A DNA stretch of 64,000 nt from Shinella kummerowiae (GTDB taxonomy: Bacteria > Pseudomonadota > Alphaproteobacteria > Rhizobiales > Rhizobiaceae), in assembly GCF_009827055.1 (NCBI RefSeq), contig NZ_WUMK01000006.1, positions 248,001 through 312,000 of the forward strand, written 5' to 3'. Shown here piece by piece: positions 1 through 64,000 of the stretch (position 1 is the first letter of the stretch; each line of letters opens with the position of its first letter). A model generated the notes under the pieces. That model saw nothing but the letters and a program-made list of their open reading frames with translations, had not been told where the DNA came from and did not search any database. Position numbers and translations under genes: made by a program.

Positions 1-43
1 TAGCGGTTGATGTCGGCAGATCCGGATGGGTGTGAGCGTTCAT
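1..43 (-). CDS. 5' end of an unidentified CDS, cut by window edge
   Basis: Only 14 codons are visible. An ATG at 43 (minus strand) overlaps the TGA of the 27-codon ORF upstream in an ATGA arrangement, which suggests translational coupling. The visible start reads M-N-A-H-T-H-P-D-L-P. No domain can be recognised and the gene continues beyond the left edge. The call rests on the overlap alone. Confidence 0.3.
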   Translation of the reverse strand, partial: MNAHTHPDLPTSTA

Positions 44-123
44 GCGCGCTCCTCGATCCGGTTTTCGATCTCGAGCGCAGCCGCGCTCCGCCGTGCCTGC
101 GCACGAACGTCATGGTTTGCCAT
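40..123 (-). CDS. small ORF (27 aa), possible leader ORF
   Basis: A 27-residue ORF starts at an ATG preceded by a strong GGGAGGAG ribosome binding site about 6 nt upstream. It ends in a TGA that overlaps the ATG of the next ORF. The product is charged (MANHDVRAQARR...) with no signal peptide. It may be a real small protein, or a leader that couples translation to the gene running off the left edge. Function is unknown. Confidence 0.3.
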   Translation of the reverse strand: MANHDVRAQARRSAAALEIENRIEERA

Positions 124-280
124 TGGCTTCTCCTCCCGGCGTGATGGTGCCGCTTGAACGCGACGATCCGAAGCCTCCACTTCGGGCAGGAGACGTTAGC
201 CGAGTTCTCCACCGGGGTTTTTTCAAAAAATCCCGAAAGAGTTTCGCGCGATCGCGTGGCTCCGGCACTCGGCGTGGCGC

Positions 281-308
281 AAAAAAAGCCCGCCAAGATG
301 GCGGGTTT
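281..308 (-). terminator. Rho-independent terminator (distal of two)
   Basis: Read on the minus strand, a 9-bp stem (AAACCCGCC with GGCGGGCTT, one wobble pair) and a 5-nt loop are followed by a run of seven T. It lies about 75 nt past the stop of the membrane-protein gene at 382 and backs up the similar hairpin at 324-353. Confidence 0.75.
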
Positions 309-323
309 CGCTCAGCTCGAGAC

Positions 324-353
324 AAAAAAGAAACCCGCCAAAATGGCGGGTTT
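324..353 (-). terminator. Rho-independent terminator (proximal of two)
   Basis: On the minus strand a perfect 9-bp stem (AAACCCGCC / GGCGGGTTT) with a 5-nt AT-rich loop is followed by six T. It sits about 30 nt after the stop codon at 382. The stem is nearly the same as that of the terminator at 281-308, so the pair looks duplicated. Confidence 0.8.
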
Positions 354-381
354 CTCAGGGCCCCATGCTGGGTGACGATGG

Positions 382-747
382 TTACGGGGTGGTCGTGGTT
401 GCACCACCGCCTTCGGTCTGGCCGCCATTCGGCTGGGCTTCCAGCGGCTGCGTGCCACCGGTTGCGCCACCCGTCTGGCCTTCGGTGGCAGCGCCACCGG
501 CCGGAGCCGTATCGGTCGTACCGATCGCCGATGTATTGGCGTTCGGGTCGACGCCGTCACCCGGCGTTCCGCTGCCGACGAAATAGAAAATGCCCACGGC
601 GACAAGCACGGCGAGGATCACGGCCACGGCCCAGCCGCCGGTGCCGCTCCCGCCGCTCGTCTGATTGACGACAGTCGGGCCGCGGTCATCCACCGGACGC
701 GTCATACGATCTTCCGGCGGACGATTGACAAGGTTCGGGTCTTGCAT
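382..747 (-). CDS. small single-pass membrane protein, unknown function
   Basis: The 121-residue product has a hydrophilic N-terminal part (about residues 1-38), one hydrophobic segment (about 39-60, WAVAVILAVLVAVGIFYFVG), and a low-complexity Gly/Thr/Ala/Pro/Gln-rich tail to the end. The start at 747 is chosen because GGAGTG lies 6 nt upstream; a longer ORF open to 891 has no such site. It is transcribed away from rpsF and ends at two tandem terminators. The tail is probably on the outer face of the membrane. I do not recognise a family beyond this layout. Confidence 0.75.
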   Translation of the reverse strand: MQDPNLVNRPPEDRMTRPVDDRGPTVVNQTSGGSGTGGWAVAVILAVLVAVGIFYFVGSGTPGDGVDPNANTSAIGTTDTAPAGGAATEGQTGGATGGTQPLEAQPNGGQTEGGGATTTTP

Positions 748-848
748 GTCTGTCACTCCATCTGGTTGGATCGACGGGAAAACGCGGCATTTGCCATTTG
801 GTTCCAACGCTGTTGCAATATGAGGCAGGCGCATTTCCCGCCCGGCCC

Positions 849-876
849 TTGCGTTCCAACGAAAAATCCGTATAAG
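849..876 (+). promoter_or_regulatory. sigma70-type promoter of the rpsF operon
   Basis: A TTGCGT hexamer, a 16-nt spacer and TATAAG (871-876) give a good housekeeping promoter. Transcription would start near 883, leaving a 5' leader of about 210 nt before rpsF. That leader contains the folded element at 919-972. Confidence 0.55.
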
Positions 877-918
877 CGCGCTGTTCAACACACCCGGTCA
901 ATCGGCTGGTGGCTGAAC

Positions 919-972
919 GGAGGGCCGGCATTCCCTAGGGAGTGCCGTTTGGAGCCAAGGGCTCCGGCCTCC
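919..972 (+). ncRNA. three-way-junction RNA element in the rpsF leader
   Basis: The segment folds into three helices with almost no unpaired bases. P1 pairs 919-926 with 966-972 (7 bp, one bulged G at 924). P2 is 927-946 (8-9 bp around CTAG). P3 is 951-965 (GGAGCC/GGCTCC with an AAG loop). P2 abuts P1 and P3 abuts the other P1 strand, and only GTTT (947-950) joins P2 and P3. A regulatory role, such as binding by S6 or S6:S18 as in other bacteria, is inference from position. Confidence 0.45.
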
Positions 973-1093
973 CGTGTCTCCGCTCTCGACCGTCTGGATT
1001 AACGCTTTTCTTGCTTCGGGCCATGCGCCTTTGAGAACTGTCGTTGAGGCTTGGCGCCGGTTTCGGGTGTAAACGCAAGAAAGGCAAAGCCAC

Positions 1094-1555
1094 ATGGCTC
1101 TCTACGAACATGTATTCCTGGCCCGCCAGGACGTGTCCGCCCAGCAGGTCGACGCTCTCGTCGAACAGTACAAGGGTGTGATCGAATCGCTCGGCGGCAA
1201 GGTCGGCCGTATCGAAAACTGGGGCCTCAAGTCCCTGACCTACCGCATCAAGAAGAACCGCAAGGCGCACTACGCCCTGATGGACATCGATGCCCCGGCT
1301 GCCGCCATCCACGAGATGGAACGCCAGATGCGCATCAACGAAGACGTTCTTCGTTACATGACCATCGCTGTCGAAGCCCATGAAGAAGGCCCGTCGGCCA
1401 TGATGCAGAAGCGCGACCGCGACGACCGTCCGCGTCGTGACGGCGACGACCGCGGCCCGCGCCGCGATTTCGGCGATCGTGGCCCGCGCCGCGACTTCGG
1501 CGATCGTCCGCCGCGCCGTGACGGCGACCGCCCGGCCCGCGAAGACCGCGCGTAA
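1094..1555 (+). CDS. rpsF: 30S ribosomal protein S6
   Basis: S6 is a small-subunit protein that pairs with S18 on the platform of the 30S subunit. The 153-residue product carries the S6 ferredoxin-like fold in about residues 1-95 ([12 protein letters not shown]..., [16 protein letters not shown]). After residue 100 it has a long Arg/Asp/Gly-rich tail with an imperfect repeat ([24 protein letters not shown]). Alphaproteobacterial S6 proteins often have such charged tails. An AAGAAAGG site lies upstream. It is the first gene of rpsF-rpsR-DUF2232-rplI, behind a promoter at 849-876 and a folded leader. Confidence 0.98.
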
Positions 1556-1579
1556 TCGAAGCAGAAGGAGACTAAGACA

Positions 1580-1828
1580 ATGGCTGATACTTCCTCCGCT
1601 CCGGCACGCCGTCCGTTCCACCGCCGTCGCAAGACCTGCCCCTTCTCGGGCGCAAACGCTCCGAAGATCGACTACAAGGATGTCCGTCTTCTGTCGCGTT
1701 ACATCTCCGAGCGCGGCAAGATCGTTCCGTCCCGCATCACGGCCGTTTCCCAGAAGAAGCAGCGCGAACTCGCCCAGGCGATCAAGCGCGCCCGCTTCCT
1801 CGGCCTGCTGCCCTACGTCGTAGCGTAA
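1580..1828 (+). CDS. rpsR: 30S ribosomal protein S18
   Basis: The 82-residue product is a full-length S18, which binds 16S rRNA together with S6. The family core is clear: [23 protein letters not shown] followed by a basic C-terminal half ([25 protein letters not shown]). A strong AGAAGGAG site lies 10 nt before the ATG. It follows rpsF by 24 nt in the same operon. A hairpin with a short T run starts 50 nt after the stop and may lower expression of the next gene. Confidence 0.98.
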
Positions 1829-1878
1829 GCTCGTGACTCTACGGCCTGACTCAACGTCGGGCCGAGATACCTGACTCC

Positions 1879-1908
1879 GGGGAAGACGGTTCGCCGCCTT
1901 CCCCTTTT
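1879..1908 (+). terminator. intercistronic terminator or attenuator after rpsR
   Basis: A stem of GGGGAAG-A-CGG with CCG-C-CTTCCCC (one A/C mismatch), closed by a TTCG tetraloop, is followed by TTTT. It sits inside the operon between rpsR and the DUF2232 gene, so it probably acts as a partial terminator that sets a high ribosomal-protein to downstream ratio. Further hairpins follow, such as the CCCCA/TGGGG arms near 1960. Confidence 0.6.
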
Positions 1909-2036
1909 CCCTTCCGCGATGGGCGCGGATCGGAGCCGCCGGCTCTTTGGAGCCAAAACCCCATGTTGGGGAGACCGTCCTGAACAAATTCGTCAGGAAC
2001 CTCCTCTAACTGTCTGACCGGACAGGACAGCGAACC

Positions 2037-3011
2037 GTGAAGACCCTGACGCCGACATCGATTGCGACCGGCCTGATTGCCGGTGTGACCGCCGCTCTGC
2101 TTTCGCTGAGCGCGAACGCACAGTCGTCGCTTGCGATCGTGCTTTACGCCGCGTCCGCGCTTCCCATTCTCATTGCAGGCCTTGGCTGGGGCAATGCCAG
2201 CGCGCTGATCGCCGTCCTTGCCGGTGGCGTGGTCGCGTCCGCGCTGGTCTCGTCCTATTTCGCGCTGATGATCGTCATCATCACGCTCATCCCTGCGGGC
2301 TGGCTCAGCAATCTGGCCAATCTCGCGCGCCCCGCCTCCGAACTCGGCGGCCCGGAAGACGCGCTTGCCTGGTACCCGCTGTCCAACATCCTCGTCCACC
2401 TCGCCATCATGGTGACGCTTGGCATGATCGCGGTCGGCGCGATCGTCGGCTACGACAGCGCCATGGCGAGCCAGCTTGTCGACATCGTCATCCAGACGCT
2501 GAAGGCGCAGGAGCCACTCTACAATCCGGATGCGGCGGCGGTCGCGCAGATGAAGACCATTTTTGCGCTGGCGCTGCCGTTGGTGCAGGGCGCGCTCTGG
2601 GTGTTCCTGCTGTTTGCCGCCTATTACATCGCAAGCTTCGTCGTGCGGGTCTCGGGCAAGGGCCTTCGCCCGCGCGAGGACATGCCATCGACACTGCGCA
2701 TGCACCGCAACGCGATCTTCTTCTTTCTCGGCGGCCTCGTCTGTACCTTCCTGGGTGGCGTGCCGGCGATCATCGGCGCGCTCGTCTGCGGCACCTTCGG
2801 GGCCGGTTTCGTGCTCGCCGGCTTCGCGAGCCTGCATTTCAGGACGCGCGGCAAGCCGTGGCGGCTTTTTGCCCTGTGGTTCGCCTATCTCTCGGTATTG
2901 CTTCTCACGATACCGGTCTTCGCCATCCTCATTCTGGGTCTGTTGGACACGCGGCGCACCATCGCGCTGACGCCCACAGGCCCGGCTGACAACAAAAACC
3001 AGAATATCTGA
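2037..3011 (+). CDS. DUF2232 multi-pass membrane protein
   Basis: The 324-residue protein is mostly hydrophobic, with about eight predicted membrane segments (for example [17 protein letters not shown] near the N-terminus and [24 protein letters not shown] around residues 228-252). It matches the DUF2232 family, which in alphaproteobacteria lies between rpsR and rplI as it does here. The start is GTG at 2037 with AGGACAG just upstream. Molecular function is not known; its place among translation genes is conserved, but that does not define a role. Confidence 0.88.
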
Positions 3012-3033
3012 CATTCAAGAAAGGAACTCGAAA

Positions 3034-3612
3034 ATGGACGTCATTCTTCTCGAACGCATCGCCAAGCTCGGCCAGATGGGCGAAACCGTCAAGGTTCGCG
3101 ACGGCTTTGCCCGTAACTACCTGCTGCCGCTCGGCAAGGCGCTGCGCGCCAACGAATCCAACAAGAAGCGTTTCGAATCCGAGCGTGCAACGCTCGAAGC
3201 CCGCAACCTCGAGCGCAAGTCGGAAGCCCAGACGGTTGCCGAAAAGCTCGACGGCAAGGCCTTCGTCATCGTGCGCTCCGCCGGCGAAACCGGCCAGCTC
3301 TACGGTTCGGTCGCTGCCCGCGATATCGTCGAGACGCTGTCTTCGGAAGGCTTCAACGTCGGCCGTAACCAGGTCGAGCTCAACACGCCGATCAAGGCCA
3401 TCGGCCTGCACAACGTCGTGCTGCACCTGCACGCCGAAGTCGAGATCACCATCGTCGTCAACGTTGCCCGCTCCGCCGATGAAGCCGAGCGCCAGACGAA
3501 GGGCGAAAGCCTGACCTCGGCCGACGCCATCTACGGCGTTGACGAAGATGCTCTGAAGCCGGAAGACTTCTTCGATCCGGAAGCTGACGGCCAGGACGAA
3601 GACGACGCCTGA
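3034..3612 (+). CDS. rplI: 50S ribosomal protein L9
   Basis: L9 binds 23S rRNA near the base of the L1 stalk and helps maintain reading frame. The 192-residue product opens with the L9 signature ([17 protein letters not shown], then [14 protein letters not shown]), followed by a charged connecting helix (about residues 45-75) and the C-terminal rRNA-binding domain (about 80-150). It ends in an acidic tail ([12 protein letters not shown]). AAGAAAGGAA precedes the ATG. It closes the rpsF operon and is followed by a GC-rich hairpin. Confidence 0.98.
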
Positions 3613-3640
3613 TATCCGCTTCTGCGTGAATGCATATACG

Positions 3641-3663
3641 ACGGGCCGGCTCTGCCGGCCCGT
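3641..3663 (+). terminator. hairpin terminator after rplI
   Basis: A perfect 10-bp stem (ACGGGCCGGC / GCCGGCCCGT) with a TCT loop lies 28 nt after the rplI stop. The T tract after it is poor (TGCCGTTT), so the exact mode of termination is uncertain. Confidence 0.55.
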
Positions 3664-3691
3664 TGCCGTTTCAAGGGCTAAAAAGCGCATC

Positions 3692-3721
3692 TTGAAATCC
3701 GGCTTTTCGCATCAATATTTA
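3692..3721 (+). promoter_or_regulatory. candidate promoter of the cfa-like gene
   Basis: TTGAAA, an 18-nt spacer and TATTTA lie in the AT-rich stretch about 100 nt upstream of the cyclopropane-fatty-acid synthase gene. This is a match by eye only. Confidence 0.35.
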
Positions 3722-3818
3722 TACGTCGTTAGACTGGATTGGCGGTCGGGCCGCTTCCCAGGCCGGTTTCCGACCACGACCCGTTCCGCCGCTTTTTAAG
3801 CGCGACGGAGTTTAGCGA

Positions 3819-5105
3819 ATGAAATTCCTTGTACAGGCTCTCGTTTCCCGCCTCGTCGAGACCGGAAATCTGACGATCACCTATCCGGACGGGTCCATCC
3901 AGGCTTTCGGCGATGGCACCGGCAATCCCGTCCACATGCGCCTCAACACCCGAAAAGCCGTCTGGGGCATTGCGATCGACCCCGCCTACTATCTCGGCCA
4001 TCATTACGGCACCGGTGATATCGATATCGTCGAGGGCGACATCTACGGCCTGCTGAAGACGGTTTTCACCGGCAATCCCGACTTCAAATATTACGATTCC
4101 CGCTGGAACCACCTTCTGGAACGGGTGCGCTATCTCTTCCGCTGGGCGCGAGAAAAGAACAGCGTCATGCGTTCGCGCAAGAACGTGCAGCACCACTACG
4201 ATCTGACCGGCGCGCTTTACGATCTCTTTCTCGATCAGGACCGGCAATATTCCTGCGCCTATTTCGAGCATCCGGAGCAGACGCTGGACGAGGCGCAGCT
4301 TGCCAAGAAGCGTCACATCGCCGCCAAGCTCAACATCAACCGGCCGGGCCAGACCGTGCTCGACATCGGCAGCGGCTGGGGCGGCATGGCGCTCTATCTG
4401 GCTCGCCAGCTCGGCGCCAAGATCACCGGCGTGACGCTCTCCGACGAACAGCATGCCCTTTCCGTGAAGCGGGCGGACGAGGCCGGGCTTTCCGATGCGG
4501 TGAAATTCCTGCTGCAGGATTATCGCAATACGCAAGGCCAGTTCGACCGTATCGTCTCTGTCGGCATGTTCGAACATGTCGGCCGGCCGAACTACCTGAC
4601 CTTCTTCAAAAAGAGCGCGTCGCTCCTCAAACGCGACGGCGTGATGCTGCTGCACACGATCGGCCGCACGGACCAGCCGTCCGCCAACAATCCGTTCATC
4701 GAGAAGTACATCTTTCCCGGTGGCTATATCCCTGCCCTCTCCGAGGTGATGCAGGCGGTGGAAAAGAGCGGGCTTGCCGTGACCGACGTGGAAATCCTGC
4801 GTCTGCACTATGCCGAGACGCTGCGGCACTGGCGGGAGCGCTTCATGGCGCGGCGCGAGGAGGCCAAGGCGCTCTATGACGAAAAATTCTGCAGGATCTG
4901 GGAGTTCTATCTCGCGGCCTCCGAAAGTGCCTTCCGCTGGCAGAACCTCGTCGTCTTCCAGCTCCAGCTCGTGCACGATCAGGAGGCCGTGCCGCTGACA
5001 CGCGGTTACATCGGGCGCGGCGAGGATTGCCTCAAGGGGCACGAGGGCAACCCGAAGGGCAATCGGCGCGGCGCACGCCAGTTCCCGCAGGAGGCGTCGC
5101 TGTGA
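3819..5105 (+). CDS. cfa: cyclopropane-fatty-acyl-phospholipid synthase
   Basis: The enzyme uses S-adenosylmethionine to methylenate the double bond of unsaturated acyl chains in membrane phospholipids, usually on entry to stationary phase or under acid stress. The 428-residue protein has the family pattern: an N-terminal lipid-binding part (1-115), HHYDLT (125-130), YSCAYF (144-149), the SAM-binding loop LDIGSGWGG (181-189), and a C-terminal domain with MFEHVGRPNY. Length is normal for the family, but rhizobia usually carry several paralogues, so the exact member cannot be named. It lies alone between rplI and dnaB. Confidence 0.9.
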   Translation: MKFLVQALVSRLVETGNLTITYPDGSIQAFGDGTGNPVHMRLNTRKAVWGIAIDPAYYLGHHYGTGDIDIVEGDIYGLLKTVFTGNPDFKYYDSRWNHLLERVRYLFRWAREKNSVMRSRKNVQHHYDLTGALYDLFLDQDRQYSCAYFEHPEQTLDEAQLAKKRHIAAKLNINRPGQTVLDIGSGWGGMALYLARQLGAKITGVTLSDEQHALSVKRADEAGLSDAVKFLLQDYRNTQGQFDRIVSVGMFEHVGRPNYLTFFKKSASLLKRDGVMLLHTIGRTDQPSANNPFIEKYIFPGGYIPALSEVMQAVEKSGLAVTDVEILRLHYAETLRHWRERFMARREEAKALYDEKFCRIWEFYLAASESAFRWQNLVVFQLQLVHDQEAVPLTRGYIGRGEDCLKGHEGNPKGNRRGARQFPQEASL

Positions 5106-5291
5106 GATTCGGCGCGCGAGTCAACTGAAAGAGCGCAGGCCTGGCGGAATCCGGGCTTGCCGTGTCCCCGCCACCTGTGGAAAAGTCTAAGACCGGGCCT
5201 AAAGCATGGGAAGGGCCGGAAGCGCTTGACCCATGCGGCCAAAGCGCGGAAACCAGCGACCTTCTAAAACAGGGACGGGAGATTCGGGACG

Positions 5292-6791
5292 ATGAACGAC
5301 GCCGTGCGCAAGCTCAACCAGACCGGTCGCGAGAATGCGGAGCTGCACCACCGCGAGGCACCGAACAACGTCGAGGCCGAACAGGCCCTGCTCGGCGCCA
5401 TCCTCGTCAACAACGACGCCTATTACCGTGTCTCGGACTTCTTGAAGCCCATCCACTTCAACGAGCCACTGCACCGCAAGATCTACGAACTTGCCGGCGA
5501 CACGATTCGTATGGGCAAGATCGCCACGACGATCACCCTGAAGACGCACCTGCCCACCGACAGCAAGGTCGGCGACCTGACGATCCCGCAATATCTTGCA
5601 CGCCTTGCCGCCGAAGCAGTGACGATCATCAACGCGGAAGATTATGGCCGGGCGATCTACGACCTGGCGCTCCGCCGCTCGCTGATCAATATCGGCGAGG
5701 ACATGGTCAACATCGCCTATGATGCGCCGCTCGACATGCCGCCGCAGACCCAGATCGAGGATGCGGAGCGCCGCCTGTTCGAACTGGCCGAGACCGGCCG
5801 CTATGACGGTGGTTTCCAGTCGTTCAACGATGCGGTGGCGCTGGCGATCGACATGGCCGGCCAGGCCTTCGAGCGCGACGGCTCGCTCTCCGGCATCTCC
5901 ACCGGCATCCATTCGCTCGACGGCCGCATGGGCGGCCTCCAGCGCTCCGACTTGATCGTGCTCGCCGGACGCCCCGGCATGGGCAAGACGTCGCTTGCCA
6001 CCAACATCGCCTATAACATTGCCGCCGCCTACGAGCCGGAAATCCAGGCCGACGGATCCTACAAGGCGAAGAACGGCGGCGTCGTCGGCTTCTACTCGCT
6101 CGAAATGTCCTCCGAACAGCTCGCCACCCGTATTATCTCCGAGCAGACGGAAGTCTCCTCGTCGAAGATCCGCCGTGGCGACATCTCCGAGGCCGATTTC
6201 GAGAAGCTCGTCGCCTGCAGCCAGATGATGCAGAAGGTGCCGCTCTATATCGACCAGACCGGTGGTATCTCGATTGCCCAGTTGTCCGCCCGCGCCCGCC
6301 GTCTCAAGCGCCAGCGCGGCCTCGATTGCCTGGTGGTGGACTATATCCAGCTGATGACCGGCTCGGGAAAATCCAGCGACAACCGCGTGCAGGAAATCAC
6401 CCAGATCACCACCGGCCTGAAGGCGCTCGGCAAGGAACTGAACGTGCCGATCATCGCGCTTTCCCAGCTCTCGCGTCAGGTGGAAAGCCGCGAGGACAAG
6501 CGCCCGCAGCTCTCCGACCTTCGCGAATCCGGCTCGATCGAGCAGGACGCCGACGTCGTGCTCTTCGTGTTCCGCGAGGAATATTACGTGAAGAACCTGG
6601 AGCCGCGCGACGAGTTCGACCCGAAATACGAAGAGTGGAAGATGAAGTTCGAGGCCGTGAAGGGCACGGCGGACGTCATCATCGCCAAGCAGCGTCACGG
6701 GCCGACCGGCACGGTGAAGCTCGCCTTCCAGTCGGAATTCACCCGCTTCACCGACCTCGCCGACCCGTCGTTCACGCAGTACGAGCACTGA
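5292..6791 (+). CDS. dnaB: replicative DNA helicase DnaB
   Basis: The hexameric helicase unwinds DNA at the replication fork. The 499-residue product has the N-terminal primase-interaction domain (about 20-125, NVEAEQALLGAILV) and the RecA-like motor domain. Visible motifs are Walker A GRPGMGKTS (226-234), Walker B LDCLVVDYIQLMTG (344-357), and the arginine-finger region near LSQLSRQVESREDKRPQLSD. A Rhizobiales-type insertion of about 20 residues (EIQADGSYKAKNGG) sits after Walker A. It follows a 186-nt gap with no clear promoter. A palindromic repeat follows the gene. Confidence 0.97.
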   Translation: MNDAVRKLNQTGRENAELHHREAPNNVEAEQALLGAILVNNDAYYRVSDFLKPIHFNEPLHRKIYELAGDTIRMGKIATTITLKTHLPTDSKVGDLTIPQYLARLAAEAVTIINAEDYGRAIYDLALRRSLINIGEDMVNIAYDAPLDMPPQTQIEDAERRLFELAETGRYDGGFQSFNDAVALAIDMAGQAFERDGSLSGISTGIHSLDGRMGGLQRSDLIVLAGRPGMGKTSLATNIAYNIAAAYEPEIQADGSYKAKNGGVVGFYSLEMSSEQLATRIISEQTEVSSSKIRRGDISEADFEKLVACSQMMQKVPLYIDQTGGISIAQLSARARRLKRQRGLDCLVVDYIQLMTGSGKSSDNRVQEITQITTGLKALGKELNVPIIALSQLSRQVESREDKRPQLSDLRESGSIEQDADVVLFVFREEYYVKNLEPRDEFDPKYEEWKMKFEAVKGTADVIIAKQRHGPTGTVKLAFQSEFTRFTDLADPSFTQYEH

Positions 6792-6824
6792 GTCCGGCGT
6801 CACCGGCTCAAGCGTACAAGGCTG

Positions 6825-6942
6825 CCCCCCTCATCCGCCTGCCGACGCCTTCTCCCCGCTGGAGAGAAGGGAAGGATCGTGACGTCTCGTTTTCCCCCTT
6901 CTCCCCCCCGGGGGAGAAGGTGGCGGCAGCCGGATGAGGGGG
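6825..6942 (+). repeat. RIME-like palindromic intergenic repeat, copy 1
   Basis: About 118 bp form a long imperfect inverted repeat: the left end CCCCCTCATCCG mirrors the right end CGGATGAGGGGG, and inner CTTCTCCCC / GGGGAGAAGG arms pair around the centre. A diverged second copy lies at 56223-56336. The pattern matches the mosaic palindromes (RIME type) scattered through rhizobial genomes. It sits between the dnaB stop and a convergent minus-strand gene. Confidence 0.75.
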
Positions 6943-6986
6943 ATGCGTAACGTTTCGGTTTTTTGACAACCAAGCCTTTGCCGGTC

Positions 6987-7589
6987 TTATTTCTTCGCAA
7001 ATGCCGGAGCCTTGCAGAAGTTTGCCACGATGGCGAGCGCGCGCGTGGCGCGTGCCTTCTGCTCCTCGTCCATCATCGGCAGGTCGAGCCTGTCGGCACA
7101 CATTTCCTCCGACGCGTTGTTCTGGCCGGACAGTGACATGCGGCTGGTACAGTAAAGGCCCTCGCCCGTCAGGACGATCTGCTCGACCTCCGGTGAATCG
7201 ATGGGAACCGGGTTCGCCTCGGCAATCATGTCATCGGCCGACGCATAGGCGGTGACGGCGGCGACCCGGCTCAAATCGACGAGGCCGAGCGTCAGCGTCG
7301 CCCATTGCTCCGGGAATTGCAGCGCGGAGGTTGTGCGGGCGCGGCAGGGCGCACCGGAGACCTCGAGCCGTGTCACCAGCCGCGGCGCATTGGGGTTGTC
7401 GACGATCGAGTAGTAAACGTCGCCGCCCTTGTCGCGCTCCGGCGCGGCGCCATCCTGGACAAGGCCGAGCAGAACGGCGTGCGCCGCGCGCATGTCGGCA
7501 TCCGTCGGCGAATCCTGGGCAACCGTTGAGGCCTTGCCGGCCAGGACGAACACCATCGCCCCAATGGTCGCTGTCACCGCGCGCCGCAT
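6987..7589 (-). CDS. secreted protein of unknown function
   Basis: The 200-residue product has a clear signal peptide (MRRAVTATIGAMVFVLAGKASTVAQ, cleavage near residue 25) and is otherwise soluble, so it is probably periplasmic. Four cysteines in the mature part (GAPCRAR, GLYCTSR, EMCADR, NFCKAP) could form two disulfides. The start at 7589 is chosen because AAAGGAAAG lies just upstream; an upstream start at 7622 would bury the signal peptide. It is divergent from alr. I do not recognise the family. Confidence 0.75.
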   Translation of the reverse strand: MRRAVTATIGAMVFVLAGKASTVAQDSPTDADMRAAHAVLLGLVQDGAAPERDKGGDVYYSIVDNPNAPRLVTRLEVSGAPCRARTTSALQFPEQWATLTLGLVDLSRVAAVTAYASADDMIAEANPVPIDSPEVEQIVLTGEGLYCTSRMSLSGQNNASEEMCADRLDLPMMDEEQKARATRALAIVANFCKAPAFAKK

Positions 7590-7690
7590 CGTCTTTCCTT
7601 TTTTTGCACACCATAGAGACACCCCCTTCCGACGGCAATGCGACGGACGAGCGTATTGCCGCCATAGTCCACAGGCTGTATCTCAGAACC

Positions 7691-8860
7691 ATGAGCACGC
7701 ACCCTACGCCCGCCCGTCCCACCCTGCCCGTCGCCGGCGAGGATCACGCCCGCCTGACGATCGACCTTTCGGCGCTTGCCGACAATTGGCGCGCCATGGC
7801 CCGCCGCTCGGGTGCGGCCCGAACCGCAGCGGTGCTGAAGGCGGACGCCTACGGCGTCGGGCTCGAGCCCGCGGCAAGGACCTTCCACCAGGCGGGTGCG
7901 CGCGACTTCTTCGTCGCCACGCCTGCCGAGGGGGCAACGCTGCGCGGTGTTTTGCCGGATGTCCGCATCTATGTGCTGTCCGGCATGTGGGCAGGCTCCG
8001 AGCGGCTGTTCTTCGAATTCGACCTGGTGCCGGTCATCGTCTCGGAAGAGCAGCTCGTCGTCTTCATGTCGGCCATCGCCGATGGCGGTGACCTGCCCTG
8101 CGTTTTGCATGTCGACACCGGCATGAGCCGGCTCGGCCTGCGCGTCGAGGATGCGCTGGCGCTGGCTAGCGATACCGCGCGGCCGGCAAGCTTCTCGCCG
8201 ATCATGCTGCTCAGCCATCTCGCCTGTGCGGACGACCCCAGCCATCCGCTGAACCGCCAGCAGCTCCAGCGCTTCCGCAGCGTCGTCGAGGCCTTTGACG
8301 ACATCGACGCGACGCTCGCCAACTCGGCCGGCATCTTCCTCGGCGAGGACTATCATTTCACCCTCACCCGCCCCGGTATCGCGCTCTACGGCGGTGCGGC
8401 CGTCAACGACGTGCCGAACCCGATGAAGCCGGTCGTCACCGCCGAGGCGCGCATTCTCCAGGTGCGCGAGGCGAAGACCGGCGAAAGCGTCAGCTATGGC
8501 GCGTCGACCGTGTTTACCCGCGACACGCGCATCGCGGTCGCCGCTATCGGCTATGCGGACGGGTACATGCGCAGCCTTTCCGGCTCCGGCGTGCCGCTGC
8601 GCAAGGCGAGTATCCCGGGCGCCAGCGGCGTGCTGCATGGCCGTTCCGTGCCCCTGATCGGCCGCGTCACCATGGACCTTACCCATTTCGACGTCACCGA
8701 CCTTCCGGCCGGCAGCGTGCGGGCCGGTGATTTCATCGAACTGTTCGGGCGCCACATGCCGATCGAGGATGTCGCTCGCGCTGGCGGCACCATCGACTAT
8801 GAGCTTTTGACCAGTCTGGGCGGGCGTTACGAACGACGCTACGAATTGGCAAAAAAATAG
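7691..8860 (+). CDS. alr: alanine racemase
   Basis: This PLP enzyme makes D-alanine for peptidoglycan. The 389-residue product shows the PLP-lysine motif AVLKADAYGVG (Lys50), HVDTGMSRLG (140-149), RPGIALYGG (227-235) and the catalytic tyrosine in SYGAS (Tyr269). These mark a fold-type III racemase. The ATG at 7691 is chosen because catalytic spacing and length then fit the family; the frame is open far upstream, but that part reads as antisense to the neighbouring gene. Its place near dnaB and radA is conserved in rhizobia. Confidence 0.95.
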   Translation: MSTHPTPARPTLPVAGEDHARLTIDLSALADNWRAMARRSGAARTAAVLKADAYGVGLEPAARTFHQAGARDFFVATPAEGATLRGVLPDVRIYVLSGMWAGSERLFFEFDLVPVIVSEEQLVVFMSAIADGGDLPCVLHVDTGMSRLGLRVEDALALASDTARPASFSPIMLLSHLACADDPSHPLNRQQLQRFRSVVEAFDDIDATLANSAGIFLGEDYHFTLTRPGIALYGGAAVNDVPNPMKPVVTAEARILQVREAKTGESVSYGASTVFTRDTRIAVAAIGYADGYMRSLSGSGVPLRKASIPGASGVLHGRSVPLIGRVTMDLTHFDVTDLPAGSVRAGDFIELFGRHMPIEDVARAGGTIDYELLTSLGGRYERRYELAKK

Positions 8861-8928
8861 GACATGTTCTTGTTTTGTGCTATCGGCTTTCGGAATGAGT
8901 CCTTGAACCCTCCGGAAAGCAAGACCTG

Positions 8929-10332
8929 ATGGCGAAAGCCCGCACCCAATTCGTCTGCCAGAACTGTGGCACCGCGCATTCCCGCTGGGTCGGGAAATGC
9001 GAGGGCTGCGGCGAGTGGAACACCGTCGTCGAGGAAGACCCGATGGGCGGCATCGGTTCCGGGCCCGGCAAGGTGCCCAAGAAAGGCCGGCCGGTTGCGC
9101 TGACGGCGCTGTCGGGCGAAATCGAGGAAGCACCACGCATCCACACCGGCATCGGTGAACTCGACCGGGCGACCGGCGGCGGCTTCGTGCGCGGTTCGGC
9201 CGTGCTGATCGGCGGCGATCCCGGCATCGGTAAATCGACGCTGCTGATGCAGGCCGCCGCCGCCCTCTCCCGCCGCGGCCACCGCGTCATCTATGTCTCG
9301 GGCGAAGAGGCCGTCGCGCAGGTGCGGTTACGCGCGCAACGCTTGCAGGCGGCCGAGACCGACGTGCTGCTCGCCGCCGAGACCAATGTCGAGGACATTC
9401 TCGCCACCATCGGCGAAGGCAAGCGGCCGGACCTCGTCATCATCGATTCGATCCAGACGCTGTGGAGCGACACGGCCGAGGCAGCGCCCGGCACGGTGAC
9501 GCAGGTGCGAACCGGTGTGCAGGCGATGATCCGCTTTGCCAAGCAGACGGGTGCGGCCATGGTGCTCGTCGGCCATGTCACCAAGGACGGGCAAATCGCC
9601 GGCCCGCGCGTCGTCGAGCACATGGTCGATGCCGTGCTCTATTTCGAGGGCGACCGCGGCCACCACTACCGAATCCTGCGCACCGTCAAGAACCGTTTCG
9701 GACCGACGGACGAGATCGGCGTGTTCGAAATGTCCGACAAGGGGCTGCGCGAAGTCTCCAATCCATCGGAACTCTTTCTTGGCGAACGCAATGCGAAGTC
9801 GCCGGGTGCGGCCGTCTTTGCCGGGATGGAGGGCACGCGTCCCGTTCTCGTCGAAGTGCAGGCGCTCGTCGCCCCCACCTCGCTCGGCACGCCGCGCCGG
9901 GCCATCGTCGGCTGGGATTCGGCAAGGCTGTCGATGATCCTCGCGGTGCTGGAAGCGCATTGCGGCGTACGGCTCGGGCAACACGATGTTTACCTCAACG
10001 TGGCGGGCGGTTATCGCATTTCCGAGCCGGCGGCGGACCTTGCCGTTGCCTCCGCGCTCGTTTCGTCACTTGCCGGACTTGCCCTTCCCGCCGATTGCGT
10101 CTATTTCGGCGAAGTCAGCCTGTCGGGCGCCATTCGCCCGGTGGCGCACACCGCCCAGCGCCTCAAGGAGGCGGAAAAACTGGGTTTTTCGCAGGCCGTG
10201 CTCCCCGCCGGTTCCGCCGATCTGCCGAAAGGCGCGGGCGGACGCTGGAACGAGATCGAAAGCCTGCCGGATCTGGTGGCGCGCATTGCCGGATCGAAGA
10301 GTGCCCTGAAGCGGGAAGACGAGGACGTCTGA
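8929..10332 (+). CDS. radA: DNA repair protein RadA
   Basis: RadA (Sms) is a RecA-like branch-migration helicase that helps process recombination intermediates. The 467-residue product has an N-terminal C4 zinc finger (Cys10, 13, 24, 27), Walker A GGDPGIGKST (95-104), Walker B around LVIIDSIQTLWS (169-180), the diagnostic KNRFG motif (254-258), and a C-terminal Lon-like domain (about 300-460, [14 protein letters not shown]). All parts are intact. GGAAAG precedes the ATG. It is followed by a repeat element and cvpA. Confidence 0.97.
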   Translation: MAKARTQFVCQNCGTAHSRWVGKCEGCGEWNTVVEEDPMGGIGSGPGKVPKKGRPVALTALSGEIEEAPRIHTGIGELDRATGGGFVRGSAVLIGGDPGIGKSTLLMQAAAALSRRGHRVIYVSGEEAVAQVRLRAQRLQAAETDVLLAAETNVEDILATIGEGKRPDLVIIDSIQTLWSDTAEAAPGTVTQVRTGVQAMIRFAKQTGAAMVLVGHVTKDGQIAGPRVVEHMVDAVLYFEGDRGHHYRILRTVKNRFGPTDEIGVFEMSDKGLREVSNPSELFLGERNAKSPGAAVFAGMEGTRPVLVEVQALVAPTSLGTPRRAIVGWDSARLSMILAVLEAHCGVRLGQHDVYLNVAGGYRISEPAADLAVASALVSSLAGLALPADCVYFGEVSLSGAIRPVAHTAQRLKEAEKLGFSQAVLPAGSADLPKGAGGRWNEIESLPDLVARIAGSKSALKREDEDV

Positions 10333-10414
10333 CGCCCTCCGGCGCGCGGCAATGCCCTGTGGGAAACGCGTGCCGAACTGAGACGGCGAAGGCGCCTTGC
10401 GTTACTGGGTAATT

Positions 10415-10478
10415 CCTTAGATCGGAATCGATTTAAGGACAAAATTATGCAGCAGCTTTTTGTTGCTACAGCGTCCTT
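10415..10478 (+). repeat. palindromic intergenic element before cvpA
   Basis: Two nested inverted repeats abut. The first pairs CCTTA-ATCG (10415 on) with CGAT-TAAGG (to 10438). The second pairs AAGGAC (10435-10440) with GTCCTT (10473-10478) around an AT-rich core with GCAGC and GTTGC. I recall near-identical motifs (ATCGATTTAAGGACAAAATT and CTACAGCGTCCTTTG) as recurring between genes in rhizobia, but no second full copy occurs in this window. Confidence 0.5.
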
Positions 10479-10568
10479 TGCGCGTCATGAATGGCGCGCG
10501 GCGCAGTAGAGTGCGCCCCGCATGGGATGTGGGGCCCGGCGACATTTCGGGTTTGGAGTAGGACGAAC

Positions 10569-11198
10569 ATGCCCATCACAATTCTCGACGGTATCGTCAT
10601 CGGCGTTGCGCTGTTCTCGGCAGTGCTGGCGATGGTGCGTGGTTTCTCGCGCGAAGTGCTTTCCGTCGCAAGCTGGGTGGGTGCCGCGGCAGCCGCCTAC
10701 TTCCTCTATCCGGTGCTGCTTCCCTACGCGAAGGACTATACGACGAGCGACACGGTCGCGATGGTCGGCTCCGCCGCCGCCGTCTTCCTGGTCGCGCTCA
10801 TCGTGATCTCCTTCATCACCATGCGCATCGCCGACTTCATCATCGACAGCCGCATCGGCGCGCTCGACCGCACGCTCGGCTTCCTGTTCGGCGCCGCCCG
10901 CGGCATCCTGCTCGTCGTCGTCGCCATGCTGTTCTTCAACTGGCTGGTCGCACCGCAGCAGCAGCCGGGCTGGGTCACCACCGCAAAATCCAAGCCGCTG
11001 CTCGACAATCTCGGCTCGCGCCTCGTGGCGCTCCTGCCGGAAGATGCCGATGCGACGATCATCGATCGCCTGCGCGGCAAACCGGCCGAAGGCGCACCGG
11101 CAGAGGGCGGCGCGGAAGACCCGGATGCGGCCACCGGCGGCACGGGCCAAGGCACTGGCCAGACGCCCGCCGAAGAGACCCCGGCAACGAACGGATAA
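10569..11198 (+). CDS. cvpA: CvpA family membrane protein
   Basis: The 209-residue protein has four membrane segments in about residues 5-130, with the CvpA pattern DGIVIGVALFSAVLAMVRGFSREVLSV near the start and a second family-like stretch (GALDRTLGFLFGAARGILLVVV). The last 50 residues are a low-complexity Pro/Gly/Ala/Thr-rich tail. The family is linked genetically to colicin V production and envelope stress in enterics; the biochemical role is unknown. The start is chosen by GGAGTAGGA upstream. It lies upstream of purF, as in many proteobacteria, but a strong terminator separates them here. Confidence 0.92.
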   Translation: MPITILDGIVIGVALFSAVLAMVRGFSREVLSVASWVGAAAAAYFLYPVLLPYAKDYTTSDTVAMVGSAAAVFLVALIVISFITMRIADFIIDSRIGALDRTLGFLFGAARGILLVVVAMLFFNWLVAPQQQPGWVTTAKSKPLLDNLGSRLVALLPEDADATIIDRLRGKPAEGAPAEGGAEDPDAATGGTGQGTGQTPAEETPATNG

Positions 11199-11205
11199 GT
11201 AATCA

Positions 11206-11254
11206 GGGGAGCCGCGCTCGCGAAAATTGACGAGAGCAGGCTCCCCGGTTTTTT
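11206..11254 (+). terminator. Rho-independent terminator after cvpA
   Basis: GGGGAGCC (11206-11213) pairs with GGCTCCCC (11239-11246) and is followed by GG and six T. The loop is 25 nt and AT-rich. It separates cvpA from purF. Confidence 0.75.
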
Positions 11255-11390
11255 GGTAGGATGAGATATCAGCCACTGACGCTTCCGGGCCTCGGTGGCA
11301 AATGCTTTAGGCCATACCCATATGGGCATGGCCGGCACCCAACGAAGACCCCGTGCAACCTCCTATGGTCCCGAGCAAAGGCTTGCAGCA

Positions 11391-12884
11391 ATGAGCGATT
11401 TCCTGTTTCCCGGCCGCCACGACGACGATCTCGACGGCGATACGCTTCACGAAGAGTGCGGCGTCTTCGGCATCCTCGGCCACCCGGAAGCCGCAACCTT
11501 GACGGCGCTCGGCCTGCACGCGCTCCAGCATCGCGGCCAGGAGGCGGCGGGTATCGTCTGCTTCGACGGCACGCAGTTCCACACCGAAAAGCATATGGGG
11601 CTCGTCGGCGACCACTATACGAACCCGGCGACGCTCGCCAAGCTGCCGGGCAACATGGCGATCGGCCATACCCGCTACTCCACCACCGGCGAGGTGGCGC
11701 TGCGCAACGTGCAGCCGCTCTTCGCGGAACTGGAAGTCGGCGGCATCGCCGTCGCCCATAACGGCAACTTCACCAACGGCCTGACGCTGCGGCGCCAGCT
11801 GATTGCCGGCGGCGCGATCTGTCAGTCGACCTCCGACACCGAAGTCGTGCTCCACCTCATCGCCCGCTCGCGCTACACCTCCACGACGGACCGCTTCATC
11901 GATGCGATCCGTCAGATGGAAGGCGGCTATTCGATGCTCGGCATCACCCGCACCAAGCTGATCGCCGCGCGCGACCCCACGGGCATCCGTCCGCTGGTCA
12001 TGGGCGAACTCGACGGCAAGCCGATCTTCGCTTCGGAAACCTGCGCGCTCGACATTATCGGCGCAAAATACATCCGCGACGTGGAGAACGGCGAGATCAT
12101 CGTCTGCGAAATCCAGCCGGACGGCTCGATCACCATCGAGGCGAAGAAGTCGGGCAATTCGCAGCCGGAACGCCTGTGCCTGTTCGAATATGTCTATTTC
12201 GCCCGTCCCGATTCGGTCGTCGGCGGCCGCAGCGTCTATGTCGCGCGCAAGAACATGGGCATCAACCTTGCCAAGGAGCATCCGGTCGAGGGCGACGTCG
12301 TCGTTCCGGTGCCGGATGGCGGCACGCCGGCCGCGCTCGGTTATGCCCAGCAGAGCGGCATCCCGTTCGAATACGGCATCATCCGTAACCATTATGTCGG
12401 CCGCACCTTCATCGAGCCGACGCAGCAGATCCGCGCCTTCGGCGTGAAGCTGAAGCATTCGGCCAACCGTGCAATGATCGACGGCAAGCGCGTGATCCTC
12501 GTTGACGATTCCATCGTACGCGGCACGACGTCGCTGAAGATCGTGCAGATGATCCGCGATGCCGGCGCCAAGGAAGTGCATATCCGCGTCGCCAGCCCGA
12601 TGATCTTCTACCCGGACTTCTACGGCATCGATACGCCGGACCGCGACAAGCTGCTGGCCAACCAGTACAACGACGTGAAGGCCATGGCCAAGCACATCGG
12701 CGCGGATTCGCTGGAGTTCATCTCCATCGATGGCCTCTACCGCGCCGTCGGCGGCGAAGACCGCAACAACAGCCGCCCGCAATTTACCGACCACTACTTC
12801 ACCGGCGACTATCCGACGCGCCTGCTTGACAAGGAAGGCGAGACGATGGGACGGAAGATTTCGGTAATGGCAAGCAACGGATAA
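11391..12884 (+). CDS. purF: amidophosphoribosyltransferase
   Basis: PurF performs the first committed step of purine synthesis, making 5-phosphoribosylamine from PRPP and glutamine. The 497-residue product has the class II glutamine amidotransferase domain with the nucleophile Cys23 in HEECGVFG, so a 22-residue propeptide is probably removed. The C-terminal phosphoribosyltransferase domain carries the PRPP loop VILVDDSIVRGTTS (about 370-383). The ATG at 11391 gives this propeptide length; 32 further in-frame codons upstream have no ribosome site. It is followed 11 nt later by an SDR gene. Confidence 0.97.
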   Translation: MSDFLFPGRHDDDLDGDTLHEECGVFGILGHPEAATLTALGLHALQHRGQEAAGIVCFDGTQFHTEKHMGLVGDHYTNPATLAKLPGNMAIGHTRYSTTGEVALRNVQPLFAELEVGGIAVAHNGNFTNGLTLRRQLIAGGAICQSTSDTEVVLHLIARSRYTSTTDRFIDAIRQMEGGYSMLGITRTKLIAARDPTGIRPLVMGELDGKPIFASETCALDIIGAKYIRDVENGEIIVCEIQPDGSITIEAKKSGNSQPERLCLFEYVYFARPDSVVGGRSVYVARKNMGINLAKEHPVEGDVVVPVPDGGTPAALGYAQQSGIPFEYGIIRNHYVGRTFIEPTQQIRAFGVKLKHSANRAMIDGKRVILVDDSIVRGTTSLKIVQMIRDAGAKEVHIRVASPMIFYPDFYGIDTPDRDKLLANQYNDVKAMAKHIGADSLEFISIDGLYRAVGGEDRNNSRPQFTDHYFTGDYPTRLLDKEGETMGRKISVMASNG

Positions 12885-12895
12885 TTGACAGCAGC

Positions 12896-13636
12896 ATGAG
12901 CATTGACCTTACAGACCGCATCGCGCTGGTCACCGGCGCGTCGCGCGGGATCGGCTATTTCACCGCCCTGGAACTCGCCAAGGCCGGCGCCCATGTCATC
13001 GCCTGCGCCCGCACCGTGGGTGGGCTCGAAGAGCTGGACGATGCGATCCAGGCCGCCGGCGGCTCGGCGACGCTCGTGCCGTTCGACCTCGCCGACATGG
13101 CGGCCATCGACAAGCTCGGCGGCTCGATCTTCGAGCGCTGGGGCAAGCTCGACATCCTGGTCGCCAATGCCGGCGTGCTCGGCACGATCTCGCCGATCGG
13201 TCATGTCGAGGCGAAGGTTTTCGACAAGGTGATGACCATCAACGTGACCGCGACGTGGCGGCTGATCCGCTCGGTCGAGCCGCTGCTGATGAAATCCGAT
13301 GCCGGTCGCGCCGTCATCCTGTCGTCGAGCGCCGCGCACAAATGCAAGCCTTTCTGGGGGCCCTACTCCGCCTCCAAGGCGGCCGTCGAGGCTCTGGCGC
13401 GCACGTGGGCTGGCGAGACACAGCGTACGGCGCTGCGCATCACCTCGGTCGATCCTGGCGCCACCCGCACCGCCATGCGCGCGCAGGCCGTGCCCGGCGA
13501 AGACCCGACGACGGTGCAGCACCCTTCGGACGTGGCCAAGGCCATCCTGCCGCTGGTTGCTCCGGATTTTACGGAGACGGGAAAACTCTTCGACATGCGC
13601 CAGGGCCGCCTGCTGGACTATCGCCTGCCGGAGTGA
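12896..13636 (+). CDS. SDR family NAD(P)-dependent oxidoreductase
   Basis: The 246-residue product is a classical short-chain dehydrogenase: cofactor loop TGASRGIG (13-20), NAGVLG (91-96), catalytic Ser in ILSSSAA (about 143-145), and YSASK with Tyr157 and Lys161. It is probably co-transcribed with purF (11-nt gap). The substrate cannot be told from sequence. A strong bidirectional terminator follows the gene. Confidence 0.9.
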   Translation: MSIDLTDRIALVTGASRGIGYFTALELAKAGAHVIACARTVGGLEELDDAIQAAGGSATLVPFDLADMAAIDKLGGSIFERWGKLDILVANAGVLGTISPIGHVEAKVFDKVMTINVTATWRLIRSVEPLLMKSDAGRAVILSSSAAHKCKPFWGPYSASKAAVEALARTWAGETQRTALRITSVDPGATRTAMRAQAVPGEDPTTVQHPSDVAKAILPLVAPDFTETGKLFDMRQGRLLDYRLPE

Positions 13637-13670
13637 CGGACAGGCTCGCACGTCGAAACCCGCAATGACA

Positions 13671-13708
13671 AAAAGGCCAGGCTTGGAGATCCCAAGCCTG
13701 GCCTTTTT
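13671..13708. terminator. bidirectional Rho-independent terminator
   Basis: A 15-16-bp stem (AAAAGGCCAGGCTTGG with CCAAGCCTGGCCTTTT) around an AGATC-type loop has A and T runs on both sides. It serves both the SDR gene on the plus strand and the lipoprotein gene that converges from the minus strand. Confidence 0.85.
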
Positions 13709-13764
13709 CGTTGAAGCGATTTACCGGCCCGCCGTCACGACGGACGAACGGCAATAGTCTGACC

Positions 13765-14337
13765 TTACCAGGAGCCGCAGCTCTTGAGTTGGCGCGAATA
13801 CATGGCCGCCATGTTCGCCGCCCGCTTCCCGCCCGTCTTCGCCGTGCCGCTCCAGTTGCCGCGCTTGTAGCCGGCATGGCCATGGTAATAGGCGATGTAG
13901 AGGCGGTAAGTATCGTTAAGCGCGATGCCGTTCGTGCGGTTGCTCTCGCTGTGATACCAGCCGATGAAGCGGATCGCATCGCCGAAATCGGTGCGCTTGG
14001 CCATCCAGCGGCCCGTCTCGCTCTTGTAGCGCGCCCAGGTGCCGTCCAGCGCCTGGGAGAAGCCGAGCGCCGACGACTGGCGTTTCCACGGAATGAAGCC
14101 GAAGAGCTTTGTGCGCGGCGGGCGCGCATTATGGCGGAAGCCGGATTCCGTATAAATCGTCGCCATGAGCACGGGCACCGGCACGCCGTACTCGCGCTCG
14201 ACGCTGTAGGCGGCGCGCCGCCAATTATCAAACAGGCCGTCGCGCTGCTCGAAGATAGCACAGGCATCCCGCGTCTGGCGCGGCACGGAGGCGCATCCGG
14301 CAAGCAGCAGGAGGACGACGATCAATACGCAACGCAT
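13765..14337 (-). CDS. lipoprotein with lytic transglycosylase (SLT-like) domain
   Basis: The 190-residue product starts with a lipoprotein signal (VLLLLAGC, lipid-modified Cys15). The rest resembles the lysozyme-like SLT fold: a probable catalytic Glu63 in ATIYTESGFRHNA, then ALGFSQALDGTWARYK and DAIRFIGWYH. It would cleave peptidoglycan glycan strands from its outer-membrane anchor. It is short for a transglycosylase and has no other domain. It is a single-gene unit with its own upstream region. Confidence 0.85.
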   Translation of the reverse strand: MRCVLIVVLLLLAGCASVPRQTRDACAIFEQRDGLFDNWRRAAYSVEREYGVPVPVLMATIYTESGFRHNARPPRTKLFGFIPWKRQSSALGFSQALDGTWARYKSETGRWMAKRTDFGDAIRFIGWYHSESNRTNGIALNDTYRLYIAYYHGHAGYKRGNWSGTAKTGGKRAANMAAMYSRQLKSCGSW

Positions 14338-14638
14338 CGCAGTTCCTCAAAATCTGCGAAAATTTATAAATCGTAAATCTTAACAATCCGTTTTGATTCA
14401 AATGCCGTATAGCGCTTCCCATTCACGGCGGTGATCCGCCCATCAAATATGCAAATGCATTATTTTGTTGCGCTTTTTGGCCTTACGGCCTAATCAATCT
14501 GCAGCACGCCGGACCTTCGCGCATGATTGTTCCGGGCTGTGAAAGAACCCGCTCCGCATCGGAATCCGGCAGCGCCGTCCGGGCGCGTGAGCATTTGCGA
14601 CCGGGCCTTCTCCAAGGCCCAAGCTGAGGAGAAAGACC
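14338..14638 (+). promoter_or_regulatory. 301-nt divergent intergenic region; candidate promoter at 14468-14496
   Basis: This gap lies between the lipoprotein gene (minus) and the binding-protein gene (plus). The first 130 nt are AT-rich and probably hold the leftward promoter. For the rightward gene the best match is TTGCGC (14468-14473), a 17-nt spacer, and TAATCA (14491-14496). A perfect 7-bp hairpin (GGGCCTT / AAGGCCC, 14603-14620) sits just before the GAGGAGA ribosome site. I see no coding sequence here. Confidence 0.4.
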
Positions 14639-15745
14639 ATGAAGAAGCCAATTTTCGCCGGAGCCCTGCTCGCGGCTTCCGTCGCCTTCGCACCGCTTGC
14701 CCATGCCGATATCGTCATCGGCCTCATCGCGCCCCTCACCGGCCCGGTTGCCGCCTATGGCGACCAGGTCAAGAACGGCGCGGAAGCAGCCGTTGCCGAA
14801 ATCAACAAGAACGGCGGCATCCTCGGCGAACAGGTCGTGCTGAAGCTGGCGGATGATGGCGGCGAGCCCAAGCAGGGCGTTTCGGCCGCCAACCAGATCG
14901 TCGGCGAAGGCATCCGCATCGTCGTCGGACCGGTGACCTCCGGCGTTGCCATCCCGGCCTCCGACGTGCTGGCGGAAAACGGCATCCTGATGGTCACCCC
15001 GACGGCGACCGCACCGGACCTGACGGCCCGCGGCCTGACCAACGTTCTGCGCACCTGCGGCCGCGACGACCAACAGGCGGACGTCGCCGCTGCCTATGTT
15101 CTTGCCAAGTTCAAGGACAAGAAGGTCGCCGTGATCCATGACAAGGGCGCTTACGGCAAGGGCCTTGCGGACGCTTTCAAGGCGGCGATCAACAAGGGCG
15201 GCATCACCGAGGCGCTCTATGATTCGGTCACCCCGGGCGAGAAGGATTTCAGCGCGCTGCTGACCCGTCTCAAGGCTGACGGCGTCGAGGTCATCTATTT
15301 CGGCGGCTACCATCCGGAAGGCGGCCTGCTCGCCCGTCAGTTGAAGGATCTCTCGGTCAACGCGACGATCATCGGCGGTGAAGGCCTGTCGAACAGCGAA
15401 TATTGGGCAATTGGCAACGAAGCTGCTGCCGGCACGCTGTTCACCAACGCTTCCGACGCGCTGAAGAGCCCCGACTCGCAGGCCGCCGTTGCCGTACTGA
15501 AGGAAAAGGGCATTCCGCCGGAAGCCTTCACGCTGAACGCCTATGCCGCCGTCGAAGTGCTGAAGGCCGGCATCGAGAAGGCTGGCAGCGCGGAAGACGC
15601 CACGGCCGTCGCCACCGCGCTGAAGTCCGGCGAAGCGATCCCGACCGCCATCGGCAAGCTCACCTACGGCGAAACCGGCGACCTGACCTCGCAGAGCTTC
15701 TCGCTGTTCAAGTGGGAAGACGGCAAGATCGTCGCCGCCGAATAA
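14639..15745 (+). CDS. branched-chain amino acid ABC transporter, substrate-binding protein
   Basis: The 368-residue product is a periplasmic LivJ/LivK-type binding protein (leucine/isoleucine/valine or related amino acids). It has a Sec signal peptide ([23 protein letters not shown]) and the family start [29 protein letters not shown], then [32 protein letters not shown] site precedes the ATG. No permease or ATPase genes adjoin it, so it must work with a transporter encoded elsewhere; this is common for such genes in rhizobia. Confidence 0.93.
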
Positions 15746-15765
15746 GGTTTGGCGATGGAAATGCG

Positions 15766-15797
15766 AACGCCGGGGTTTTGCCCCGGCGTTTTCGTTT
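15766..15797 (+). terminator. Rho-independent terminator after the binding-protein gene
   Basis: A perfect 10-bp stem (AACGCCGGGG / CCCCGGCGTT) with a TTTTG loop is followed by TTCGTTT. It lies 20 nt after the stop codon. Confidence 0.8.
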
Positions 15798-15833
15798 GCG
15801 CTTTGAAGTACGCAATTCCGAACTGGTCCCGCT

Positions 15834-16871
15834 CTATCGGTCCACCACCGTCCGCACCACGACCGACAGGCCGGGTGCGAGGTGCTTTGCCAGGTCCTGG
15901 CCTTCGTCTATGGCGATGCGCACGGGCACGCGCTGCGCGATCTTGGTGAAGTTGCCGGTGGCGTTGTCCGGCTTGATGACGCTGAACTCGGAGCCCGCGG
16001 CGGGCGAGAAGCGCTCGACACGGCCCGTCAGCGTCGCGTGCTTCAATGCATCGACACTGACCTCGACCTTCTGGCCGGGCTCGATATAGGCGAGCTGGGT
16101 TTCCTTGAAATTGGCGATGACCCAGGTGTCATGCGGCACGACGGCCATAAGCTGCGTGCCGGCGGTGACATATTGGCCGAGTTTCACGCCCACCTCGCCA
16201 ACGGCCCCGTCCCGCGGCGCCGTGATCACCGTGTTGGAGAGATCGATCTTCGCGAGTTCAACGGAAGCCTCGGCACCGGCCACGGCCGCCCGCAGCGAAT
16301 CGCGGCCGACGATGATCGTCTGAAGATCCTGCTTCGAGACTTCGAGGTTCGCCTCGGCCTGTGATACGGCGGCCTGCGCCTGATCGAACGTGGTGCGGCT
16401 CTGTTCGCGGTCGCTTTGGGTGGCGATGCCCTTGTTGGAAAGCTCCTCGATACGGTTCCAGTTTTCCTCCGCCCGGCGCCTCGCATATCTGGCGCTGTCG
16501 AGGGCGGCGTTACTTGCACCGATGCGGGCGTTGGCGGCATTTTCCTGCTGCTCGGAATTGGCAAGTGCGGCCTTCTGGCTGGCGAGCGTGGCGTTGGCCT
16601 GCTCGACCTTCTGGCGGTAGATCCGGTCGTCGAGGCGCGCCAGCACCGCGCCGGCCTTGACGGTCTCGTAATCCTTCACCGCGACATCCGTGACATAGCC
16701 GCTGAGCTGCGGGCTGATCAGCGTTACATAGCCGCGCACATAGGCATTGTCCGTCGTCTGGACCTCGCTGGAAAAGGGCGGCAGGTGCCAGGCGTAGAGC
16801 ACCGCGATGAGACCGGCGAGGCCGAGAAGAACGGCGAGCGTGGTGGCGGTGTGACGAATATAAGTCTTCAT
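15834..16871 (-). CDS. HlyD/EmrA-type membrane fusion protein of an efflux pump
   Basis: The 345-residue product has one N-terminal membrane anchor (TTLAVLLGLAGLIAVLYAW), a lipoyl-like half-motif (TTDNAYVRGYVTLISPQLSGYV), a long helical hairpin (about 85-205, rich in Ala/Glu/Gln), and the second half-motif (VITAPRDGAVGEVGVKLGQYV). It links the inner-membrane pump to an outer-membrane channel. The ATG at 16871 is chosen over an in-frame TTG at 16880 that overlaps the upstream stop, since GAAGG is better spaced from the ATG. It is the last gene of the marR-pump-hlyD operon. Confidence 0.9.
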   Translation of the reverse strand: MKTYIRHTATTLAVLLGLAGLIAVLYAWHLPPFSSEVQTTDNAYVRGYVTLISPQLSGYVTDVAVKDYETVKAGAVLARLDDRIYRQKVEQANATLASQKAALANSEQQENAANARIGASNAALDSARYARRRAEENWNRIEELSNKGIATQSDREQSRTTFDQAQAAVSQAEANLEVSKQDLQTIIVGRDSLRAAVAGAEASVELAKIDLSNTVITAPRDGAVGEVGVKLGQYVTAGTQLMAVVPHDTWVIANFKETQLAYIEPGQKVEVSVDALKHATLTGRVERFSPAAGSEFSVIKPDNATGNFTKIAQRVPVRIAIDEGQDLAKHLAPGLSVVVRTVVDR

Positions 16872-16876
16872 GGCAG

Positions 16877-18568
16877 TCAACCTTCAACGGCCGCTTCACC
16901 GCCGACGCGGGTGCTGGCCTCTCTGATACGAACAGCAATCCTGTGGATTGCAAGGGCGATGGCGGCTCCCACCGCCAGGAGTGCGATGACGAAGAACGCG
17001 TCATTGTGGGCGAGCACGTTGGCCTCCCGCGTCACCTGCTGGCTGAGCAGCGCCACGCCCTCCGCCTTCAGCACGGCGGGGTCGATGATCGTGTGGCCAT
17101 AGGCGGCGGAGAGCTGCGACACGCGGGCAGCGACCAGCGGATCGGCGAGCGTCATCGTCTGGGCGAGAATATTGGAATGGAATTTTTCGCGCAGCGTGAT
17201 GAAGGAGCCGAAGATCGCGGAACCGGCAAGGCCACCGAGGCTCTGGGTGACCAGGAAGACGACGATGAAGCTCAGGATGTATTGCGGCCCCTTGCGCAGC
17301 GCCAGCGTGAAGCCGGAGGCGATGGCCGGTGGCAGGAACAGGCTGCCGCCGGCAGCGATCATCGCCTGGCTGAGATACATCTGTTCAGGCCGCGTCAGGT
17401 TCGTCGCATGGCTGTCGAGAAAGGCGCCGCAGCCGATCAGAAGCAGCGCGACCATGTGCAGCCCGGGCTCACGGCCGGGCTTGAGGACGGCCGCACAGAC
17501 GAGGCCGCCGGCGGCGGTGGCCAGCGCGACAAAACCGTAGAGGCCGGTCAGCTGGTCGTTCAGCAGGCCGTTGATCTGGAAGAAGTTGCCGGCGACGGCG
17601 GTCTGTTCCGCAAGCATCAGCCGGAACAGGATCAGGACAGCGGTGAAATGCAGCATTTCACGGCTGAAGAGCCAGCGCAGGTCGATGAGCGGTGACTTGC
17701 GATTGAGCTCGATCACGGCGGCGATGGTGAGGGCTGCGACCATGACCACCAGGAGTTCGCCGATCCACTGCGCTTCCAGCCACCAGTAGGTCCGACCGGT
17801 CACCAGTATGACGGCGCCGGCGCCAAAGCCCACGGCGATGAAGAGGTAGCTGAGGAAATCGAGCCGCTCGATGACCTTGACCCGCGGCGGCGGCGTCAAG
17901 GGCAGAAGGTAGATCGCGGAAAAGGAGAGCATCGCGAGAGCGATCTCGAAGTGGAGGAGCGCCCTCACCCCGCCGAGTTCGATGAGCGTCGGGGAAATCA
18001 CGCGCGTGAGCGGGGCGGCAAGGCCGATATTGGTCAGCGCCAGCGAAATGCCGACCGTCAGCTTTCGCGCCGGCGAAAAGGCCTCCAGCATGTAGAGAAA
18101 ACCGAGCGAGGACAGCGGTGCGGCGGCGATGCCGGCGAAGAAGCGCAGCACGATGGCGGACTGGAGATCCGTGATGAAGATATGCAGCACCGACACGACG
18201 AGGAAGACCGCAATGCCGAGCTCGGCAAAGGGGCGCAGACCATATTGGTTGCGGATCTTGATGAGCATCAGCGACAGCGAGGCGTTGGGCGCCATATAGG
18301 CCGCCATCAGCCAGACCGCCTCCGTGCTCGTCGCGCCGAACGGCCCCTGGAGCTGTGGAATGTTGGCGGCGACCAGGTTCAGGCCGAAACCCTGCGTCAT
18401 GGCGAGCAGCGTCGAGGCTGCCATGTAGGCAGCGGCGCGGGAGGGTGCCATCGGAGCTGGAGCCGGCGGCGGGGCTGCCGGCTTGTCATCCTCGGCAGGT
18501 TTGCCGTCGATCGGCTCCGTTGGCTCGTCCTCCGTCCCGCTCGGATCGTTGGCGGGAACGGTGCTCAT
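16877..18568 (-). CDS. MFS efflux transporter, DHA2 (EmrB-like) family
   Basis: The 563-residue product begins with about 45 Pro/Ala/Glu-rich cytoplasmic residues and then has about 14 membrane segments, as expected for DHA2 drug:H+ antiporters. Recognisable parts are NIPQLQGPFGATSTEAVWLMAAYM and the loop after it (LIKIRNQYGLRPF). The ATG overlaps the marR stop (ATGA), and the next gene, an HlyD-family partner, starts 6 nt after its stop. Together they form a three-part efflux pump with an unlinked outer-membrane channel. The exported compound is unknown. Confidence 0.9.
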   Translation of the reverse strand: MSTVPANDPSGTEDEPTEPIDGKPAEDDKPAAPPPAPAPMAPSRAAAYMAASTLLAMTQGFGLNLVAANIPQLQGPFGATSTEAVWLMAAYMAPNASLSLMLIKIRNQYGLRPFAELGIAVFLVVSVLHIFITDLQSAIVLRFFAGIAAAPLSSLGFLYMLEAFSPARKLTVGISLALTNIGLAAPLTRVISPTLIELGGVRALLHFEIALAMLSFSAIYLLPLTPPPRVKVIERLDFLSYLFIAVGFGAGAVILVTGRTYWWLEAQWIGELLVVMVAALTIAAVIELNRKSPLIDLRWLFSREMLHFTAVLILFRLMLAEQTAVAGNFFQINGLLNDQLTGLYGFVALATAAGGLVCAAVLKPGREPGLHMVALLLIGCGAFLDSHATNLTRPEQMYLSQAMIAAGGSLFLPPAIASGFTLALRKGPQYILSFIVVFLVTQSLGGLAGSAIFGSFITLREKFHSNILAQTMTLADPLVAARVSQLSAAYGHTIIDPAVLKAEGVALLSQQVTREANVLAHNDAFFVIALLAVGAAIALAIHRIAVRIREASTRVGGEAAVEG

Positions 18569-19020
18569 GCCTCGACGCTCTCCCGACAGCTCTTGGCGAT
18601 GTTTTCCGACATGACGGCAAACACCTTGACGGTCGTCGACATGTCGCCGGTCGGGATGCTTTTCAGCACGTCGGCGCGCAGCGACCGGGCAAGATCCAGC
18701 ACCTCCTCGGCAACCTTGGCGCCACGCGGCGTCATGGCGATCTGTTTGGCGCGGCGGTCACCCTCGACCGATCGGCGCTCGATGAACCCCTGCTTCTCCA
18801 TGCCGTCCAGCAGGCGCACCAGCGTCGGCGTCTCGATATCGAGCTCCTCGGCCAGTTCGCGCTGGTTCAACTCGGCGCCACGCCCCAGAATCAGCAGCGC
18901 GCGGGCGCGCGGAAGCGTCAGCCCCCTCTCCTTCACCCGCGCATCGAACAGGGCGCGCATCTTGCGCTGGACGCGGGACAGGTCGTCGAGGAGACGCTCG
19001 CGCGGATCGGTAGTGTTCAT
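18565..19020 (-). CDS. MarR family transcriptional regulator
   Basis: The 151-residue product has the MarR winged-helix pattern: LTLPRARALLILGRGAELNQRELAEELDIETPTLVRLLDGMEKQGFIERR (about 34-83), then the wing (SVEGDRRAKQIAMTPRG). It is the first gene of the efflux operon and probably represses it; a ligand would release it. Candidate binding repeats lie immediately upstream at 19021-19065. Confidence 0.92.
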   Translation of the reverse strand: MNTTDPRERLLDDLSRVQRKMRALFDARVKERGLTLPRARALLILGRGAELNQRELAEELDIETPTLVRLLDGMEKQGFIERRSVEGDRRAKQIAMTPRGAKVAEEVLDLARSLRADVLKSIPTGDMSTTVKVFAVMSENIAKSCRESVEA

Positions 19021-19065
19021 CTTGCTAGTCCAAATATTATTAGCTTGCTATCTATTTGCTTACTA
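19021..19065 (-). promoter_or_regulatory. repeated CTTGCTA sites upstream of marR
   Basis: CTTGCTA occurs at 19021-19027 and 19044-19050, 23 bp apart (about two helical turns), and a variant TTGCTTACTA follows at 19056-19065. The second copy is part of a short palindrome TAGC-TT-GCTA. The region is AT-rich and directly precedes the marR start, so it is a plausible autoregulatory site. Confidence 0.4.
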
Positions 19066-19083
19066 GTTAGTCGACATGCAATA

Positions 19084-19124
19084 AAAAATCAAGCCCTGCC
19101 CACGGTTTGTGGACAGGGCTTTTG
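19084..19124. terminator. Rho-independent terminator, mainly for pssA
   Basis: On the minus strand AGCCCTGTCCAC pairs with GTGGGCAGGGCT (one mismatch) and is followed by TGATTTTTT. It lies about 55 nt after the pssA stop. The plus-strand side also ends in TTTT. Confidence 0.8.
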
Positions 19125-19178
19125 TCAGGTCACGCGGATGTGATTGCGCGCGTATCGAGTGTTTAACGCAAAACCGCT

Positions 19179-20030
19179 TTACGAGCCGTCCGGCTCCTCC
19201 GGGAACTCGCTTGCCCCGTGGGTGGTCGGCGCGCTCCAGCCGCCATATTTGCGCTGCCAGGAGCGGGCGCCGAAAGGCAGGGTGGCGAGATAGGCGACGA
19301 CCGTGATCACCATGGTTTCCCAGGTGAAGCTCATCAGCGTGGCGACATAGAGAACGACGAGCAGGATGATCGGCAGCACGAGATCGCGGCGGACGCGGCT
19401 GCCCTCCGACTTGCCAGACCAGACCGGCAGACGGCTGACCAAAAGGAAGCCGATCAGCACCGTGTAACCCGACGCCAGGAAGCCGAAGAGCGGGCTCGGC
19501 GCGATGCCGAGGAAACCAAGATAGACCGGCAACAGCACCAGCATGGCGCCCGCCGGCGCCGGCACGCCGACGAAATACTCCGACTGCCACTTCGCCTTGG
19601 TCTCGCGCTCGGCCATGACATTGAAGCGGGCGAGACGCAGGCCCGCCGCGATGGCGTAGATCAGTGCTGCGATCCAGCCGAAGGAGCGGGCCTGGTCGAG
19701 AATGAAAACGTAGAGCACCAGCGCCGGCGCCACGCCGAAATTGACGATGTCGGCCAGCGAATCCATCTGGCCGCCGAATTTCGACGTCGCCTTCAGGAGA
19801 CGCGCGATACGGCCGTCGATGCCATCGAGGAAGGCCGCGAGCAGCACCATGCCGACGGCCAGCTCGTAGCGGTTCTCGAAGGCCAGCCGGATGCCGGTGA
19901 GGCCTGCGCAGATGGCAAGAACCGTGATGAGGTTTGGGATGATGATGCGAAACGGGATTTCGCGCAGGCGCGGGCCACGCGCCTCGTCGTTCGGGCCATT
20001 CGGCTCATAGGGCGGAAAAGGCGTGTCCAT
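19179..20030 (-). CDS. pssA: CDP-diacylglycerol-serine O-phosphatidyltransferase
   Basis: PssA makes phosphatidylserine, the precursor of phosphatidylethanolamine, in the inner membrane. The 283-residue product has the CDP-alcohol phosphotransferase motif: D72-G-R-I-A-R77, G86, D90 and D94. About eight membrane segments follow. The ATG at 20030 is chosen because the MDTPFPPYEPNGP start resembles rhizobial homologues I know; a GTG at 20072 would add 14 residues. It lies downstream of psd, so both steps are in one operon. Confidence 0.95.
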   Translation of the reverse strand: MDTPFPPYEPNGPNDEARGPRLREIPFRIIIPNLITVLAICAGLTGIRLAFENRYELAVGMVLLAAFLDGIDGRIARLLKATSKFGGQMDSLADIVNFGVAPALVLYVFILDQARSFGWIAALIYAIAAGLRLARFNVMAERETKAKWQSEYFVGVPAPAGAMLVLLPVYLGFLGIAPSPLFGFLASGYTVLIGFLLVSRLPVWSGKSEGSRVRRDLVLPIILLVVLYVATLMSFTWETMVITVVAYLATLPFGARSWQRKYGGWSAPTTHGASEFPEEPDGS

Positions 20031-20114
20031 GTCTTTTCGCTTCGTTCTTTCTCGTCTGCGGGCAGCGCTCACATGCTAGATAAGTCGCTGTTGCGAATGA
20101 TCAACCGCACAGCC

Positions 20115-20813
20115 TCAGCCGCGGCGGCTGATGACCGGTCCCTTGTCCGAACCGAATTCCGCCAGAACCGTCTCACCGGCAACCGCCATCTGGCCGACGC
20201 TGACGCGCGGCTGGACGCCCGCCGGCAGGAACACGTCGAGACGTGAGCCGAAGCGGATGAGGCCGAAGCGTTCGCCCGCCTCCAGGCTGTCGTTCATCGA
20301 CGTCCAGCACAGGATGCGGCGCGCGACGAGGCCGGCGATCTGCACGACGCCGATCGCGCCGTGCGCGCTTTCGATGACGAGGCCGTTGCGCTCGTTTTCC
20401 TGGCTCGCCTTGTCGAGATCGGCATTGAGGAACTTGCCGGCGCGATAGGCGACGCGCGAGACGCGGCCACGCATCGGCGCGCGGTTCACGTGGCAGTTGA
20501 AGACGTTCATGAAGACGGAGATGCGCATCATCGGCTGATCGCCGAGTTCCAGCTCCGCCGGCGGCGTCACCATCGCAACTGCCGAGACGCGGCCATCGGC
20601 CGGGCTGATGACGAGATCGTCATCCTGCGGGGTCATGCGTTCGGGATCGCGGAAGAAATAGGCGCACCAGGCGGTGAGGATGAAGCCGATCCACATCAGC
20701 GGCTCCCAGGCCGCCCCCAGCAACAGCGACACGACGAAGAAGCCGGCCACGAACTTCCAGCCCTCCCGATGGATCGGCACCAGGGTGCTGCGTATCGTAT
20801 CGACCAAACTCAT
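20115..20813 (-). CDS. psd: phosphatidylserine decarboxylase proenzyme
   Basis: Psd decarboxylates phosphatidylserine to phosphatidylethanolamine. The 232-residue product is the short (type II-like) form. The self-cleavage site is Gly189-Ser190 in [11 protein letters not shown], which yields the pyruvoyl cofactor, and the family segments [10 protein letters not shown] (54-62) and FNCHVNRAP (105-113) are intact. Two N-terminal membrane segments are present. The start at 20813 follows GGAAG; a longer frame upstream has no site. It is the first gene of psd-pssA. Confidence 0.95.
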
Positions 20814-20920
20814 CTTCCGACATCTCCTGACAATTTCACGCCATGGACCTAGCGTGAAAAGCGGGCGGGAGCAATGCAGCGCGGCGATTAGCCCCCAGCG
20901 AGAGTCCCGCTTCTGTCCTC

Positions 20921-21433
20921 TCAATCCTGCGTTGGCTTCAATGGTTCCTTGGATGTGAACGCCGCCTCGATGCGATCCCGTAGCCGTTCGGCAGCGGCGC
21001 GCGTGCGCAGTTCCCTTGTCTCGAAACGCCGGCCGTCCGCGGCAATCAGAACCACGGACCAGGTCGAATCCCCTTCCATGGCCTCCATCTCGACCACCTC
21101 CAGGCGCATGCCGTCATCGTCACCGAAAACGTCCTGCCGTATTTTCAGGAACGGACGCTTGCGCTCGATCGTGATACGGCCAGGCCCGACGATCCAGAGC
21201 CCGGACGCACCATTCAGGCCTGCCCAGGCGACCGGCCCGCCAACAGACCAGGCGCCGAGAATGAGGAAGAGGAAGAAGGGGCTCGCGAAATTAAACGGCC
21301 AGACGCCGCGATAAAGCTCCCAGGTCGCGACGAAGATGACGAAGAGGCCGGCAGCGACAAGAAAGATGCGCAGGGCCAGAGGCACCGGAACGCGGTGCCG
21401 AAACAGGCCATCCTCGCCGATTCTGTCCATCAT
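20921..21433 (-). CDS. two-helix membrane protein with a cytoplasmic domain, unknown
   Basis: The 170-residue product has two adjacent membrane segments (about 19-40 [20 protein letters not shown] and 52-75) and then a C-terminal soluble domain of beta-rich character ([19 protein letters not shown] ... [20 protein letters not shown]) that resembles bacterial PH-like domains. ATGATG begins the frame after a GGAGGTCG site. It is upstream of psd on the same strand with a gap of 107 nt. Function is unknown. Confidence 0.7.
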
Positions 21434-21473
21434 CGACCTCCAGATCTTTCATGTGCCACATCCCTCTAACGCG

Positions 21474-21497
21474 CTGTTGACAAGATTTGATCAACAG
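21474..21497. promoter_or_regulatory. inverted repeat in divergent intergenic region
   Basis: CTGTTGA (21474-21480) and TCAACAG (21491-21497) form a perfect 7-bp inverted repeat with a 10-bp spacer, between a minus-strand membrane gene and the plus-strand VOC gene. A TTGACA hexamer overlaps the left arm. It looks like an operator over a promoter; the regulator is unknown. Confidence 0.35.
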
Positions 21498-21548
21498 AGG
21501 CAGAATTCACCCGTTGCTGTAGGGCGCATCGGCGAGGCCGAAGGGGCA

Positions 21549-22229
21549 ATGCCCACCTACGACCGAACCGTAGCTGCGCCCATGCCGAACCTCGAAAACC
21601 TCAAGAAGCAAGCCAAGCAATATCTGCGCTGGCATCGCGAACGGCACCATCCGGTGGCTGCGGTCCTCCGCGCCACCCTGCCCCGCTTCCGGCATCTCAC
21701 CGACCGTGAGGTGCTGGATGCGCCGTTCTCGCTTGCCGATGCGCAGACGCTTGTCGCCCTCCAGAACGGTTTTGTGGATTGGCCGGCGCTCAAGGCAGGA
21801 GCCCTCAGCATGAATAACCCTACCGCAACACCACAGGAACGTCCCACGCTTAGCGGCGCCGAACCGGTCCTCTATGTGAGCGATTTCACCGCCGCCCTCG
21901 TCTTCTTCACGCAGACACTCGGCTTTGCCGTCGATTTTGCCTATGGCGAGCCGCCCTTCTACGGCGTCGTCGAACGCGACCGCGCGCGGTTATGTTTGCG
22001 GCAGGTGAAGGAGCCGGTCTTCATCGGCGACATCCGCGCCCGCGAGGAGCTGCTGTCGGCAGCGATCACCCTCGACAGCGCAGCCGCCATCAAGCAGCTT
22101 TTCCTCGACTGTCAGGCGGCGGGTGTCACCTTCCACGCGGCCTTGAAGACCGAGCCCTGGGGCGCGCGAACCTTCATCGTGCGTGATCCGGACGGCAACC
22201 TGATCCTGTTTGCCGCCCCCTGCGACTGA
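21549..22229 (+). CDS. VOC family protein with extra N-terminal domain
   Basis: The 226-residue product has two parts. Residues about 12-85 (PNLENLKKQAKQYLRWHRER, LTDREVLDAPFSLADAQTLVALQNGFVDWPALK) form a helical domain I have seen fused to ankyrin or glyoxalase-like proteins. Residues about 100-226 are a vicinal-oxygen-chelate domain (LYVSDFTAALVFFTQTLGFAVDF, FIVRDPDGNLILFAA). Such proteins include lyases, dioxygenases and antibiotic-binding proteins; the substrate is unknown. The ATG at 21549 follows AAGGGG. Its stop abuts the stop of the convergent ABC gene with no gap. Confidence 0.82.
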   Translation: MPTYDRTVAAPMPNLENLKKQAKQYLRWHRERHHPVAAVLRATLPRFRHLTDREVLDAPFSLADAQTLVALQNGFVDWPALKAGALSMNNPTATPQERPTLSGAEPVLYVSDFTAALVFFTQTLGFAVDFAYGEPPFYGVVERDRARLCLRQVKEPVFIGDIRAREELLSAAITLDSAAAIKQLFLDCQAAGVTFHAALKTEPWGARTFIVRDPDGNLILFAAPCD

Positions 22230-24122
22230 TCACTCGGCCGCCGGCGCACCGCGCACGATGATGCCGAGGTCGTCGCTCTCGCGCACCTGCTTCAGCCGCT
22301 CTTCGGCCTGGACCGCCTCGCGCTGGCGGTTCCACATGGAAGCATAAAGGCCGTCGTCGCGCTGCATCAGCTCGCCATGCGTGCCGCGCTCGGCGATCAC
22401 GCCGTCCTTCAGCACGATGATCTCGTCGGCGGAGATGACGGTGGAGAGACGATGCGCGATGACGAGCGTTGTGCGGTTCTGCGAGACCACGTCGAGCGCG
22501 GCCTGGATTTCCTGCTCGGTGCGGGTGTCGAGCGCCGATGTCGCCTCGTCGAGGATGAGGATCGGCGGGCTTTTCAGGATGGTGCGGGCAATGGCGACAC
22601 GCTGCTTCTCACCACCGGAGAGTTTCAGCCCCCGCTCGCCCACCATCGCGTTGAAACCTTCCGGCAGGTGGCGGATGAAGGGGCCGATCTGGGCTGCCTC
22701 GGCGGCGGCCGTGACGTCCGCGTCACTGGCGCCTGGCCGGCCGTAGCGGATGTTGTAGGCGATCGTGTCGTTGAACAGCACAGTATCCTGCGGCACCATG
22801 CCGATCACCGAGCGCAGGCTCTTTTGCGTGACGTCGCGCACGTCCTGCCCGTCGATGGTGACCGCGCCCTCCTGCACGTCGTAGAACCGGTAGAGCAGCC
22901 GCGAGAGCGTCGACTTGCCGGCACCGGAGGGGCCGACGACGGCCACGGTCTTGCCGGCCGGCACGTCGAAGGAAATGCCCTTGAGGATCGGCCGCGCCGG
23001 ATCATAGGCGAAATGCACGTCCTTGAAGGAGATCGCCCCGTCGGAGACGGCGAGTTCGGTGGCGCCCGGCTTGTCCTGCACCTCCTGCTCTACCTCGAGC
23101 AGGTCGAACATCTGCTCGATATCCGTCAGGCCCTGGCGGATTTCGCGATAGACGAAGCCGATGAAATTGAGCGGGATGGCGAGCTGGATCAGCATGGCAT
23201 TGATGAAGACGAAGTCGCCGAGCGACTGCTCGCCGCGCTGCACGGCCAGCGCCGACATGCCCATCATGATCGCCATGCCGACACCGAAGATCAGCGCCTG
23301 GCCGAAGTTCAGCCAGCCGAGCGAGGTCCAGACCTGGGTCGCCGACTTTTCGTAGCGCTCCATCGACTGGTCGAACCGGCGAGCCTCCATGTCCTCGTTG
23401 CCGAAATACTTGACCGTCTCGAAGTTCAAGAGCGAGTCGATCGCCTTGGTGTTGGCCTCCGTGTCGCTGTCGTTCATCGAACGGCGAATGGAGATGCGCC
23501 AGTCGCTCGCCCGGACGGTGAACCAGATGTAGAGCCAGACGGTGACGGCGGTGACGAGCAGGTATTGCAGCCCGTAGCCCCACCAGAAAATGGCGGCGGT
23601 CAACAGGAATTCGATGAAGGTCGGCACGCTGTTGAGGATCGTGAAACGAACGATCGTCTCGATGCCCTTGGTGCCGCGCTCGATGACCCGCGACAGGCCG
23701 CCGGTGCGCCGCTCCAGGTGGAAGCGCAAGGACAGGCGGTGCAGGTGCACGAAGGTGCGGTAGGCGAGCTGGCGAACGGCATATTGCCCGACGCTGGCAA
23801 ACAGCGCGTCGCGCAACTGGTTGAGGCCGGCCTGCAGGATGCGCGCGCCGTTATAGGCGAGCACCAGCATCACAGCGCCGAGCAGGAAGCTGGGCAACAG
23901 GGCGACCGCATCCGCCTTGCCGTTCAGCGCGTCGGTTGCCCATTTGAAGAAATAGGGCACCAGCAGCAGCACGACCTTCGACAGGAGCAGGAAGACCGAG
24001 GCCCAGACGACGCGCATCTTCAGGTCCGGCCGGTCGGAGGGCCACATATAGGGCCAGAGGTTCACCAGCGTGTGGAAGGGATTGCTGCTGTCGGCCGAAA
24101 CCGTCTTTTTCGTCGTCGCCAC
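22230..24122 (-). CDS. Atm1-type ABC exporter (permease-ATPase fusion)
   Basis: The 630-residue half-transporter has six membrane segments (about 40-330) and an ATPase domain with Walker A VGPSGAGKST (about 394-403), signature LSGGEKQR (about 498-505) and Walker B ILILDEATSALD. The N-terminal half (PYFFKWATDAL, RTGGLSRVIERGTKGIE, FNFETVKYFGNE-like segment) is typical of the Atm1/ABCB7/HMT1 group, which exports glutathione-linked compounds and supports Fe-S and metal homeostasis. The start is GTG at 24122 with GGAGG 6 nt upstream. Confidence 0.9.
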   Translation of the reverse strand: MATTKKTVSADSSNPFHTLVNLWPYMWPSDRPDLKMRVVWASVFLLLSKVVLLLVPYFFKWATDALNGKADAVALLPSFLLGAVMLVLAYNGARILQAGLNQLRDALFASVGQYAVRQLAYRTFVHLHRLSLRFHLERRTGGLSRVIERGTKGIETIVRFTILNSVPTFIEFLLTAAIFWWGYGLQYLLVTAVTVWLYIWFTVRASDWRISIRRSMNDSDTEANTKAIDSLLNFETVKYFGNEDMEARRFDQSMERYEKSATQVWTSLGWLNFGQALIFGVGMAIMMGMSALAVQRGEQSLGDFVFINAMLIQLAIPLNFIGFVYREIRQGLTDIEQMFDLLEVEQEVQDKPGATELAVSDGAISFKDVHFAYDPARPILKGISFDVPAGKTVAVVGPSGAGKSTLSRLLYRFYDVQEGAVTIDGQDVRDVTQKSLRSVIGMVPQDTVLFNDTIAYNIRYGRPGASDADVTAAAEAAQIGPFIRHLPEGFNAMVGERGLKLSGGEKQRVAIARTILKSPPILILDEATSALDTRTEQEIQAALDVVSQNRTTLVIAHRLSTVISADEIIVLKDGVIAERGTHGELMQRDDGLYASMWNRQREAVQAEERLKQVRESDDLGIIVRGAPAAE

Positions 24123-24201
24123 GCTGGCCTCCGCGGGACGGCTGCCCGGCCCCTTAGAGTCCCGGCACCGATTGTTTCAGGCGCGCCGGGACTGCTCGAA
24201 T

Positions 24202-24231
24202 GAAAATGCGGCGCCCGCTGGGGCGCCGCAT
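24202..24231 (-). terminator. hairpin terminator after the LysM gene
   Basis: ATGCGGCGCCC and GGGCGCCGCAT form a perfect 11-bp stem with a 4-nt loop, followed on the minus strand by TTTTC. It lies about 58 nt past the LysM gene stop and before the ABC exporter gene, which therefore probably has its own promoter. Confidence 0.7.
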
Positions 24232-24288
24232 GCATGAGATAGGTCCTTGCCGGCCGCTTCGCAACAGCCGGCAGGACATTGCCGTGGA

Positions 24289-26628
24289 TCAATTGCCGCG
24301 CACGTGCTTGCGGTGCATTTTCTCGGCTTCCGCGTCGGTTTCCATCGTCTTGTCCGGCACGCCGAAAACCTGGCCAGGGATGATGCGGTCGGGATCGGTG
24401 ATCTGGGCCTCGTTGGCAAGGTAGATCGTCGTGTAGCGCACGCCCTTGCCGTAGATGCGGCGGGAGATCTGCCACAGCGTATCGCCGCGCCGGATGATGA
24501 CCGATGTCTTGCTTGCCTGCAGCGGCGCCTGCTCGACGGTTTCGGGCTCTTCGGCAACCGCCTCCCCGCTGCCCGCCGCCGTGCCAGTGCCGGTAGCAGT
24601 CGTCCCGCCTTCGGTTGCGGTCGACGCGGCGGTCTCGCCAGCCGTCGTCGTGCCTTCCGCCGGGGTCGTGGTGCCGGCAACGGGCGTGTCGCCCGACCCT
24701 TCGGTAGCGGTCGCCACGGCATTTGCCGTTGCGGCAGTGAGCGCGGGCATGCCCTCGAGGGCGGCGAGTGCCTGCTGGTAAGCTTCCTTGCCGGCGCCGG
24801 CCGGTACGGCCGCGAGACGGTCGAGCGCTGTCGAGGCCCAGCCCTTCAGCTTCTCGATAGCCGCGCTCACATCGGCTCCCGTGCCAGCCGGCAGCGTGAA
24901 ACCGGTGATGTTCTTCAACGCGGCTTCGAGCGCCGTGCGGGCGGTCTGGATCTCCGCCGGTGCCGCATTGCGGCCTTCGGAGAAGAGTGCCACGAACTGC
25001 TGCTGCAGCGCGGTCGCCTGCGCGGCCATGCCCTCGATGGAGGTGTCGGCAGCCGCCGATGCCGCCTTGGCAACGGTTTCAGCCTTCTCGATGGCGGGCG
25101 CCAGCGCATCGGCGACCGCCGTCTCGATCGAGCCCAGCGCGGCGCCAACCGCAGTGGCATCGCTCGGCAGGGCCTGCAGGCGGGCAAGCGCCGTGGTCGC
25201 CGCGGCAGACGCCTTGGCGGCCATCTCGCGCGCCGCTTCGCCTTCTTCGGCACCGGGCTTGAACTCGGACAGCGATTTCAGCGCGATTTCCGTGGCCGAG
25301 CGGGCGGCAGCCAGCTCTTCGACGGTCGGCATCTTGCCGTTCGCGTAAAGGCCCTTCAGCAGCGCAATCGCCTTGTCGGCTTCGCTGCGCAGCTTGTCGA
25401 ACATGCCGCCGCCGATGAGGCCGAGCGCGGGGCTGGTGTCACCCGTCGCATTGTCCTGCGCCACCACGGCGACCTGTTCGCCCTCCGGCCGGTCGAACGG
25501 AACGGAGGCGCGGAAATCCACCTTGCTGCCGTCCGGGCTCATCACGTCGGCGCGAACCGTGTGGCGGCCGACCGAAAGACTGATCGCCCCGTCGGCGACG
25601 TAGCGGCCGGCGTCGTCGGCCTTCGCCTCGCCGACGAGCTTGTCGTCGGCATAGATGCGCACGAGCGCGCCAGGCTTGGCCGTGCCGGCGATGAACATGC
25701 GCTCGCCTTCCAGCTCGACCGCCGAAACGCGGGCCTGCGCCTTGGCCGTTGCATCGGTGGCAGCATCCTGGCTCGTCGCGACCTCGCCGGACGGCTGGTT
25801 GCCTTCGCCCGTTGCCAGGGCGGTTTGCGTGTCGGTAGCCTGTCCGTCGGTCGCGGTAGCGGCCTTCTCTTCAGAGTTCGTCGCGACGTCGCCAGTGGCC
25901 GATGCGGTTTCGCCGGCAGGCTGTTCGACCGACTTGCCAGCGGCCTCGGCAGCCTTCTCGGTCGTTTCCGGCACGGTGATCAGGCGGCTTGCCTCACCCG
26001 GCTTGGAAACCATGGCCAGCAGCTCGCCGCCGCTGTTTGTCGGCACGGAAACGGTCGCCACCTCTTCGGAGGTCTTGGCGACGCCCTTGTCGTCCTTGGT
26101 GTTGAGGGTCAGCTGGTAGTCCCCGGCCGCGAGCGGCTGATCGAAGACGGCGGCAAAATCACCGGACGGGCCGATATCGGCCGTCGCGACGACGGTCTCG
26201 CCATTCTTGATTTCCAGCTTGGTGTTCGGCTGGCCGTGGCCGGCGATCACCGTGGAGCCATCCGGCTCGACACGCAGCAGATCGAAGGCAGGCGTGACCC
26301 AGCCGGTGGCGGGGTCGGCCGGCGTCGTCTCGGCCTTGGCCGTTTCCTGAGTTGCGGTTTCCTGGGTCCCGGTAGCCGTGTCGGTGGCCGGCTTGTCCTC
26401 GCCTGTCGCGGTCTCAGCCGTCGCGGTTTCGGCGGTCGCCGGGCGGGACTGCTTGCCATCGGCCGTCGTGGTCTCGCCACCGCCCTCAGCCGGCTTGTCG
26501 AGCAGGGTTGCGACGGTCGGTTCCGCCGGTTTTTCCTTGTTCATGTTGGGCAGCACGAAGAAAACCATGAGCAGCGTTGCCGCCGCCAGCACGATCAACA
26601 CCACCAGACCGGTCTTGTTCTTCATCAT
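24289..26628 (-). CDS. large membrane-anchored LysM domain protein
   Basis: The 779-residue product has a single N-terminal anchor (TGLVVLIVLAAATLLMVFFVLP), two long Thr/Ala/Glu-rich low-complexity regions, an Ig-like repeat pair (near VIAGHGQPNTKLEIKNGETVVATADIG and MFIAGTAKPGALVRIYADDKLVGEA), a long helical Ala-rich middle, and a C-terminal LysM domain (about 700-755, SVIIRRGDTLWQISRRIYGKG) that should bind peptidoglycan. The start at 26628 follows AGAGAG. Rhizobial homologues of this layout exist, but their function is unknown to me. Confidence 0.85.
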   Translation of the reverse strand: MMKNKTGLVVLIVLAAATLLMVFFVLPNMNKEKPAEPTVATLLDKPAEGGGETTTADGKQSRPATAETATAETATGEDKPATDTATGTQETATQETAKAETTPADPATGWVTPAFDLLRVEPDGSTVIAGHGQPNTKLEIKNGETVVATADIGPSGDFAAVFDQPLAAGDYQLTLNTKDDKGVAKTSEEVATVSVPTNSGGELLAMVSKPGEASRLITVPETTEKAAEAAGKSVEQPAGETASATGDVATNSEEKAATATDGQATDTQTALATGEGNQPSGEVATSQDAATDATAKAQARVSAVELEGERMFIAGTAKPGALVRIYADDKLVGEAKADDAGRYVADGAISLSVGRHTVRADVMSPDGSKVDFRASVPFDRPEGEQVAVVAQDNATGDTSPALGLIGGGMFDKLRSEADKAIALLKGLYANGKMPTVEELAAARSATEIALKSLSEFKPGAEEGEAAREMAAKASAAATTALARLQALPSDATAVGAALGSIETAVADALAPAIEKAETVAKAASAAADTSIEGMAAQATALQQQFVALFSEGRNAAPAEIQTARTALEAALKNITGFTLPAGTGADVSAAIEKLKGWASTALDRLAAVPAGAGKEAYQQALAALEGMPALTAATANAVATATEGSGDTPVAGTTTPAEGTTTAGETAASTATEGGTTATGTGTAAGSGEAVAEEPETVEQAPLQASKTSVIIRRGDTLWQISRRIYGKGVRYTTIYLANEAQITDPDRIIPGQVFGVPDKTMETDAEAEKMHRKHVRGN

Positions 26629-26786
26629 CAACTCTCTTTCTGTCCCGGTTTCCCGGGGTCCCCTCCTGAAATTGCTATCGATTCGCCGTGTTTTACACAA
26701 GGTTCAGGGGGCATTCCGGGGCGTCGCCCCCGTGCTTTTTCGTCATTATCCTTGACGGGCTCCCGGCGGGGTGGCTGAATCCCGTC

Positions 26787-27407
26787 ATGAGCGAACAAAC
26801 CCTGCCGATTCGATCCGTCTGCGTTTACTGCGGCTCCCAGCCTGGCCGTGATTCGTCCTATATCGCCGCCGGGCGGCGTTTGGGCCAGGCGATGGCCGAA
26901 AACCATCTGCGTCTCGTCTATGGCGGCGGAACCAAAGGCATCATGGGAGCGGTCGCCAGCGGCGTGCTCTCGCATGGCGGCCGCGTCACGGGCATTATAC
27001 CGCAATTCCTCGTGGATATGGAGGCCACCCGTCATTCGCTGGGCCAGCTCAGCGAATTGATCATCACGCCCGACATGCACGAGCGCAAACACAAGATGTT
27101 TGACCGCGCCGACGCCTTCGTGGCGCTACCGGGCGGCATCGGCACGCTGGAAGAGATCGTAGAAGTGATGACCTGGGCGCAACTCGGCCGCCACCGCAAG
27201 CCGATGGTCTTTGCCAATATCGGCGGCTTCTGGGATCCAATGCTGAAGCTGATCCGCCACATGGCGGACGAGGGCTTCATCCACACCGCCCATCTCGTCC
27301 AGCCGCTCGTCATCGACGATCCGGCGGAGATCGTCGCAGCCCTCGTCGAGCATTGGGCCGGCCAGGTGGACCGCGATGGCGAAGCGGAGATTATCGCCCG
27401 CCTGTAA
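26787..27407 (+). CDS. LOG family protein (nucleotide 5'-monophosphate phosphoribohydrolase)
   Basis: The 206-residue product is a LOG/YvdD-type enzyme. It shows VYCGSQPG (13-20), GGGTKGIMG (46-54), the ERKHKMF segment (99-105) and the diagnostic PGGIGTLEE (115-123). Family members cut N6-modified AMP to release free cytokinin bases, or cleave AMP to adenine and ribose 5-phosphate. Which activity applies here is unknown. The start at 26787 is chosen because the upstream frame runs through noncoding sequence. It diverges from the LysM gene. Confidence 0.9.
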   Translation: MSEQTLPIRSVCVYCGSQPGRDSSYIAAGRRLGQAMAENHLRLVYGGGTKGIMGAVASGVLSHGGRVTGIIPQFLVDMEATRHSLGQLSELIITPDMHERKHKMFDRADAFVALPGGIGTLEEIVEVMTWAQLGRHRKPMVFANIGGFWDPMLKLIRHMADEGFIHTAHLVQPLVIDDPAEIVAALVEHWAGQVDRDGEAEIIARL

Positions 27408-27425
27408 GAGGCCGCCCTCTCCTCC

Positions 27426-27500
27426 GTCATGGTCGGGCTTGACCCGACCATCCAGCGCGCGGTGCCGTCTGGATCCTCGGGTCAAACCCGAGGATGACAT
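27426..27500 (+). repeat. paired palindromic intergenic element
   Basis: Two strong hairpins face each other: GGTCGGG / CCCGACC (from 27431) and CCTCGGGT / ACCCGAGG (to 27494). The outer ends GTCAT and ATGAC are also inverted. It lies between the LOG gene and the convergent rarD gene and may terminate both. The pattern resembles repeats common between alphaproteobacterial genes; only one copy is in this window. Confidence 0.6.
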
Positions 27501-27560
27501 CGTGGACGGGTTGCATGTCCGTCCAGGGCCGATACCTGAGCCCGGCCTTTTTCAGACCAC

Positions 27561-28505
27561 TCACTCGGCCGGCTTCAATTCCGTCGCTGCAGCCCGCCTT
27601 GCCCGCGCCGAGCGCAGCATCGAGCCGGAATAGATGAACAGGGCCACCCAGATCAGCACGAAGGCGATCAGCTTGGTGGTGCCGAAGGGTTCGCCGAAGA
27701 CGAAGACGGCGATGATGAAGATCATCGTCGGCGCGATGTACTGCATGATGCCGATGGTGGAGAGGCGCAGCAGCTTGGCGCCGTTGGCGTAGATCATCAG
27801 CGGGATGGCCGTGACGACACCGCACGCGAGCAGCCAGAGCACGTCCGTCATGCCGGTATCGCCGAAATGGCCCTGCCCGGTCGATTCCAGCCAGATGATA
27901 TAACCGAGCGCCGGCACGCTGAGCAGCAGCACTTCGAGGAAGAAGCCCTGGTTGGGACCGACTGGCAATGTCTTGCGGAAGAAGGCGTAAAAGCCCCAGG
28001 AGAGGCACAGCCCGAGCGACACCCATGGCAGGCCGCCCGCATCGAAGGCGAGGATCGCCACTGCGCAGGCGGCAAGCCCGATCGCCACCATCTGCGCCGG
28101 GTCGGGCTTTTCCTTCAACAGCACCGCGCCGAGGAAGATCGAGAACAGCGGGTTGATGTAATAGCCGAGCGCTGTCTCGATGGCGCGGCCGGCGCCGATC
28201 GCCCAGACATAGATGCCCCAGTTGATGGTGATCAGCACGGCCGTCAGCGTCGCCATGGCAAGCATGCGCGGCGAGCGCAAGGCCGACTTGATATCCGCCG
28301 TCCGGCCGAGCCAGATGAGAACGAGACCCGCCAGCGGCACCGACCAGACGATGCGGTGCGCCACCACTTCCGAAGCCGGAATATGGGCGACGGCCTTCAT
28401 GAAGAAGGGCAGGAAGCCCCACAGCACATAGGCTGTCAGTGCAAAGGCAAAACCGCGCGGCGAATCGCCGGTTTGGGGGCCGCTGGAGGAATTCGCGTCG
28501 GCCAT
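27561..28505 (-). CDS. rarD: EamA family transporter RarD
   Basis: The 314-residue product has ten predicted membrane segments and the RarD pattern (FALTAYVLWGFLPFFMKAVAHIPASEVVAHRIVWSVPL near the N-terminus, GYYINPLFSIFLGAVLLKEK, and GIMQYIAPTMIFIIAVFVFGEPF). RarD was named for chloramphenicol sensitivity; the physiological substrate is unknown. The ATG at 28505 fits family length. A 24-bp imperfect palindrome lies just upstream. Confidence 0.92.
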   Translation of the reverse strand: MADANSSSGPQTGDSPRGFAFALTAYVLWGFLPFFMKAVAHIPASEVVAHRIVWSVPLAGLVLIWLGRTADIKSALRSPRMLAMATLTAVLITINWGIYVWAIGAGRAIETALGYYINPLFSIFLGAVLLKEKPDPAQMVAIGLAACAVAILAFDAGGLPWVSLGLCLSWGFYAFFRKTLPVGPNQGFFLEVLLLSVPALGYIIWLESTGQGHFGDTGMTDVLWLLACGVVTAIPLMIYANGAKLLRLSTIGIMQYIAPTMIFIIAVFVFGEPFGTTKLIAFVLIWVALFIYSGSMLRSARARRAAATELKPAE

Positions 28506-28527
28506 GGTGTCATTTCCCGTCGATTTA

Positions 28528-28551
28528 TGGAGTTTTCGACGGAATACTCCA
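28528..28551 (-). promoter_or_regulatory. imperfect palindrome upstream of rarD
   Basis: TGGAGTTTTC and GGAATACTCCA pair at 9 of 10 positions, centred about 34 nt upstream of the rarD ATG. It could be an operator. No regulator gene is next to it. Confidence 0.35.
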
Positions 28552-28615
28552 ACATGCGTAAATGCACCAATTCATTCCGGTGAAGGGATGTGTGAGCGGC
28601 GCTGAACCTGATCCC

Positions 28616-30232
28616 CTACTCCGCGGCCACCCGCCCGGCATCACCGCGGTTCTTCAGGAGCTTGTAGACGATGGAGTCCATCAGCGCCTGGAAGGAGGCA
28701 TCGATGATGTTGTCGGAGACGCCGACCGTCCACCAGCGCGCGCCCGACGCATCGGTGGATTCGATCAGCACGCGGGTGATCGCCTCGGTGCCGCCATTGA
28801 GGATACGCACCTTGTAGTCCGCCAGTTCCAGGTCGGCGATCTCGGCCTGGTATTTGCCGAGGTCCTTTCGCAGCGCCAGATCGAGCGCGTTGACCGGACC
28901 GTGGCCCTCGGCGACCGACATCATCGTCTCGCCATCGACAATGACCCGCACGACGGCTTCCGACACCGTCTTGAGCTGGCCGTTGGCGTCGTAGCGGCGC
29001 TCGACCATCACGCGGAAACTCTCGACATGGAAGAAATCCGGCACCGTGCCGAGCGTGCGGTAGGCAAGCAGCGCGAAGCTCGCATCCGCGCCCTCATAGG
29101 CATAGCCCGTCGCCTCGCGATCCTTGACGATCTGGATGAGGCGGTCGAGCTTCGGATCGTCCTTGCCGACCGTGATGCCGCGCAGCTTCAGGGCATTGAT
29201 GAAGTTCGCCTTACCGCCCTGGTCGGACACCATGACCTTGCGCAGGTTGCCGACGCTCTCCGGCGTGATGTGCTCGTAGGTGCGCGGGTCCTTGAGCAGG
29301 GCCGAGGCGTGGATGCCGGCTTTCGTGGCGAAGGCGGAAGCGCCGACATAGGGCGCCTGATGGTCCGGCGAGCGGTTGAGCAATTCGTCGAAGGTGTGGG
29401 CGAGCTTGGTGAGGCCGGTGAGCTTTTCCGTATCGATGCCGATCTCGAAACGCGCGTTATAGGCTTCCTTCAGCGCCAGCGTCGGGATGAGCGTCACGAG
29501 GTTGGCATTGCCGCAGCGTTCGCCGATGCCGTTCAGCGTGCCCTGGATCTGGCGCACGCCAGCCTCGACGGCGGCCAGCGAATTGGCGACGGCCTGTCCG
29601 GTATCGTTATGCGCATGAATGCCGAGGTTCTCGCCCGGCACGCCGGCGGCGATGACGGTTTTCACGATCGCCTGCACTTCCGACGGCTGCGTGCCGCCAT
29701 TGGTGTCACAGAGCACGACCCAGCGGGCGCCGGCGGCGAACGCCGTGGTGGCGCAGGCGAGCGCATAGTCCGGGTTCGCCTTGTAGCCGTCGAAGAAGTG
29801 TTCGCAGTCGACCATGGCCTCGCGCCCGGAGGCAACGACGGCCTTCACCGATTCACCGATGCTTTCGAGGTTCTCGTCGTTGGAACAGCCGAGCGCGACC
29901 CGCACATGATAGTCCCAGCTTTTCGCCACGAGACAGATCGCGTCGCTCTTTGAATCGAGCAGCGCAGCAAGCCCGGGATCGTTGGAGGCGGAAATGCCGG
30001 CGCGCTTCGTCATGCCGAAGGCGACGAACTTGGCGCGACCGGTGCGTTTCTTGGCGAAGAAAGCCGTATCCGTCGGGTTGGCGCCCGGATAGCCGCCTTC
30101 GACATAGTCCAGGCCGAACTCATCCAGCATGCCGGCAATCGCAATCTTGTCCTCAACGGAAAAATCGATGCCGGGTGTCTGCTGGCCGTCACGCAGCGTG
30201 GTGTCGAAAAGATGGATACGGTCTTTTTTCAT
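28616..30232 (-). CDS. cimA: citramalate synthase
   Basis: CimA condenses pyruvate and acetyl-CoA to citramalate, giving 2-ketobutyrate for isoleucine by a threonine-independent route. The 538-residue product has the HMGL-like domain with DTTLRDGQQTPG (10-21), GGYPGANPTD, the metal site HAHND (about 206-210) and GERCGNAN, then a C-terminal LeuA-type allosteric domain. The length and the GYPGANP motif fit CimA better than LeuA or homocitrate synthase. It is the last gene of the cysS operon, 3 nt after pip. Confidence 0.9.
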   Translation of the reverse strand: MKKDRIHLFDTTLRDGQQTPGIDFSVEDKIAIAGMLDEFGLDYVEGGYPGANPTDTAFFAKKRTGRAKFVAFGMTKRAGISASNDPGLAALLDSKSDAICLVAKSWDYHVRVALGCSNDENLESIGESVKAVVASGREAMVDCEHFFDGYKANPDYALACATTAFAAGARWVVLCDTNGGTQPSEVQAIVKTVIAAGVPGENLGIHAHNDTGQAVANSLAAVEAGVRQIQGTLNGIGERCGNANLVTLIPTLALKEAYNARFEIGIDTEKLTGLTKLAHTFDELLNRSPDHQAPYVGASAFATKAGIHASALLKDPRTYEHITPESVGNLRKVMVSDQGGKANFINALKLRGITVGKDDPKLDRLIQIVKDREATGYAYEGADASFALLAYRTLGTVPDFFHVESFRVMVERRYDANGQLKTVSEAVVRVIVDGETMMSVAEGHGPVNALDLALRKDLGKYQAEIADLELADYKVRILNGGTEAITRVLIESTDASGARWWTVGVSDNIIDASFQALMDSIVYKLLKNRGDAGRVAAE

Positions 30233-30235
30233 GTC

Positions 30236-31665
<1,430 letters not shown>

Positions 31666-31667
31666 GT

Positions 31668-32159
31668 CTATTCCTCCGGCGGCCAATGATCGGTGTCGTA
31701 GTCGGGATGCTGGCGGTTCGAATCGCGGATCGTGAGATGGCGCTCCTCCCCGCCCTCGCCTTCGTTGCTTTCGCTTTCGGCGAGCTTCGGCAGTTGCGAG
31801 AACCAGACGACACGCGATTCGACGCCGGATTGCGCGATCGGGCGCACGTCATCGGGATCGTCGAGCGAGCCGAGCGTCACGTTGACATGGGCCGCGGCAA
31901 GGCCGTCGTAGAACAGCGGCGTACCGCAATCCCGGCAGAAGCCGCGGCGCACGATCTCCGACGACTGGAACCAGCCGGGCTCGCCGCGTGTCACCGAAAA
32001 CCGCTCGCGCGACGCATTGGCGAGCGGCAGGAAATAGTTGCCGGCCGCCTTCTGGCACATGCGGCAATGGCAAAGATGCGGATCGCCGAGCGTGCCCTCG
32101 ACGCGGTAGCGCACCGCGCCGCACTGGCAGCCGCCGGTATAGATGCGCGAAATGCTCAT
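31668..32159 (-). CDS. GFA family protein, second of three tandem copies
   Basis: The 163-residue product is a paralogue of its two neighbours, with all family cysteines kept (GGCQCG at 10-15, CHCRMC, GFCRDCGTPLFY). It differs in the C-terminal third, which has an acidic insert (ESESNEGEGGEERH) before the shared HPDYDTDHWPPE ending. The ATG overlaps the stop of the gene before it. No catalytic partner is encoded beside it, so substrate is unknown. Confidence 0.93.
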   Translation of the reverse strand: MSISRIYTGGCQCGAVRYRVEGTLGDPHLCHCRMCQKAAGNYFLPLANASRERFSVTRGEPGWFQSSEIVRRGFCRDCGTPLFYDGLAAAHVNVTLGSLDDPDDVRPIAQSGVESRVVWFSQLPKLAESESNEGEGGEERHLTIRDSNRQHPDYDTDHWPPEE

Positions 32160-32638
32160 GGCTTGCGCTCCGGCGGCCAGTCGTCGGTGTCGTGGTCCGG
32201 GTGCTGGTAGGAGACGAGATCGGCGAGGAAGGAGGCCGAATCCTGGTCCGCCATCGTGTCCTCGCCCGGCAGGTCGTGCACCGTATCCACATAGGGCAGC
32301 TTCGCCTCGATACCCCACTGGATGCGCGGGGCGATCTCGGCCGGATCGTCGAACGCCGCGATGGTCAGCGCCACCCCGTCCGGCGCCTCATAGGTCAGCG
32401 GCGTGCCGCAATCGGCGCAGAAACCGCGATAGCCATGGTTCGACGACTGGAAGCGCTTGGGCTCGCCGCGCGTCCAGCTGAGTTTTGCCTGCCGCACGGA
32501 AACGAGCGGCAGGTAAAAATTGCCGCTCGCCTTCTGGCACATGCGGCAATGACAGACCGACGCATCACCGAGCGCGCCTTCGACATGAAAGCGCACGGCA
32601 CCGCACTGGCATCCGCCGGTGTAGAAGGGTGTGTTCAC
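32156..32638 (-). CDS. GFA family protein, first of three tandem copies
   Basis: The 160-residue product has GGCQCG (8-13), CHCRMC and [10 protein letters not shown], so the zinc sites are intact. Its C-terminus ([15 protein letters not shown]) is close to that of the second copy. The start is GTG at 32638, overlapping the cysS stop as GTGA, with GGGAG about 10 nt upstream inside cysS. The long frame upstream of it is cysS read in another frame. Confidence 0.9.
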
Positions 32639-34068
32639 CTCTTCATCTCCCACGTTGTCACGCGCTCGCCGGTCTCCGGGTCCTTGCCGTCCTTGAGCTG
32701 GACGCCCTTGGCGGCGAGGTCGTCGCGGATCTTGTCGGCCTCGGCGAAGTTTTTCGTCTTCAGCATTTCGAGACGAAGCTGGATGATCGAATCGATGCTT
32801 TCCTCCAACGCCTTGGACACCTCCACCTTCTTCGGCTCGATGCCGAGAAGGGCGGCGCTGGCGGCGAAGACGGGCAGCATCAGCGGGTCGGTGTTGGCGC
32901 ATTGGGCGAGCGCATGCAGCGCCTGAACGGCTGCCACCGTGTTGAGGTCGTCGTGAAGCGGCGCCAGCACGCTTTCGTCCACGCGGCCTTCGGCAGGGTT
33001 TCCACCGGCCGGCCACTTGGCGAGGAGGCGCTCGGCCTCTTCCAGGCGCTTCACGCTGAAATCGATCGGCTCGCGGTAATGCGTCATCAGCATGGCAAGA
33101 CGCAGCACCTCGCCCGACCATTTGCGGCCGCCGAACTTCTCCTCGTGCAGCAGTTCATAGATCGTGACGAAATTGCCTTCGGACTTCGACATCTTGCGGC
33201 CTTCGACCTGGACGAAGCCGTTGTGCATCCAGACATTCGCCATCACTTTCGTATCGTGGGCGCAACGCGACTGGGCGATCTCGTTTTCGTGGTGCGGGAA
33301 GATCAGGTCGAGCCCGCCGCCATGGATATCGAAAACCTCGCCGAGATAGGCGGCCGCCATGGCCGAGCATTCGATATGCCAACCCGGACGGCCACGGCCC
33401 CACGGGCTTTCCCAGCCGGGCTCTTCCGCAGACGAAAGCTTCCAGAGCACGAAGTCGCCGGGGCTCTTCTTGTGGGCATCCACTGCGACGCGTGCGCCGG
33501 CCTGCTGTTCGTCGAGATTGCGTTTCGAGAGTTCGCCGTAATCCGCCGTCGAGCCGGTGTCGAACAGCACCTCCCCACTGGCCTCATAGGCATGGCCACG
33601 CTCGATCAGCCGCTCGATCAGCGTGATCATGTCGGATTTTCCGTCGTCGCGCGGCTGCACGAATTCCGTGGCGCGGGGCTCGTGCGTCGGCTCAAGGCAG
33701 CCGAGGATCGCGACGTCGGCGTGGAACTGGTTCGCCGTCTTCTCCGTCACGCGACGGATCGCCTCGTTCAGCGACAGGGTGCCGTCTTTGATCTCCGTTC
33801 CGAAATCGCGCAGCGCCCGGGCGTTGATCTTGTCGTCCAGGTCGGTGATGTTGCGGGCATAGGTGACGTGGCTTTCGCCATAGAGATGGCGCAGCAGCCT
33901 GAACAGCACGTCGAAGACGATGACCGGCCGGGCATTGCCGATATGGGCAAAGTCGTAGACCGTCGGGCCGCAGACATACATGCGCACGTTTTCAGGATCG
34001 ATGGGCGCAAAGGGCTCCTTCGACCGCGTGAGCGTGTTGTACAGCGTCAGGACCGGTTTTTCGGCCAT
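32635..34068 (-). CDS. cysS: cysteine-tRNA ligase
   Basis: CysS charges tRNA-Cys in the cytoplasm. The 477-residue product has the zinc and active-site Cys33 in [17 protein letters not shown], the HIGH-type motif HIGN (42-45), the KMSKS loop in [10 protein letters not shown] (about residues 290-298), and a C-terminal helical domain. GGGAGA precedes the ATG at 34068. It heads an operon of six tightly packed genes (cysS, three GFA, pip, cimA) with a candidate promoter at 34208-34236. Confidence 0.97.
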
Positions 34069-34207
34069 AAGAGTCTCCCAAAATGCGTAAACCCGGCTGG
34101 CCGGGTCGTTGTCATCCGGGGATTTTGGGGGACGAAAACGGCCGGGCCAGCGCGTGCGCTAGCGAATAATGCTCCGGCGAATGCAGAGTACCGTTTTCAT
34201 GGCCTGC

Positions 34208-34236
34208 TTTATCGCGCCATGCGCGCGTGCGGTCAA
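34208..34236 (-). promoter_or_regulatory. candidate promoter of the cysS operon
   Basis: On the minus strand TTGACC (34236-34231), a 17-nt spacer, and GATAAA (34213-34208) fit a housekeeping promoter. The leader to cysS would be about 130 nt and contains a hairpin ACCCGGC/GCCGGGT at 34091-34106. The rest of the 302-nt gap 34069-34370 holds no gene that I can support. Confidence 0.5.
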
Positions 34237-34370
34237 GCGGGCGAATGGCATTCCCGACGAAAATCCTTTGCGCTTCCGCCTGTTACCGAGGTGACACGGC
34301 GCCCCCTGCCCCCGTGAGAGAAAGGAACCGTCGAACCGGCCCGCAATCGCCGGAAAACCAGGGGGACGCC

Positions 34371-34529
34371 ATGAGGAACACGAAATGCGAGGATGCCAAG
34401 CCATGTGAAAATTCCGATCGCTGCGAGGAGCGGCCGCTGCCCGGAGAAAAGCAGGAGAACCCGTTCAGCCTACGCGCCATCATCGCCGCCTTCCTTCAGG
34501 GACGCGTGCGCCAGACACCGCGCAAATGA
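34371..34529 (+). CDS. small protein (52 aa), unknown
   Basis: The ORF starts at an ATG 6 nt after GGGGG. The product is hydrophilic with Cys at 5, 10 and 16 and a short basic C-terminal helix (FSLRAIIAAFLQGRVRQTPRK). The frame is open further upstream to 34227, but only this ATG has a ribosome site. It is too short for a family call; coding is plausible but unproven. Confidence 0.45.
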   Translation: MRNTKCEDAKPCENSDRCEERPLPGEKQENPFSLRAIIAAFLQGRVRQTPRK

Positions 34530-34550
34530 ATGTTAGCAGCAGTCACAATT

Positions 34551-34601
34551 CTTGATCGCAAAAACCCGCCCATTTCGACCATTCGCCGCAGAGCGATCAA
34601 G
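34551..34601. other. inverted repeat in a 183-nt gap
   Basis: CTTGATCGC (34551-34559) and GCGATCAAG (34593-34601) form a perfect 9-bp inverted repeat with a 33-nt spacer, between two small ORFs. It could be a hairpin in a small RNA, a terminator for the upstream small gene, or an operator. No T tract follows. Confidence 0.35.
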
Positions 34602-34712
34602 ATTTGAGCAGAATTTGGCCGAACAGGTCACGTAAATGCATAGGTCATTGGGGCAGCAACCAGGGGAAATTCGAATGGGCCGCCCGATGAAAGACACTTC
34701 AGGAGAGTGACA

Positions 34713-34895
34713 ATGTCGACCGCACGCACTGAAACGGTGCAGAATACCGAAGCCAAAGAGAACCTTCAGAAGCGCTACAAGCCGCTCGGCCTGCGCGCCG
34801 TCGTGGCTGCCACGCAGTGCAAGCCCGAACAAAAGCGCAAGGACAAGCGCCGCGAGCACGACATTCCGGCCGTGCTGCAGCCGCTCTACGACTGA
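34713..34895 (+). CDS. small basic protein (60 aa), unknown
   Basis: The ORF starts with ATG after AGGAGAG. The product is rich in Lys/Arg (NLQKRYKPLGLRAVVAATQCKPEQKRKDKRREHD) and ends in VLQPLYD. It has no membrane segment or known motif. Good ribosome site and biased codon use make it likely to be real. It converges with the YedK-like gene, with a 26-nt gap. Confidence 0.65.
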   Translation: MSTARTETVQNTEAKENLQKRYKPLGLRAVVAATQCKPEQKRKDKRREHDIPAVLQPLYD

Positions 34896-34921
34896 GCCGG
34901 TTTGCGGCACAGGGATCGAGG

Positions 34922-35689
34922 CTAGAAAAGCGAAAGCTGATCTGACGGTGGGGGCGCGTGTGCGCCCTTTTTCGTTTCCGGCAGCGCCTCCTCCACGACC
35001 GCCTCCAGGATTTCCGGCCCCATATTGGCGACCTTGTTGACCCGATCGGACACCGGGATCGCCTCGAAGAAGCCGTCGTCGATCGGCGTCATGAGATCCA
35101 CCACATCCCGTGGCTCCTGCGTCTTGCAATCCAGCCAGCGGGAAAAATCTTCCGGACGGATGACGACCGGCATGCGGTCGTGAATACGGGCGACATCGTT
35201 GTTCGCCGCCGTCGTCAGGATGGCGCCGGTATCGACCTCCGATCCATCCGCCGAGGACCAGGTTTCCATGAGGCCGGCAAAGGCGACGACCTCGCCCTTC
35301 TTCGGGCGGATGAAATAGGCCTGCGACTTCGCGCCCTTCTCCGCTGGCCTTCGCCATTCGAAGAAGCCGGAGGCCGGCACGAGAATGCGCCTATGGCGCA
35401 TGGCGGCCTTGAAGGACGCCTTGCCGATCGCCGTTTCGGCACGCGCATTGATGAGTAGCGGAAAGTCGCGCGGATCCTTGACCCAGCCGGGCATGAAGCC
35501 CCAGCGCACCAGCATGGCCTTGCGCTCCGGCAGGTTGCTGCCGGGCTCCTGCTTTTCACTGGCGACGACAATCAGCACCGGCTGCGTCGGCGCGATATTG
35601 TAGCGCGCCGGCGGGTCCTCCATGTTCACGACATTGAGAAACTCGCGCATGAGATCGGCCTTGGCCAGCAATGCAAATCGTCCACACAT
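34922..35689 (-). CDS. SOS response-associated peptidase (YedK/HMCES family)
   Basis: The 255-residue product begins MCGRFAL; after Met removal, Cys2 becomes the N-terminal residue that links covalently to abasic sites in single-stranded DNA. Further family motifs are YNIAPTQPVL, RWGFMPGWVKD, NARAETA, RRILVPASGFFEWRR and HDRMPVVI. It protects cells from abasic-site damage. It is divergent from the Nudix gene. A Pro/Lys-rich C-terminal extension follows the core. Confidence 0.95.
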   Translation of the reverse strand: MCGRFALLAKADLMREFLNVVNMEDPPARYNIAPTQPVLIVVASEKQEPGSNLPERKAMLVRWGFMPGWVKDPRDFPLLINARAETAIGKASFKAAMRHRRILVPASGFFEWRRPAEKGAKSQAYFIRPKKGEVVAFAGLMETWSSADGSEVDTGAILTTAANNDVARIHDRMPVVIRPEDFSRWLDCKTQEPRDVVDLMTPIDDGFFEAIPVSDRVNKVANMGPEILEAVVEEALPETKKGAHAPPPSDQLSLF

Positions 35690-35749
35690 GGCGTCGTCAT
35701 CGCACTTTGCCTATAAGGGGTCAATCAAGCGCAAGCGAACCGGACAGCG

Positions 35750-36184
35750 ATGAAGAAATCGAAGAAGCCCCAGCCCGCCTCCTCTGCCATCATCGAGCGC
35801 GACGGGCGTTATCTGCTCGTGCTGCGCAGCAAGCCGCCCTCGGATGCGATGTACGCCTTTCCCGGCGGACGCGGCGAGGACGGCGAGACGCCGGCCGAAA
35901 CGGCGCTGCGCGAACTGCACGAGGAAACCGGCATTCGCGCCGAAAAGCCCATGCTTTTCGCGACCTATGACCTGCCCGGCCGCGAAGAAGGCCCCGGCAG
36001 CCCATCCTTCTTTCTCTCCGTCTTCAAGGTGAAGGCCGACCCAATGGCCACGGCGGTCGCCTCCGATGATGCGGCGAGCGTCGGCTGGTATTCGGCGGAC
36101 GAGATCGCCCATATGCCCGCGCCCGACAGCGTGCGCGAATGTATCGCGCGGCTGGAAGCCGAGCGGGCGAAGCGGAGCGCATGA
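35750..36184 (+). CDS. Nudix hydrolase
   Basis: The 144-residue product has a complete Nudix box at 40-62 (GRGEDGETPAETALRELHEETGI), with the REL-EE-G core. The N-terminal strand SSAIIERDGRYLLVLR is typical of members that hydrolyse nucleoside diphosphate derivatives. Substrate is not clear; ADP-ribose-like or NADH-type substrates are possible. Its stop overlaps the ATG of the next gene (ATGA). Confidence 0.92.
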   Translation: MKKSKKPQPASSAIIERDGRYLLVLRSKPPSDAMYAFPGGRGEDGETPAETALRELHEETGIRAEKPMLFATYDLPGREEGPGSPSFFLSVFKVKADPMATAVASDDAASVGWYSADEIAHMPAPDSVRECIARLEAERAKRSA

Positions 36185-36606
36185 CGGTGATTCGCCTTCT
36201 CCTCCTCTTCAGCCTTCTCCTCGCGGCGCCGGCTTTCGCCCAGCAGGCGGCCGGCGACAAAGCCAAGGAAACGCCGAGCGCGGCGCCCGCAGAGGAAAAG
36301 CCCACACCCTATGACGAGCGGCTGGAGCGGCTTTCCGAGATCATCGGCGCGGTCCACTACCTGCGCAATCTGTGCATGGACAAGGCGGAGGACAACTGGC
36401 GCGCTTCCGTGCAGCGCCTGATCGACATGGAAGCGGCAAATGAACCGAAACGGCAGGAAAAGCTGACCGCCGCGTTCAATCGTGGATACCGTTCCTTCGC
36501 CGCCATCTATACTGCTTGCACCGACTCGGCGGTTGTCGCAGAAGAGAGATACCGTAACGAAGGTGCAACACTTGCCACAGAAATTACCGCCCGTTTCGGA
36601 AATTAG
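36181..36606 (+). CDS. TIGR02301 family secreted protein
   Basis: The 141-residue product has a signal peptide (VIRLLLLFSLLLAAPAFAQQ), a short Ala/Glu/Pro linker, and a helical domain (YDERLERLSEIIGAVHYLRNLC ... RGYRSFAAIYTACTDSA) with two cysteines that may form a disulfide. This matches the alphaproteobacterial TIGR02301 family of unknown role. The ATG at 36181 overlaps the Nudix stop, so the longer frame from 36139 is not needed. Confidence 0.85.
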   Translation: MTVIRLLLLFSLLLAAPAFAQQAAGDKAKETPSAAPAEEKPTPYDERLERLSEIIGAVHYLRNLCMDKAEDNWRASVQRLIDMEAANEPKRQEKLTAAFNRGYRSFAAIYTACTDSAVVAEERYRNEGATLATEITARFGN

Positions 36607-36689
36607 CGGTTAATTAACCTCTTTCTTCGGCAGCCAGTGCCGTTTTGGGAAAAGGCTGCTAAGGTCGTTAACAGTCGAGTAAGAACTGA

Positions 36690-36968
36690 ATGCCGCGCAT
36701 GGACCGATCAATGGAACCTACTCTCAACGATATCGACGAGATGATCGTACACGAGAAGATGCAGGCCGCTCTGGAATACCAGAACGAGGCCTGGGCTGAC
36801 GGAATGGCGGACGGTATCGAACCGGAAATCATCGCCGACGCGGCCATTGCGCTCGCCTTGCGCGAGACGATCCGCACGCAGGGCGAACGCGGTGCGGAAG
36901 CCATGCTTGATTCGCTGCGCGAGCGTTTGCTGGCTGGAGAATTCTCCCCCGAGCGCATCCTGCAATAG
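36690..36968 (+). CDS. conserved small acidic protein, unknown
   Basis: The 92-residue product is acidic and helical (EMIVHEKMQAALEYQNEAWADGMADGIEPEIIADAAIALALRETI) with no signal or membrane segment. Three ATGs (36690, 36699, 36711) are possible; none has a strong ribosome site, so the start is uncertain. The stop lies at the edge of a palindromic repeat. I do not recognise a family. Confidence 0.65.
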   Translation: MPRMDRSMEPTLNDIDEMIVHEKMQAALEYQNEAWADGMADGIEPEIIADAAIALALRETIRTQGERGAEAMLDSLRERLLAGEFSPERILQ

Positions 36969-37014
36969 AGCAATTCCTGCAGAAATGCGTAGCGGAATTG
37001 CGTTGAAAATGCTC
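36968..37014 (+). repeat. GAGCAATTCC-type inverted repeat
   Basis: The outer ends GAGCA and TGCTC are inverted, and inner GCAATTCC and GGAATTGC form a perfect 8-bp inverted repeat with a 17-nt spacer. It spans the stop of one gene to just before the next. The AATTCC...GGAATTGCG core matches a motif I know from rhizobial intergenic repeats. A related element lies at 57671-57742. Confidence 0.55.
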
Positions 37015-37033
37015 CAGGCTGGAAAGACAGGTC

Positions 37034-37819
37034 ATGCAGATGTCGGCTGACGGCAACAAGCTGTTCCACAGCAGCCTCATCGTATTGTCGGTGCTTTTTG
37101 GAACGACGGCGCTTACCGCGCCCGTGCGTCCGGCCTTTGCCCTCAGCGAACTGAAGAACGAACAGGGCCAGGTGCAGCAGAAGCCGGCCGAAGGCAAAGA
37201 AACGCCGCCGGCCGAAGAAGAACAGAAGGACGAAACCGGCCCCATCGAACTGCCGATGCCCGACCCGCTGATTCGCAGGAACGAAGCGGTGACCGAGCCG
37301 GCGGACGAGACGCCCTCGAGCGACGACGCCACCGTCGAAGAGCCTCAAACGCCGGCCGAGATCATCCATGACATCGCCAAGGCGCCGGAAGCCGTACGCC
37401 GCATGCGTGAACTGATCGTCGAAGCCGCCGCCTCCGGCGATATCGAACGGCTTCGTCCCCTACTCGGCAAAGGCATGACCGAGACCCAGGTCTCCCTCGT
37501 CGAGACCGAGGAAGGCCCGGTCGAAACGCTGAAGGGCCAATCCGGCGACAATGACGGCATCGAGGTGCTGGCAATCCTGCTCGACATATTGGCGACCGGC
37601 TTTGCCCATGTCGGCGCTGGCACGCCGGATGAAATGTATGTCTGGCCCTACTTCGCCGAAAAGCCCCTTGCCGGCCTGACGCCACCGGAGAAAGTGGAGC
37701 TCCTGCGCATCGTGACGGCCGGCGACTTCGCCGAGATGCAGGAGTTCGGCAGCTACAATTTCTATCGCCTCGGCATCACGCCGGACGGTCAGTGGAAATT
37801 CTTCGTCACCGGCGAATGA
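37034..37819 (+). CDS. secreted protein of unknown function
   Basis: The 261-residue product has a signal peptide (SSLIVLSVLFGTTALTAPVRPAFA, cleavage near residue 36), then about 65 residues rich in Glu/Pro/Lys, then a folded domain (about 105-261: AVRRMRELIVEAAASGDIERLRPLLG ... YNFYRLGITPDGQWKFFVTGE) of the kind seen in proteins with a cystatin- or NTF2-like ending. It converges with the next gene with a 2-nt gap. Function is unknown. Confidence 0.78.
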   Translation: MQMSADGNKLFHSSLIVLSVLFGTTALTAPVRPAFALSELKNEQGQVQQKPAEGKETPPAEEEQKDETGPIELPMPDPLIRRNEAVTEPADETPSSDDATVEEPQTPAEIIHDIAKAPEAVRRMRELIVEAAASGDIERLRPLLGKGMTETQVSLVETEEGPVETLKGQSGDNDGIEVLAILLDILATGFAHVGAGTPDEMYVWPYFAEKPLAGLTPPEKVELLRIVTAGDFAEMQEFGSYNFYRLGITPDGQWKFFVTGE

Positions 37820-37821
37820 CC

Positions 37822-38424
37822 CTATAACGCGCCAATCCAGGCGTGATCCGGGTGGGCCTTTGCGATTGCGGCTTTCAGCCAGTGCCGTTGCGCCGCGTCG
37901 AGCTTGGGCAACGCCATCGCAAAATCCGCCTCGTCCTTCTCCCGCCTGTATTTTGCCTTGAAAAGCAGAATGGCCTCCGGCGCGAGGTAGGGAATGCCCT
38001 CGCCGTTTGTCCGCACCATCGCGCCGCGCGCATGCCGGATCGAGGGATCGCGCTTGTAGATCCAGATATCCGGGGTGCCGTCCTCCAGCATCATGTCGAC
38101 GCGCCAGCAGCGCGCGGCGACGTCCTCGCACCAGACCTGAGCGATGTCCGCGGGTGGCACCGCCCCCGCGGCAAGCGGTTCGACATGGCCATCGCCGACC
38201 GCATGCAAACGCAGCCCCGACAGGGCCGTGCGAAACCGTGGGAAGTCGGCGCGTAGGATGGTGAATTCCAGATCCTCATGCGGCCGCGTCTCTACGCCGT
38301 GCCACAGATCGAGCGCCCAGCCGCCGACGACGCACCATGGGCGTGCAACACCGGCAAGCCGGCAGGCGAGTTCCGCCGGATGCCAGGCGGACCAGGCATC
38401 GTCGGGCAGCGGCGCTGGTGTCAT
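37822..38424 (-). CDS. nucleotidyltransferase-fold protein, aminoglycoside adenylyltransferase-like
   Basis: The 200-residue product resembles the minimal nucleotidyltransferases that include AadB/LinB-type enzymes: WCVVGGWALDLWHG (30-43), HEDLEF (49-54) and a later basic part (RWRVDMMLEDG...). It has a C-terminal helical region ending DAAQRHWLKAAIAKAHPDHAWI. Whether it modifies a drug is unknown; chromosomal members often have no known target. The ATG at 38424 has a weak ribosome site, and starts 39-72 nt upstream are possible. Confidence 0.75.
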   Translation of the reverse strand: MTPAPLPDDAWSAWHPAELACRLAGVARPWCVVGGWALDLWHGVETRPHEDLEFTILRADFPRFRTALSGLRLHAVGDGHVEPLAAGAVPPADIAQVWCEDVAARCWRVDMMLEDGTPDIWIYKRDPSIRHARGAMVRTNGEGIPYLAPEAILLFKAKYRREKDEADFAMALPKLDAAQRHWLKAAIAKAHPDHAWIGAL

Positions 38425-38640
38425 GATGTCTCGGCCTCGCTCTGATGGGGCCTCCTTCATACCCATCCCCAGCCTACCGACAAGGGGCGAGGACAATGAC
38501 CAGCAAGGGCACCGGCCGTCGCGGCACGAGCGCCGTGACCTTGCGAAAGCCGCCCGGCCATTCTACTTCTGTCTCAACGGGTGCATTGGTGCACCGCCTG
38601 CCGCCGGCTGGTGCCGGTGCGCGAAAATCTGGATCGAATC

Positions 38641-39486
38641 ATGCCTTCCGTCACGCTTTCCGGCCGCGCCTTTCTCCGCCTTTCCGGCAAGGATGCCGAA
38701 ACCTTCCTGCAAGCGCTCATCACCACCAACCTGCCCGACCTGCCCGAAGGCGAGATCCGCCCCGGCGCACTGTTGACGCCGCAGGGAAAGATCCTCTTCG
38801 ACTTCCTGATCCGCCGCGACGGCACGGACGCCTTGCTGATCGAAACGACGGAAGACCAGCGGGATACGCTGCTGAAGCGGCTGACCATGTACAAGCTGCG
38901 CGCCGCGGTCGATCTTGCCGTCGTCGAGGAGAGCGACGTGACCATCGCTTGGGACGACGTTGAAGCCGATGCGCCGCGCGACGCCCGGTTCGCCAGGGCG
39001 GGCCGCGATGTCTCGCGCCGCCCGGGTGGTGGTGGCAGCGACGATCCGGCGCTTTACGACACGCTGCGCATCGGCGCCGGCATCCCGGAATCCGGCCGCG
39101 ATTATGCGCTGTCCGATGCCTTCCCGCACGACATCATCCTGGATCTCGCCGGCGGCCTCTCCTTCCGCAAGGGCTGCTATGTGGGACAAGAGGTCGTCTC
39201 CCGCATGCAGCATCGCGGCACCGCCCGCCGCCGGCCCGTCATCGTCAGCAGTGAGGCCGCCCTTCCCCCGACCGGTACCGAGCTATTGGCTGGCGGCAAG
39301 CCGATCGGCACGCTCGGCAGCGTCTCCGGCACGCTCGGCCTCGCCATCGTGCGCATCGACCGCGCGGCGGACGCCATGCAGAGCGATACGCCCATCACCG
39401 CCAATGGCGTGCCCGTGACCCTCGAGCTTCCCGCCTGGACCGGCCTCACCTTCCCGCAAGAGGCTTCGGAGGTGCCGGCGCAATGA
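38641..39486 (+). CDS. ygfZ: YgfZ/GcvT-like iron-sulfur cluster assembly factor
   Basis: The 281-residue product belongs to the folate-binding YgfZ/IBA57 family, which helps build or repair [4Fe-4S] clusters. It has the diagnostic KGCYVGQE motif (177-184) and the GcvT-like N-terminal part (FLRLSGKDAETFLQALITTNL). The ATG at 38641 lacks a strong ribosome site; an earlier in-frame start at 38581 adds a Cys-rich stretch and seems unlikely. Its stop overlaps the next ATG, so it heads the ygfZ-HD-PTP-nadQ operon. Confidence 0.93.
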   Translation: MPSVTLSGRAFLRLSGKDAETFLQALITTNLPDLPEGEIRPGALLTPQGKILFDFLIRRDGTDALLIETTEDQRDTLLKRLTMYKLRAAVDLAVVEESDVTIAWDDVEADAPRDARFARAGRDVSRRPGGGGSDDPALYDTLRIGAGIPESGRDYALSDAFPHDIILDLAGGLSFRKGCYVGQEVVSRMQHRGTARRRPVIVSSEAALPPTGTELLAGGKPIGTLGSVSGTLGLAIVRIDRAADAMQSDTPITANGVPVTLELPAWTGLTFPQEASEVPAQ

Positions 39487-40112
39487 GCGGGGCGACGCGC
39501 GCCAAGACGGAACCGCGCGCCTGGCAGCGCATGTTGTCCGGCCGCCGCCTCGACCTGCTCAATCCCTCGCCGCTCGACATAGAGCTGTCCGATATCGCGC
39601 ATGGCCTTGCCCGCGTCGCGCGCTGGAACGGCCAGACCAACGGCGATCATGCCTTTTCCGTCGCGCAGCATTCGCTCGTCGTCGAGGCGATCTTCCGCCA
39701 GCAGAACCGCTGCGATGCCGGCGAATGCCTGATCGCGCTGCTGCACGATGCGCCGGAATATGTGATCGGCGACATGATCTCGCCGTTCAAGGCGGTCGTC
39801 GGCGGCGGCTACAAGACGGTGGAAAAACGACTGGAGGCGGCCGTGCATCTGCGCTTCGGCCTGCCATCGACAACACCCGCCGCGCTGAAGGCGAAGATCA
39901 AGAAGGCCGACCAGGTTGCTGCCTTCTTCGAGGCGACGGAACTGGCCGGCTTTTCCCATGCCGAAGCCGTCAAGTTCTTCGGCGCGCCGCGCGGCATTAC
40001 GCTCGACATGCTCGACGTTGCGCCCCTTCCCGCCATCGAGGCACAGCGGCGGTTTGTCGAACGTTTCGAGACCCTGGACCGCGGGCGCGGCCCTCTCGCA
40101 GCGACGGTGTGA
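39483..40112 (+). CDS. HD domain hydrolase, YfbR-like
   Basis: The 209-residue product has an HD domain (His63 in VAQHSLVV, His88-Asp89 in ALLHDAPEYVIGD) and a later Asp in KIKKADQVAAFFEATELAGF. The layout fits the YfbR-type 5'-deoxyribonucleotidases, which dephosphorylate dNMPs. Its ATG overlaps the ygfZ stop, and the next ORF starts 2 nt after its stop. The substrate is inferred from the family only. Confidence 0.88.
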   Translation: MSGATRAKTEPRAWQRMLSGRRLDLLNPSPLDIELSDIAHGLARVARWNGQTNGDHAFSVAQHSLVVEAIFRQQNRCDAGECLIALLHDAPEYVIGDMISPFKAVVGGGYKTVEKRLEAAVHLRFGLPSTTPAALKAKIKKADQVAAFFEATELAGFSHAEAVKFFGAPRGITLDMLDVAPLPAIEAQRRFVERFETLDRGRGPLAATV

Positions 40113-40114
40113 CG

Positions 40115-40648
40115 ATGGACACGATCGTCGTCGCACCGCTTGGAAAAATCGCGGAACTTGCGGTGCGCCACCGCTGTCGCGAAATGCTGAGCCTCGTCGC
40201 GCCGAAGCAGGGTTTTCACCGGCCGGCCGTCATCGCCGCCGAGCGTCACATGATCCTCGGCGTCAACGACATCGCCTTTGCCGGCACGGGAAATCTCGTC
40301 GCGCCGGGCGAGGAGCATGTCACCGCGATCGTCGGCTTCGCCCGCGGCTGGGACCGGCAGGCGCCGCTGCTCGTGCATTGCATGATGGGGGTCTCCCGCT
40401 CGCCGGCCGCAGCCCTGCTCGCCGCGCTGGCGGTGGAGCCGGATCAGGACGAGCACGACCTGGCGCAGCGCCTGCGCCGCGCCTCCGTGCAGGCGACGCC
40501 GAATGCGCGGCTGATCGAGATCGGCGACCATGTGCTGTCCCGCGGCGGCCGGCTGATTGCCGCCGTCAGGGCGATCGGCCGGGGCGCGGACTATGTCGGC
40601 GACAGCCCGTTTTCCTTTTCCGCCGTGCCGGAGTCCGTTGAGCGATGA
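40115..40648 (+). CDS. protein tyrosine phosphatase-like protein
   Basis: The 177-residue product has a perfect CX5R phosphatase loop (HCMMGVSRS, Cys89 and Arg95), preceded by an LGVNDIA segment where the family carries its general-acid Asp. It resembles bacterial dual-specificity-like phosphatases conserved in alphaproteobacteria. The target is unknown. It begins 2 nt after the HD gene and its stop overlaps the ATG of nadQ, which shows tight coupling. Confidence 0.87.
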   Translation: MDTIVVAPLGKIAELAVRHRCREMLSLVAPKQGFHRPAVIAAERHMILGVNDIAFAGTGNLVAPGEEHVTAIVGFARGWDRQAPLLVHCMMGVSRSPAAALLAALAVEPDQDEHDLAQRLRRASVQATPNARLIEIGDHVLSRGGRLIAAVRAIGRGADYVGDSPFSFSAVPESVER

Positions 40649-41622
40649 CGGAGACCACCGCCCGCCCGCCGGTCGAAATCGGCCTCAATGCGGCGGTCGT
40701 CGCGATTTCCGGCCGCAGCCCCTGCATTCTCGCAATCGGCGGCGATGGCACGAACGGCCGTGACGCCCTGCCCTTCGGGCCGTTCGATCCGCAGCAGCAC
40801 CGGACCTTCGAGACGAGCCTGCGCGCCAGCGTCGAGGCGCAGACGGCGCTGAAGCTCGGCTATATCGAGCAACTCTATACATTCGGCGACCGCGGCCGCC
40901 AGAAACTGCCGGACGAAGCCGGCACGCACATGGTCTCGGTCGGTTATCTCGCACTGACCCGCACCGACGCCGAGGCGAACGAACGCCTGGCCGAAGCCGG
41001 TGCCGCATGGCGCGACTGGTATTCCTACCTGCCCTGGGAAGACTGGCGGCAGGGCCGACCGGTCGTCATCGACCAGGTGATCCTGCCGGCCTTGAAAAAC
41101 TGGGCTTCCGAACTCATCCATACGCAACGCGTTCCCGCCCTACCGTCGCCCCGCAACCGGATGCGCCTCGCCTTCGGCCTAGAGGATTTCCCCTGGGATG
41201 AGGAACTCGTCCTCGAACGCTATGAATTGCTCTACGAAGCCGGCCTTGCCGAAGAGGCCGTGACGGATGGCCGTGCCCGATCCTGCGGCACCGCCCCCGG
41301 CATCGCCATGCGCCACGACCACCGCCGCATTCTCGCGACCGCCATGGCGCGCCTGCGCGGCAAGATCAAATACCGCCCGGTGATCTTCGAACTGATGGCG
41401 CCGGAATTCACGCTGACCGAGTTGCAGGCGACCGTGGAGGCGATTTCCGGCCGGCATCTGCACAAGCAGAATTTCCGCCGCCTGGTGGAGGGCGCCGAAC
41501 TCGTCGAGCCCACCGGCGGCTCCACCTCCGCCACGGGCGGCCGTCCTGCCGCCCTCTTCCGGTTCCGCCGCCGCATTTATGAGGAACGCCCCGCGCCCGG
41601 CCTCAAGGTCGGCATGCGCTGA
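40645..41622 (+). CDS. nadQ: NadQ-type NAD biosynthesis regulator (Nudix-like plus winged helix)
   Basis: The 325-residue product has a degenerate Nudix-like N-terminal domain (about 10-150, GLNAAVVAISGRSPCILAIGGDG ... EQLYTFGDRGRQ) without the catalytic Nudix box, and a C-terminal winged-helix part (about 230-310, FELMAPEFTLTELQATVEAISGRHLHKQNFRRLVE). This is the NrtR/NadQ layout; NadQ proteins are reported to repress nadABC in alphaproteobacteria. The nadA operon with a matching palindrome lies 5 kb away (46916). It is the last gene of the ygfZ operon. Confidence 0.75.
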   Translation: MTETTARPPVEIGLNAAVVAISGRSPCILAIGGDGTNGRDALPFGPFDPQQHRTFETSLRASVEAQTALKLGYIEQLYTFGDRGRQKLPDEAGTHMVSVGYLALTRTDAEANERLAEAGAAWRDWYSYLPWEDWRQGRPVVIDQVILPALKNWASELIHTQRVPALPSPRNRMRLAFGLEDFPWDEELVLERYELLYEAGLAEEAVTDGRARSCGTAPGIAMRHDHRRILATAMARLRGKIKYRPVIFELMAPEFTLTELQATVEAISGRHLHKQNFRRLVEGAELVEPTGGSTSATGGRPAALFRFRRRIYEERPAPGLKVGMR

Positions 41623-41704
41623 ACCAAACGATTGAATTTTCTGCGGAACTTATCTGGGAGCCGTGGCGTTCCCCCCTTTCGACGTCAATTAGGGGAAAGG
41701 GCCT

Positions 41705-42568
41705 ATGGAACAACAGGCAAACGAACTCATCGTCGCGACACGCGCGGCGCTTACACAGGCGAGCGCGCTCGCCGTGCAGTATTCCTTCTCTATTCTCGGC
41801 GCCATCGTGCTTTTCGTGCTCGGCTGGTTCCTCTCACGGCTGCTGCATCGCTGGGCGCTGCGCGGCCTCTCGCATGTGCGCGGCATCGACATGACGCTCG
41901 CTCATTTCTTCGCGAACATCCTGCGCTACGGCATGCTCGTCCTCGTCTTCGTGACGGTGCTCGGCCAGTTCGGCGTGCAGACCGCCTCCATCATCGCCGC
42001 GCTCGGCGCCGCCGGCCTTGCCATCGGCCTCGCCTTGCAGGGCACGCTGCAGAACATCGCGGCCGGCATCATGCTGCTGGTGCTGCGACCATTCCGCGTC
42101 GGCGAATATATCGAGACACCGGAGGTGTCCGGCACCATCGTCGAGATCGGCCTGTTCGCCACCGAAATGCGCAGCCTCGACGGCCTTTACCGGCTGGCAC
42201 CGAATTCCACGCTGTGGAACACACCGGTCACCAACTACAGCCGCGAGCGCACGCGTCGCCACGACCTTCAGGTCGGCATCGGCTATGACGACGACCTCGA
42301 CCTTGCCGTGCGCACCATGGAGGAACTGGCGGTGGCCGAGCCGCGCATCCTTGCGGAACCGAAACCCAGCGTCTTCATCGACAGCCTCGGCGACAGCGCC
42401 GTCGTCGTCACGCTACGCTATTGGGTCGACACGCCGGACTGGTGGGCGACGACCCGAGAGATGATCAAGCGGGTCAAGCTCACCTTCGATGCCCGCGGCA
42501 TCTCCATCCCGTTCCCGCAGGTCACCTACCACAACGCGCAGCAACCCGCTGATCTTGCGGCACAATAG
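41705..42568 (+). CDS. MscS family mechanosensitive channel
   Basis: The 287-residue product is a small MscS-type channel with three membrane helices (about 27-48, 66-88 and 92-125), the pore-lining TM3 (GLAIGLALQGTLQNIAAGIMLLVLRPFRVGEYI) and the C-terminal cage domain. It releases solutes on osmotic downshock. AGGGGAAAGG lies 4 nt before the ATG. It is followed at 6 nt by the convergent sodC gene. Confidence 0.95.
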   Translation: MEQQANELIVATRAALTQASALAVQYSFSILGAIVLFVLGWFLSRLLHRWALRGLSHVRGIDMTLAHFFANILRYGMLVLVFVTVLGQFGVQTASIIAALGAAGLAIGLALQGTLQNIAAGIMLLVLRPFRVGEYIETPEVSGTIVEIGLFATEMRSLDGLYRLAPNSTLWNTPVTNYSRERTRRHDLQVGIGYDDDLDLAVRTMEELAVAEPRILAEPKPSVFIDSLGDSAVVVTLRYWVDTPDWWATTREMIKRVKLTFDARGISIPFPQVTYHNAQQPADLAAQ

Positions 42569-42574
42569 ACCGGT

Positions 42575-43096
42575 TTACTCGATCACGGCGCAGGCGAGAC
42601 GATCGCCCGCGCCGCCTGCCGGGTTGGTGCGATAATCGTCCGAACCCGCATGCACGATCAACGCGCGACCGCGGATGCCACGCTCCGCATCGTCGAGGCG
42701 CACCATGCCCGTGTAGATCTGCGCGCGCATCACGCCATCCTCGGAAACATACTGGTTTGGCAGGTCACCGGCATGCGGGCCGGTCGCGGATGCGAAGCCG
42801 TGATCCTTCTTGTCCGGATTGAAATGGCCGCCGGCGGACTTGTGACCATCGGCATGATCGCACGAACCGGTCTCGTGGACGTGCAGCGCCACCCATTTGC
42901 GCGGTGTCAGACCGGAAACCTCCACCTCGAACAGGACGCCGTCACTTCCGGCGGTCAGGTGCGCGCGGCCGGTTTCCTTGCCGGACTGGTCGACGAAATT
43001 GGCCTGCGCCGTGTTCTTCGCCTGCTGGGCGAACGCGGGTGCGCCCAGTGCGGCAAAGGTGCCCGTCGCGGCGACGATCGCAACGATCTTCAACAT
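42575..43096 (-). CDS. sodC: Cu/Zn superoxide dismutase
   Basis: SodC removes superoxide in the periplasm. The 173-residue product has a signal peptide (ATGTFAALGAPAFAQQ) and the metal ligands in LHVHETGSC (His72, His74), GGHFNPDKKDHG (His91, His99) and GPHAGDLPN (His108), with Cys79 and a C-terminal Cys (RLACAVIE) for the disulfide. GGAAGGA precedes the ATG at 43096; the ORF is open 14 codons further upstream. It is on the same strand as nadC but well separated (66 nt). Confidence 0.95.
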   Translation of the reverse strand: MLKIVAIVAATGTFAALGAPAFAQQAKNTAQANFVDQSGKETGRAHLTAGSDGVLFEVEVSGLTPRKWVALHVHETGSCDHADGHKSAGGHFNPDKKDHGFASATGPHAGDLPNQYVSEDGVMRAQIYTGMVRLDDAERGIRGRALIVHAGSDDYRTNPAGGAGDRLACAVIE

Positions 43097-43162
43097 GATG
43101 CGTCCTTCCGATTGATTTCCTATGGAGTCGGAACGCATCGCAACCGAGCGGGTTCCGCCCGA

Positions 43163-44068
43163 TCAACTCACAACGACGTCAAGGCCGATGTCGAGCGTCG
43201 GCGCGGCCATGGTGATCTTGGAGGTCGAAATATAGTCGACGCCCGTTTCGGCAATGGCGCGGATCGTCTTCAGGTTCACGTTGCCCGAGGCTTCGAGCTT
43301 CACGCGGCGCGGGTCGGCGGCATAGCTCGTATCGGTCAGGCCGGCGCAATCGCGGTTGATCTCGACGGCGCGGCGCAGCAGTTCCGGCCCCATATTGTCG
43401 AGCAGGATGACGTCCGGCTGCGCCTCCAGCGCCTCCTCCAGTTCCTCCAGCGTCGTCACCTCCACCTCGACCTTGACGAGGTGGCCGGCAAAGGCGCGGG
43501 CGGCGTGGATGGCGCCGGCGACACCCTGGGAAACCGCGATATGGTTGTCCTTGATCAGGATCGCGTCATCGAGGCCGTAGCGATGCGACGAACCGCCGCC
43601 CATGCGAACAGCGTATTTTTCGAGTGCGCGAAGGCCGGGAATGGTCTTGCGCGTGCAGCAGACCTTCGCCGCTGTATGCGCGATCTCGTCGGCAAACCGC
43701 GCGGTATGCGTGGCCACACCGCAGAGATGCATGAGGAAATTGAGCGCCACGCGCTCGGCCGAAAGCACCGCGCGAGCCGGCCCGGAAACACGCGCGATCA
43801 CCGTGCCAGGATGAAGCCTGTCGCCGTCCTTCACAAAGGCCTCGAAATGGATCGCAGGATCCATCAGCCGGAACGCCGCGCGGGCCAGATCGAGACCGGC
43901 AACGACGCCGTCCTCACGCGCGTTCAGTTCCGCCCGCGCCACGACACCCGGCGCAATCGTCGCCTGGCTGGTAATATCACCCGCCCGGCCCAGATCCTCC
44001 GACAAAGCGGCACGCACCTGATCCTCCACCATCAGCGGCGAGAGGACGGGAAGATAGGGGGTGGTCAT
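43163..44068 (-). CDS. nadC: nicotinate-nucleotide pyrophosphorylase (carboxylating)
   Basis: NadC converts quinolinate and PRPP to nicotinic acid mononucleotide, the third de novo NAD step. The 301-residue product shows EDLGRAGDITSQATI near the start, RVALNFLMHLCGVATHT, TRKTIPGLRALEKYAVRMGGGSSHRYGLDDAILIKDNH and EVEVTTLEELEEAL. It is intact. Its AGGATAAG site lies in the 39-nt gap after nadB, so the three genes form one operon. Confidence 0.97.
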   Translation of the reverse strand: MTTPYLPVLSPLMVEDQVRAALSEDLGRAGDITSQATIAPGVVARAELNAREDGVVAGLDLARAAFRLMDPAIHFEAFVKDGDRLHPGTVIARVSGPARAVLSAERVALNFLMHLCGVATHTARFADEIAHTAAKVCCTRKTIPGLRALEKYAVRMGGGSSHRYGLDDAILIKDNHIAVSQGVAGAIHAARAFAGHLVKVEVEVTTLEELEEALEAQPDVILLDNMGPELLRRAVEINRDCAGLTDTSYAADPRRVKLEASGNVNLKTIRAIAETGVDYISTSKITMAAPTLDIGLDVVVS

Positions 44069-44107
44069 GGGCTTATCCTGCTTCGTTGTTTGATCGCGAT
44101 GGCGCCG

Positions 44108-45706
44108 TTACGCCGCTGCCGTTTCCGAAAGGTCCGCCACCACCGTTTCGGCCTCTGCAAGCGTGAGGAAGGTGCGGTGCTTCCAGGTGGCTTTCTGCTC
44201 GGGGAAATCCGAGCGGAAGTGGCCGCCGCGGCTTTCTTCGCGCAGATATGCGCCGGTCGCGATGAGTTTTGCCGTGGTGACGATGTTGTGGAAGCGCATG
44301 CGGCTGTTTTCGCGCTCCAGCGTGGCGATCTCGCGGATCGCGGCCCTCAGACCATCGCGGGTGCGGATAACGCCGACATGGTCGCTCATGATGCGGCGCA
44401 GGCGCGTCAGCGCCGGGCTGTCCTCGATGGTCACGAGGTCGTCGCTCTCGCCGGCATTCTTGCCCCAGTCGTTGATCTTCGGCTCCGGCAGCATGCCCTT
44501 GATGTTTTCCGCAATCCGCGCGGCGAAGACGACGGCTTCGAGCAGGGAGTTCGAGGCCAGCCGGTTTGCGCCGTGCACGCCGGTGGAGGTGACCTCGCCG
44601 GCCGCCCACAGCCCGTCGATCGAGGTGCGGCCTTCCGCGTCCGTCAGCACGCCGCCCATGTGGTAGTGCACGGCGGGGACGACCGGGATCGGTTGCGTCA
44701 CCGGGTCGATGCCGGCGGCCTTGCAGGAGGCGTAGACCGTCGGGAACATGTCGGGGAAGTGGCTGCCCACCGCCTTGGTGCAATCGAGGAAGGCGCCGCG
44801 GCCGGCCTGGACCTCGGCGAAGACACCGCGCGAAACGATGTCGCGCGGAGCCAGTTCGGCATCCTCGTGGATATCCAGCATGAAGCGGTGGCCGGCGGAA
44901 TTGATGAGATGGGCGCCATCGCCCCGCAGCGCCTCGGTGGCGAGCGGTGCGGGGTCGCGGCCGATATTGATCGCCGTCGGGTGGAACTGCACGAATTCCG
45001 GATCGGCGATGATGGCGCCGGCGCGCGCCGCCATGCCGACACCCTGGCCGCAGGCCTCCCACGGATTGGTGGTGACGGCAAAGAGATGGCCGACGCCGCC
45101 CGAGCACAGCACCACGGCGCGCGCCGGGAAATGCACGCGGTTTTTCGACTGGCCCGCATCCGGCCGCGCCACGACACCCGAGATGAAGCGGCCTTCGCGC
45201 ACGAGTTCCTCGACGACGTAGCCTTCCAGCACGCGGATCGACGGCGTGTTGCGCACGGCGGCGATCAACGCCTCCATGATCGCCTTGCCGGCCATGTCGC
45301 CCTTGACGCGCACGATGCGGCGCTCGGAATGGGCGGCCTCGCGGGAAAGCATGAGCTTGCCTTCGAGATCGCGGTCGAAGGGCACGCCGTATTCCAGAAG
45401 GTCATGAATACGCGCCGGGCCTTCGGAGACCATGAAGCGCGCCATCTTCTCGTCGACGATACCGGCGCCGGCTTCCAGCGTGTCTGCGACGTGTTTGTCG
45501 AACGTGTCGCCGGGGCTCATCGCGGCGGCAATGCCGCCCTGCGCCCAGGCAGACGATGCGCCCTGCCCGATCGGTGCTGCGGCGAGAATGGTAACGGGAC
45601 GCGGCGCAAGTTTGAGCGCGCAGAAGAGGCCAGCAAGGCCGCCACCGACGATGACGATATCATCGATGCCGTTCCAGGATTGTGGGCGAAAACTTTCAAT
45701 AGGCAT
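44108..45706 (-). CDS. nadB: L-aspartate oxidase
   Basis: NadB oxidises L-aspartate to iminoaspartate using FAD, the first de novo NAD step. The 532-residue product has the dinucleotide loop [14 protein letters not shown] (18-31), [15 protein letters not shown], and [20 protein letters not shown] near the flavin tail, followed by the fumarate-reductase-like C-terminal helices. GGAGGAG precedes the ATG. In the 87-nt gap after nadA there are two hairpins (CCTCCA/TGGAGG and GGTCTC/GAGACC) that may tune expression. Confidence 0.97.
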
Positions 45707-45793
45707 GTCTTACTCCTCCGACGCACCGCCCGGTCTCCCTTCCGAGAGACCAGCCGTGGGGCATTGAGACCCCTCCTCCAGATGGAGGGCGGC

Positions 45794-46873
45794 CTACTGC
45801 TTCAGGTTCACCATCCGCTCGACGGCGAGGCGGGCGCGGTCGGCGATTGCCGGGTCGACCAGAACCTCCTCCGTCATGGTCACCAGGCTGTCGAGGATTT
45901 TCGGCAGCGTGATGCGCTTCATGTGCGGACAGAGATTGCACGGTTTGACGAAATCGACGCCCGGCAGTTCGGCCTGGATATTGGAAGCCATCGAGCACTC
46001 AGTGACCAGCAGCACGCGCGACGGGCGATTGTCCTTCACGTAGTTGATCATGCCCGAAGTGGAGCCGGCGAAATCGCAGACGGCGATGACGTCCGGATGG
46101 CATTCCGGGTGGCCGATGATCTCGATGCCGGGATGGGCTTCCTTGTAGGACAGCAGTTCGGCCGCCGTGAAGCGCTCGTGCACCTCGCAATGGCCCTTCC
46201 AGGTCAGGATCTTCTTGTTGGTCTGCTTGGCGACGTTCATCGCCAGATATTCGTCGGGAATGCAGAGCACGGTATCGCTCTCCAGGCTCTCGATGACGGC
46301 AAGCACGTTGGACGAGGTGCAGCAGATGTCCGTCTCCGCCTTCACGTCGGCCGACGTGTTGACATAGGTGACGACAGGCACGCCCGGATACCGCTGCTTC
46401 AAGAGGCGCACGTCCTCGCCGGTAATCGATTCCGACAGCGAGCAGCCGGCGCGCGAATCCGGGATGAGCACGGTCTTTTCCGGGTTCAGCAGCTTCGAGG
46501 TCTCGGCCATAAAGTGCACGCCGCACTGGATGATGATCTCGGCATCGACCTTGGTGGCGTCGCGGGCAAGCTGCAGTGAATCGCCGACGATATCGGCGAC
46601 GCAGTGGAAGATTTCCGGCGTCTGGTAATTGTGGGCGAGAATGACGGCGCCGCGCTCGCGCTTCAGCCGGTTGATCGCGGCGACATAGGGCGCGTAGACC
46701 GGCCATTCGAAGGCGGGAATGAACTGCTTCACCTTCTCGTAAAGGTGCTCGGTCTCGCGGGCGATTTCCGGCGTAAAGGTGAGGTCGGGCTTTTCCAGCA
46801 CGCCGAAGCGCTCCGCGGCGGTCAGCGGACGCGCGACGGCGGCTCCTGCCGCATTCCGGGCCAGAGTGGTCAT
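45794..46873 (-). CDS. nadA: quinolinate synthase
   Basis: NadA joins iminoaspartate and dihydroxyacetone phosphate to form quinolinate. It needs a [4Fe-4S] cluster. The 359-residue product keeps the cluster cysteines in [11 protein letters not shown] (Cys117), DICCTSSN (Cys184/185) and [20 protein letters not shown] and [15 protein letters not shown] are further family marks. GGGAGG precedes the ATG. It is the first gene of nadA-nadB-nadC, with the operator-like palindrome at 46916-46930. Confidence 0.97.
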
Positions 46874-46915
46874 GAAACCCTCCCTTTCCGCCGCCTTCCC
46901 GCGGCCTCGCTATTT

Positions 46916-46930
46916 TGCTCAATATGAGCA
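46916..46930 (-). promoter_or_regulatory. palindromic operator upstream of nadA (NadQ site candidate)
   Basis: TGCTCA-ATA-TGAGCA is a perfect 6+3+6 palindrome, 43 nt upstream of the nadA ATG. On the minus strand it overlaps the probable -10 region (TTGTTT, 17 nt, TATTGA). A NadQ-type regulator gene lies at 40645-41622. The link is inference from the known regulator family. Confidence 0.6.
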
Positions 46931-47004
46931 TAACAGCCGTAAAACAAAACCGGCATGGGCCGGTGCTTCAGATTTAGAAACTTTTATGACGGTTTGCAAG
47001 AAGC

Positions 47005-47029
47005 GCCGCCCGAATTCCTTTCGGGCGGC
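47005..47029 (-). terminator. hairpin after the MFS gene
   Basis: GCCGCCCGAA and TTCGGGCGGC form a perfect 10-bp stem with a 5-nt loop, 13 nt past the MFS stop. The T tract on the minus strand is weak (GCTTCTT), so termination there may be partial. Confidence 0.6.
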
Positions 47030-47041
47030 GGCATCATTTTT

Positions 47042-48277
47042 TCAGGCCGCGGCCGGGCGCAAAACGCCCTTTTCCTGGATAGGCCAGTGCACGATCGCCG
47101 CGAAAATACCGAGCGCCACGCCGAGCCACCACACCGGATCATAGGTGCCGAAATGGTCGTAGAGGTAGCCGCCCATCCACACACCGAGGAACGAGCCAAC
47201 CTGGTGCGACAAGAAGACGATGCCGCCGAGCAGACCGAGATGCTTGGTGCCGAACATGATGGCGACCAACGCATTGGTCGGCGGCACCGTGGAGAGCCAG
47301 AGCAGGCCCATGACGATCGCGAAGATGATGACCGAGGCCGGCGACTTCGGCAGCAGGATGAAGGCCGACACCGCCACCGAGCGGGCGATGTAGATATAGG
47401 CCAGGAAATAGGGCTTCGAATAACGCTGGCCGATGACGCCGGCGGCAAGCGAGCCGATGATGTTGAAGAAGCCGATCAGCGCCAGCGCGATCACGGCGTA
47501 ACGGGCATCGATGCCGAGATCACCGAGATAGGCCGGGAAATGCGCAGTGATAAAGGCGACCTGGTAACCGCAGACGAAGAAGCCGGCGACGAGCAGCAGG
47601 TAGCTGCGATGGCCGAGCGCTTCCTTCAGCGCCTCGCCAATCGTCTGCTTGTATTCCGTGGCGGAGGTGATGCCGGAGGACGAATTGCCGCGCAGCGGAA
47701 TGGCGATCAGCGGTACGAGAAGCATGAGGATGGCGAGATAGACGAGGCTATCCGACCAGCCATAGGCGCTGATGAGCCCCTGCGACAGCGGCGCGGACAG
47801 GAACATGCCGGCAGAGCCCGCCGCGGTGCAGATGCCGAAGGCCATGGAGCGCTGTTCCGGCGTGACATTGCGCGCAAAGGCCGACAGCAGGATGCCGAAG
47901 GAACCGGAACCGACGCCAAGGCCCACCAGAACGCCGCCACCGATATGCAGCCACAACGGCGATGTGCCGAGCGACATCAGGAACAGGCCGAGCGCATAGA
48001 GCAGACCGGAGGCCAGCAGCACGCGCCAGGTGCCGAACTTGTCGGCGATGGCGCCGAAGAACGGCTGGCTGACGCCCCAGGCGAGATTCTGGAAGGCCAT
48101 GGCAAGGCCGAACGTGGTGCGGTCCCAGCCGGTATCCTGCAACATGGGCAATTGGAAGAAGCCCATCGCCGAGCGCGGACCGAAGGTCAGCACGGCGATC
48201 AGCGAGCCGGCGATGATGATGGGCCAGGGCATGGGCCGGCTTGCAGCGGGGGCCGCGACGATGGATGGGGCAGACAT
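47042..48277 (-). CDS. MFS transporter
   Basis: The 411-residue product has twelve predicted membrane segments and MFS signatures (QPFFGAIADKFGTWRVLLASGLLYALGLFLMS in the first half; GVIGQRYSKPYFLAYIYIARS after segment 8). It resembles oxalate/formate-type or monocarboxylate MFS proteins in general layout, but the substrate is unknown. The ATG at 48277 follows GGAGAT at 5-6 nt; earlier in-frame ATGs do not. A perfect inverted repeat lies about 80 nt upstream. Confidence 0.88.
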   Translation of the reverse strand: MSAPSIVAAPAASRPMPWPIIIAGSLIAVLTFGPRSAMGFFQLPMLQDTGWDRTTFGLAMAFQNLAWGVSQPFFGAIADKFGTWRVLLASGLLYALGLFLMSLGTSPLWLHIGGGVLVGLGVGSGSFGILLSAFARNVTPEQRSMAFGICTAAGSAGMFLSAPLSQGLISAYGWSDSLVYLAILMLLVPLIAIPLRGNSSSGITSATEYKQTIGEALKEALGHRSYLLLVAGFFVCGYQVAFITAHFPAYLGDLGIDARYAVIALALIGFFNIIGSLAAGVIGQRYSKPYFLAYIYIARSVAVSAFILLPKSPASVIIFAIVMGLLWLSTVPPTNALVAIMFGTKHLGLLGGIVFLSHQVGSFLGVWMGGYLYDHFGTYDPVWWLGVALGIFAAIVHWPIQEKGVLRPAAA

Positions 48278-48358
48278 GGGCATCTCCGAAATCTGGAGCC
48301 GGAATCTACGGCCTGCCATCAATTAACAAAAGCGAATTTAATTGACCAAGCAATCAGC

Positions 48359-48378
48359 CGGATTGATGCAACAATCCG
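48359..48378. promoter_or_regulatory. inverted repeat between the MFS and corA genes
   Basis: CGGATTG and CAATCCG form a perfect 7-bp inverted repeat with a 6-nt spacer, inside the 298-nt gap 48278-48575. The nearby sequence is AT-rich on the MFS side. It may be an operator for the MFS gene. The rest of the gap shows no gene. Confidence 0.3.
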
Positions 48379-48575
48379 ATTCCGCCGATGGCCCGATGTG
48401 CTTGACGCGACAGCATTTTGGGCGCATGTGCACCGCAGGCGTCACAGGACGCCAATGGAACCCGGATAAGATCAATGGACCCCGACAGTCGACTATCGAG
48501 AGCGATCGAGCGACCTATCCGGTAACGGGCTGACTGCCCTGCTCCGGATGGCGAGAATGCCTCAGAGGAGCGAAC

Positions 48576-49568
48576 ATGCTGCAAATCTATGCCCGCAAGG
48601 CTGACCGCTTTTGCCTGCGCGAAATTTCCAACCCCGCCATCGAGCAGGCGATCGCCCCTGCCCTGTGGTATGACCTGCTCAGCCCGACGAATGAAGAAGT
48701 GAAGGACGTCGAGGCTGCCCTGCGCGTCTCGATGCCGACACGCGAGGAGATGGAAGATATCGAACTGTCCGCCCGTCTCTACCAGGAGGATGGCGCTGCC
48801 TTCATGACGATGACGGCATTGACCAATCTCGACGGCGACGAGCCGACCAAGATGCCGGTGACCTTCATCCTGCGCGGCCCGACGCTGGTCACGGTGCGGC
48901 ATGCCGAGGCAAAACCCTTTGTCACCTTCTGCAACCGGGCCCTGCGCGGCAACGGCCACAGCTACGAGACCGGCGAGGACGTCATGCTCGGTGTCATCGA
49001 GGCGGTGATCGACCGCATGGCGGATGTGCTGGAGCGGCTCGGCAACGAGATCGACGGCATTTCACGCGAGGTTTTCCGCAGCAAGAAGGGCCCGTCCCGC
49101 AAGAAGACGCGCGACCTCGAAGCGCTGATCGAACAGCTCGGCCGCAAAGGCGATTTCCTGAGTGGCGTGCGCGAAAGCCTCGTCAGCATCTCGCGCCTCG
49201 TCGCCTATCACGCCGCGCTGGAAACCCCGACGCGCCGGCCTTCGAAAGAGGTCCGTCAGGTCGTCAAACTCGTGCAGCGCGATGCCGTCTCGCTCGGCGA
49301 CCACGCCGCGTTCCTGTCCGGCAAGATCAACTTCCTGCTCGACGCCACACTCGGCCTGATCAATCTCGAGCAGAACCAGATCATCAAGATCTTCACGGTC
49401 GCCTCGGTGATCTTCCTGCCGCCAACGCTGGTCGCGTCGGCCTATGGCATGAACTTCGAGCTGATGCCGGAGCTGCAATGGCACTTCGGCTATCCCTACG
49501 CGGTCGGCCTGATGATCGTCTCCGCGCTGATCCCGTTCCTCTATTTCAAGCGGCGCGGCTGGGTCTAG
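48576..49568 (+). CDS. corA: CorA family magnesium/cobalt transporter
   Basis: The 330-residue product is a pentameric divalent-cation channel subunit. It has a long cytoplasmic N-terminal funnel (1-265) and two C-terminal membrane helices. The selectivity motif GMN (about 290, SAYGMNFELMPEL) follows TM1 (VASVIFLPPTLVA), and the protein ends with the basic KRRGWV. AGAGGAG precedes the ATG. Confidence 0.95.
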   Translation: MLQIYARKADRFCLREISNPAIEQAIAPALWYDLLSPTNEEVKDVEAALRVSMPTREEMEDIELSARLYQEDGAAFMTMTALTNLDGDEPTKMPVTFILRGPTLVTVRHAEAKPFVTFCNRALRGNGHSYETGEDVMLGVIEAVIDRMADVLERLGNEIDGISREVFRSKKGPSRKKTRDLEALIEQLGRKGDFLSGVRESLVSISRLVAYHAALETPTRRPSKEVRQVVKLVQRDAVSLGDHAAFLSGKINFLLDATLGLINLEQNQIIKIFTVASVIFLPPTLVASAYGMNFELMPELQWHFGYPYAVGLMIVSALIPFLYFKRRGWV

Positions 49569-49592
49569 GCATGCCATGCGTGGCGGGGTCGA

Positions 49593-49991
49593 CTACAGCC
49601 AGTTCTCGACCCTGACACCCGGCATGCGAACGAACTCCCGCAGATTGTTGGTGACGACGATCAATCCCTCGCTCCGAGCATGGCCACCGATCTGCATATC
49701 GTGGGGACCGCATGGCGTGCCGGCCCGCTCCAGCTCGGCGCGGACCTGGCCGTAGTGTGCCGCGGCCTTGTCGGCAAAAGGCAGAACCTCCAGCCGCGCC
49801 ACGAAGTGTTCGATCGCCATCAGGTTTTCAGCGCGGCGGGCCGATTTCTCTGCCCCATAGTGCAGTTCCCCAAGCGTAATGCTCGATATGCACAGCTGCT
49901 CCGCCAGCGCGTTGAATTTTTCGCGCACGGCAGGCGGATAGGTTTTCATCACGTAGATGCAGATGTTGGTATCGAGCATGTAGGTCAGCAT
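49593..49991 (-). CDS. vapC: VapC family PIN-domain toxin
   Basis: The 132-residue product is a PIN-domain endoribonuclease of a type II toxin-antitoxin system. The acidic residues Asp7 (YMLDTNICIYVM), Glu42 (TLGELHYGAEKS) and Asp98 (PHDMQIGGHA) are in place, and TNNLREF (115-121) marks the fourth position. Related VapCs cut tRNA. The ATG overlaps the last base of the antitoxin stop (TGATG). It is intact. Confidence 0.93.
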   Translation of the reverse strand: MLTYMLDTNICIYVMKTYPPAVREKFNALAEQLCISSITLGELHYGAEKSARRAENLMAIEHFVARLEVLPFADKAAAHYGQVRAELERAGTPCGPHDMQIGGHARSEGLIVVTNNLREFVRMPGVRVENWL

Positions 49992-50224
49992 CAGAAGGCT
50001 TCGCGCTCTTCCGCTGCCGGCTGCTCCCGTTCGCTCATGAAATCGTCGCTGACGCGCGGCCCGTTCAGGAAGAGGTCGTCCCACCTCTGGCCCTGCGGAA
50101 CGATGACGCGGCTGCGGCCGATCTTGAGGACGTCAACGAGATGCACATCCTCCGGAAAGGCGACGGCCTTGGGAAGACGCACGGCCTGGCTTCGGTTGCT
50201 GGTAAAAACGGTTGAATTGGCCAT
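49991..50224 (-). CDS. vapB: VapB family antitoxin
   Basis: The 77-residue product has the AbrB/MazE-type DNA-binding N-terminus (STVFTSNRSQAVRLPKAVAFPEDVHLVDVLKIGRSRVIVP), which binds the operator, and a C-terminal tail (DDFMSEREQPAAEEREAF) that would block VapC. The start at 50224 is chosen by family pattern; the frame opens 20 codons upstream over the operator. It is transcribed with vapC from the palindrome-bearing promoter at 50240. Confidence 0.92.
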   Translation of the reverse strand: MANSTVFTSNRSQAVRLPKAVAFPEDVHLVDVLKIGRSRVIVPQGQRWDDLFLNGPRVSDDFMSEREQPAAEEREAF

Positions 50225-50239
50225 GCGCCGCCCCCTGTG

Positions 50240-50256
50240 ATATCCCATTGGGATAT
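50240..50256 (-). promoter_or_regulatory. VapBC operator palindrome
   Basis: ATATCCCA-T-TGGGATAT is a perfect 17-bp palindrome, 16 nt upstream of vapB. On the minus strand TTGCAT lies about 17 nt upstream of TACGTA, so the palindrome overlaps the start-point region. VapB or VapBC binding is the expected autoregulation. Confidence 0.6.
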
Positions 50257-50307
50257 ACGTAAGCTTAGGGAGCAGAAAATGCAAGGATGCGACGCCGCCG
50301 CCCGTAC

Positions 50308-51153
50308 CTAAGCCCTGATCTTCATCGGCCAGCGCTCGGTGCGCGTCTTCGTCACGCGTACCGTATCACCGAGGCGGATTTCGCCCTCGCCGCGCGGCAC
50401 GGCGTTCCAGCCGAACAGCACGCCGGGCACGCGGCGGTCGGCGGACATGCGCTTTTCGGCGAGGCCCTGGATGGGGTTGCCGCCGATGCGCTCGCCGGTC
50501 ATCTGGTCCTGCGTGGTCATGATGCAGCGGGCGCAGGGTTTGACGAAATCGAAGGTGATGCCGTTGATCTCGATGCCTTCCCACAGATCTTCCGCCCAGG
50601 GCTCGTCGCAGGTGACGAGGATATTGGTGCGGAAACGGTCCATGCCGACCGGCTCCTGGCCCTTGGCGGCGAGCGTCCGGTTGAGGTCGGCAAGCGAGCC
50701 GGTCGTGGTGACGAGAACGGGAAAGCCATCGGCAAAACCGACCGGCGCCGGACTGCCTGCCCAATCCTCGCCCTCGGCGCGCAGGGCCAGCGCATCCATG
50801 TGCACCAGTTTGACGGGACGCGCGAACCAGTCGGAAAGCGTCTCGTTGACCGCCTCGTCGGCGACGGCAGCACTCACCGGGCTATCCCAGATGGTCACGT
50901 CGAGGCGGTCGTCCGGTTCGAAGCTGGCGAAGATCTGGCGGCCTTCCATTTCGAGATGCAGGCTTTCCCCCACCGCCGTCGCCTCAACGCGGGCAAGCGC
51001 CTGGAGTTCGCGCTGGGTGATGAAGCGGCCGTCGGGCTCGACGATCATGTAGCGCCGGTCGCCGGCAAGACCGTCGATGCGGATGGTCGCGCTTTCGACC
51101 GGGATGGCGCGGCCGCTCTTCAGCGGATGGATGTTGAGGCCTTCGACCTTCAT
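50308..51153 (-). CDS. MOSC domain-containing protein
   Basis: The 281-residue product has an N-terminal MOSC-associated beta-barrel (GLNIHPLKSGRAIPVESATI) and a C-terminal MOSC domain with the conserved cysteine in KPCARCIMTTQDQMTGER. It resembles the YcbX/mARC group, which uses molybdenum cofactor to reduce N-hydroxylated compounds or transfers sulfur. AGGAAAGG precedes the ATG. No partner reductase gene is adjacent. Confidence 0.9.
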   Translation of the reverse strand: MKVEGLNIHPLKSGRAIPVESATIRIDGLAGDRRYMIVEPDGRFITQRELQALARVEATAVGESLHLEMEGRQIFASFEPDDRLDVTIWDSPVSAAVADEAVNETLSDWFARPVKLVHMDALALRAEGEDWAGSPAPVGFADGFPVLVTTTGSLADLNRTLAAKGQEPVGMDRFRTNILVTCDEPWAEDLWEGIEINGITFDFVKPCARCIMTTQDQMTGERIGGNPIQGLAEKRMSADRRVPGVLFGWNAVPRGEGEIRLGDTVRVTKTRTERWPMKIRA

Positions 51154-51232
51154 TGCAACGACCTTTCCTGAAATTTCGATTCAACGCGCTGCCGAACCGA
51201 TTCAATCCGGCGGAACAAAAGCATGTTTTTCT

Positions 51233-51886
51233 TCAGATTTCATCCAGCAGCATGTCGCGGATCACCCGCAGGCGCTGCGTGCGCTCCCCGGCCATGCGCG
51301 CGCCGGTCGCCGTCTGGAAGCCATCCGCCAGCTTGAAGAGCTTGACTTCGAAATGGTCGATGGCGAAGGCCTTGTCATCGAGCGGGCGCTTTTCGGCAAG
51401 TGGGTCCATCGGATCGTAGAGGCCGCTGCCCATGCGTCCGGCAATGTAGAAACAGCGTGCAGCGCCCACCATGCCGATGGCGTCAAGCCGGTCGGCATCC
51501 TGCACGATCTTCGCCTCCAAGGTTTCCGGCGCGATGTTTGCGGAAAAACTGTGCGTCAGGATGGCGTGGGCGACGGTCGCCACGTCCGCATCGCTCCAGC
51601 CTTCGGCGGTCAGCAGGCCGGACGCCTTTTCAGCCGCGAGGCGCGAAGCCTCGGCCCGCAGCGGCGAATTCTTCTCCACCGCCACGCAATCATGCAGCAG
51701 CACGGCGGCGGCAAGCAGGCGCAGATCACCACCCTCCTCGGCCTGGATGCGGCGGGCGTTCTTCCACACGCGGATGAGGTGCGCGGCATCGTGCGAGCCG
51801 TCGTCAGCCGCGAAGGCCTGGGGCAGCAGGCGTTCGGCGAGGGATCCAAGGGGCGAGAAGGCGGCAGCGAGGCAGGTGAAGGACAT
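51233..51886 (-). CDS. HD domain phosphohydrolase
   Basis: The 217-residue product has the HD metal-site pattern: SHDAAHLIRVWKNA, AAVLLHDCVAVEK (His-Asp) and VQDADRLDAIG (Asp). It belongs to a broad family of small HD hydrolases (YedJ-like) of unknown substrate. The ATG at 51886 sits in the 3' arm of a perfect hairpin (51884-51912) and has no clear ribosome site; a TTG 6 nt earlier is less likely. It is 36 nt downstream of the DUF2339 gene on the same strand. Confidence 0.88.
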   Translation of the reverse strand: MSFTCLAAAFSPLGSLAERLLPQAFAADDGSHDAAHLIRVWKNARRIQAEEGGDLRLLAAAVLLHDCVAVEKNSPLRAEASRLAAEKASGLLTAEGWSDADVATVAHAILTHSFSANIAPETLEAKIVQDADRLDAIGMVGAARCFYIAGRMGSGLYDPMDPLAEKRPLDDKAFAIDHFEVKLFKLADGFQTATGARMAGERTQRLRVIRDMLLDEI

Positions 51887-51912
51887 GGGCAATCCAGATG
51901 TGGTTGCCCATG
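51884..51912 (-). other. hairpin that masks the HD gene start codon
   Basis: CATGGGCAA and TTGCCCATG form a perfect 9-bp inverted repeat with an 11-nt loop. In the mRNA the ATG at 51886 lies in the 3' arm. It would occlude initiation unless unfolded, for example by ribosomes finishing the DUF2339 gene upstream. There is no T tract, so it is not a terminator. Confidence 0.45.
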
Positions 51913-51922
51913 ACCTACCCCG

Positions 51923-54796
51923 TCACGCCTCTGCGTTCAATTCTGCCTTTTCGCCCGTCCCGGACTTTCCGGAGAGGATCTTTTGGTAGAACAGGCCGAT
52001 GCCGATCAGCACCGCGCCGAGGCCGATGAACGACAGGGCCCGCAGGATGCCTTCGAGGTTCGCCATGTCGATGAGGAAGACCTTGATCACGGCGATCAGC
52101 ACGAGGCCGGCCGAAGCCAGGCGGATGCTCTTGGAATCGACCTTCGAGCCGACCACCAGCAGCAACACGCCGAGCAGCAGCCAGACCACCGAATAGGTAT
52201 AGGTCTCCGGCTGGAGGAACCCCTTCCAGTCGGCAATGCCCTCGCCGTGCCAATACCGGCGGACGCAGAGCGTGACCCAGGCGAAGACCAGCGCGACGCC
52301 GGTCAGCGCAAGCATGATGACATAGGGCAGCGGACGACGGTTGCGCGCATACCAGGCAAGGCCGCCATAGGCCACGCCGGGCAGCAGGTAGCCGATCAGC
52401 AGGAGATCGAAGACCGGCCATTTACCGAGCAGTTCGCCGGTGAAATACGGGTTGAGACCGATGAAATGGGCACTCAGCACGGACAGGACCGAAAGCCCGC
52501 CGACCACCATCGACCCATAGCGGAAGACGGGGCTCGGCGACTTCAGGTCGAGCGACATCATGATCGCCGAGGCGCCGATGACCAGTAACGTGTAGGTCGC
52601 CTGTTCGCCGAGCGTCGGCACGGAACTGTCGAGCACGCCGCCATTCATGCCGTGACGCACGAGGATAGCCGCCGTCAACAGCACGAAGAGGCTGGCGAGC
52701 GCCTGCAAGAGGTTGCGGATACGCTCGCCCGGCCAGCGGCGCAGTTCGAAAGCGGAGAGCGCCAGCAAGACGGCGGGAATGCCGTAACCGGCGAGAAGCT
52801 GGTTGAAGACCGGGGTCTTCGACAGGCTCGCCGCGCCGACGATGGTCGGCTCCCAGCCGATACGGCCGGCGACGACGGCGGCGGCACCCGCCATCAGCCA
52901 GGGCAGCACCGGCCAGGCGCGCAGGCGGGTTGCGAAGACGGCGGCAGTGCCGAGCACCATGAGGCCGAGCGTCGTAACAAGGCCATCCGTCAGGGCATGC
53001 AGCGCCAGGACGAGGAAGGCGAACCCGCCGGCGGCCAGGGCCCATTGCGGAATGAACAGGCCACCCTCTTGCGTGCGTTCGCGCGAAAAGGCTTCCGCTG
53101 CGGCAAAGAAGACCAGGCCGAGCAGCACGGCCAGCAGACCATGTTTCAGGTCGAAGGAGAGATTGCCGAAATTGAAGAAGCTGACGGCGAGGATCGCGAA
53201 GGGCACGGCCGGTGCCAGCAGGCTCCAGAGCGCCGCGAAAGCGCTCGACCCCACCATCCGCAGCCGCACGCCCGCCAGAGCGACGGCGGCATAGGCGACC
53301 GCGAGCACCAGCAGCAGATTGACCGGCACCGGACCGAGGACCGGCACAGGCAGGGTACCATCCGCGATCGGCGGCGCGGGGATGACACCGTCCAGCGCCG
53401 GCAGCGCGAGATTGCCGAAACCGTCGATCAGCACGCCGTCCGGCACGCCCGCGATGGCCACCACGCCGGCCACGGCGCCGACTGCGGACAAGACCGCCGG
53501 ATAGATCGCCCAGAAGCGCAAGGCGCCAAGCACGGCCAGCGCCATCACGACGATCGCGAAACCATAATCCGCGCGCGAAAGGGCCGGCACGGCGTTTGCG
53601 AGCATCAGCGCCGGGAAGAGCAGCGCCAGCGCGCCGGTCAACGATACGGCGACGGCGGGCGGGGTGAACAGGCGGTCCAGTGAATTCGAGGGCGCGTCAC
53701 CGGCTGGCGCGGCCACCTCGTCCGCCGCGATATGGCCCGGCCAGATCAGGCCATGGCCGATGGCCAGCACCAACAGCGCGACCAGCACCGGCAGGACCTC
53801 CACCTTGTCCGCCGCGGACAGATAGAGCACGGCCCAGAGCGCCATGCCGGCATTGGCGAGCGCCGGCACGACCTGCCAATGGCGGATGCGCGAGGCGGCA
53901 AAGGTGGCGAGCCAGGCGACACTCAGGAAGCCGAACAGGCTCCAGGCGCTCGGCTCCTCGGTGGAGACCAGCGCAGGCGTCAGCATGGAGGCAAGCAGGC
54001 CGAGGCCGGCGAGCGCCTGCCCGTGCAGCAGCGAAAGGCCGATGGTCAGGAAGGAGACGGCGGCCAGCAGCACGAAGGCGGTGGCGGGGCCAACATAGCC
54101 ATAGAACTCATAGGACACATAGGTGACGGCAAAGAGCGTAATCGCCCCCGCGGCGGTCAGCACGCCGGGGATCATGGCGTTCTGGAAGGCATTGGCGATG
54201 AGCGGCTGGGTGCGGCGGCGGACGAATTCGCCGATCGCCATCAGCACGAGGCCGAAGATTGCCGCAAGCGACAGCCGGACGGCAGGGCTGAGCAGGCCGG
54301 CCTCGATGGAGTACTTGACCATGAAGATGCCGCCGAGCGCCAGCGCGATGCCGCCCACCCAGACGGCCCAGCGCGCGCCGATGCGGCTTTCGAAGCTCTC
54401 CCTCGGCTTCATCGCGGTGGCGACGGGCGCGACGGCCACCGTGTCTTCGTCCACGGCACGCGCAGCGAGCGCTTCTTCCGGTTCCGAGGAGGTTGCACCG
54501 CCGAAGATCGACCGGCCCTTTTCGGCCTCGCCCTGCCCGCCGACCCACGGCCCCTTGAATTCGGGTTGTACCGGCTCGCTCGCCACTTCCGGCGTCTCGT
54601 CCGGCGCGACCTCGTCTACCGCCGCCACCCCGGCCGCGGCCGTCTCGGCCGGAACCACGACACCACCCGCCTTCAGCGCCTCGACCTCGCGTTTCAGGCG
54701 CATCACCTCGTCGCCGATCTTCTGCGCGCTGTTGCGCGAGGCATTGAGGGTGTAGAGGGCCAGGCCGATGGCGACCAGGGAGAGGATTTCGAGCAT
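51923..54796 (-). CDS. DUF2339 giant multi-pass membrane protein
   Basis: The 957-residue product has one N-terminal helix (LEILSLVAIGLALYTL), a short coiled coil (about 20-45), an acidic Pro/Ala/Glu-rich linker (about 50-135), then some 25 membrane segments to the end. The motif ESFESRIGARWAVWVGGIALALGGIFMVKYSIE (about 145-175) is the mark of the DUF2339 family. Function is unknown; it may be a transporter or envelope factor. The start at 54796 is chosen to begin the first helix. Confidence 0.9.
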   Translation of the reverse strand: MLEILSLVAIGLALYTLNASRNSAQKIGDEVMRLKREVEALKAGGVVVPAETAAAGVAAVDEVAPDETPEVASEPVQPEFKGPWVGGQGEAEKGRSIFGGATSSEPEEALAARAVDEDTVAVAPVATAMKPRESFESRIGARWAVWVGGIALALGGIFMVKYSIEAGLLSPAVRLSLAAIFGLVLMAIGEFVRRRTQPLIANAFQNAMIPGVLTAAGAITLFAVTYVSYEFYGYVGPATAFVLLAAVSFLTIGLSLLHGQALAGLGLLASMLTPALVSTEEPSAWSLFGFLSVAWLATFAASRIRHWQVVPALANAGMALWAVLYLSAADKVEVLPVLVALLVLAIGHGLIWPGHIAADEVAAPAGDAPSNSLDRLFTPPAVAVSLTGALALLFPALMLANAVPALSRADYGFAIVVMALAVLGALRFWAIYPAVLSAVGAVAGVVAIAGVPDGVLIDGFGNLALPALDGVIPAPPIADGTLPVPVLGPVPVNLLLVLAVAYAAVALAGVRLRMVGSSAFAALWSLLAPAVPFAILAVSFFNFGNLSFDLKHGLLAVLLGLVFFAAAEAFSRERTQEGGLFIPQWALAAGGFAFLVLALHALTDGLVTTLGLMVLGTAAVFATRLRAWPVLPWLMAGAAAVVAGRIGWEPTIVGAASLSKTPVFNQLLAGYGIPAVLLALSAFELRRWPGERIRNLLQALASLFVLLTAAILVRHGMNGGVLDSSVPTLGEQATYTLLVIGASAIMMSLDLKSPSPVFRYGSMVVGGLSVLSVLSAHFIGLNPYFTGELLGKWPVFDLLLIGYLLPGVAYGGLAWYARNRRPLPYVIMLALTGVALVFAWVTLCVRRYWHGEGIADWKGFLQPETYTYSVVWLLLGVLLLVVGSKVDSKSIRLASAGLVLIAVIKVFLIDMANLEGILRALSFIGLGAVLIGIGLFYQKILSGKSGTGEKAELNAEA

Positions 54797-54893
54797 TGCG
54801 ACTCCAGCACGGCAGTATCCGGGCGGCGAGACTACCCGTTTTTTTCCAAACGCCAAACGAGGTTACGTTTCAGGCGGCCGTTCTCTTCGCTTG

Positions 54894-55403
54894 TCAGCGC
54901 GTGAGATTTTCGATCGGGAAGATGGCGCAGGTTTCCGTGCCATGGGCGAGCAGCTTGCCATTGCCGTCGCGCAGCCACGCTTCGGAGGTTGCGATGGTAC
55001 GGCCGCGGTGGACGATTTTGCCCTCGCAGAACACTTCGCCCATGCCAGGCAGAACGGGGCGCACCAGGTTCAACTTGAATTCGATGGTCGTGTAGGCCTC
55101 ACCCGGCTTGACGACGGAAAAGACGGCGCAGCCAAGGGCGGAATCCATCACCGTGGCCGTCCAGCCGCCATGCACGGTGCCGAGCGGGTTGAGGTGATCG
55201 GCAGACGGCATGCCGGCAAAAACGACGCGGCCATCCTCCACCTCGGTCAGGCTGAAAGCGAGCGTCCTGGCCATCGGCGGCGCGGGCAGTTCGCCGGCCA
55301 GCATCGCCTGCAGCACCTTGAGCCCGCCGTCACGCTTCACCACGTCGAGCGGCAGCGTGCCGATGCCGCCGACCGTCAGGCCCGGATAGATTTCGACCGT
55401 CAT
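54894..55403 (-). CDS. PaaI-type thioesterase (hotdog fold)
   Basis: The 169-residue product carries the hotdog thioesterase pattern [27 protein letters not shown] (HGG at 78-80) and [16 protein letters not shown]. Such enzymes hydrolyse acyl- or phenylacetyl-CoA-type thioesters. The substrate is unknown. Its ATG overlaps the recO stop (ATGA), so the two are co-translated. Confidence 0.9.
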
Positions 55404-56164
55404 GCACTCGCCTCTTTCGGTTGATCGTGTCTTGGCATGCTGAGCGCCTTCATTGCCGCCTGCACAAAACCCTCGCGGGCGCTGGCAAGCTCCAGTCCGC
55501 GCGGTTCGCAGACATGCCGGTTGAGGAAAAAGGCCGTTAGGCGGAAGCCTTCGGCAAGAGCGGCGGCGTCGGCGGCGTGCCGGCTCTCGTCACCGAGAAA
55601 GGCGGGCAGCGCCAGCATCTTGTCCGCCCAGGGCGCGCCGGCCTCCCGCGAGACCGCGCGGCCGGATTTCGGCGAGACGTAACAGAGGTTTTCGCGCGTG
55701 CCGGTGGCCGCGCATTCGAAAAGACCAAGGCCGAAGCCGAGATCGTTCAGGACGGCTAGCTCGAAACGCACGAAGAGTTCACCAGCATCCGCCGGCTCGT
55801 GCAGGTGATCGAGGATGACGGCCAGCGCCTCGTAGAGATGGGGATGCGGATCACGCTCCGGCAGGAAGCGCAGCAAGGCGGCCATGGCCTGCACGCCGTA
55901 GACGGCCGTTGCCGTTTCCATCAGCCGCCCGGCACGCAGCTCCAGGGGTTCGATACGGAATTCGCCGAGATGTTCGTCGAGCCGCGCCCGCCAGGTGACG
56001 TCGACGGAGTTGCCGGGCTGGAGCACCGGCTGCATGGTTCGCGAGCGGCCACCGCGCACCATGCCGAGATGGCGCCCGCGGTCGCGCGTCATCACCTCGA
56101 CGATCACCGACGTCTCACCATGGCGCCGAACGCCCAGAACGATGGCTTCATCACTCCATTGCAT
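55400..56164 (-). CDS. recO: DNA repair protein RecO
   Basis: RecO works with RecF and RecR to load RecA on single-stranded gaps. The 254-residue product has the OB-fold N-terminal domain ([37 protein letters not shown]), the helical middle ([61 protein letters not shown]) and full length. The ATG at 56164 is preferred over a TTG at 56170. Its upstream side is bounded by a palindromic repeat. Confidence 0.95.
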
Positions 56165-56222
56165 GGCCAAGCCTTACGCCCTCGGCTGGTTGGCTGCAAG
56201 CAGCAAGGTCTCAGGCACGCAG

Positions 56223-56336
56223 CCCCTCATCCGCCCCTTCGGACCACCTTCCCCCCGGCAGGGAGAAGGAGAAACGAAACGCCGGTGATTTCCCCTTCTC
56301 CTCAGCGGGGAGAAGGGCCCGGCAGGCGGATGAGGG
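56223..56336 (+). repeat. RIME-like palindromic intergenic repeat, copy 2
   Basis: The left end CCCCTCATCCGCC mirrors the right end GGCGGATGAGGG, with inner CCTTCCCCCCGG / GGGGAGAAGGG arms. The layout matches the element at 6825-6942, with which it shares the ends but not the centre. It lies between recO and the L,D-transpeptidase gene, which diverge from it. Confidence 0.75.
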
Positions 56337-56514
56337 AGCTCCCAAACCAATCAACGAGGCATGCGGCGGAACGACGCGTGGCTCGATCGCCACACCTAAA
56401 CCCTTGCCACAGTTTCGCTTTCTTCTCGCCCTGCCCTCGCCCGTTTTGCCTTCGAAGAACCGGCCAAAGGCTGCAAAGGCCGAAACTGCAATCGAAATGA
56501 CAGGTGCCCAACTC

Positions 56515-57249
56515 ATGTGTGTGTCCCGCATCCGCGCTCGCGCGGTTCTCCGCTCCCTCGCCCTCCTCGCCCTTGCCGCCACGCTGGCAAGCTGCGTCAC
56601 CACCGCCAAGCCGGTGAAGAAGAAGGGACCGGACCCGATGCATGTCGCCATGTACGGACCGCATCCGGAAGAGCGCTTCCCGTTGCCGGCGATGGATATC
56701 AGCCGGGTCAATCCGAAATACTTCCGCCAGCTCGTCGCCTACCAGACGGCGGAACCAGCCGGCACCATCGTCATCGACACGCAGGACCGCTTCCTCTACC
56801 TCGTGCAGGGCGAAGGCATGGCCATGCGTTACGGCATCGGCGTCGGCAAGGCGGGGCTGGAATTCGAGGGTGGCGCGCGCATCGGCCGCAAGGCGGAATG
56901 GCCGCGCTGGACACCGACGCAGAACATGATCGCGCGCGAGCCGGAACGGAACCAGAAATGGGCGGGCGGCATGGAGCCGGGATTGACCAATCCGCTCGGG
57001 CCGCGTGCACTCTATCTGCACAAGGACGGCAAGGACACGCTCTTCCGCATCCATGGCACATCCGAGCCGTGGTCGATCGGCAAGGCAGTATCGAGCGGCT
57101 GCATCCGGCTGTTCAATCAGGATATCATCGACCTCTACGGCCGCGTGCCGACCGGCAGCCGGGTCGTGGTGCTGCAGCACCAGACGCCGGCCCATGAGGC
57201 GGTGCCGATGGCGGCCGCCGACGGACTGGTGCCGCCGGCCGCCATCTAG
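56515..57249 (+). CDS. L,D-transpeptidase lipoprotein (YkuD domain)
   Basis: The 244-residue product has a lipoprotein signal with the lipobox LASC (CVTTAKP follows). The YkuD domain (about 80-215) has the catalytic His in IHGTSEPWSIG and the Cys in SSGCIRLFNQDIIDLY (HX~15SxGCxR). It links peptidoglycan stems in a 3-3 fashion or anchors proteins to the wall. The ATG at 56515 is chosen to start the signal peptide; in-frame ATGs at 56497 and 56404 are possible. It has no partner nearby. Confidence 0.9.
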   Translation: MCVSRIRARAVLRSLALLALAATLASCVTTAKPVKKKGPDPMHVAMYGPHPEERFPLPAMDISRVNPKYFRQLVAYQTAEPAGTIVIDTQDRFLYLVQGEGMAMRYGIGVGKAGLEFEGGARIGRKAEWPRWTPTQNMIAREPERNQKWAGGMEPGLTNPLGPRALYLHKDGKDTLFRIHGTSEPWSIGKAVSSGCIRLFNQDIIDLYGRVPTGSRVVVLQHQTPAHEAVPMAAADGLVPPAAI

Positions 57250-57263
57250 TCATTCGGCGCACG

Positions 57264-57626
57264 TCACCAAGCGTCGGGCTCGCGCACCATGTGCACGATG
57301 TTGGCCGGGTTCATGATCCAGCCACCACGAAACCCCTCGCCGAGGTCCTCAACGGCGTCGCAGCGCACGGCGCCGTTCTGTTCGAGATGGCCGAGCGCCA
57401 CCCGGTGGTCCGGCGAGAAGAGTTCGAGCCAGACTTCCGCCTGGCTGTAGTTCGGCGCCTCGTCGATCCACAGCCGGTTCGGGCCAAGCAGGAAGCCCGT
57501 GGCGGGCGCCTTGTCGTCGAACGGCTCTAGGCCGACGACGTCGCGGTAGAAGGCGATCGTCGCCTCATACTGGTGTGACGGCACCTTCATGGCAATGTTG
57601 ATGCCGCCCTTGATGTTGACAGTCAT
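57264..57626 (-). CDS. VOC family protein
   Basis: The 120-residue product has one vicinal-oxygen-chelate domain (MKVPSHQYEATIAFYRDVVGLEPFD, GPNRLWIDEAPNYSQAEVWLELF) like small glyoxalase/bleomycin-resistance proteins. The substrate is unknown. A strong AGGAGG site precedes the ATG. It converges with the L,D-transpeptidase gene and lies downstream of the SRPBCC gene, with a repeat between them. Confidence 0.87.
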   Translation of the reverse strand: MTVNIKGGINIAMKVPSHQYEATIAFYRDVVGLEPFDDKAPATGFLLGPNRLWIDEAPNYSQAEVWLELFSPDHRVALGHLEQNGAVRCDAVEDLGEGFRGGWIMNPANIVHMVREPDAW

Positions 57627-57670
57627 GTATTCCTCCTGGGGCAATTCCAGCAAAAAGTGCACAGCGGTCT

Positions 57671-57742
57671 TGCGTCCGAAATTACGTAAAAACAAAGAGA
57701 TAGAGCGTTTTCGCGGTTCGAAGAAAAGCGGAAATGCCCTAG
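57671..57742 (+). repeat. GCGTCCG-AAATTACGT / TAGAGC inverted repeat element
   Basis: The 72-bp element includes an imperfect inverted repeat, TAGAGCGTTTTCGC (57701-57714) with GCGGAAATGCCCTA (57728-57741), matching at 11 of 14 positions. The stretch GCGTCCGAAATTACGTAAAA and the run ACAAAGAGATAGAGCG resemble an intergenic repeat I know from rhizobia. It overlaps the stop codon of the SRPBCC gene. Confidence 0.5.
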
Positions 57743-58227
57743 GTAAAATCCTCCTGTTCGGCGGCGACGACGCCCTTGAGCTCGCTCGGGTAATAGCCGT
57801 CGCGCAGATTGATGCCGTATTCGACATAGGCCTTCATGCAGGCAAGCATCTGCGACCAGCCCTCGCAGTTCATGTATGACGACTTCTGGCCACGCTCGTT
57901 CTCGCGCCAGCCGGTTTCCCCGATCGTCACCATCGTGCCGCCATCGTCGAGCGGCTTGAAGCGCATCTCGACGCGTGTCTTGTAGGGCTCCTCGCCCTCC
58001 TCGATCATGGCGTCCCAGCGAAAGGCGATGAGCGCGTTCTCCTCGACCTTGTCGACGATGACCGGCGCCATGTTCCACCAGGTGACGGTCGTGCCCTCGA
58101 CGAGCGGGCCGCTCGCGCCGCCGATCGTCGTGAAATAGCCGCTCAGCTTCTTCGGATTGACCACCGCGTCGAAAACGTCGGCGACCGGCTTGCCGATCCG
58201 CCCGTTCACACGAAATTCCAGCGTCAT
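57739..58227 (-). CDS. SRPBCC domain protein (AHSA1-like)
   Basis: The 162-residue product has the AHSA1/START-like beta-grasp layout (MTLEFRVNGRIGKPVADVFDAVVNPKKLSGYFTTI ... GWRENERGQKSSYMNCEGWSQMLACMKAYVEYG), a hydrophobic ligand pocket fold. Genes of this kind are often paired with an ArsR-type regulator, as here (58300). The ligand is unknown. AGGAGG precedes the ATG at 58227; the frame open to 58278 lacks a site. Confidence 0.9.
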   Translation of the reverse strand: MTLEFRVNGRIGKPVADVFDAVVNPKKLSGYFTTIGGASGPLVEGTTVTWWNMAPVIVDKVEENALIAFRWDAMIEEGEEPYKTRVEMRFKPLDDGGTMVTIGETGWRENERGQKSSYMNCEGWSQMLACMKAYVEYGINLRDGYYPSELKGVVAAEQEDFT

Positions 58228-58264
58228 GCCGTCCTCCTTCGGGGCGATTGCGCCCGCTTCTGTC

Positions 58265-58301
58265 TTGCACCAAGACAAGATATGTTATAAAAACATAACA
58301 T
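58265..58301 (+). promoter_or_regulatory. arsR promoter with overlapping operator
   Basis: TTGCAC (58265-58270), a 15-nt spacer and TATAAA (58286-58291) form a promoter. ATGTTAT (58282-58288) and ATAACAT (58295-58301) form a perfect 7-bp inverted repeat over the -10 region that runs into the arsR ATG at 58300. ArsR-family repressors bind such repeats. Both divergent genes could be controlled from it. Confidence 0.55.
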
Positions 58302-58623
58302 GTCAAGCGAATCGAAAGAGGACGCCATCTTCAAGGCGCTCGCCAATGGAAAGCGGCGGCAAATGCTGGACGCGATCAAGCACGCGCCGCTGACGACGGG
58401 CGCGCTGTGCGAGAAATTTCCGGAGATGGACCGGTGCACGGTCATGCAGCACCTGAAGGTGCTGGAAGAGGCGGACTTGATCATTCCCCGCCGCGAGGGT
58501 CGAGAACGCTGGAACCACCTCAATGCCCTGCCGATCCAGGCGATCCATGACCGCTGGATCAGCCAATATGCCGGCCATGCGATGAATGTGCTGTCGGCGC
58601 TGAAGGGCGACCTGGAGGCATGA
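58300..58623 (+). CDS. ArsR family transcriptional regulator
   Basis: The 107-residue product has the ArsR winged-helix core (FKALANGKRRQMLDAIKHAPLTTGALCEKFPEMDRCTVMQHLKVLEEADLIIPRREGRERW). It lacks an obvious metal-binding cysteine pair at the usual ELCVCD position (here ALCEKF), so it probably senses something other than arsenite. It has no ribosome site, and the predicted start of transcription falls at the ATG, so the mRNA may be leaderless. It is divergent from the SRPBCC gene. Confidence 0.92.
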   Translation: MSSESKEDAIFKALANGKRRQMLDAIKHAPLTTGALCEKFPEMDRCTVMQHLKVLEEADLIIPRREGRERWNHLNALPIQAIHDRWISQYAGHAMNVLSALKGDLEA

Positions 58624-58655
58624 GGCGCCGCTCTGTCGGCAGCGCCTCGCCAAAA

Positions 58656-59549
58656 TCAGACTTCGGCTGCGATACGGCCCACCTCGGCGATGACGGCATT
58701 GCGCTCGTCGCCGGAAATGCCCGGCATTTCCACGAAGGCGCTGACGATGATCGCGCCACGGTTCGGCGACCAGGCGATGGCGACGTCATTGGCATTGCCG
58801 GCCTTGTCACCGTTGGTGCCGGTCTTGTCGCCGGTCATCCAGTCGGCGGGGAAACCGGCGCGCAACCGTGTGTCACCCGTCTTGTTCATGACGAGCCAGG
58901 CGGCGAGCTGCGCCTTCGAGCGCGGCGACAGCACGTCGCCGAAGATCAGCTTGCGCAGCGTCTCGATCATCGCGACCGGGGTGGTCGTGTCGCGTTCGTC
59001 ATCCGGCGTGTCGTGATAGTTGAGCGTCGGCTCCGTACGGTCGAGCCGCGTGATGTCGTCTCCGAAACCGCGCAGGAACTCGGTGACGGCCTTCGGGCCG
59101 CCGGAAGAGGCCAGCAGAAGATTGGCGGCGGCATTGTCGCTAAGCGTGATGGTTGCCTCGCAGAGCTCGGCAATCGAAATGCCATCACCGCCGATACGCT
59201 TTTCCACGACCGGCGCCCAATCGACGAGGTCTGATTTCTTGACGACGATGCGACGGTCGAGCGCCTCTTCCTCGCGGTCGACGCGGGCGAGGATGTGCCC
59301 GGCAAGCAGCGCCTTGAAGGTGCTGCACATCAAAAAGCGTTCGTCCGTGCGGTGACCGAGCCGCGCGCCCGTCGCGAAATTAAGTATGGCAACACCAAGG
59401 CGGCCTTCATGGCGGGCCTCAAGCTCCGCCAGCCGCTTTTCCAACGTGCCGCCCGCCGCAGCGGCGGCGCCGCCGGTCAATGCGGAGACCGCCGGAACGG
59501 CAAGCAGTGCGCCGGCAATGGCCTGCCGGCGTGAAATCGTCATCGTCAT
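58656..59549 (-). CDS. class A beta-lactamase
   Basis: The enzyme hydrolyses beta-lactam rings in the periplasm. The 297-residue product has a Tat signal (SRRQAIAG, residues 6-13), the active-site STFK (Ser76 to Lys79), SDN (137-139), the deacylation Glu173 in RTEPTLN, and KTG (242-244). A cysteine directly before the active Ser (Cys75) is present as in several carbapenemases, but position 238 (standard numbering) is Asn. The ATG at 59549 follows AGGAAA at 6 nt. No ampR-like regulator or mobile element is next to it. Confidence 0.95.
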   Translation of the reverse strand: MTMTISRRQAIAGALLAVPAVSALTGGAAAAAGGTLEKRLAELEARHEGRLGVAILNFATGARLGHRTDERFLMCSTFKALLAGHILARVDREEEALDRRIVVKKSDLVDWAPVVEKRIGGDGISIAELCEATITLSDNAAANLLLASSGGPKAVTEFLRGFGDDITRLDRTEPTLNYHDTPDDERDTTTPVAMIETLRKLIFGDVLSPRSKAQLAAWLVMNKTGDTRLRAGFPADWMTGDKTGTNGDKAGNANDVAIAWSPNRGAIIVSAFVEMPGISGDERNAVIAEVGRIAAEV

Positions 59550-59689
59550 GTCCATTTTCCTGTCTGTCGGCGCCGGAAGCGCATCGCACCTTGCCGGCCC
59601 GTTCGAGCCCGCCCTTACCGCACTATGCAAAAGCGGATGGCTCAAAACAAACGACGATTTCTGCCGGCAGCCATTAGGAAAATTTGGGC

Positions 59690-61999
59690 TTACTTGCGTT
59701 TCATCGCCTCGGCGAGCGCCGCGCCGAATGCCCCCTGCGACGGTGCCTGCTGCTTGGGCGCCGCCTGGCTGAATTTCGGCTTCATCTGCGCATTCTTGTC
59801 GTTGCGGGGGGCGTTGTCGCGGGCGGCGGGTGCACCACCCTCCTTGCGCATGCTGAGCGCGATGCGCTTGCGCGGCACATCGACCTCGGTGACGCGCACC
59901 TTCACCACGTCGCCGGCCTTCACCACCTCGTGTGGATCTTTGATGAAACGGTCGGCGAGTTGCGAGACGTGCACAAGGCCATCCTGGTGCACGCCGATAT
60001 CGACGAAGGCACCGAAGGCGGCGACGTTCGTCACCGTGCCTTCGAGCAGCATGCCGGGTTTCAGGTCCTTGATGTCATCGATGCCGTCGGCGAAGGTTGC
60101 GGTCCTGAATTCCGGGCGCGGGTCCCGGCCGGGCTTTTCCAGTTCGGCAAGAATGTCCTTGACCGTCGGCAGGCCGAAACGCTCGTCGACGAATACCTTC
60201 GGATCCAGTTGCTTGAGGGCGGCACTGTCGCCCATCAGCGCACGCACATCACGGCCGCAGGCGGCGACGATCTTCTTGGCGACGCCATAGGCTTCCGGAT
60301 GCACAGAGGACGCGTCGAGCGGCTCCTTGCCATTCGGAATGCGCAGGAAGCCGGCGCACTGTTCAAAGGTGCGGGCACCCAAGCGGGCAACCTTCATCAG
60401 GTCCTTGCGGCTGCCAAACGGGCCATTGGCGTCGCGATGCGACACAATCGCCTCCGCCGAGGATTTTCCAAGCCCGGAAACACGGGCGAGCAGCGGCGCA
60501 GACGCCGTGTTGAGATCGACGCCGACTGCGTTCACCGCGTCTTCCACCACGGCATCGAGCGAGCGGGAGAGTTTACCCTGATCGACATCGTGCTGATACT
60601 GGCCGACGCCGATCGATTTCGGCTCGATCTTGACGAGTTCGGCGAGCGGATCCTGAAGGCGGCGGGCAATGGAGACGGCGCCGCGCAACGAGACGTCGAG
60701 ATTGGGGAATTCGGCCGCGGCCGCCTCCGAGGCGGAGTAGACCGAGGCGCCGGCTTCCGAAACGATGACCTTCGTGGGTTTTGGCGCGGGGAGTTGCGCC
60801 AGCATGTCGGCGACCAGCTTTTCCGTTTCGCGGCTGCCGGTGCCGTTACCGATCGAGATCAGCTCTACCTTGTGCTTGCGGATGAGGCTTGCAAGCTCCG
60901 CCTGCGTGCCACGCACATCGTTCTTCGGCGGGAACGGATAGACCGTCGTCGTCTCGATCACCTTGCCCGTATTGTCGACCACCGCGACCTTGACGCCGGT
61001 GCGGATGCCCGGATCGAGGCCCATCGTGGCGCGGGTGCCGGCGGGTGCGGCAAGCAGCAGGTCCTTGAGATTACGCGCGAAGACGCGGATCGCCTCTTCC
61101 TCGGAGCGCTCGCGCATCTCGCGCATCAGGTCGAGCGAGAGCGACATGGAGAGTTTCACGCGCCAGGTCCAGCCGATCACCTCGGAAAGCCACTTGTCGC
61201 CCGGCTTCGTGCCGATGGCATAGAAGGACGCGATGATGCGCTCGACGGGCTTGACCGGCTCGACGTTATCCTGATCGACGACGATATCGACCGACAGGAA
61301 CTCCTCGTTCCAGCCGCGCAGCATGGCAAGCGCGCGATGGCCCGGCACCGTCGCCCAGCGCTCGGTCTGGTCGAAATAATCGGAAAACTTGGCGCCGGCC
61401 TCCTGCTTGCCTTCCACCACGCGGGAACGGAGATAGGCATTGTCCTTCATATACTCGCGCAGGCGCTTCAGCAGGTCGGCGTTTTCTGTCAGTTGCTCGG
61501 CGACGATGTCGCGTGCGCCTTCCAGCGCTGTCTTCACGTCCGGCACCTCGGCAGAAAGGAACTGCCCCGCCAGTTCCGCCGGGACCAGCGCGCGGTCGGC
61601 CAGGATTTGCTCGGCGAGCGGGCCGAGGCCGCGTTCACGGGCGATCTCCGCCTTGGTGCGGCGCTTCGGCTTGTAGGGCAGGTAGATGTCTTCCAGCTCC
61701 GCCTTCGTCGTGACGGCGGCAATCTTGCCGGCGAGTTCGTCCGTCAGCTTGCCCTGCCCCGAAATCGACTCGAGGATCGAGGCGCGGCGGGCCTCCAGCT
61801 CGCGCAGATAGGTCAGCCGTTCTGCAAGGTTGCGCAGCTGCGTGTCGTCAAGCCCGCCCGTCACTTCCTTGCGGTAACGCGCGATGAACGGCACGGTCGC
61901 GCCCTCGTCGATGAGGCCCACGGCGGCGGTCACCTGCGCGGCGGTCGCCTTGATCTCGGCGGCGATCAGGTTCGCGATCTTGAGTGGGGTCGGGGCCAT
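59690..61999 (-). CDS. tex: Tex family RNA-binding transcription accessory protein
   Basis: The 769-residue product has the Tex layout: an N-terminal helical domain ([18 protein letters not shown]), a YqgF-like RNase H fold ([20 protein letters not shown]), helix-hairpin-helix segments ([22 protein letters not shown]), and an S1 domain near 645-710 ([35 protein letters not shown]). It ends in a Lys/Gln-rich tail. It binds RNA and affects transcription. The ATG at 61999 follows AGAGGAG. Confidence 0.95.
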
Positions 62000-62130
62000 G
62001 GGGAACTCCTCTGGGGTGACGCGCGGTCGGCGGGGGGCGACCATAGTGCCGGGCTTCCGACAGGCCAACCGAAAGGCGGCTCACGGGCGGGCACGTCCAC
62101 AATATATCACGTCCGATGCCCCTCGCCAGA

Positions 62131-62170
62131 ACCATGCCATGGTTGAACATGGGCCACGAGCGGCTCGTGG
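62131..62170 (+). promoter_or_regulatory. palindrome and hairpin upstream of the binding-protein gene
   Basis: ACCATG-C-CATGGT (62131-62143) is a perfect 13-bp palindrome, and CCACGAG-CGG-CTCGTGG (62154-62170) is a perfect 7-bp hairpin. Both lie 65-105 nt before the ATG at 62236 in the 236-nt divergent gap. They are operator or leader candidates only. Confidence 0.35.
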
Positions 62171-62235
62171 GTTGTAACCCTTCATAAAGCCTTGCCGACT
62201 ATCCTGCGCGACGTAGCGGCAACGGGGCCTTCGAC

Positions 62236-63285
62236 ATGCGCGGAATCTATTTTGCAGCAGTCTCAATGACGGCCCTTGCGGCAGCCGGCCCCGCCAGTGC
62301 GGCAACGCTTAACCTGTTGATTTGGGAAGCCTATATCGACGAGACGATCCTCGCCGATTTTACCGCCGAGACCGGCGTCGAGGTCCGCCAGACCTTCTAC
62401 GACAGCGGCGATGTGCGTGATGAAATCCTCGCCGATCCGAACAGCAATGTCGACGTCGTCGTGACCAACGAGAACGGCGCGAAGCTTTACGGCAACCGCG
62501 GCGTGATCGCGACGCTGAACACCCAGAATGTTCCATCGCTCAAGGACTATGCCGACGACTGGGCAAAACGCTGCGGCGGTTACGGCGTGCCCTACCTCTG
62601 GGGCACGATGGGCATCCTCTACCGGACCGACAGGATCACCACGCCGCCGACCTCCTGGGCGGACATGATGACGCCGGACGAAAGCCTGCGCGGCCACATC
62701 GCCATGTATGACGACCATGCCGAGGCCTTTGTTGCACCGCTCGTGCTGCTCGGAAAGTCGGTGAACGCCAACGACAACGAGACCCTGAAAGCCGCCTACG
62801 AGCTGATGAAGGCACAGGCACCCTATGTGCTGACTTATGACTATGTCGTCACCTCGGTGCAGAGTGCCGACAAGGGGCCGAACATCCATATGGCGCTCGG
62901 CTATAGCGGCGACCAGTATACGCTGAACGAAAAGGTCAACACACCCGGCCTCTGGCGGTACGTCGTGCCCAAGGAAGGCACGCTTTCCTGGCTCGACTGC
63001 ATTTCCGTCAGCGAGCGCTCGAAGAACAAGGACATGGCGCTCAAGCTGGTCGACTACATCAGCAACGCCAAAAACGGCGCACGCAACGCCATCAAGCTCA
63101 ACATGCCGACCGCAAGTACGACGGCCCTCGCTCTGCTGCCGGAAGACATGCGATCCAATCCCGAAATCTATGCCGCACCGGAAATCCTGGCAAAGAGCCA
63201 GTTTCAGGAGGAACTGACCGTTCAATCGGTCCAGGCCCGCCGCCGCATTCTCAGCAGTCTGGCTCAATTCAGTGACGCTCGGTAA
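62236..63285 (+). CDS. PotD/PotF-like periplasmic polyamine-binding protein, sensor type
   Basis: The 349-residue product has a signal peptide (MTALAAAGPASA, cleavage near 22) and the spermidine/putrescine-binding pattern: LLIWEAYIDETILADFTAETGVEV, YDSGDVRDEILADP, VPYLWGTMGILYRTD, HMALGYSGDQYT. It is followed not by a transporter but by a gene for a membrane sensor that overlaps its end by 14 nt. The same arrangement is seen for NspS and MbaA of Vibrio cholerae. I infer a signalling role; polyamine binding is likely from the family. Confidence 0.85.
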   Translation: MRGIYFAAVSMTALAAAGPASAATLNLLIWEAYIDETILADFTAETGVEVRQTFYDSGDVRDEILADPNSNVDVVVTNENGAKLYGNRGVIATLNTQNVPSLKDYADDWAKRCGGYGVPYLWGTMGILYRTDRITTPPTSWADMMTPDESLRGHIAMYDDHAEAFVAPLVLLGKSVNANDNETLKAAYELMKAQAPYVLTYDYVVTSVQSADKGPNIHMALGYSGDQYTLNEKVNTPGLWRYVVPKEGTLSWLDCISVSERSKNKDMALKLVDYISNAKNGARNAIKLNMPTASTTALALLPEDMRSNPEIYAAPEILAKSQFQEELTVQSVQARRRILSSLAQFSDAR

Positions 63286-64000
63286 ACGCGCCCTCTCCCT
63301 CATTTTTCCGGTCGTCCTGGCGGGTTACGTGCTCGCGGCCTCGCTTATCTACTACTTCCAGAGCTCCGCGATCCTGGGGCTGGAGCGGGCTCGCCTCTGG
63401 CAGCAGATGGGCTTGCTCACCGCCGTCTTCCAGAACGACGTGACGCAGAATCGCAGCTTCATCTACTCGCTCGTTGAGGGCGGCGCGGTGCGTCTCTTCG
63501 TCAACGAGCCGGATGCCGCCTATCGCAACACCGCGCTCGGCGTGCGGCTGCAGCAAAGCATCACCTCGCTCTCCGACGACCGCAAGCGCTTCATTTCCGT
63601 GGCGATCATCCGCCCGCCGCTGACGGTCGACTACTATTTCGAGGACAGCGACGATCCGTTCGCCGAGATCACCCAGCAGCAACTCGACCATGCCCGCCAG
63701 ATGGTCGACAGCCCGCGGCTCTCGTCCTGGGCGTTCCTCGACGCGCCGGGGATCGAGCCGCTGATCGTGCATTCGGAATTCATCGATCCGCTAACCTTCA
63801 ACCGGCCTGTGGCAAGCGCCAAGCGCGGCGCGATCCTCGTGCAGACCGCCGTGCGGCCAAAAGCCTTTCTCGATATGAAACGGGCACTTGAAAAGGAATA
63901 TGGCGCGACGATCGAGATCGGGCAGCATCAGTTCCTGGCACAGGGCGCGCTTTCGGCGACGGCGTCGTTGAGCCCCTCCCTCTTCGCCCGCCTGACGCCG
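63272..64000 (+). CDS. membrane sensor protein, 5' part (cut by window edge)
   Basis: The ORF opens at GTG (63272) and stays open to the end (243 codons). It starts inside the binding-protein gene, 14 nt before its stop. The visible product has one N-terminal membrane helix (SLIFPVVLAGYVLAASLIYYF) followed by about 200 mostly hydrophilic residues, the layout of a periplasmic sensor domain before a second membrane helix. The output domain (GGDEF, EAL or kinase) is outside the window, so it cannot be identified. GTG is the best start; no ATG is near. Confidence 0.7.
   Translation, partial: MTLGKRALSLIFPVVLAGYVLAASLIYYFQSSAILGLERARLWQQMGLLTAVFQNDVTQNRSFIYSLVEGGAVRLFVNEPDAAYRNTALGVRLQQSITSLSDDRKRFISVAIIRPPLTVDYYFEDSDDPFAEITQQQLDHARQMVDSPRLSSWAFLDAPGIEPLIVHSEFIDPLTFNRPVASAKRGAILVQTAVRPKAFLDMKRALEKEYGATIEIGQHQFLAQGALSATASLSPSLFARLTP

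Follow-up and report, generated by a model that had tools for sequence, protein, structure and literature searches.

The closest described relatives of the gene pair reported here are the NspS-MbaA systems of Vibrio cholerae and Sinorhizobium meliloti. In V. cholerae, norspermidine-bound NspS associates with MbaA and favours synthesis of cyclic di-GMP (c-di-GMP); with apo or spermidine-bound NspS, MbaA degrades c-di-GMP, and both its SGDEF and its EVL motif are needed (PMC8967002, PMC8079147). A V. cholerae nspS mutant is unresponsive to polyamine mixtures (PMC8967002). In S. meliloti 1021, putrescine or spermine lower biofilm and exopolysaccharide (EPS) formation, a drop that is absent in an nspS mutant, whose biofilm, EPS and motility phenotypes depend on polyamines (PMC9993111, 2023). 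The authors of that study hypothesise that the V. cholerae scheme applies to the c-di-GMP effect in S. meliloti, and they name Shinella among the carriers (PMC9993111). The ligand responses of the rhizobial system are unlike those of V. cholerae (PMC9993111). An earlier note on the present DNA had put forward a rhizobial counterpart; with the S. meliloti system published in 2023 and Shinella named in the same paper, the Shinella pair belongs to a system already described in rhizobia.

The window analysed here is a stretch of 64,000 nucleotides from Shinella kummerowiae (contig NZ_WUMK01000006.1, positions 248,001 to 312,000). The earlier note had read an NspS/MbaA-like pair from a PotD/PotF-type gene at 62236 overlapped by a sensor ORF at 63272, the latter being only partly contained in the window. 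Both ORFs are present in the ORF list (Table 1), the second starting with GTG and remaining open to the window end; in the genome itself it corresponds to an 805-codon open frame (contig 38, 248001-312000). On a stretch of the same genome that extends past the window (L002; window position equals L002 position + 54000), the full mbaA-like product was read past base 64000 as a two-helix protein of 787 aa, running from the GTG to a stop at window-equivalent 65635. The overlap has the same 14 nt in the other Shinella loci except L029, where it is 4 nt, and overlap of the two genes is retained across families in the named loci, which are the best 80 of at least 576 candidate stretches encoding a relative.

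Table 1. Features of the nspS/mbaA-like locus, in window coordinates.
Feature	Position	Strand	Basis or remark
nspS-like gene, 349-aa periplasmic solute-binding protein (predicted)	62236..63285, stop codon included	+	ORF, SBP_bac_8, solved PotD/PotF relatives, S. meliloti identity
Probable signal peptide, residues 1-22	62236..62301	+	by eye: hydrophobic start, ASA end
C113 codon, one of the binding protein's only two cysteines	62572..62574	+	
C255 codon, other cysteine of the binding protein	62998..63000	+	
14-nt nspS/mbaA overlap, GTG start to TAA stop	63272..63285	+	
mbaA-like gene, residues 1-243 of 787 in window	63272..64000	+	ends outside window
First MbaA membrane helix, residues 8-26	63293..63349	+	hydropathy scan
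Most of MbaA periplasmic sensor domain, residues 28-243, predicted dCache-like	63353..64000	+	AlphaFold2 model

The family matches of the NspS-like protein identify it as a PotD/PotF-type binding protein: SBP_bac_8 in Pfam (7.4e-30) and, well under the equivalog cut-offs, the NCBIfam models for PotD and PotF. Its closest solved chains in a sequence search are polyamine binders by name (best 3.4e-33). A hydropathy scan of the protein gave no helix above the membrane threshold. By analogy with these relatives, we infer that a polyamine is the ligand of Shinella NspS.

The pocket was compared using eight residues that contact norspermidine when V. cholerae NspS is modelled by homology, all of which are found in S. 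meliloti NspS (PMC9993111). When these were mapped onto the window protein via S. meliloti, counting spacings by hand, six of the eight proved to be kept (W30, D59, Y223, D226, W252 and D254), and two were altered, N78 corresponding to D90 and L121 to F131; S. meliloti has D and F at positions 78 and 121, respectively. The modelled contact residues are not all kept in other NspS members either. Among the 60 loci with an MbaA-type sensor (within the best 80 of at least 576), position 78 is occupied by G in 31, E in 11, D in 10, N in 6 and S in 2, and position 121 by L in 54 and F in 6. Since these pocket positions vary, the preferred ligand of NspS may differ between lineages. A related, somewhat unlikely alternative is that the machine is the same and that another cationic amine or a further polyamine, homospermidine for example, gates MbaA. 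The exchanges of D for N78 and F for L121 relative to S. meliloti, the variability of position 78 and the departure of the S. meliloti responses from those of V. cholerae (PMC9993111) would all fit such a ligand, but six modelled contacts are kept and all the closest solved relatives by sequence are named as polyamine binders. The norspermidine and spermidine behaviour known from V. cholerae is in any case not transferable, as the S. meliloti responses differ and two modelled pocket positions have changed.

The second gene was found to encode the output domains that the earlier note had anticipated beyond base 64000. Pfam places a GGDEF domain at residues 339-502 (5e-36) and an EAL domain at residues 531-756 (2.1e-61), both past the window end, so that the downstream ORF codes for a GGDEF-EAL protein instead of the ABC permease or unrelated protein that the same note had considered as the contrary outcome. 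HAMP, also named there, was not matched by Pfam in the 787-aa protein up to E 0.1; in PMC9993111, a HAMP segment between membrane and cyclase is termed putative, from Prosite. The hydropathy scan gave two hydrophobic helices, residues 8-26 and 260-278, the second lying beyond the window, and the motifs SGDEF (425), EAL (552), N611, ELTE (643), DDFG (673), KLD and AEGV are intact. For the stretch of MbaA that the window covers, Pfam and NCBIfam gave no family up to E 1, and no solved structure was matched by sequence (one PDB row, E 0.64). The periplasmic domain of MbaA was modelled by AlphaFold2 as dCache-like with a mean pLDDT of 91.2, and the closest solved chains to the model in a VIA-align structure comparison are dCache-type sensor domains. 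Judged by these features, MbaA should be a membrane enzyme that makes or breaks c-di-GMP. The own genome holds 36 GGDEF and 5 PilZ matches, and c-di-GMP signalling is therefore present in it.

The S. meliloti pair (smc00991-smc00992), with which record L108 (strain USDA1021) was equated by gene order, resembles that of Shinella in its overlapping genes, in its SGDEF and EAL motifs and in its sequence, the window proteins being 58% identical to L108 over 344 residues for NspS and likewise 58% identical over 778 residues for MbaA. By these identities both Shinella proteins are orthologous to the S. meliloti pair, which upholds the assignment made from the partial second gene. The two loci differ in their neighbours (MFS and purD genes in S. 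meliloti, tex and era-rnc-lepB in Shinella), in the overlap (4 nt versus 14 nt) and in the two pocket positions described above; S. meliloti MbaA itself is 790 aa in L108 and 787 aa in PMC9993111. The V. cholerae system shares with Shinella the plan of the pair, the SGDEF motif, the gene overlap and a periplasmic domain between two helices (PMC8079147, PMC8967002), whereas its phosphodiesterase motif is EVL (PMC8079147) where Shinella has EAL. The sequence comparison used a stand-in for V. cholerae, a genome that is probably Vibrio and whose NspS is 29% identical to the window's. The marks of an NspS-MbaA system found at the Shinella locus are thus a PotD/PotF-type gene overlapping a sensor gene, a periplasmic domain between helices followed by GGDEF and EAL, the SGDEF and ExL motifs with metal ligands, and sequence orthology to a tested member. 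The LuxP-LuxQ system of Vibrio, in contrast, differs from NspS-MbaA in all of binding-protein family, ligand and output, since it combines another family of binding protein with AI-2 as ligand and a histidine kinase output.

The genes around the pair in the window genome, named from Pfam, are tex, the GGDEF-EAL gene, a GDPD gene, era, rnc and lepB. A Beta-lactamase-family gene at window 58656-59645 on the minus strand (Pfam Beta-lactamase2, 2.8e-41) adjoins tex, and relatives of it occupy the equivalent place in five other Shinella loci. Within the Rhizobiaceae the pair was found in two main genomic homes. The first, between tex and the genes era, rnc and lepB, is seen in Shinella, Mycoplana, L033 and L034; the second adjoins purD, in most cases with an MFS gene at the opposite end, in Sinorhizobium, Ensifer, Pararhizobium and others. 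Neither arrangement is seen in L051 and L066. The MFS neighbour in S. meliloti is fsr (PMC12095868). No ATPase or permease genes lie beside the binding protein, and the nearest permease among the matches listed is about 50 kb off, in agreement with the earlier claim that a sensor ORF stands in place of ABC transporter genes. An ABC importer was ruled out at this place, the next gene being GGDEF-EAL and no permease lying near among the matches listed. It is also very improbable that NspS is an ordinary ABC-importer binding protein whose transporter is encoded elsewhere, with the sensor gene adjoining by accident. Membership of the PotD/PotF superfamily and the many permeases of the genome (151 matches in a search in which 150 of 191 candidates were scored) would allow for this, but 12 of the 15 other SBP relatives of the genome have a permease, among the matches listed, within 5 kb, as opposed to about 50 kb here, and the pair stays intact while its surroundings vary, the two genes being adjacent in all 25 hits in relatives.

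Those hits come from a search of 61 genomes, in which the sensor (E <= 1e-3) and the binding protein (E <= 1e-60) co-occur in the same 24 genomes and lie side by side in every one of the 25 pairs, one genome having two. Broken down by rank, the pair was found in 21 of 21 genomes of the genus (counting the own one), in 3 of the 16 further genomes of the family and in 0 of the 24 further ones of the order. The genus is given as Shinella, since several congeners have scores identical to those of named Shinella loci. An unpaired binding protein was ruled out, as each of the 25 hits has an adjoining sensor match. Values of dN/dS between 0.05 and 0.24, against eight hand-picked loci of the genus, indicate that the gene pair is under purifying selection; together with the presence in all congeners searched, this excludes a chance ORF. 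Trees of both proteins, drawn from hand-picked rows (52 in the first tree set and 38 in the second; the structure alignment had 30), put the Shinella pair within the Rhizobiaceae, with S. meliloti. A recent gain from Pseudomonas, suggested by a shared overlap length, was rejected on this placement. Distances in the NspS and MbaA trees correlate with r 0.91 over 38 loci, a value that carries no neutral control. Within the genus, the genome represented by L021, whose scores equal those of Shinella pollutisoli (L030), also contains a second, divergent pair (L026), which is 44-45% identical to that of the window and groups with the pair of Ectorhizobium quercum.

Among the best 80 of at least 576 stretches, an MbaA-type sensor domain lies downstream in 60, another GGDEF-EAL protein in 15 and neither in 5. 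The cyclase motif in the 60 MbaA-type loci is SGDEF in 56, AGDEF in 2 and YGDEF in 1, with none in the piece used for the remaining one. Two of the 15 other GGDEF-EAL proteins were scanned, and both gave a dCache_1 match under its cut-off and a HAMP match above. In L105 and L106 the NspS-like gene is followed by a hybrid histidine kinase and in L103 by a kinase-receiver-GGDEF protein, that is, the same kind of input stands beside another output. A sensor-like ORF follows the binding protein in L097 and is cut by the contig end. In L050, L064 and L076 the sensor frame is split in the record, through a decayed gene or a sequencing error, and the best single piece was taken, unmended. Two Marinobacter loci (L100 and L102, about 5930-10640) carry a tandem pair of NspS-like genes ahead of one GGDEF-EAL sensor gene, so that two binding proteins may feed a single sensor.

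Across 398 sampled genomes of the phylum, counting the own one, an MbaA-type sensor was found in 12 (E <= 1e-5), eight of which have NspS in the flank examined; that of L115 does not overlap the sensor gene. The other four (L117, L119, L120 and L121) belong to a single genus, probably Vibrio, and have no NspS in the examined flank; the closest binding proteins in these genomes share 26-28% identity with the NspS of a sister genome. NspS thus seems to be lacking for some sensors of the MbaA type, and the sensor can therefore exist without its partner. A possible explanation is that MbaA senses directly and that NspS is a helper or now dispensable, as dCache domains often bind ligands directly and as four of the seven genomes of this Vibrio-like genus have only such distant binding proteins elsewhere. 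For the Shinella pair we regard this as improbable, given that the two genes stay together in the sampled Rhizobiaceae and that the V. cholerae nspS mutant has lost its response to polyamines (PMC8967002).

The sole cysteines of the window NspS, C113 and C255, are both found in 60 of 60 binding proteins beside an MbaA-type sensor (best 80 of at least 576, mostly one clade), and in none of the 15 beside other GGDEF-EAL sensors in the same set. Among the five loci with neither sensor type, they occur in L080 and in none of the other four. L080 (Bermanella, 5974-7005) encodes an NspS-like protein without an adjoining sensor gene, a biotin-dependent carboxylase being next. Both cysteines are further absent from all 15 other SBP relatives of the own genome, and present in 8 of 8 adjacent NspS of the phylum sample, the window's own being one. 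In five alignments examined, from 25 matched solved chains, no cysteine stands at either place. These counts lean to close kin, as the loci were ranked by likeness to the window NspS, and the grouping by likeness to the window MbaA (phmmer, E 1e-5) also depends on kinship, so the pattern may be a single inherited change. By position, C113 and C255 presumably flank the two hinge strands of the binding-protein fold, which makes a C113-C255 disulfide plausible. It is a doubtful, speculative extension that the pair is common to binding proteins that signal through MbaA and do not transport, and that the disulfide, if formed, may set the hinge so that the sensor reads the closed, ligand-bound shape, or may add periplasmic redox sensing. 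The words cysteine and disulfide are absent from the main texts of PMC8967002, PMC8079147 and PMC9993111, though the wider NspS literature may mention the pair.

Taken together, the Shinella pair is very probably an NspS-MbaA orthologue that acts as a polyamine-gated c-di-GMP switch. This reading follows from the 58% identities, the six of eight kept contacts, the intact motifs and the confident dCache-like model, from the adjacency of the two genes in 25 pairs across 24 of 61 genomes, the overlap retained across families and the purifying selection, from the V. cholerae and S. meliloti genetics (PMC8967002, PMC8079147, PMC9993111), and from the 36 GGDEF and 5 PilZ matches of the genome; N78 and L121, the four of 12 sensors without NspS in the flank and the missing Pfam HAMP speak against it. 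The presence of the two genes and their joint inheritance, together with the membrane topology, the fold of the sensor and its intact catalytic motifs, are read from the DNA and its predicted products. By analogy with the relatives, NspS would be exported to the periplasm, where it would bind a polyamine and, in one of its states, dock on the periplasmic, dCache-like domain of MbaA. This contact would switch the cytoplasmic GGDEF-EAL module between synthesis and breakdown of c-di-GMP, and external polyamines would thereby tune attachment, exopolysaccharide and swimming.

With the pair present in all 21 Shinella genomes that were searched, c-di-GMP sensing of the polyamine type is a standing trait of the genus. 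The rhizobial tests of the system, in the papers found, come from S. meliloti, and the Shinella pair widens the set available for comparison. The cysteine pair, along with the variable pocket positions, would provide a simple sequence mark separating signalling from transport binding proteins.
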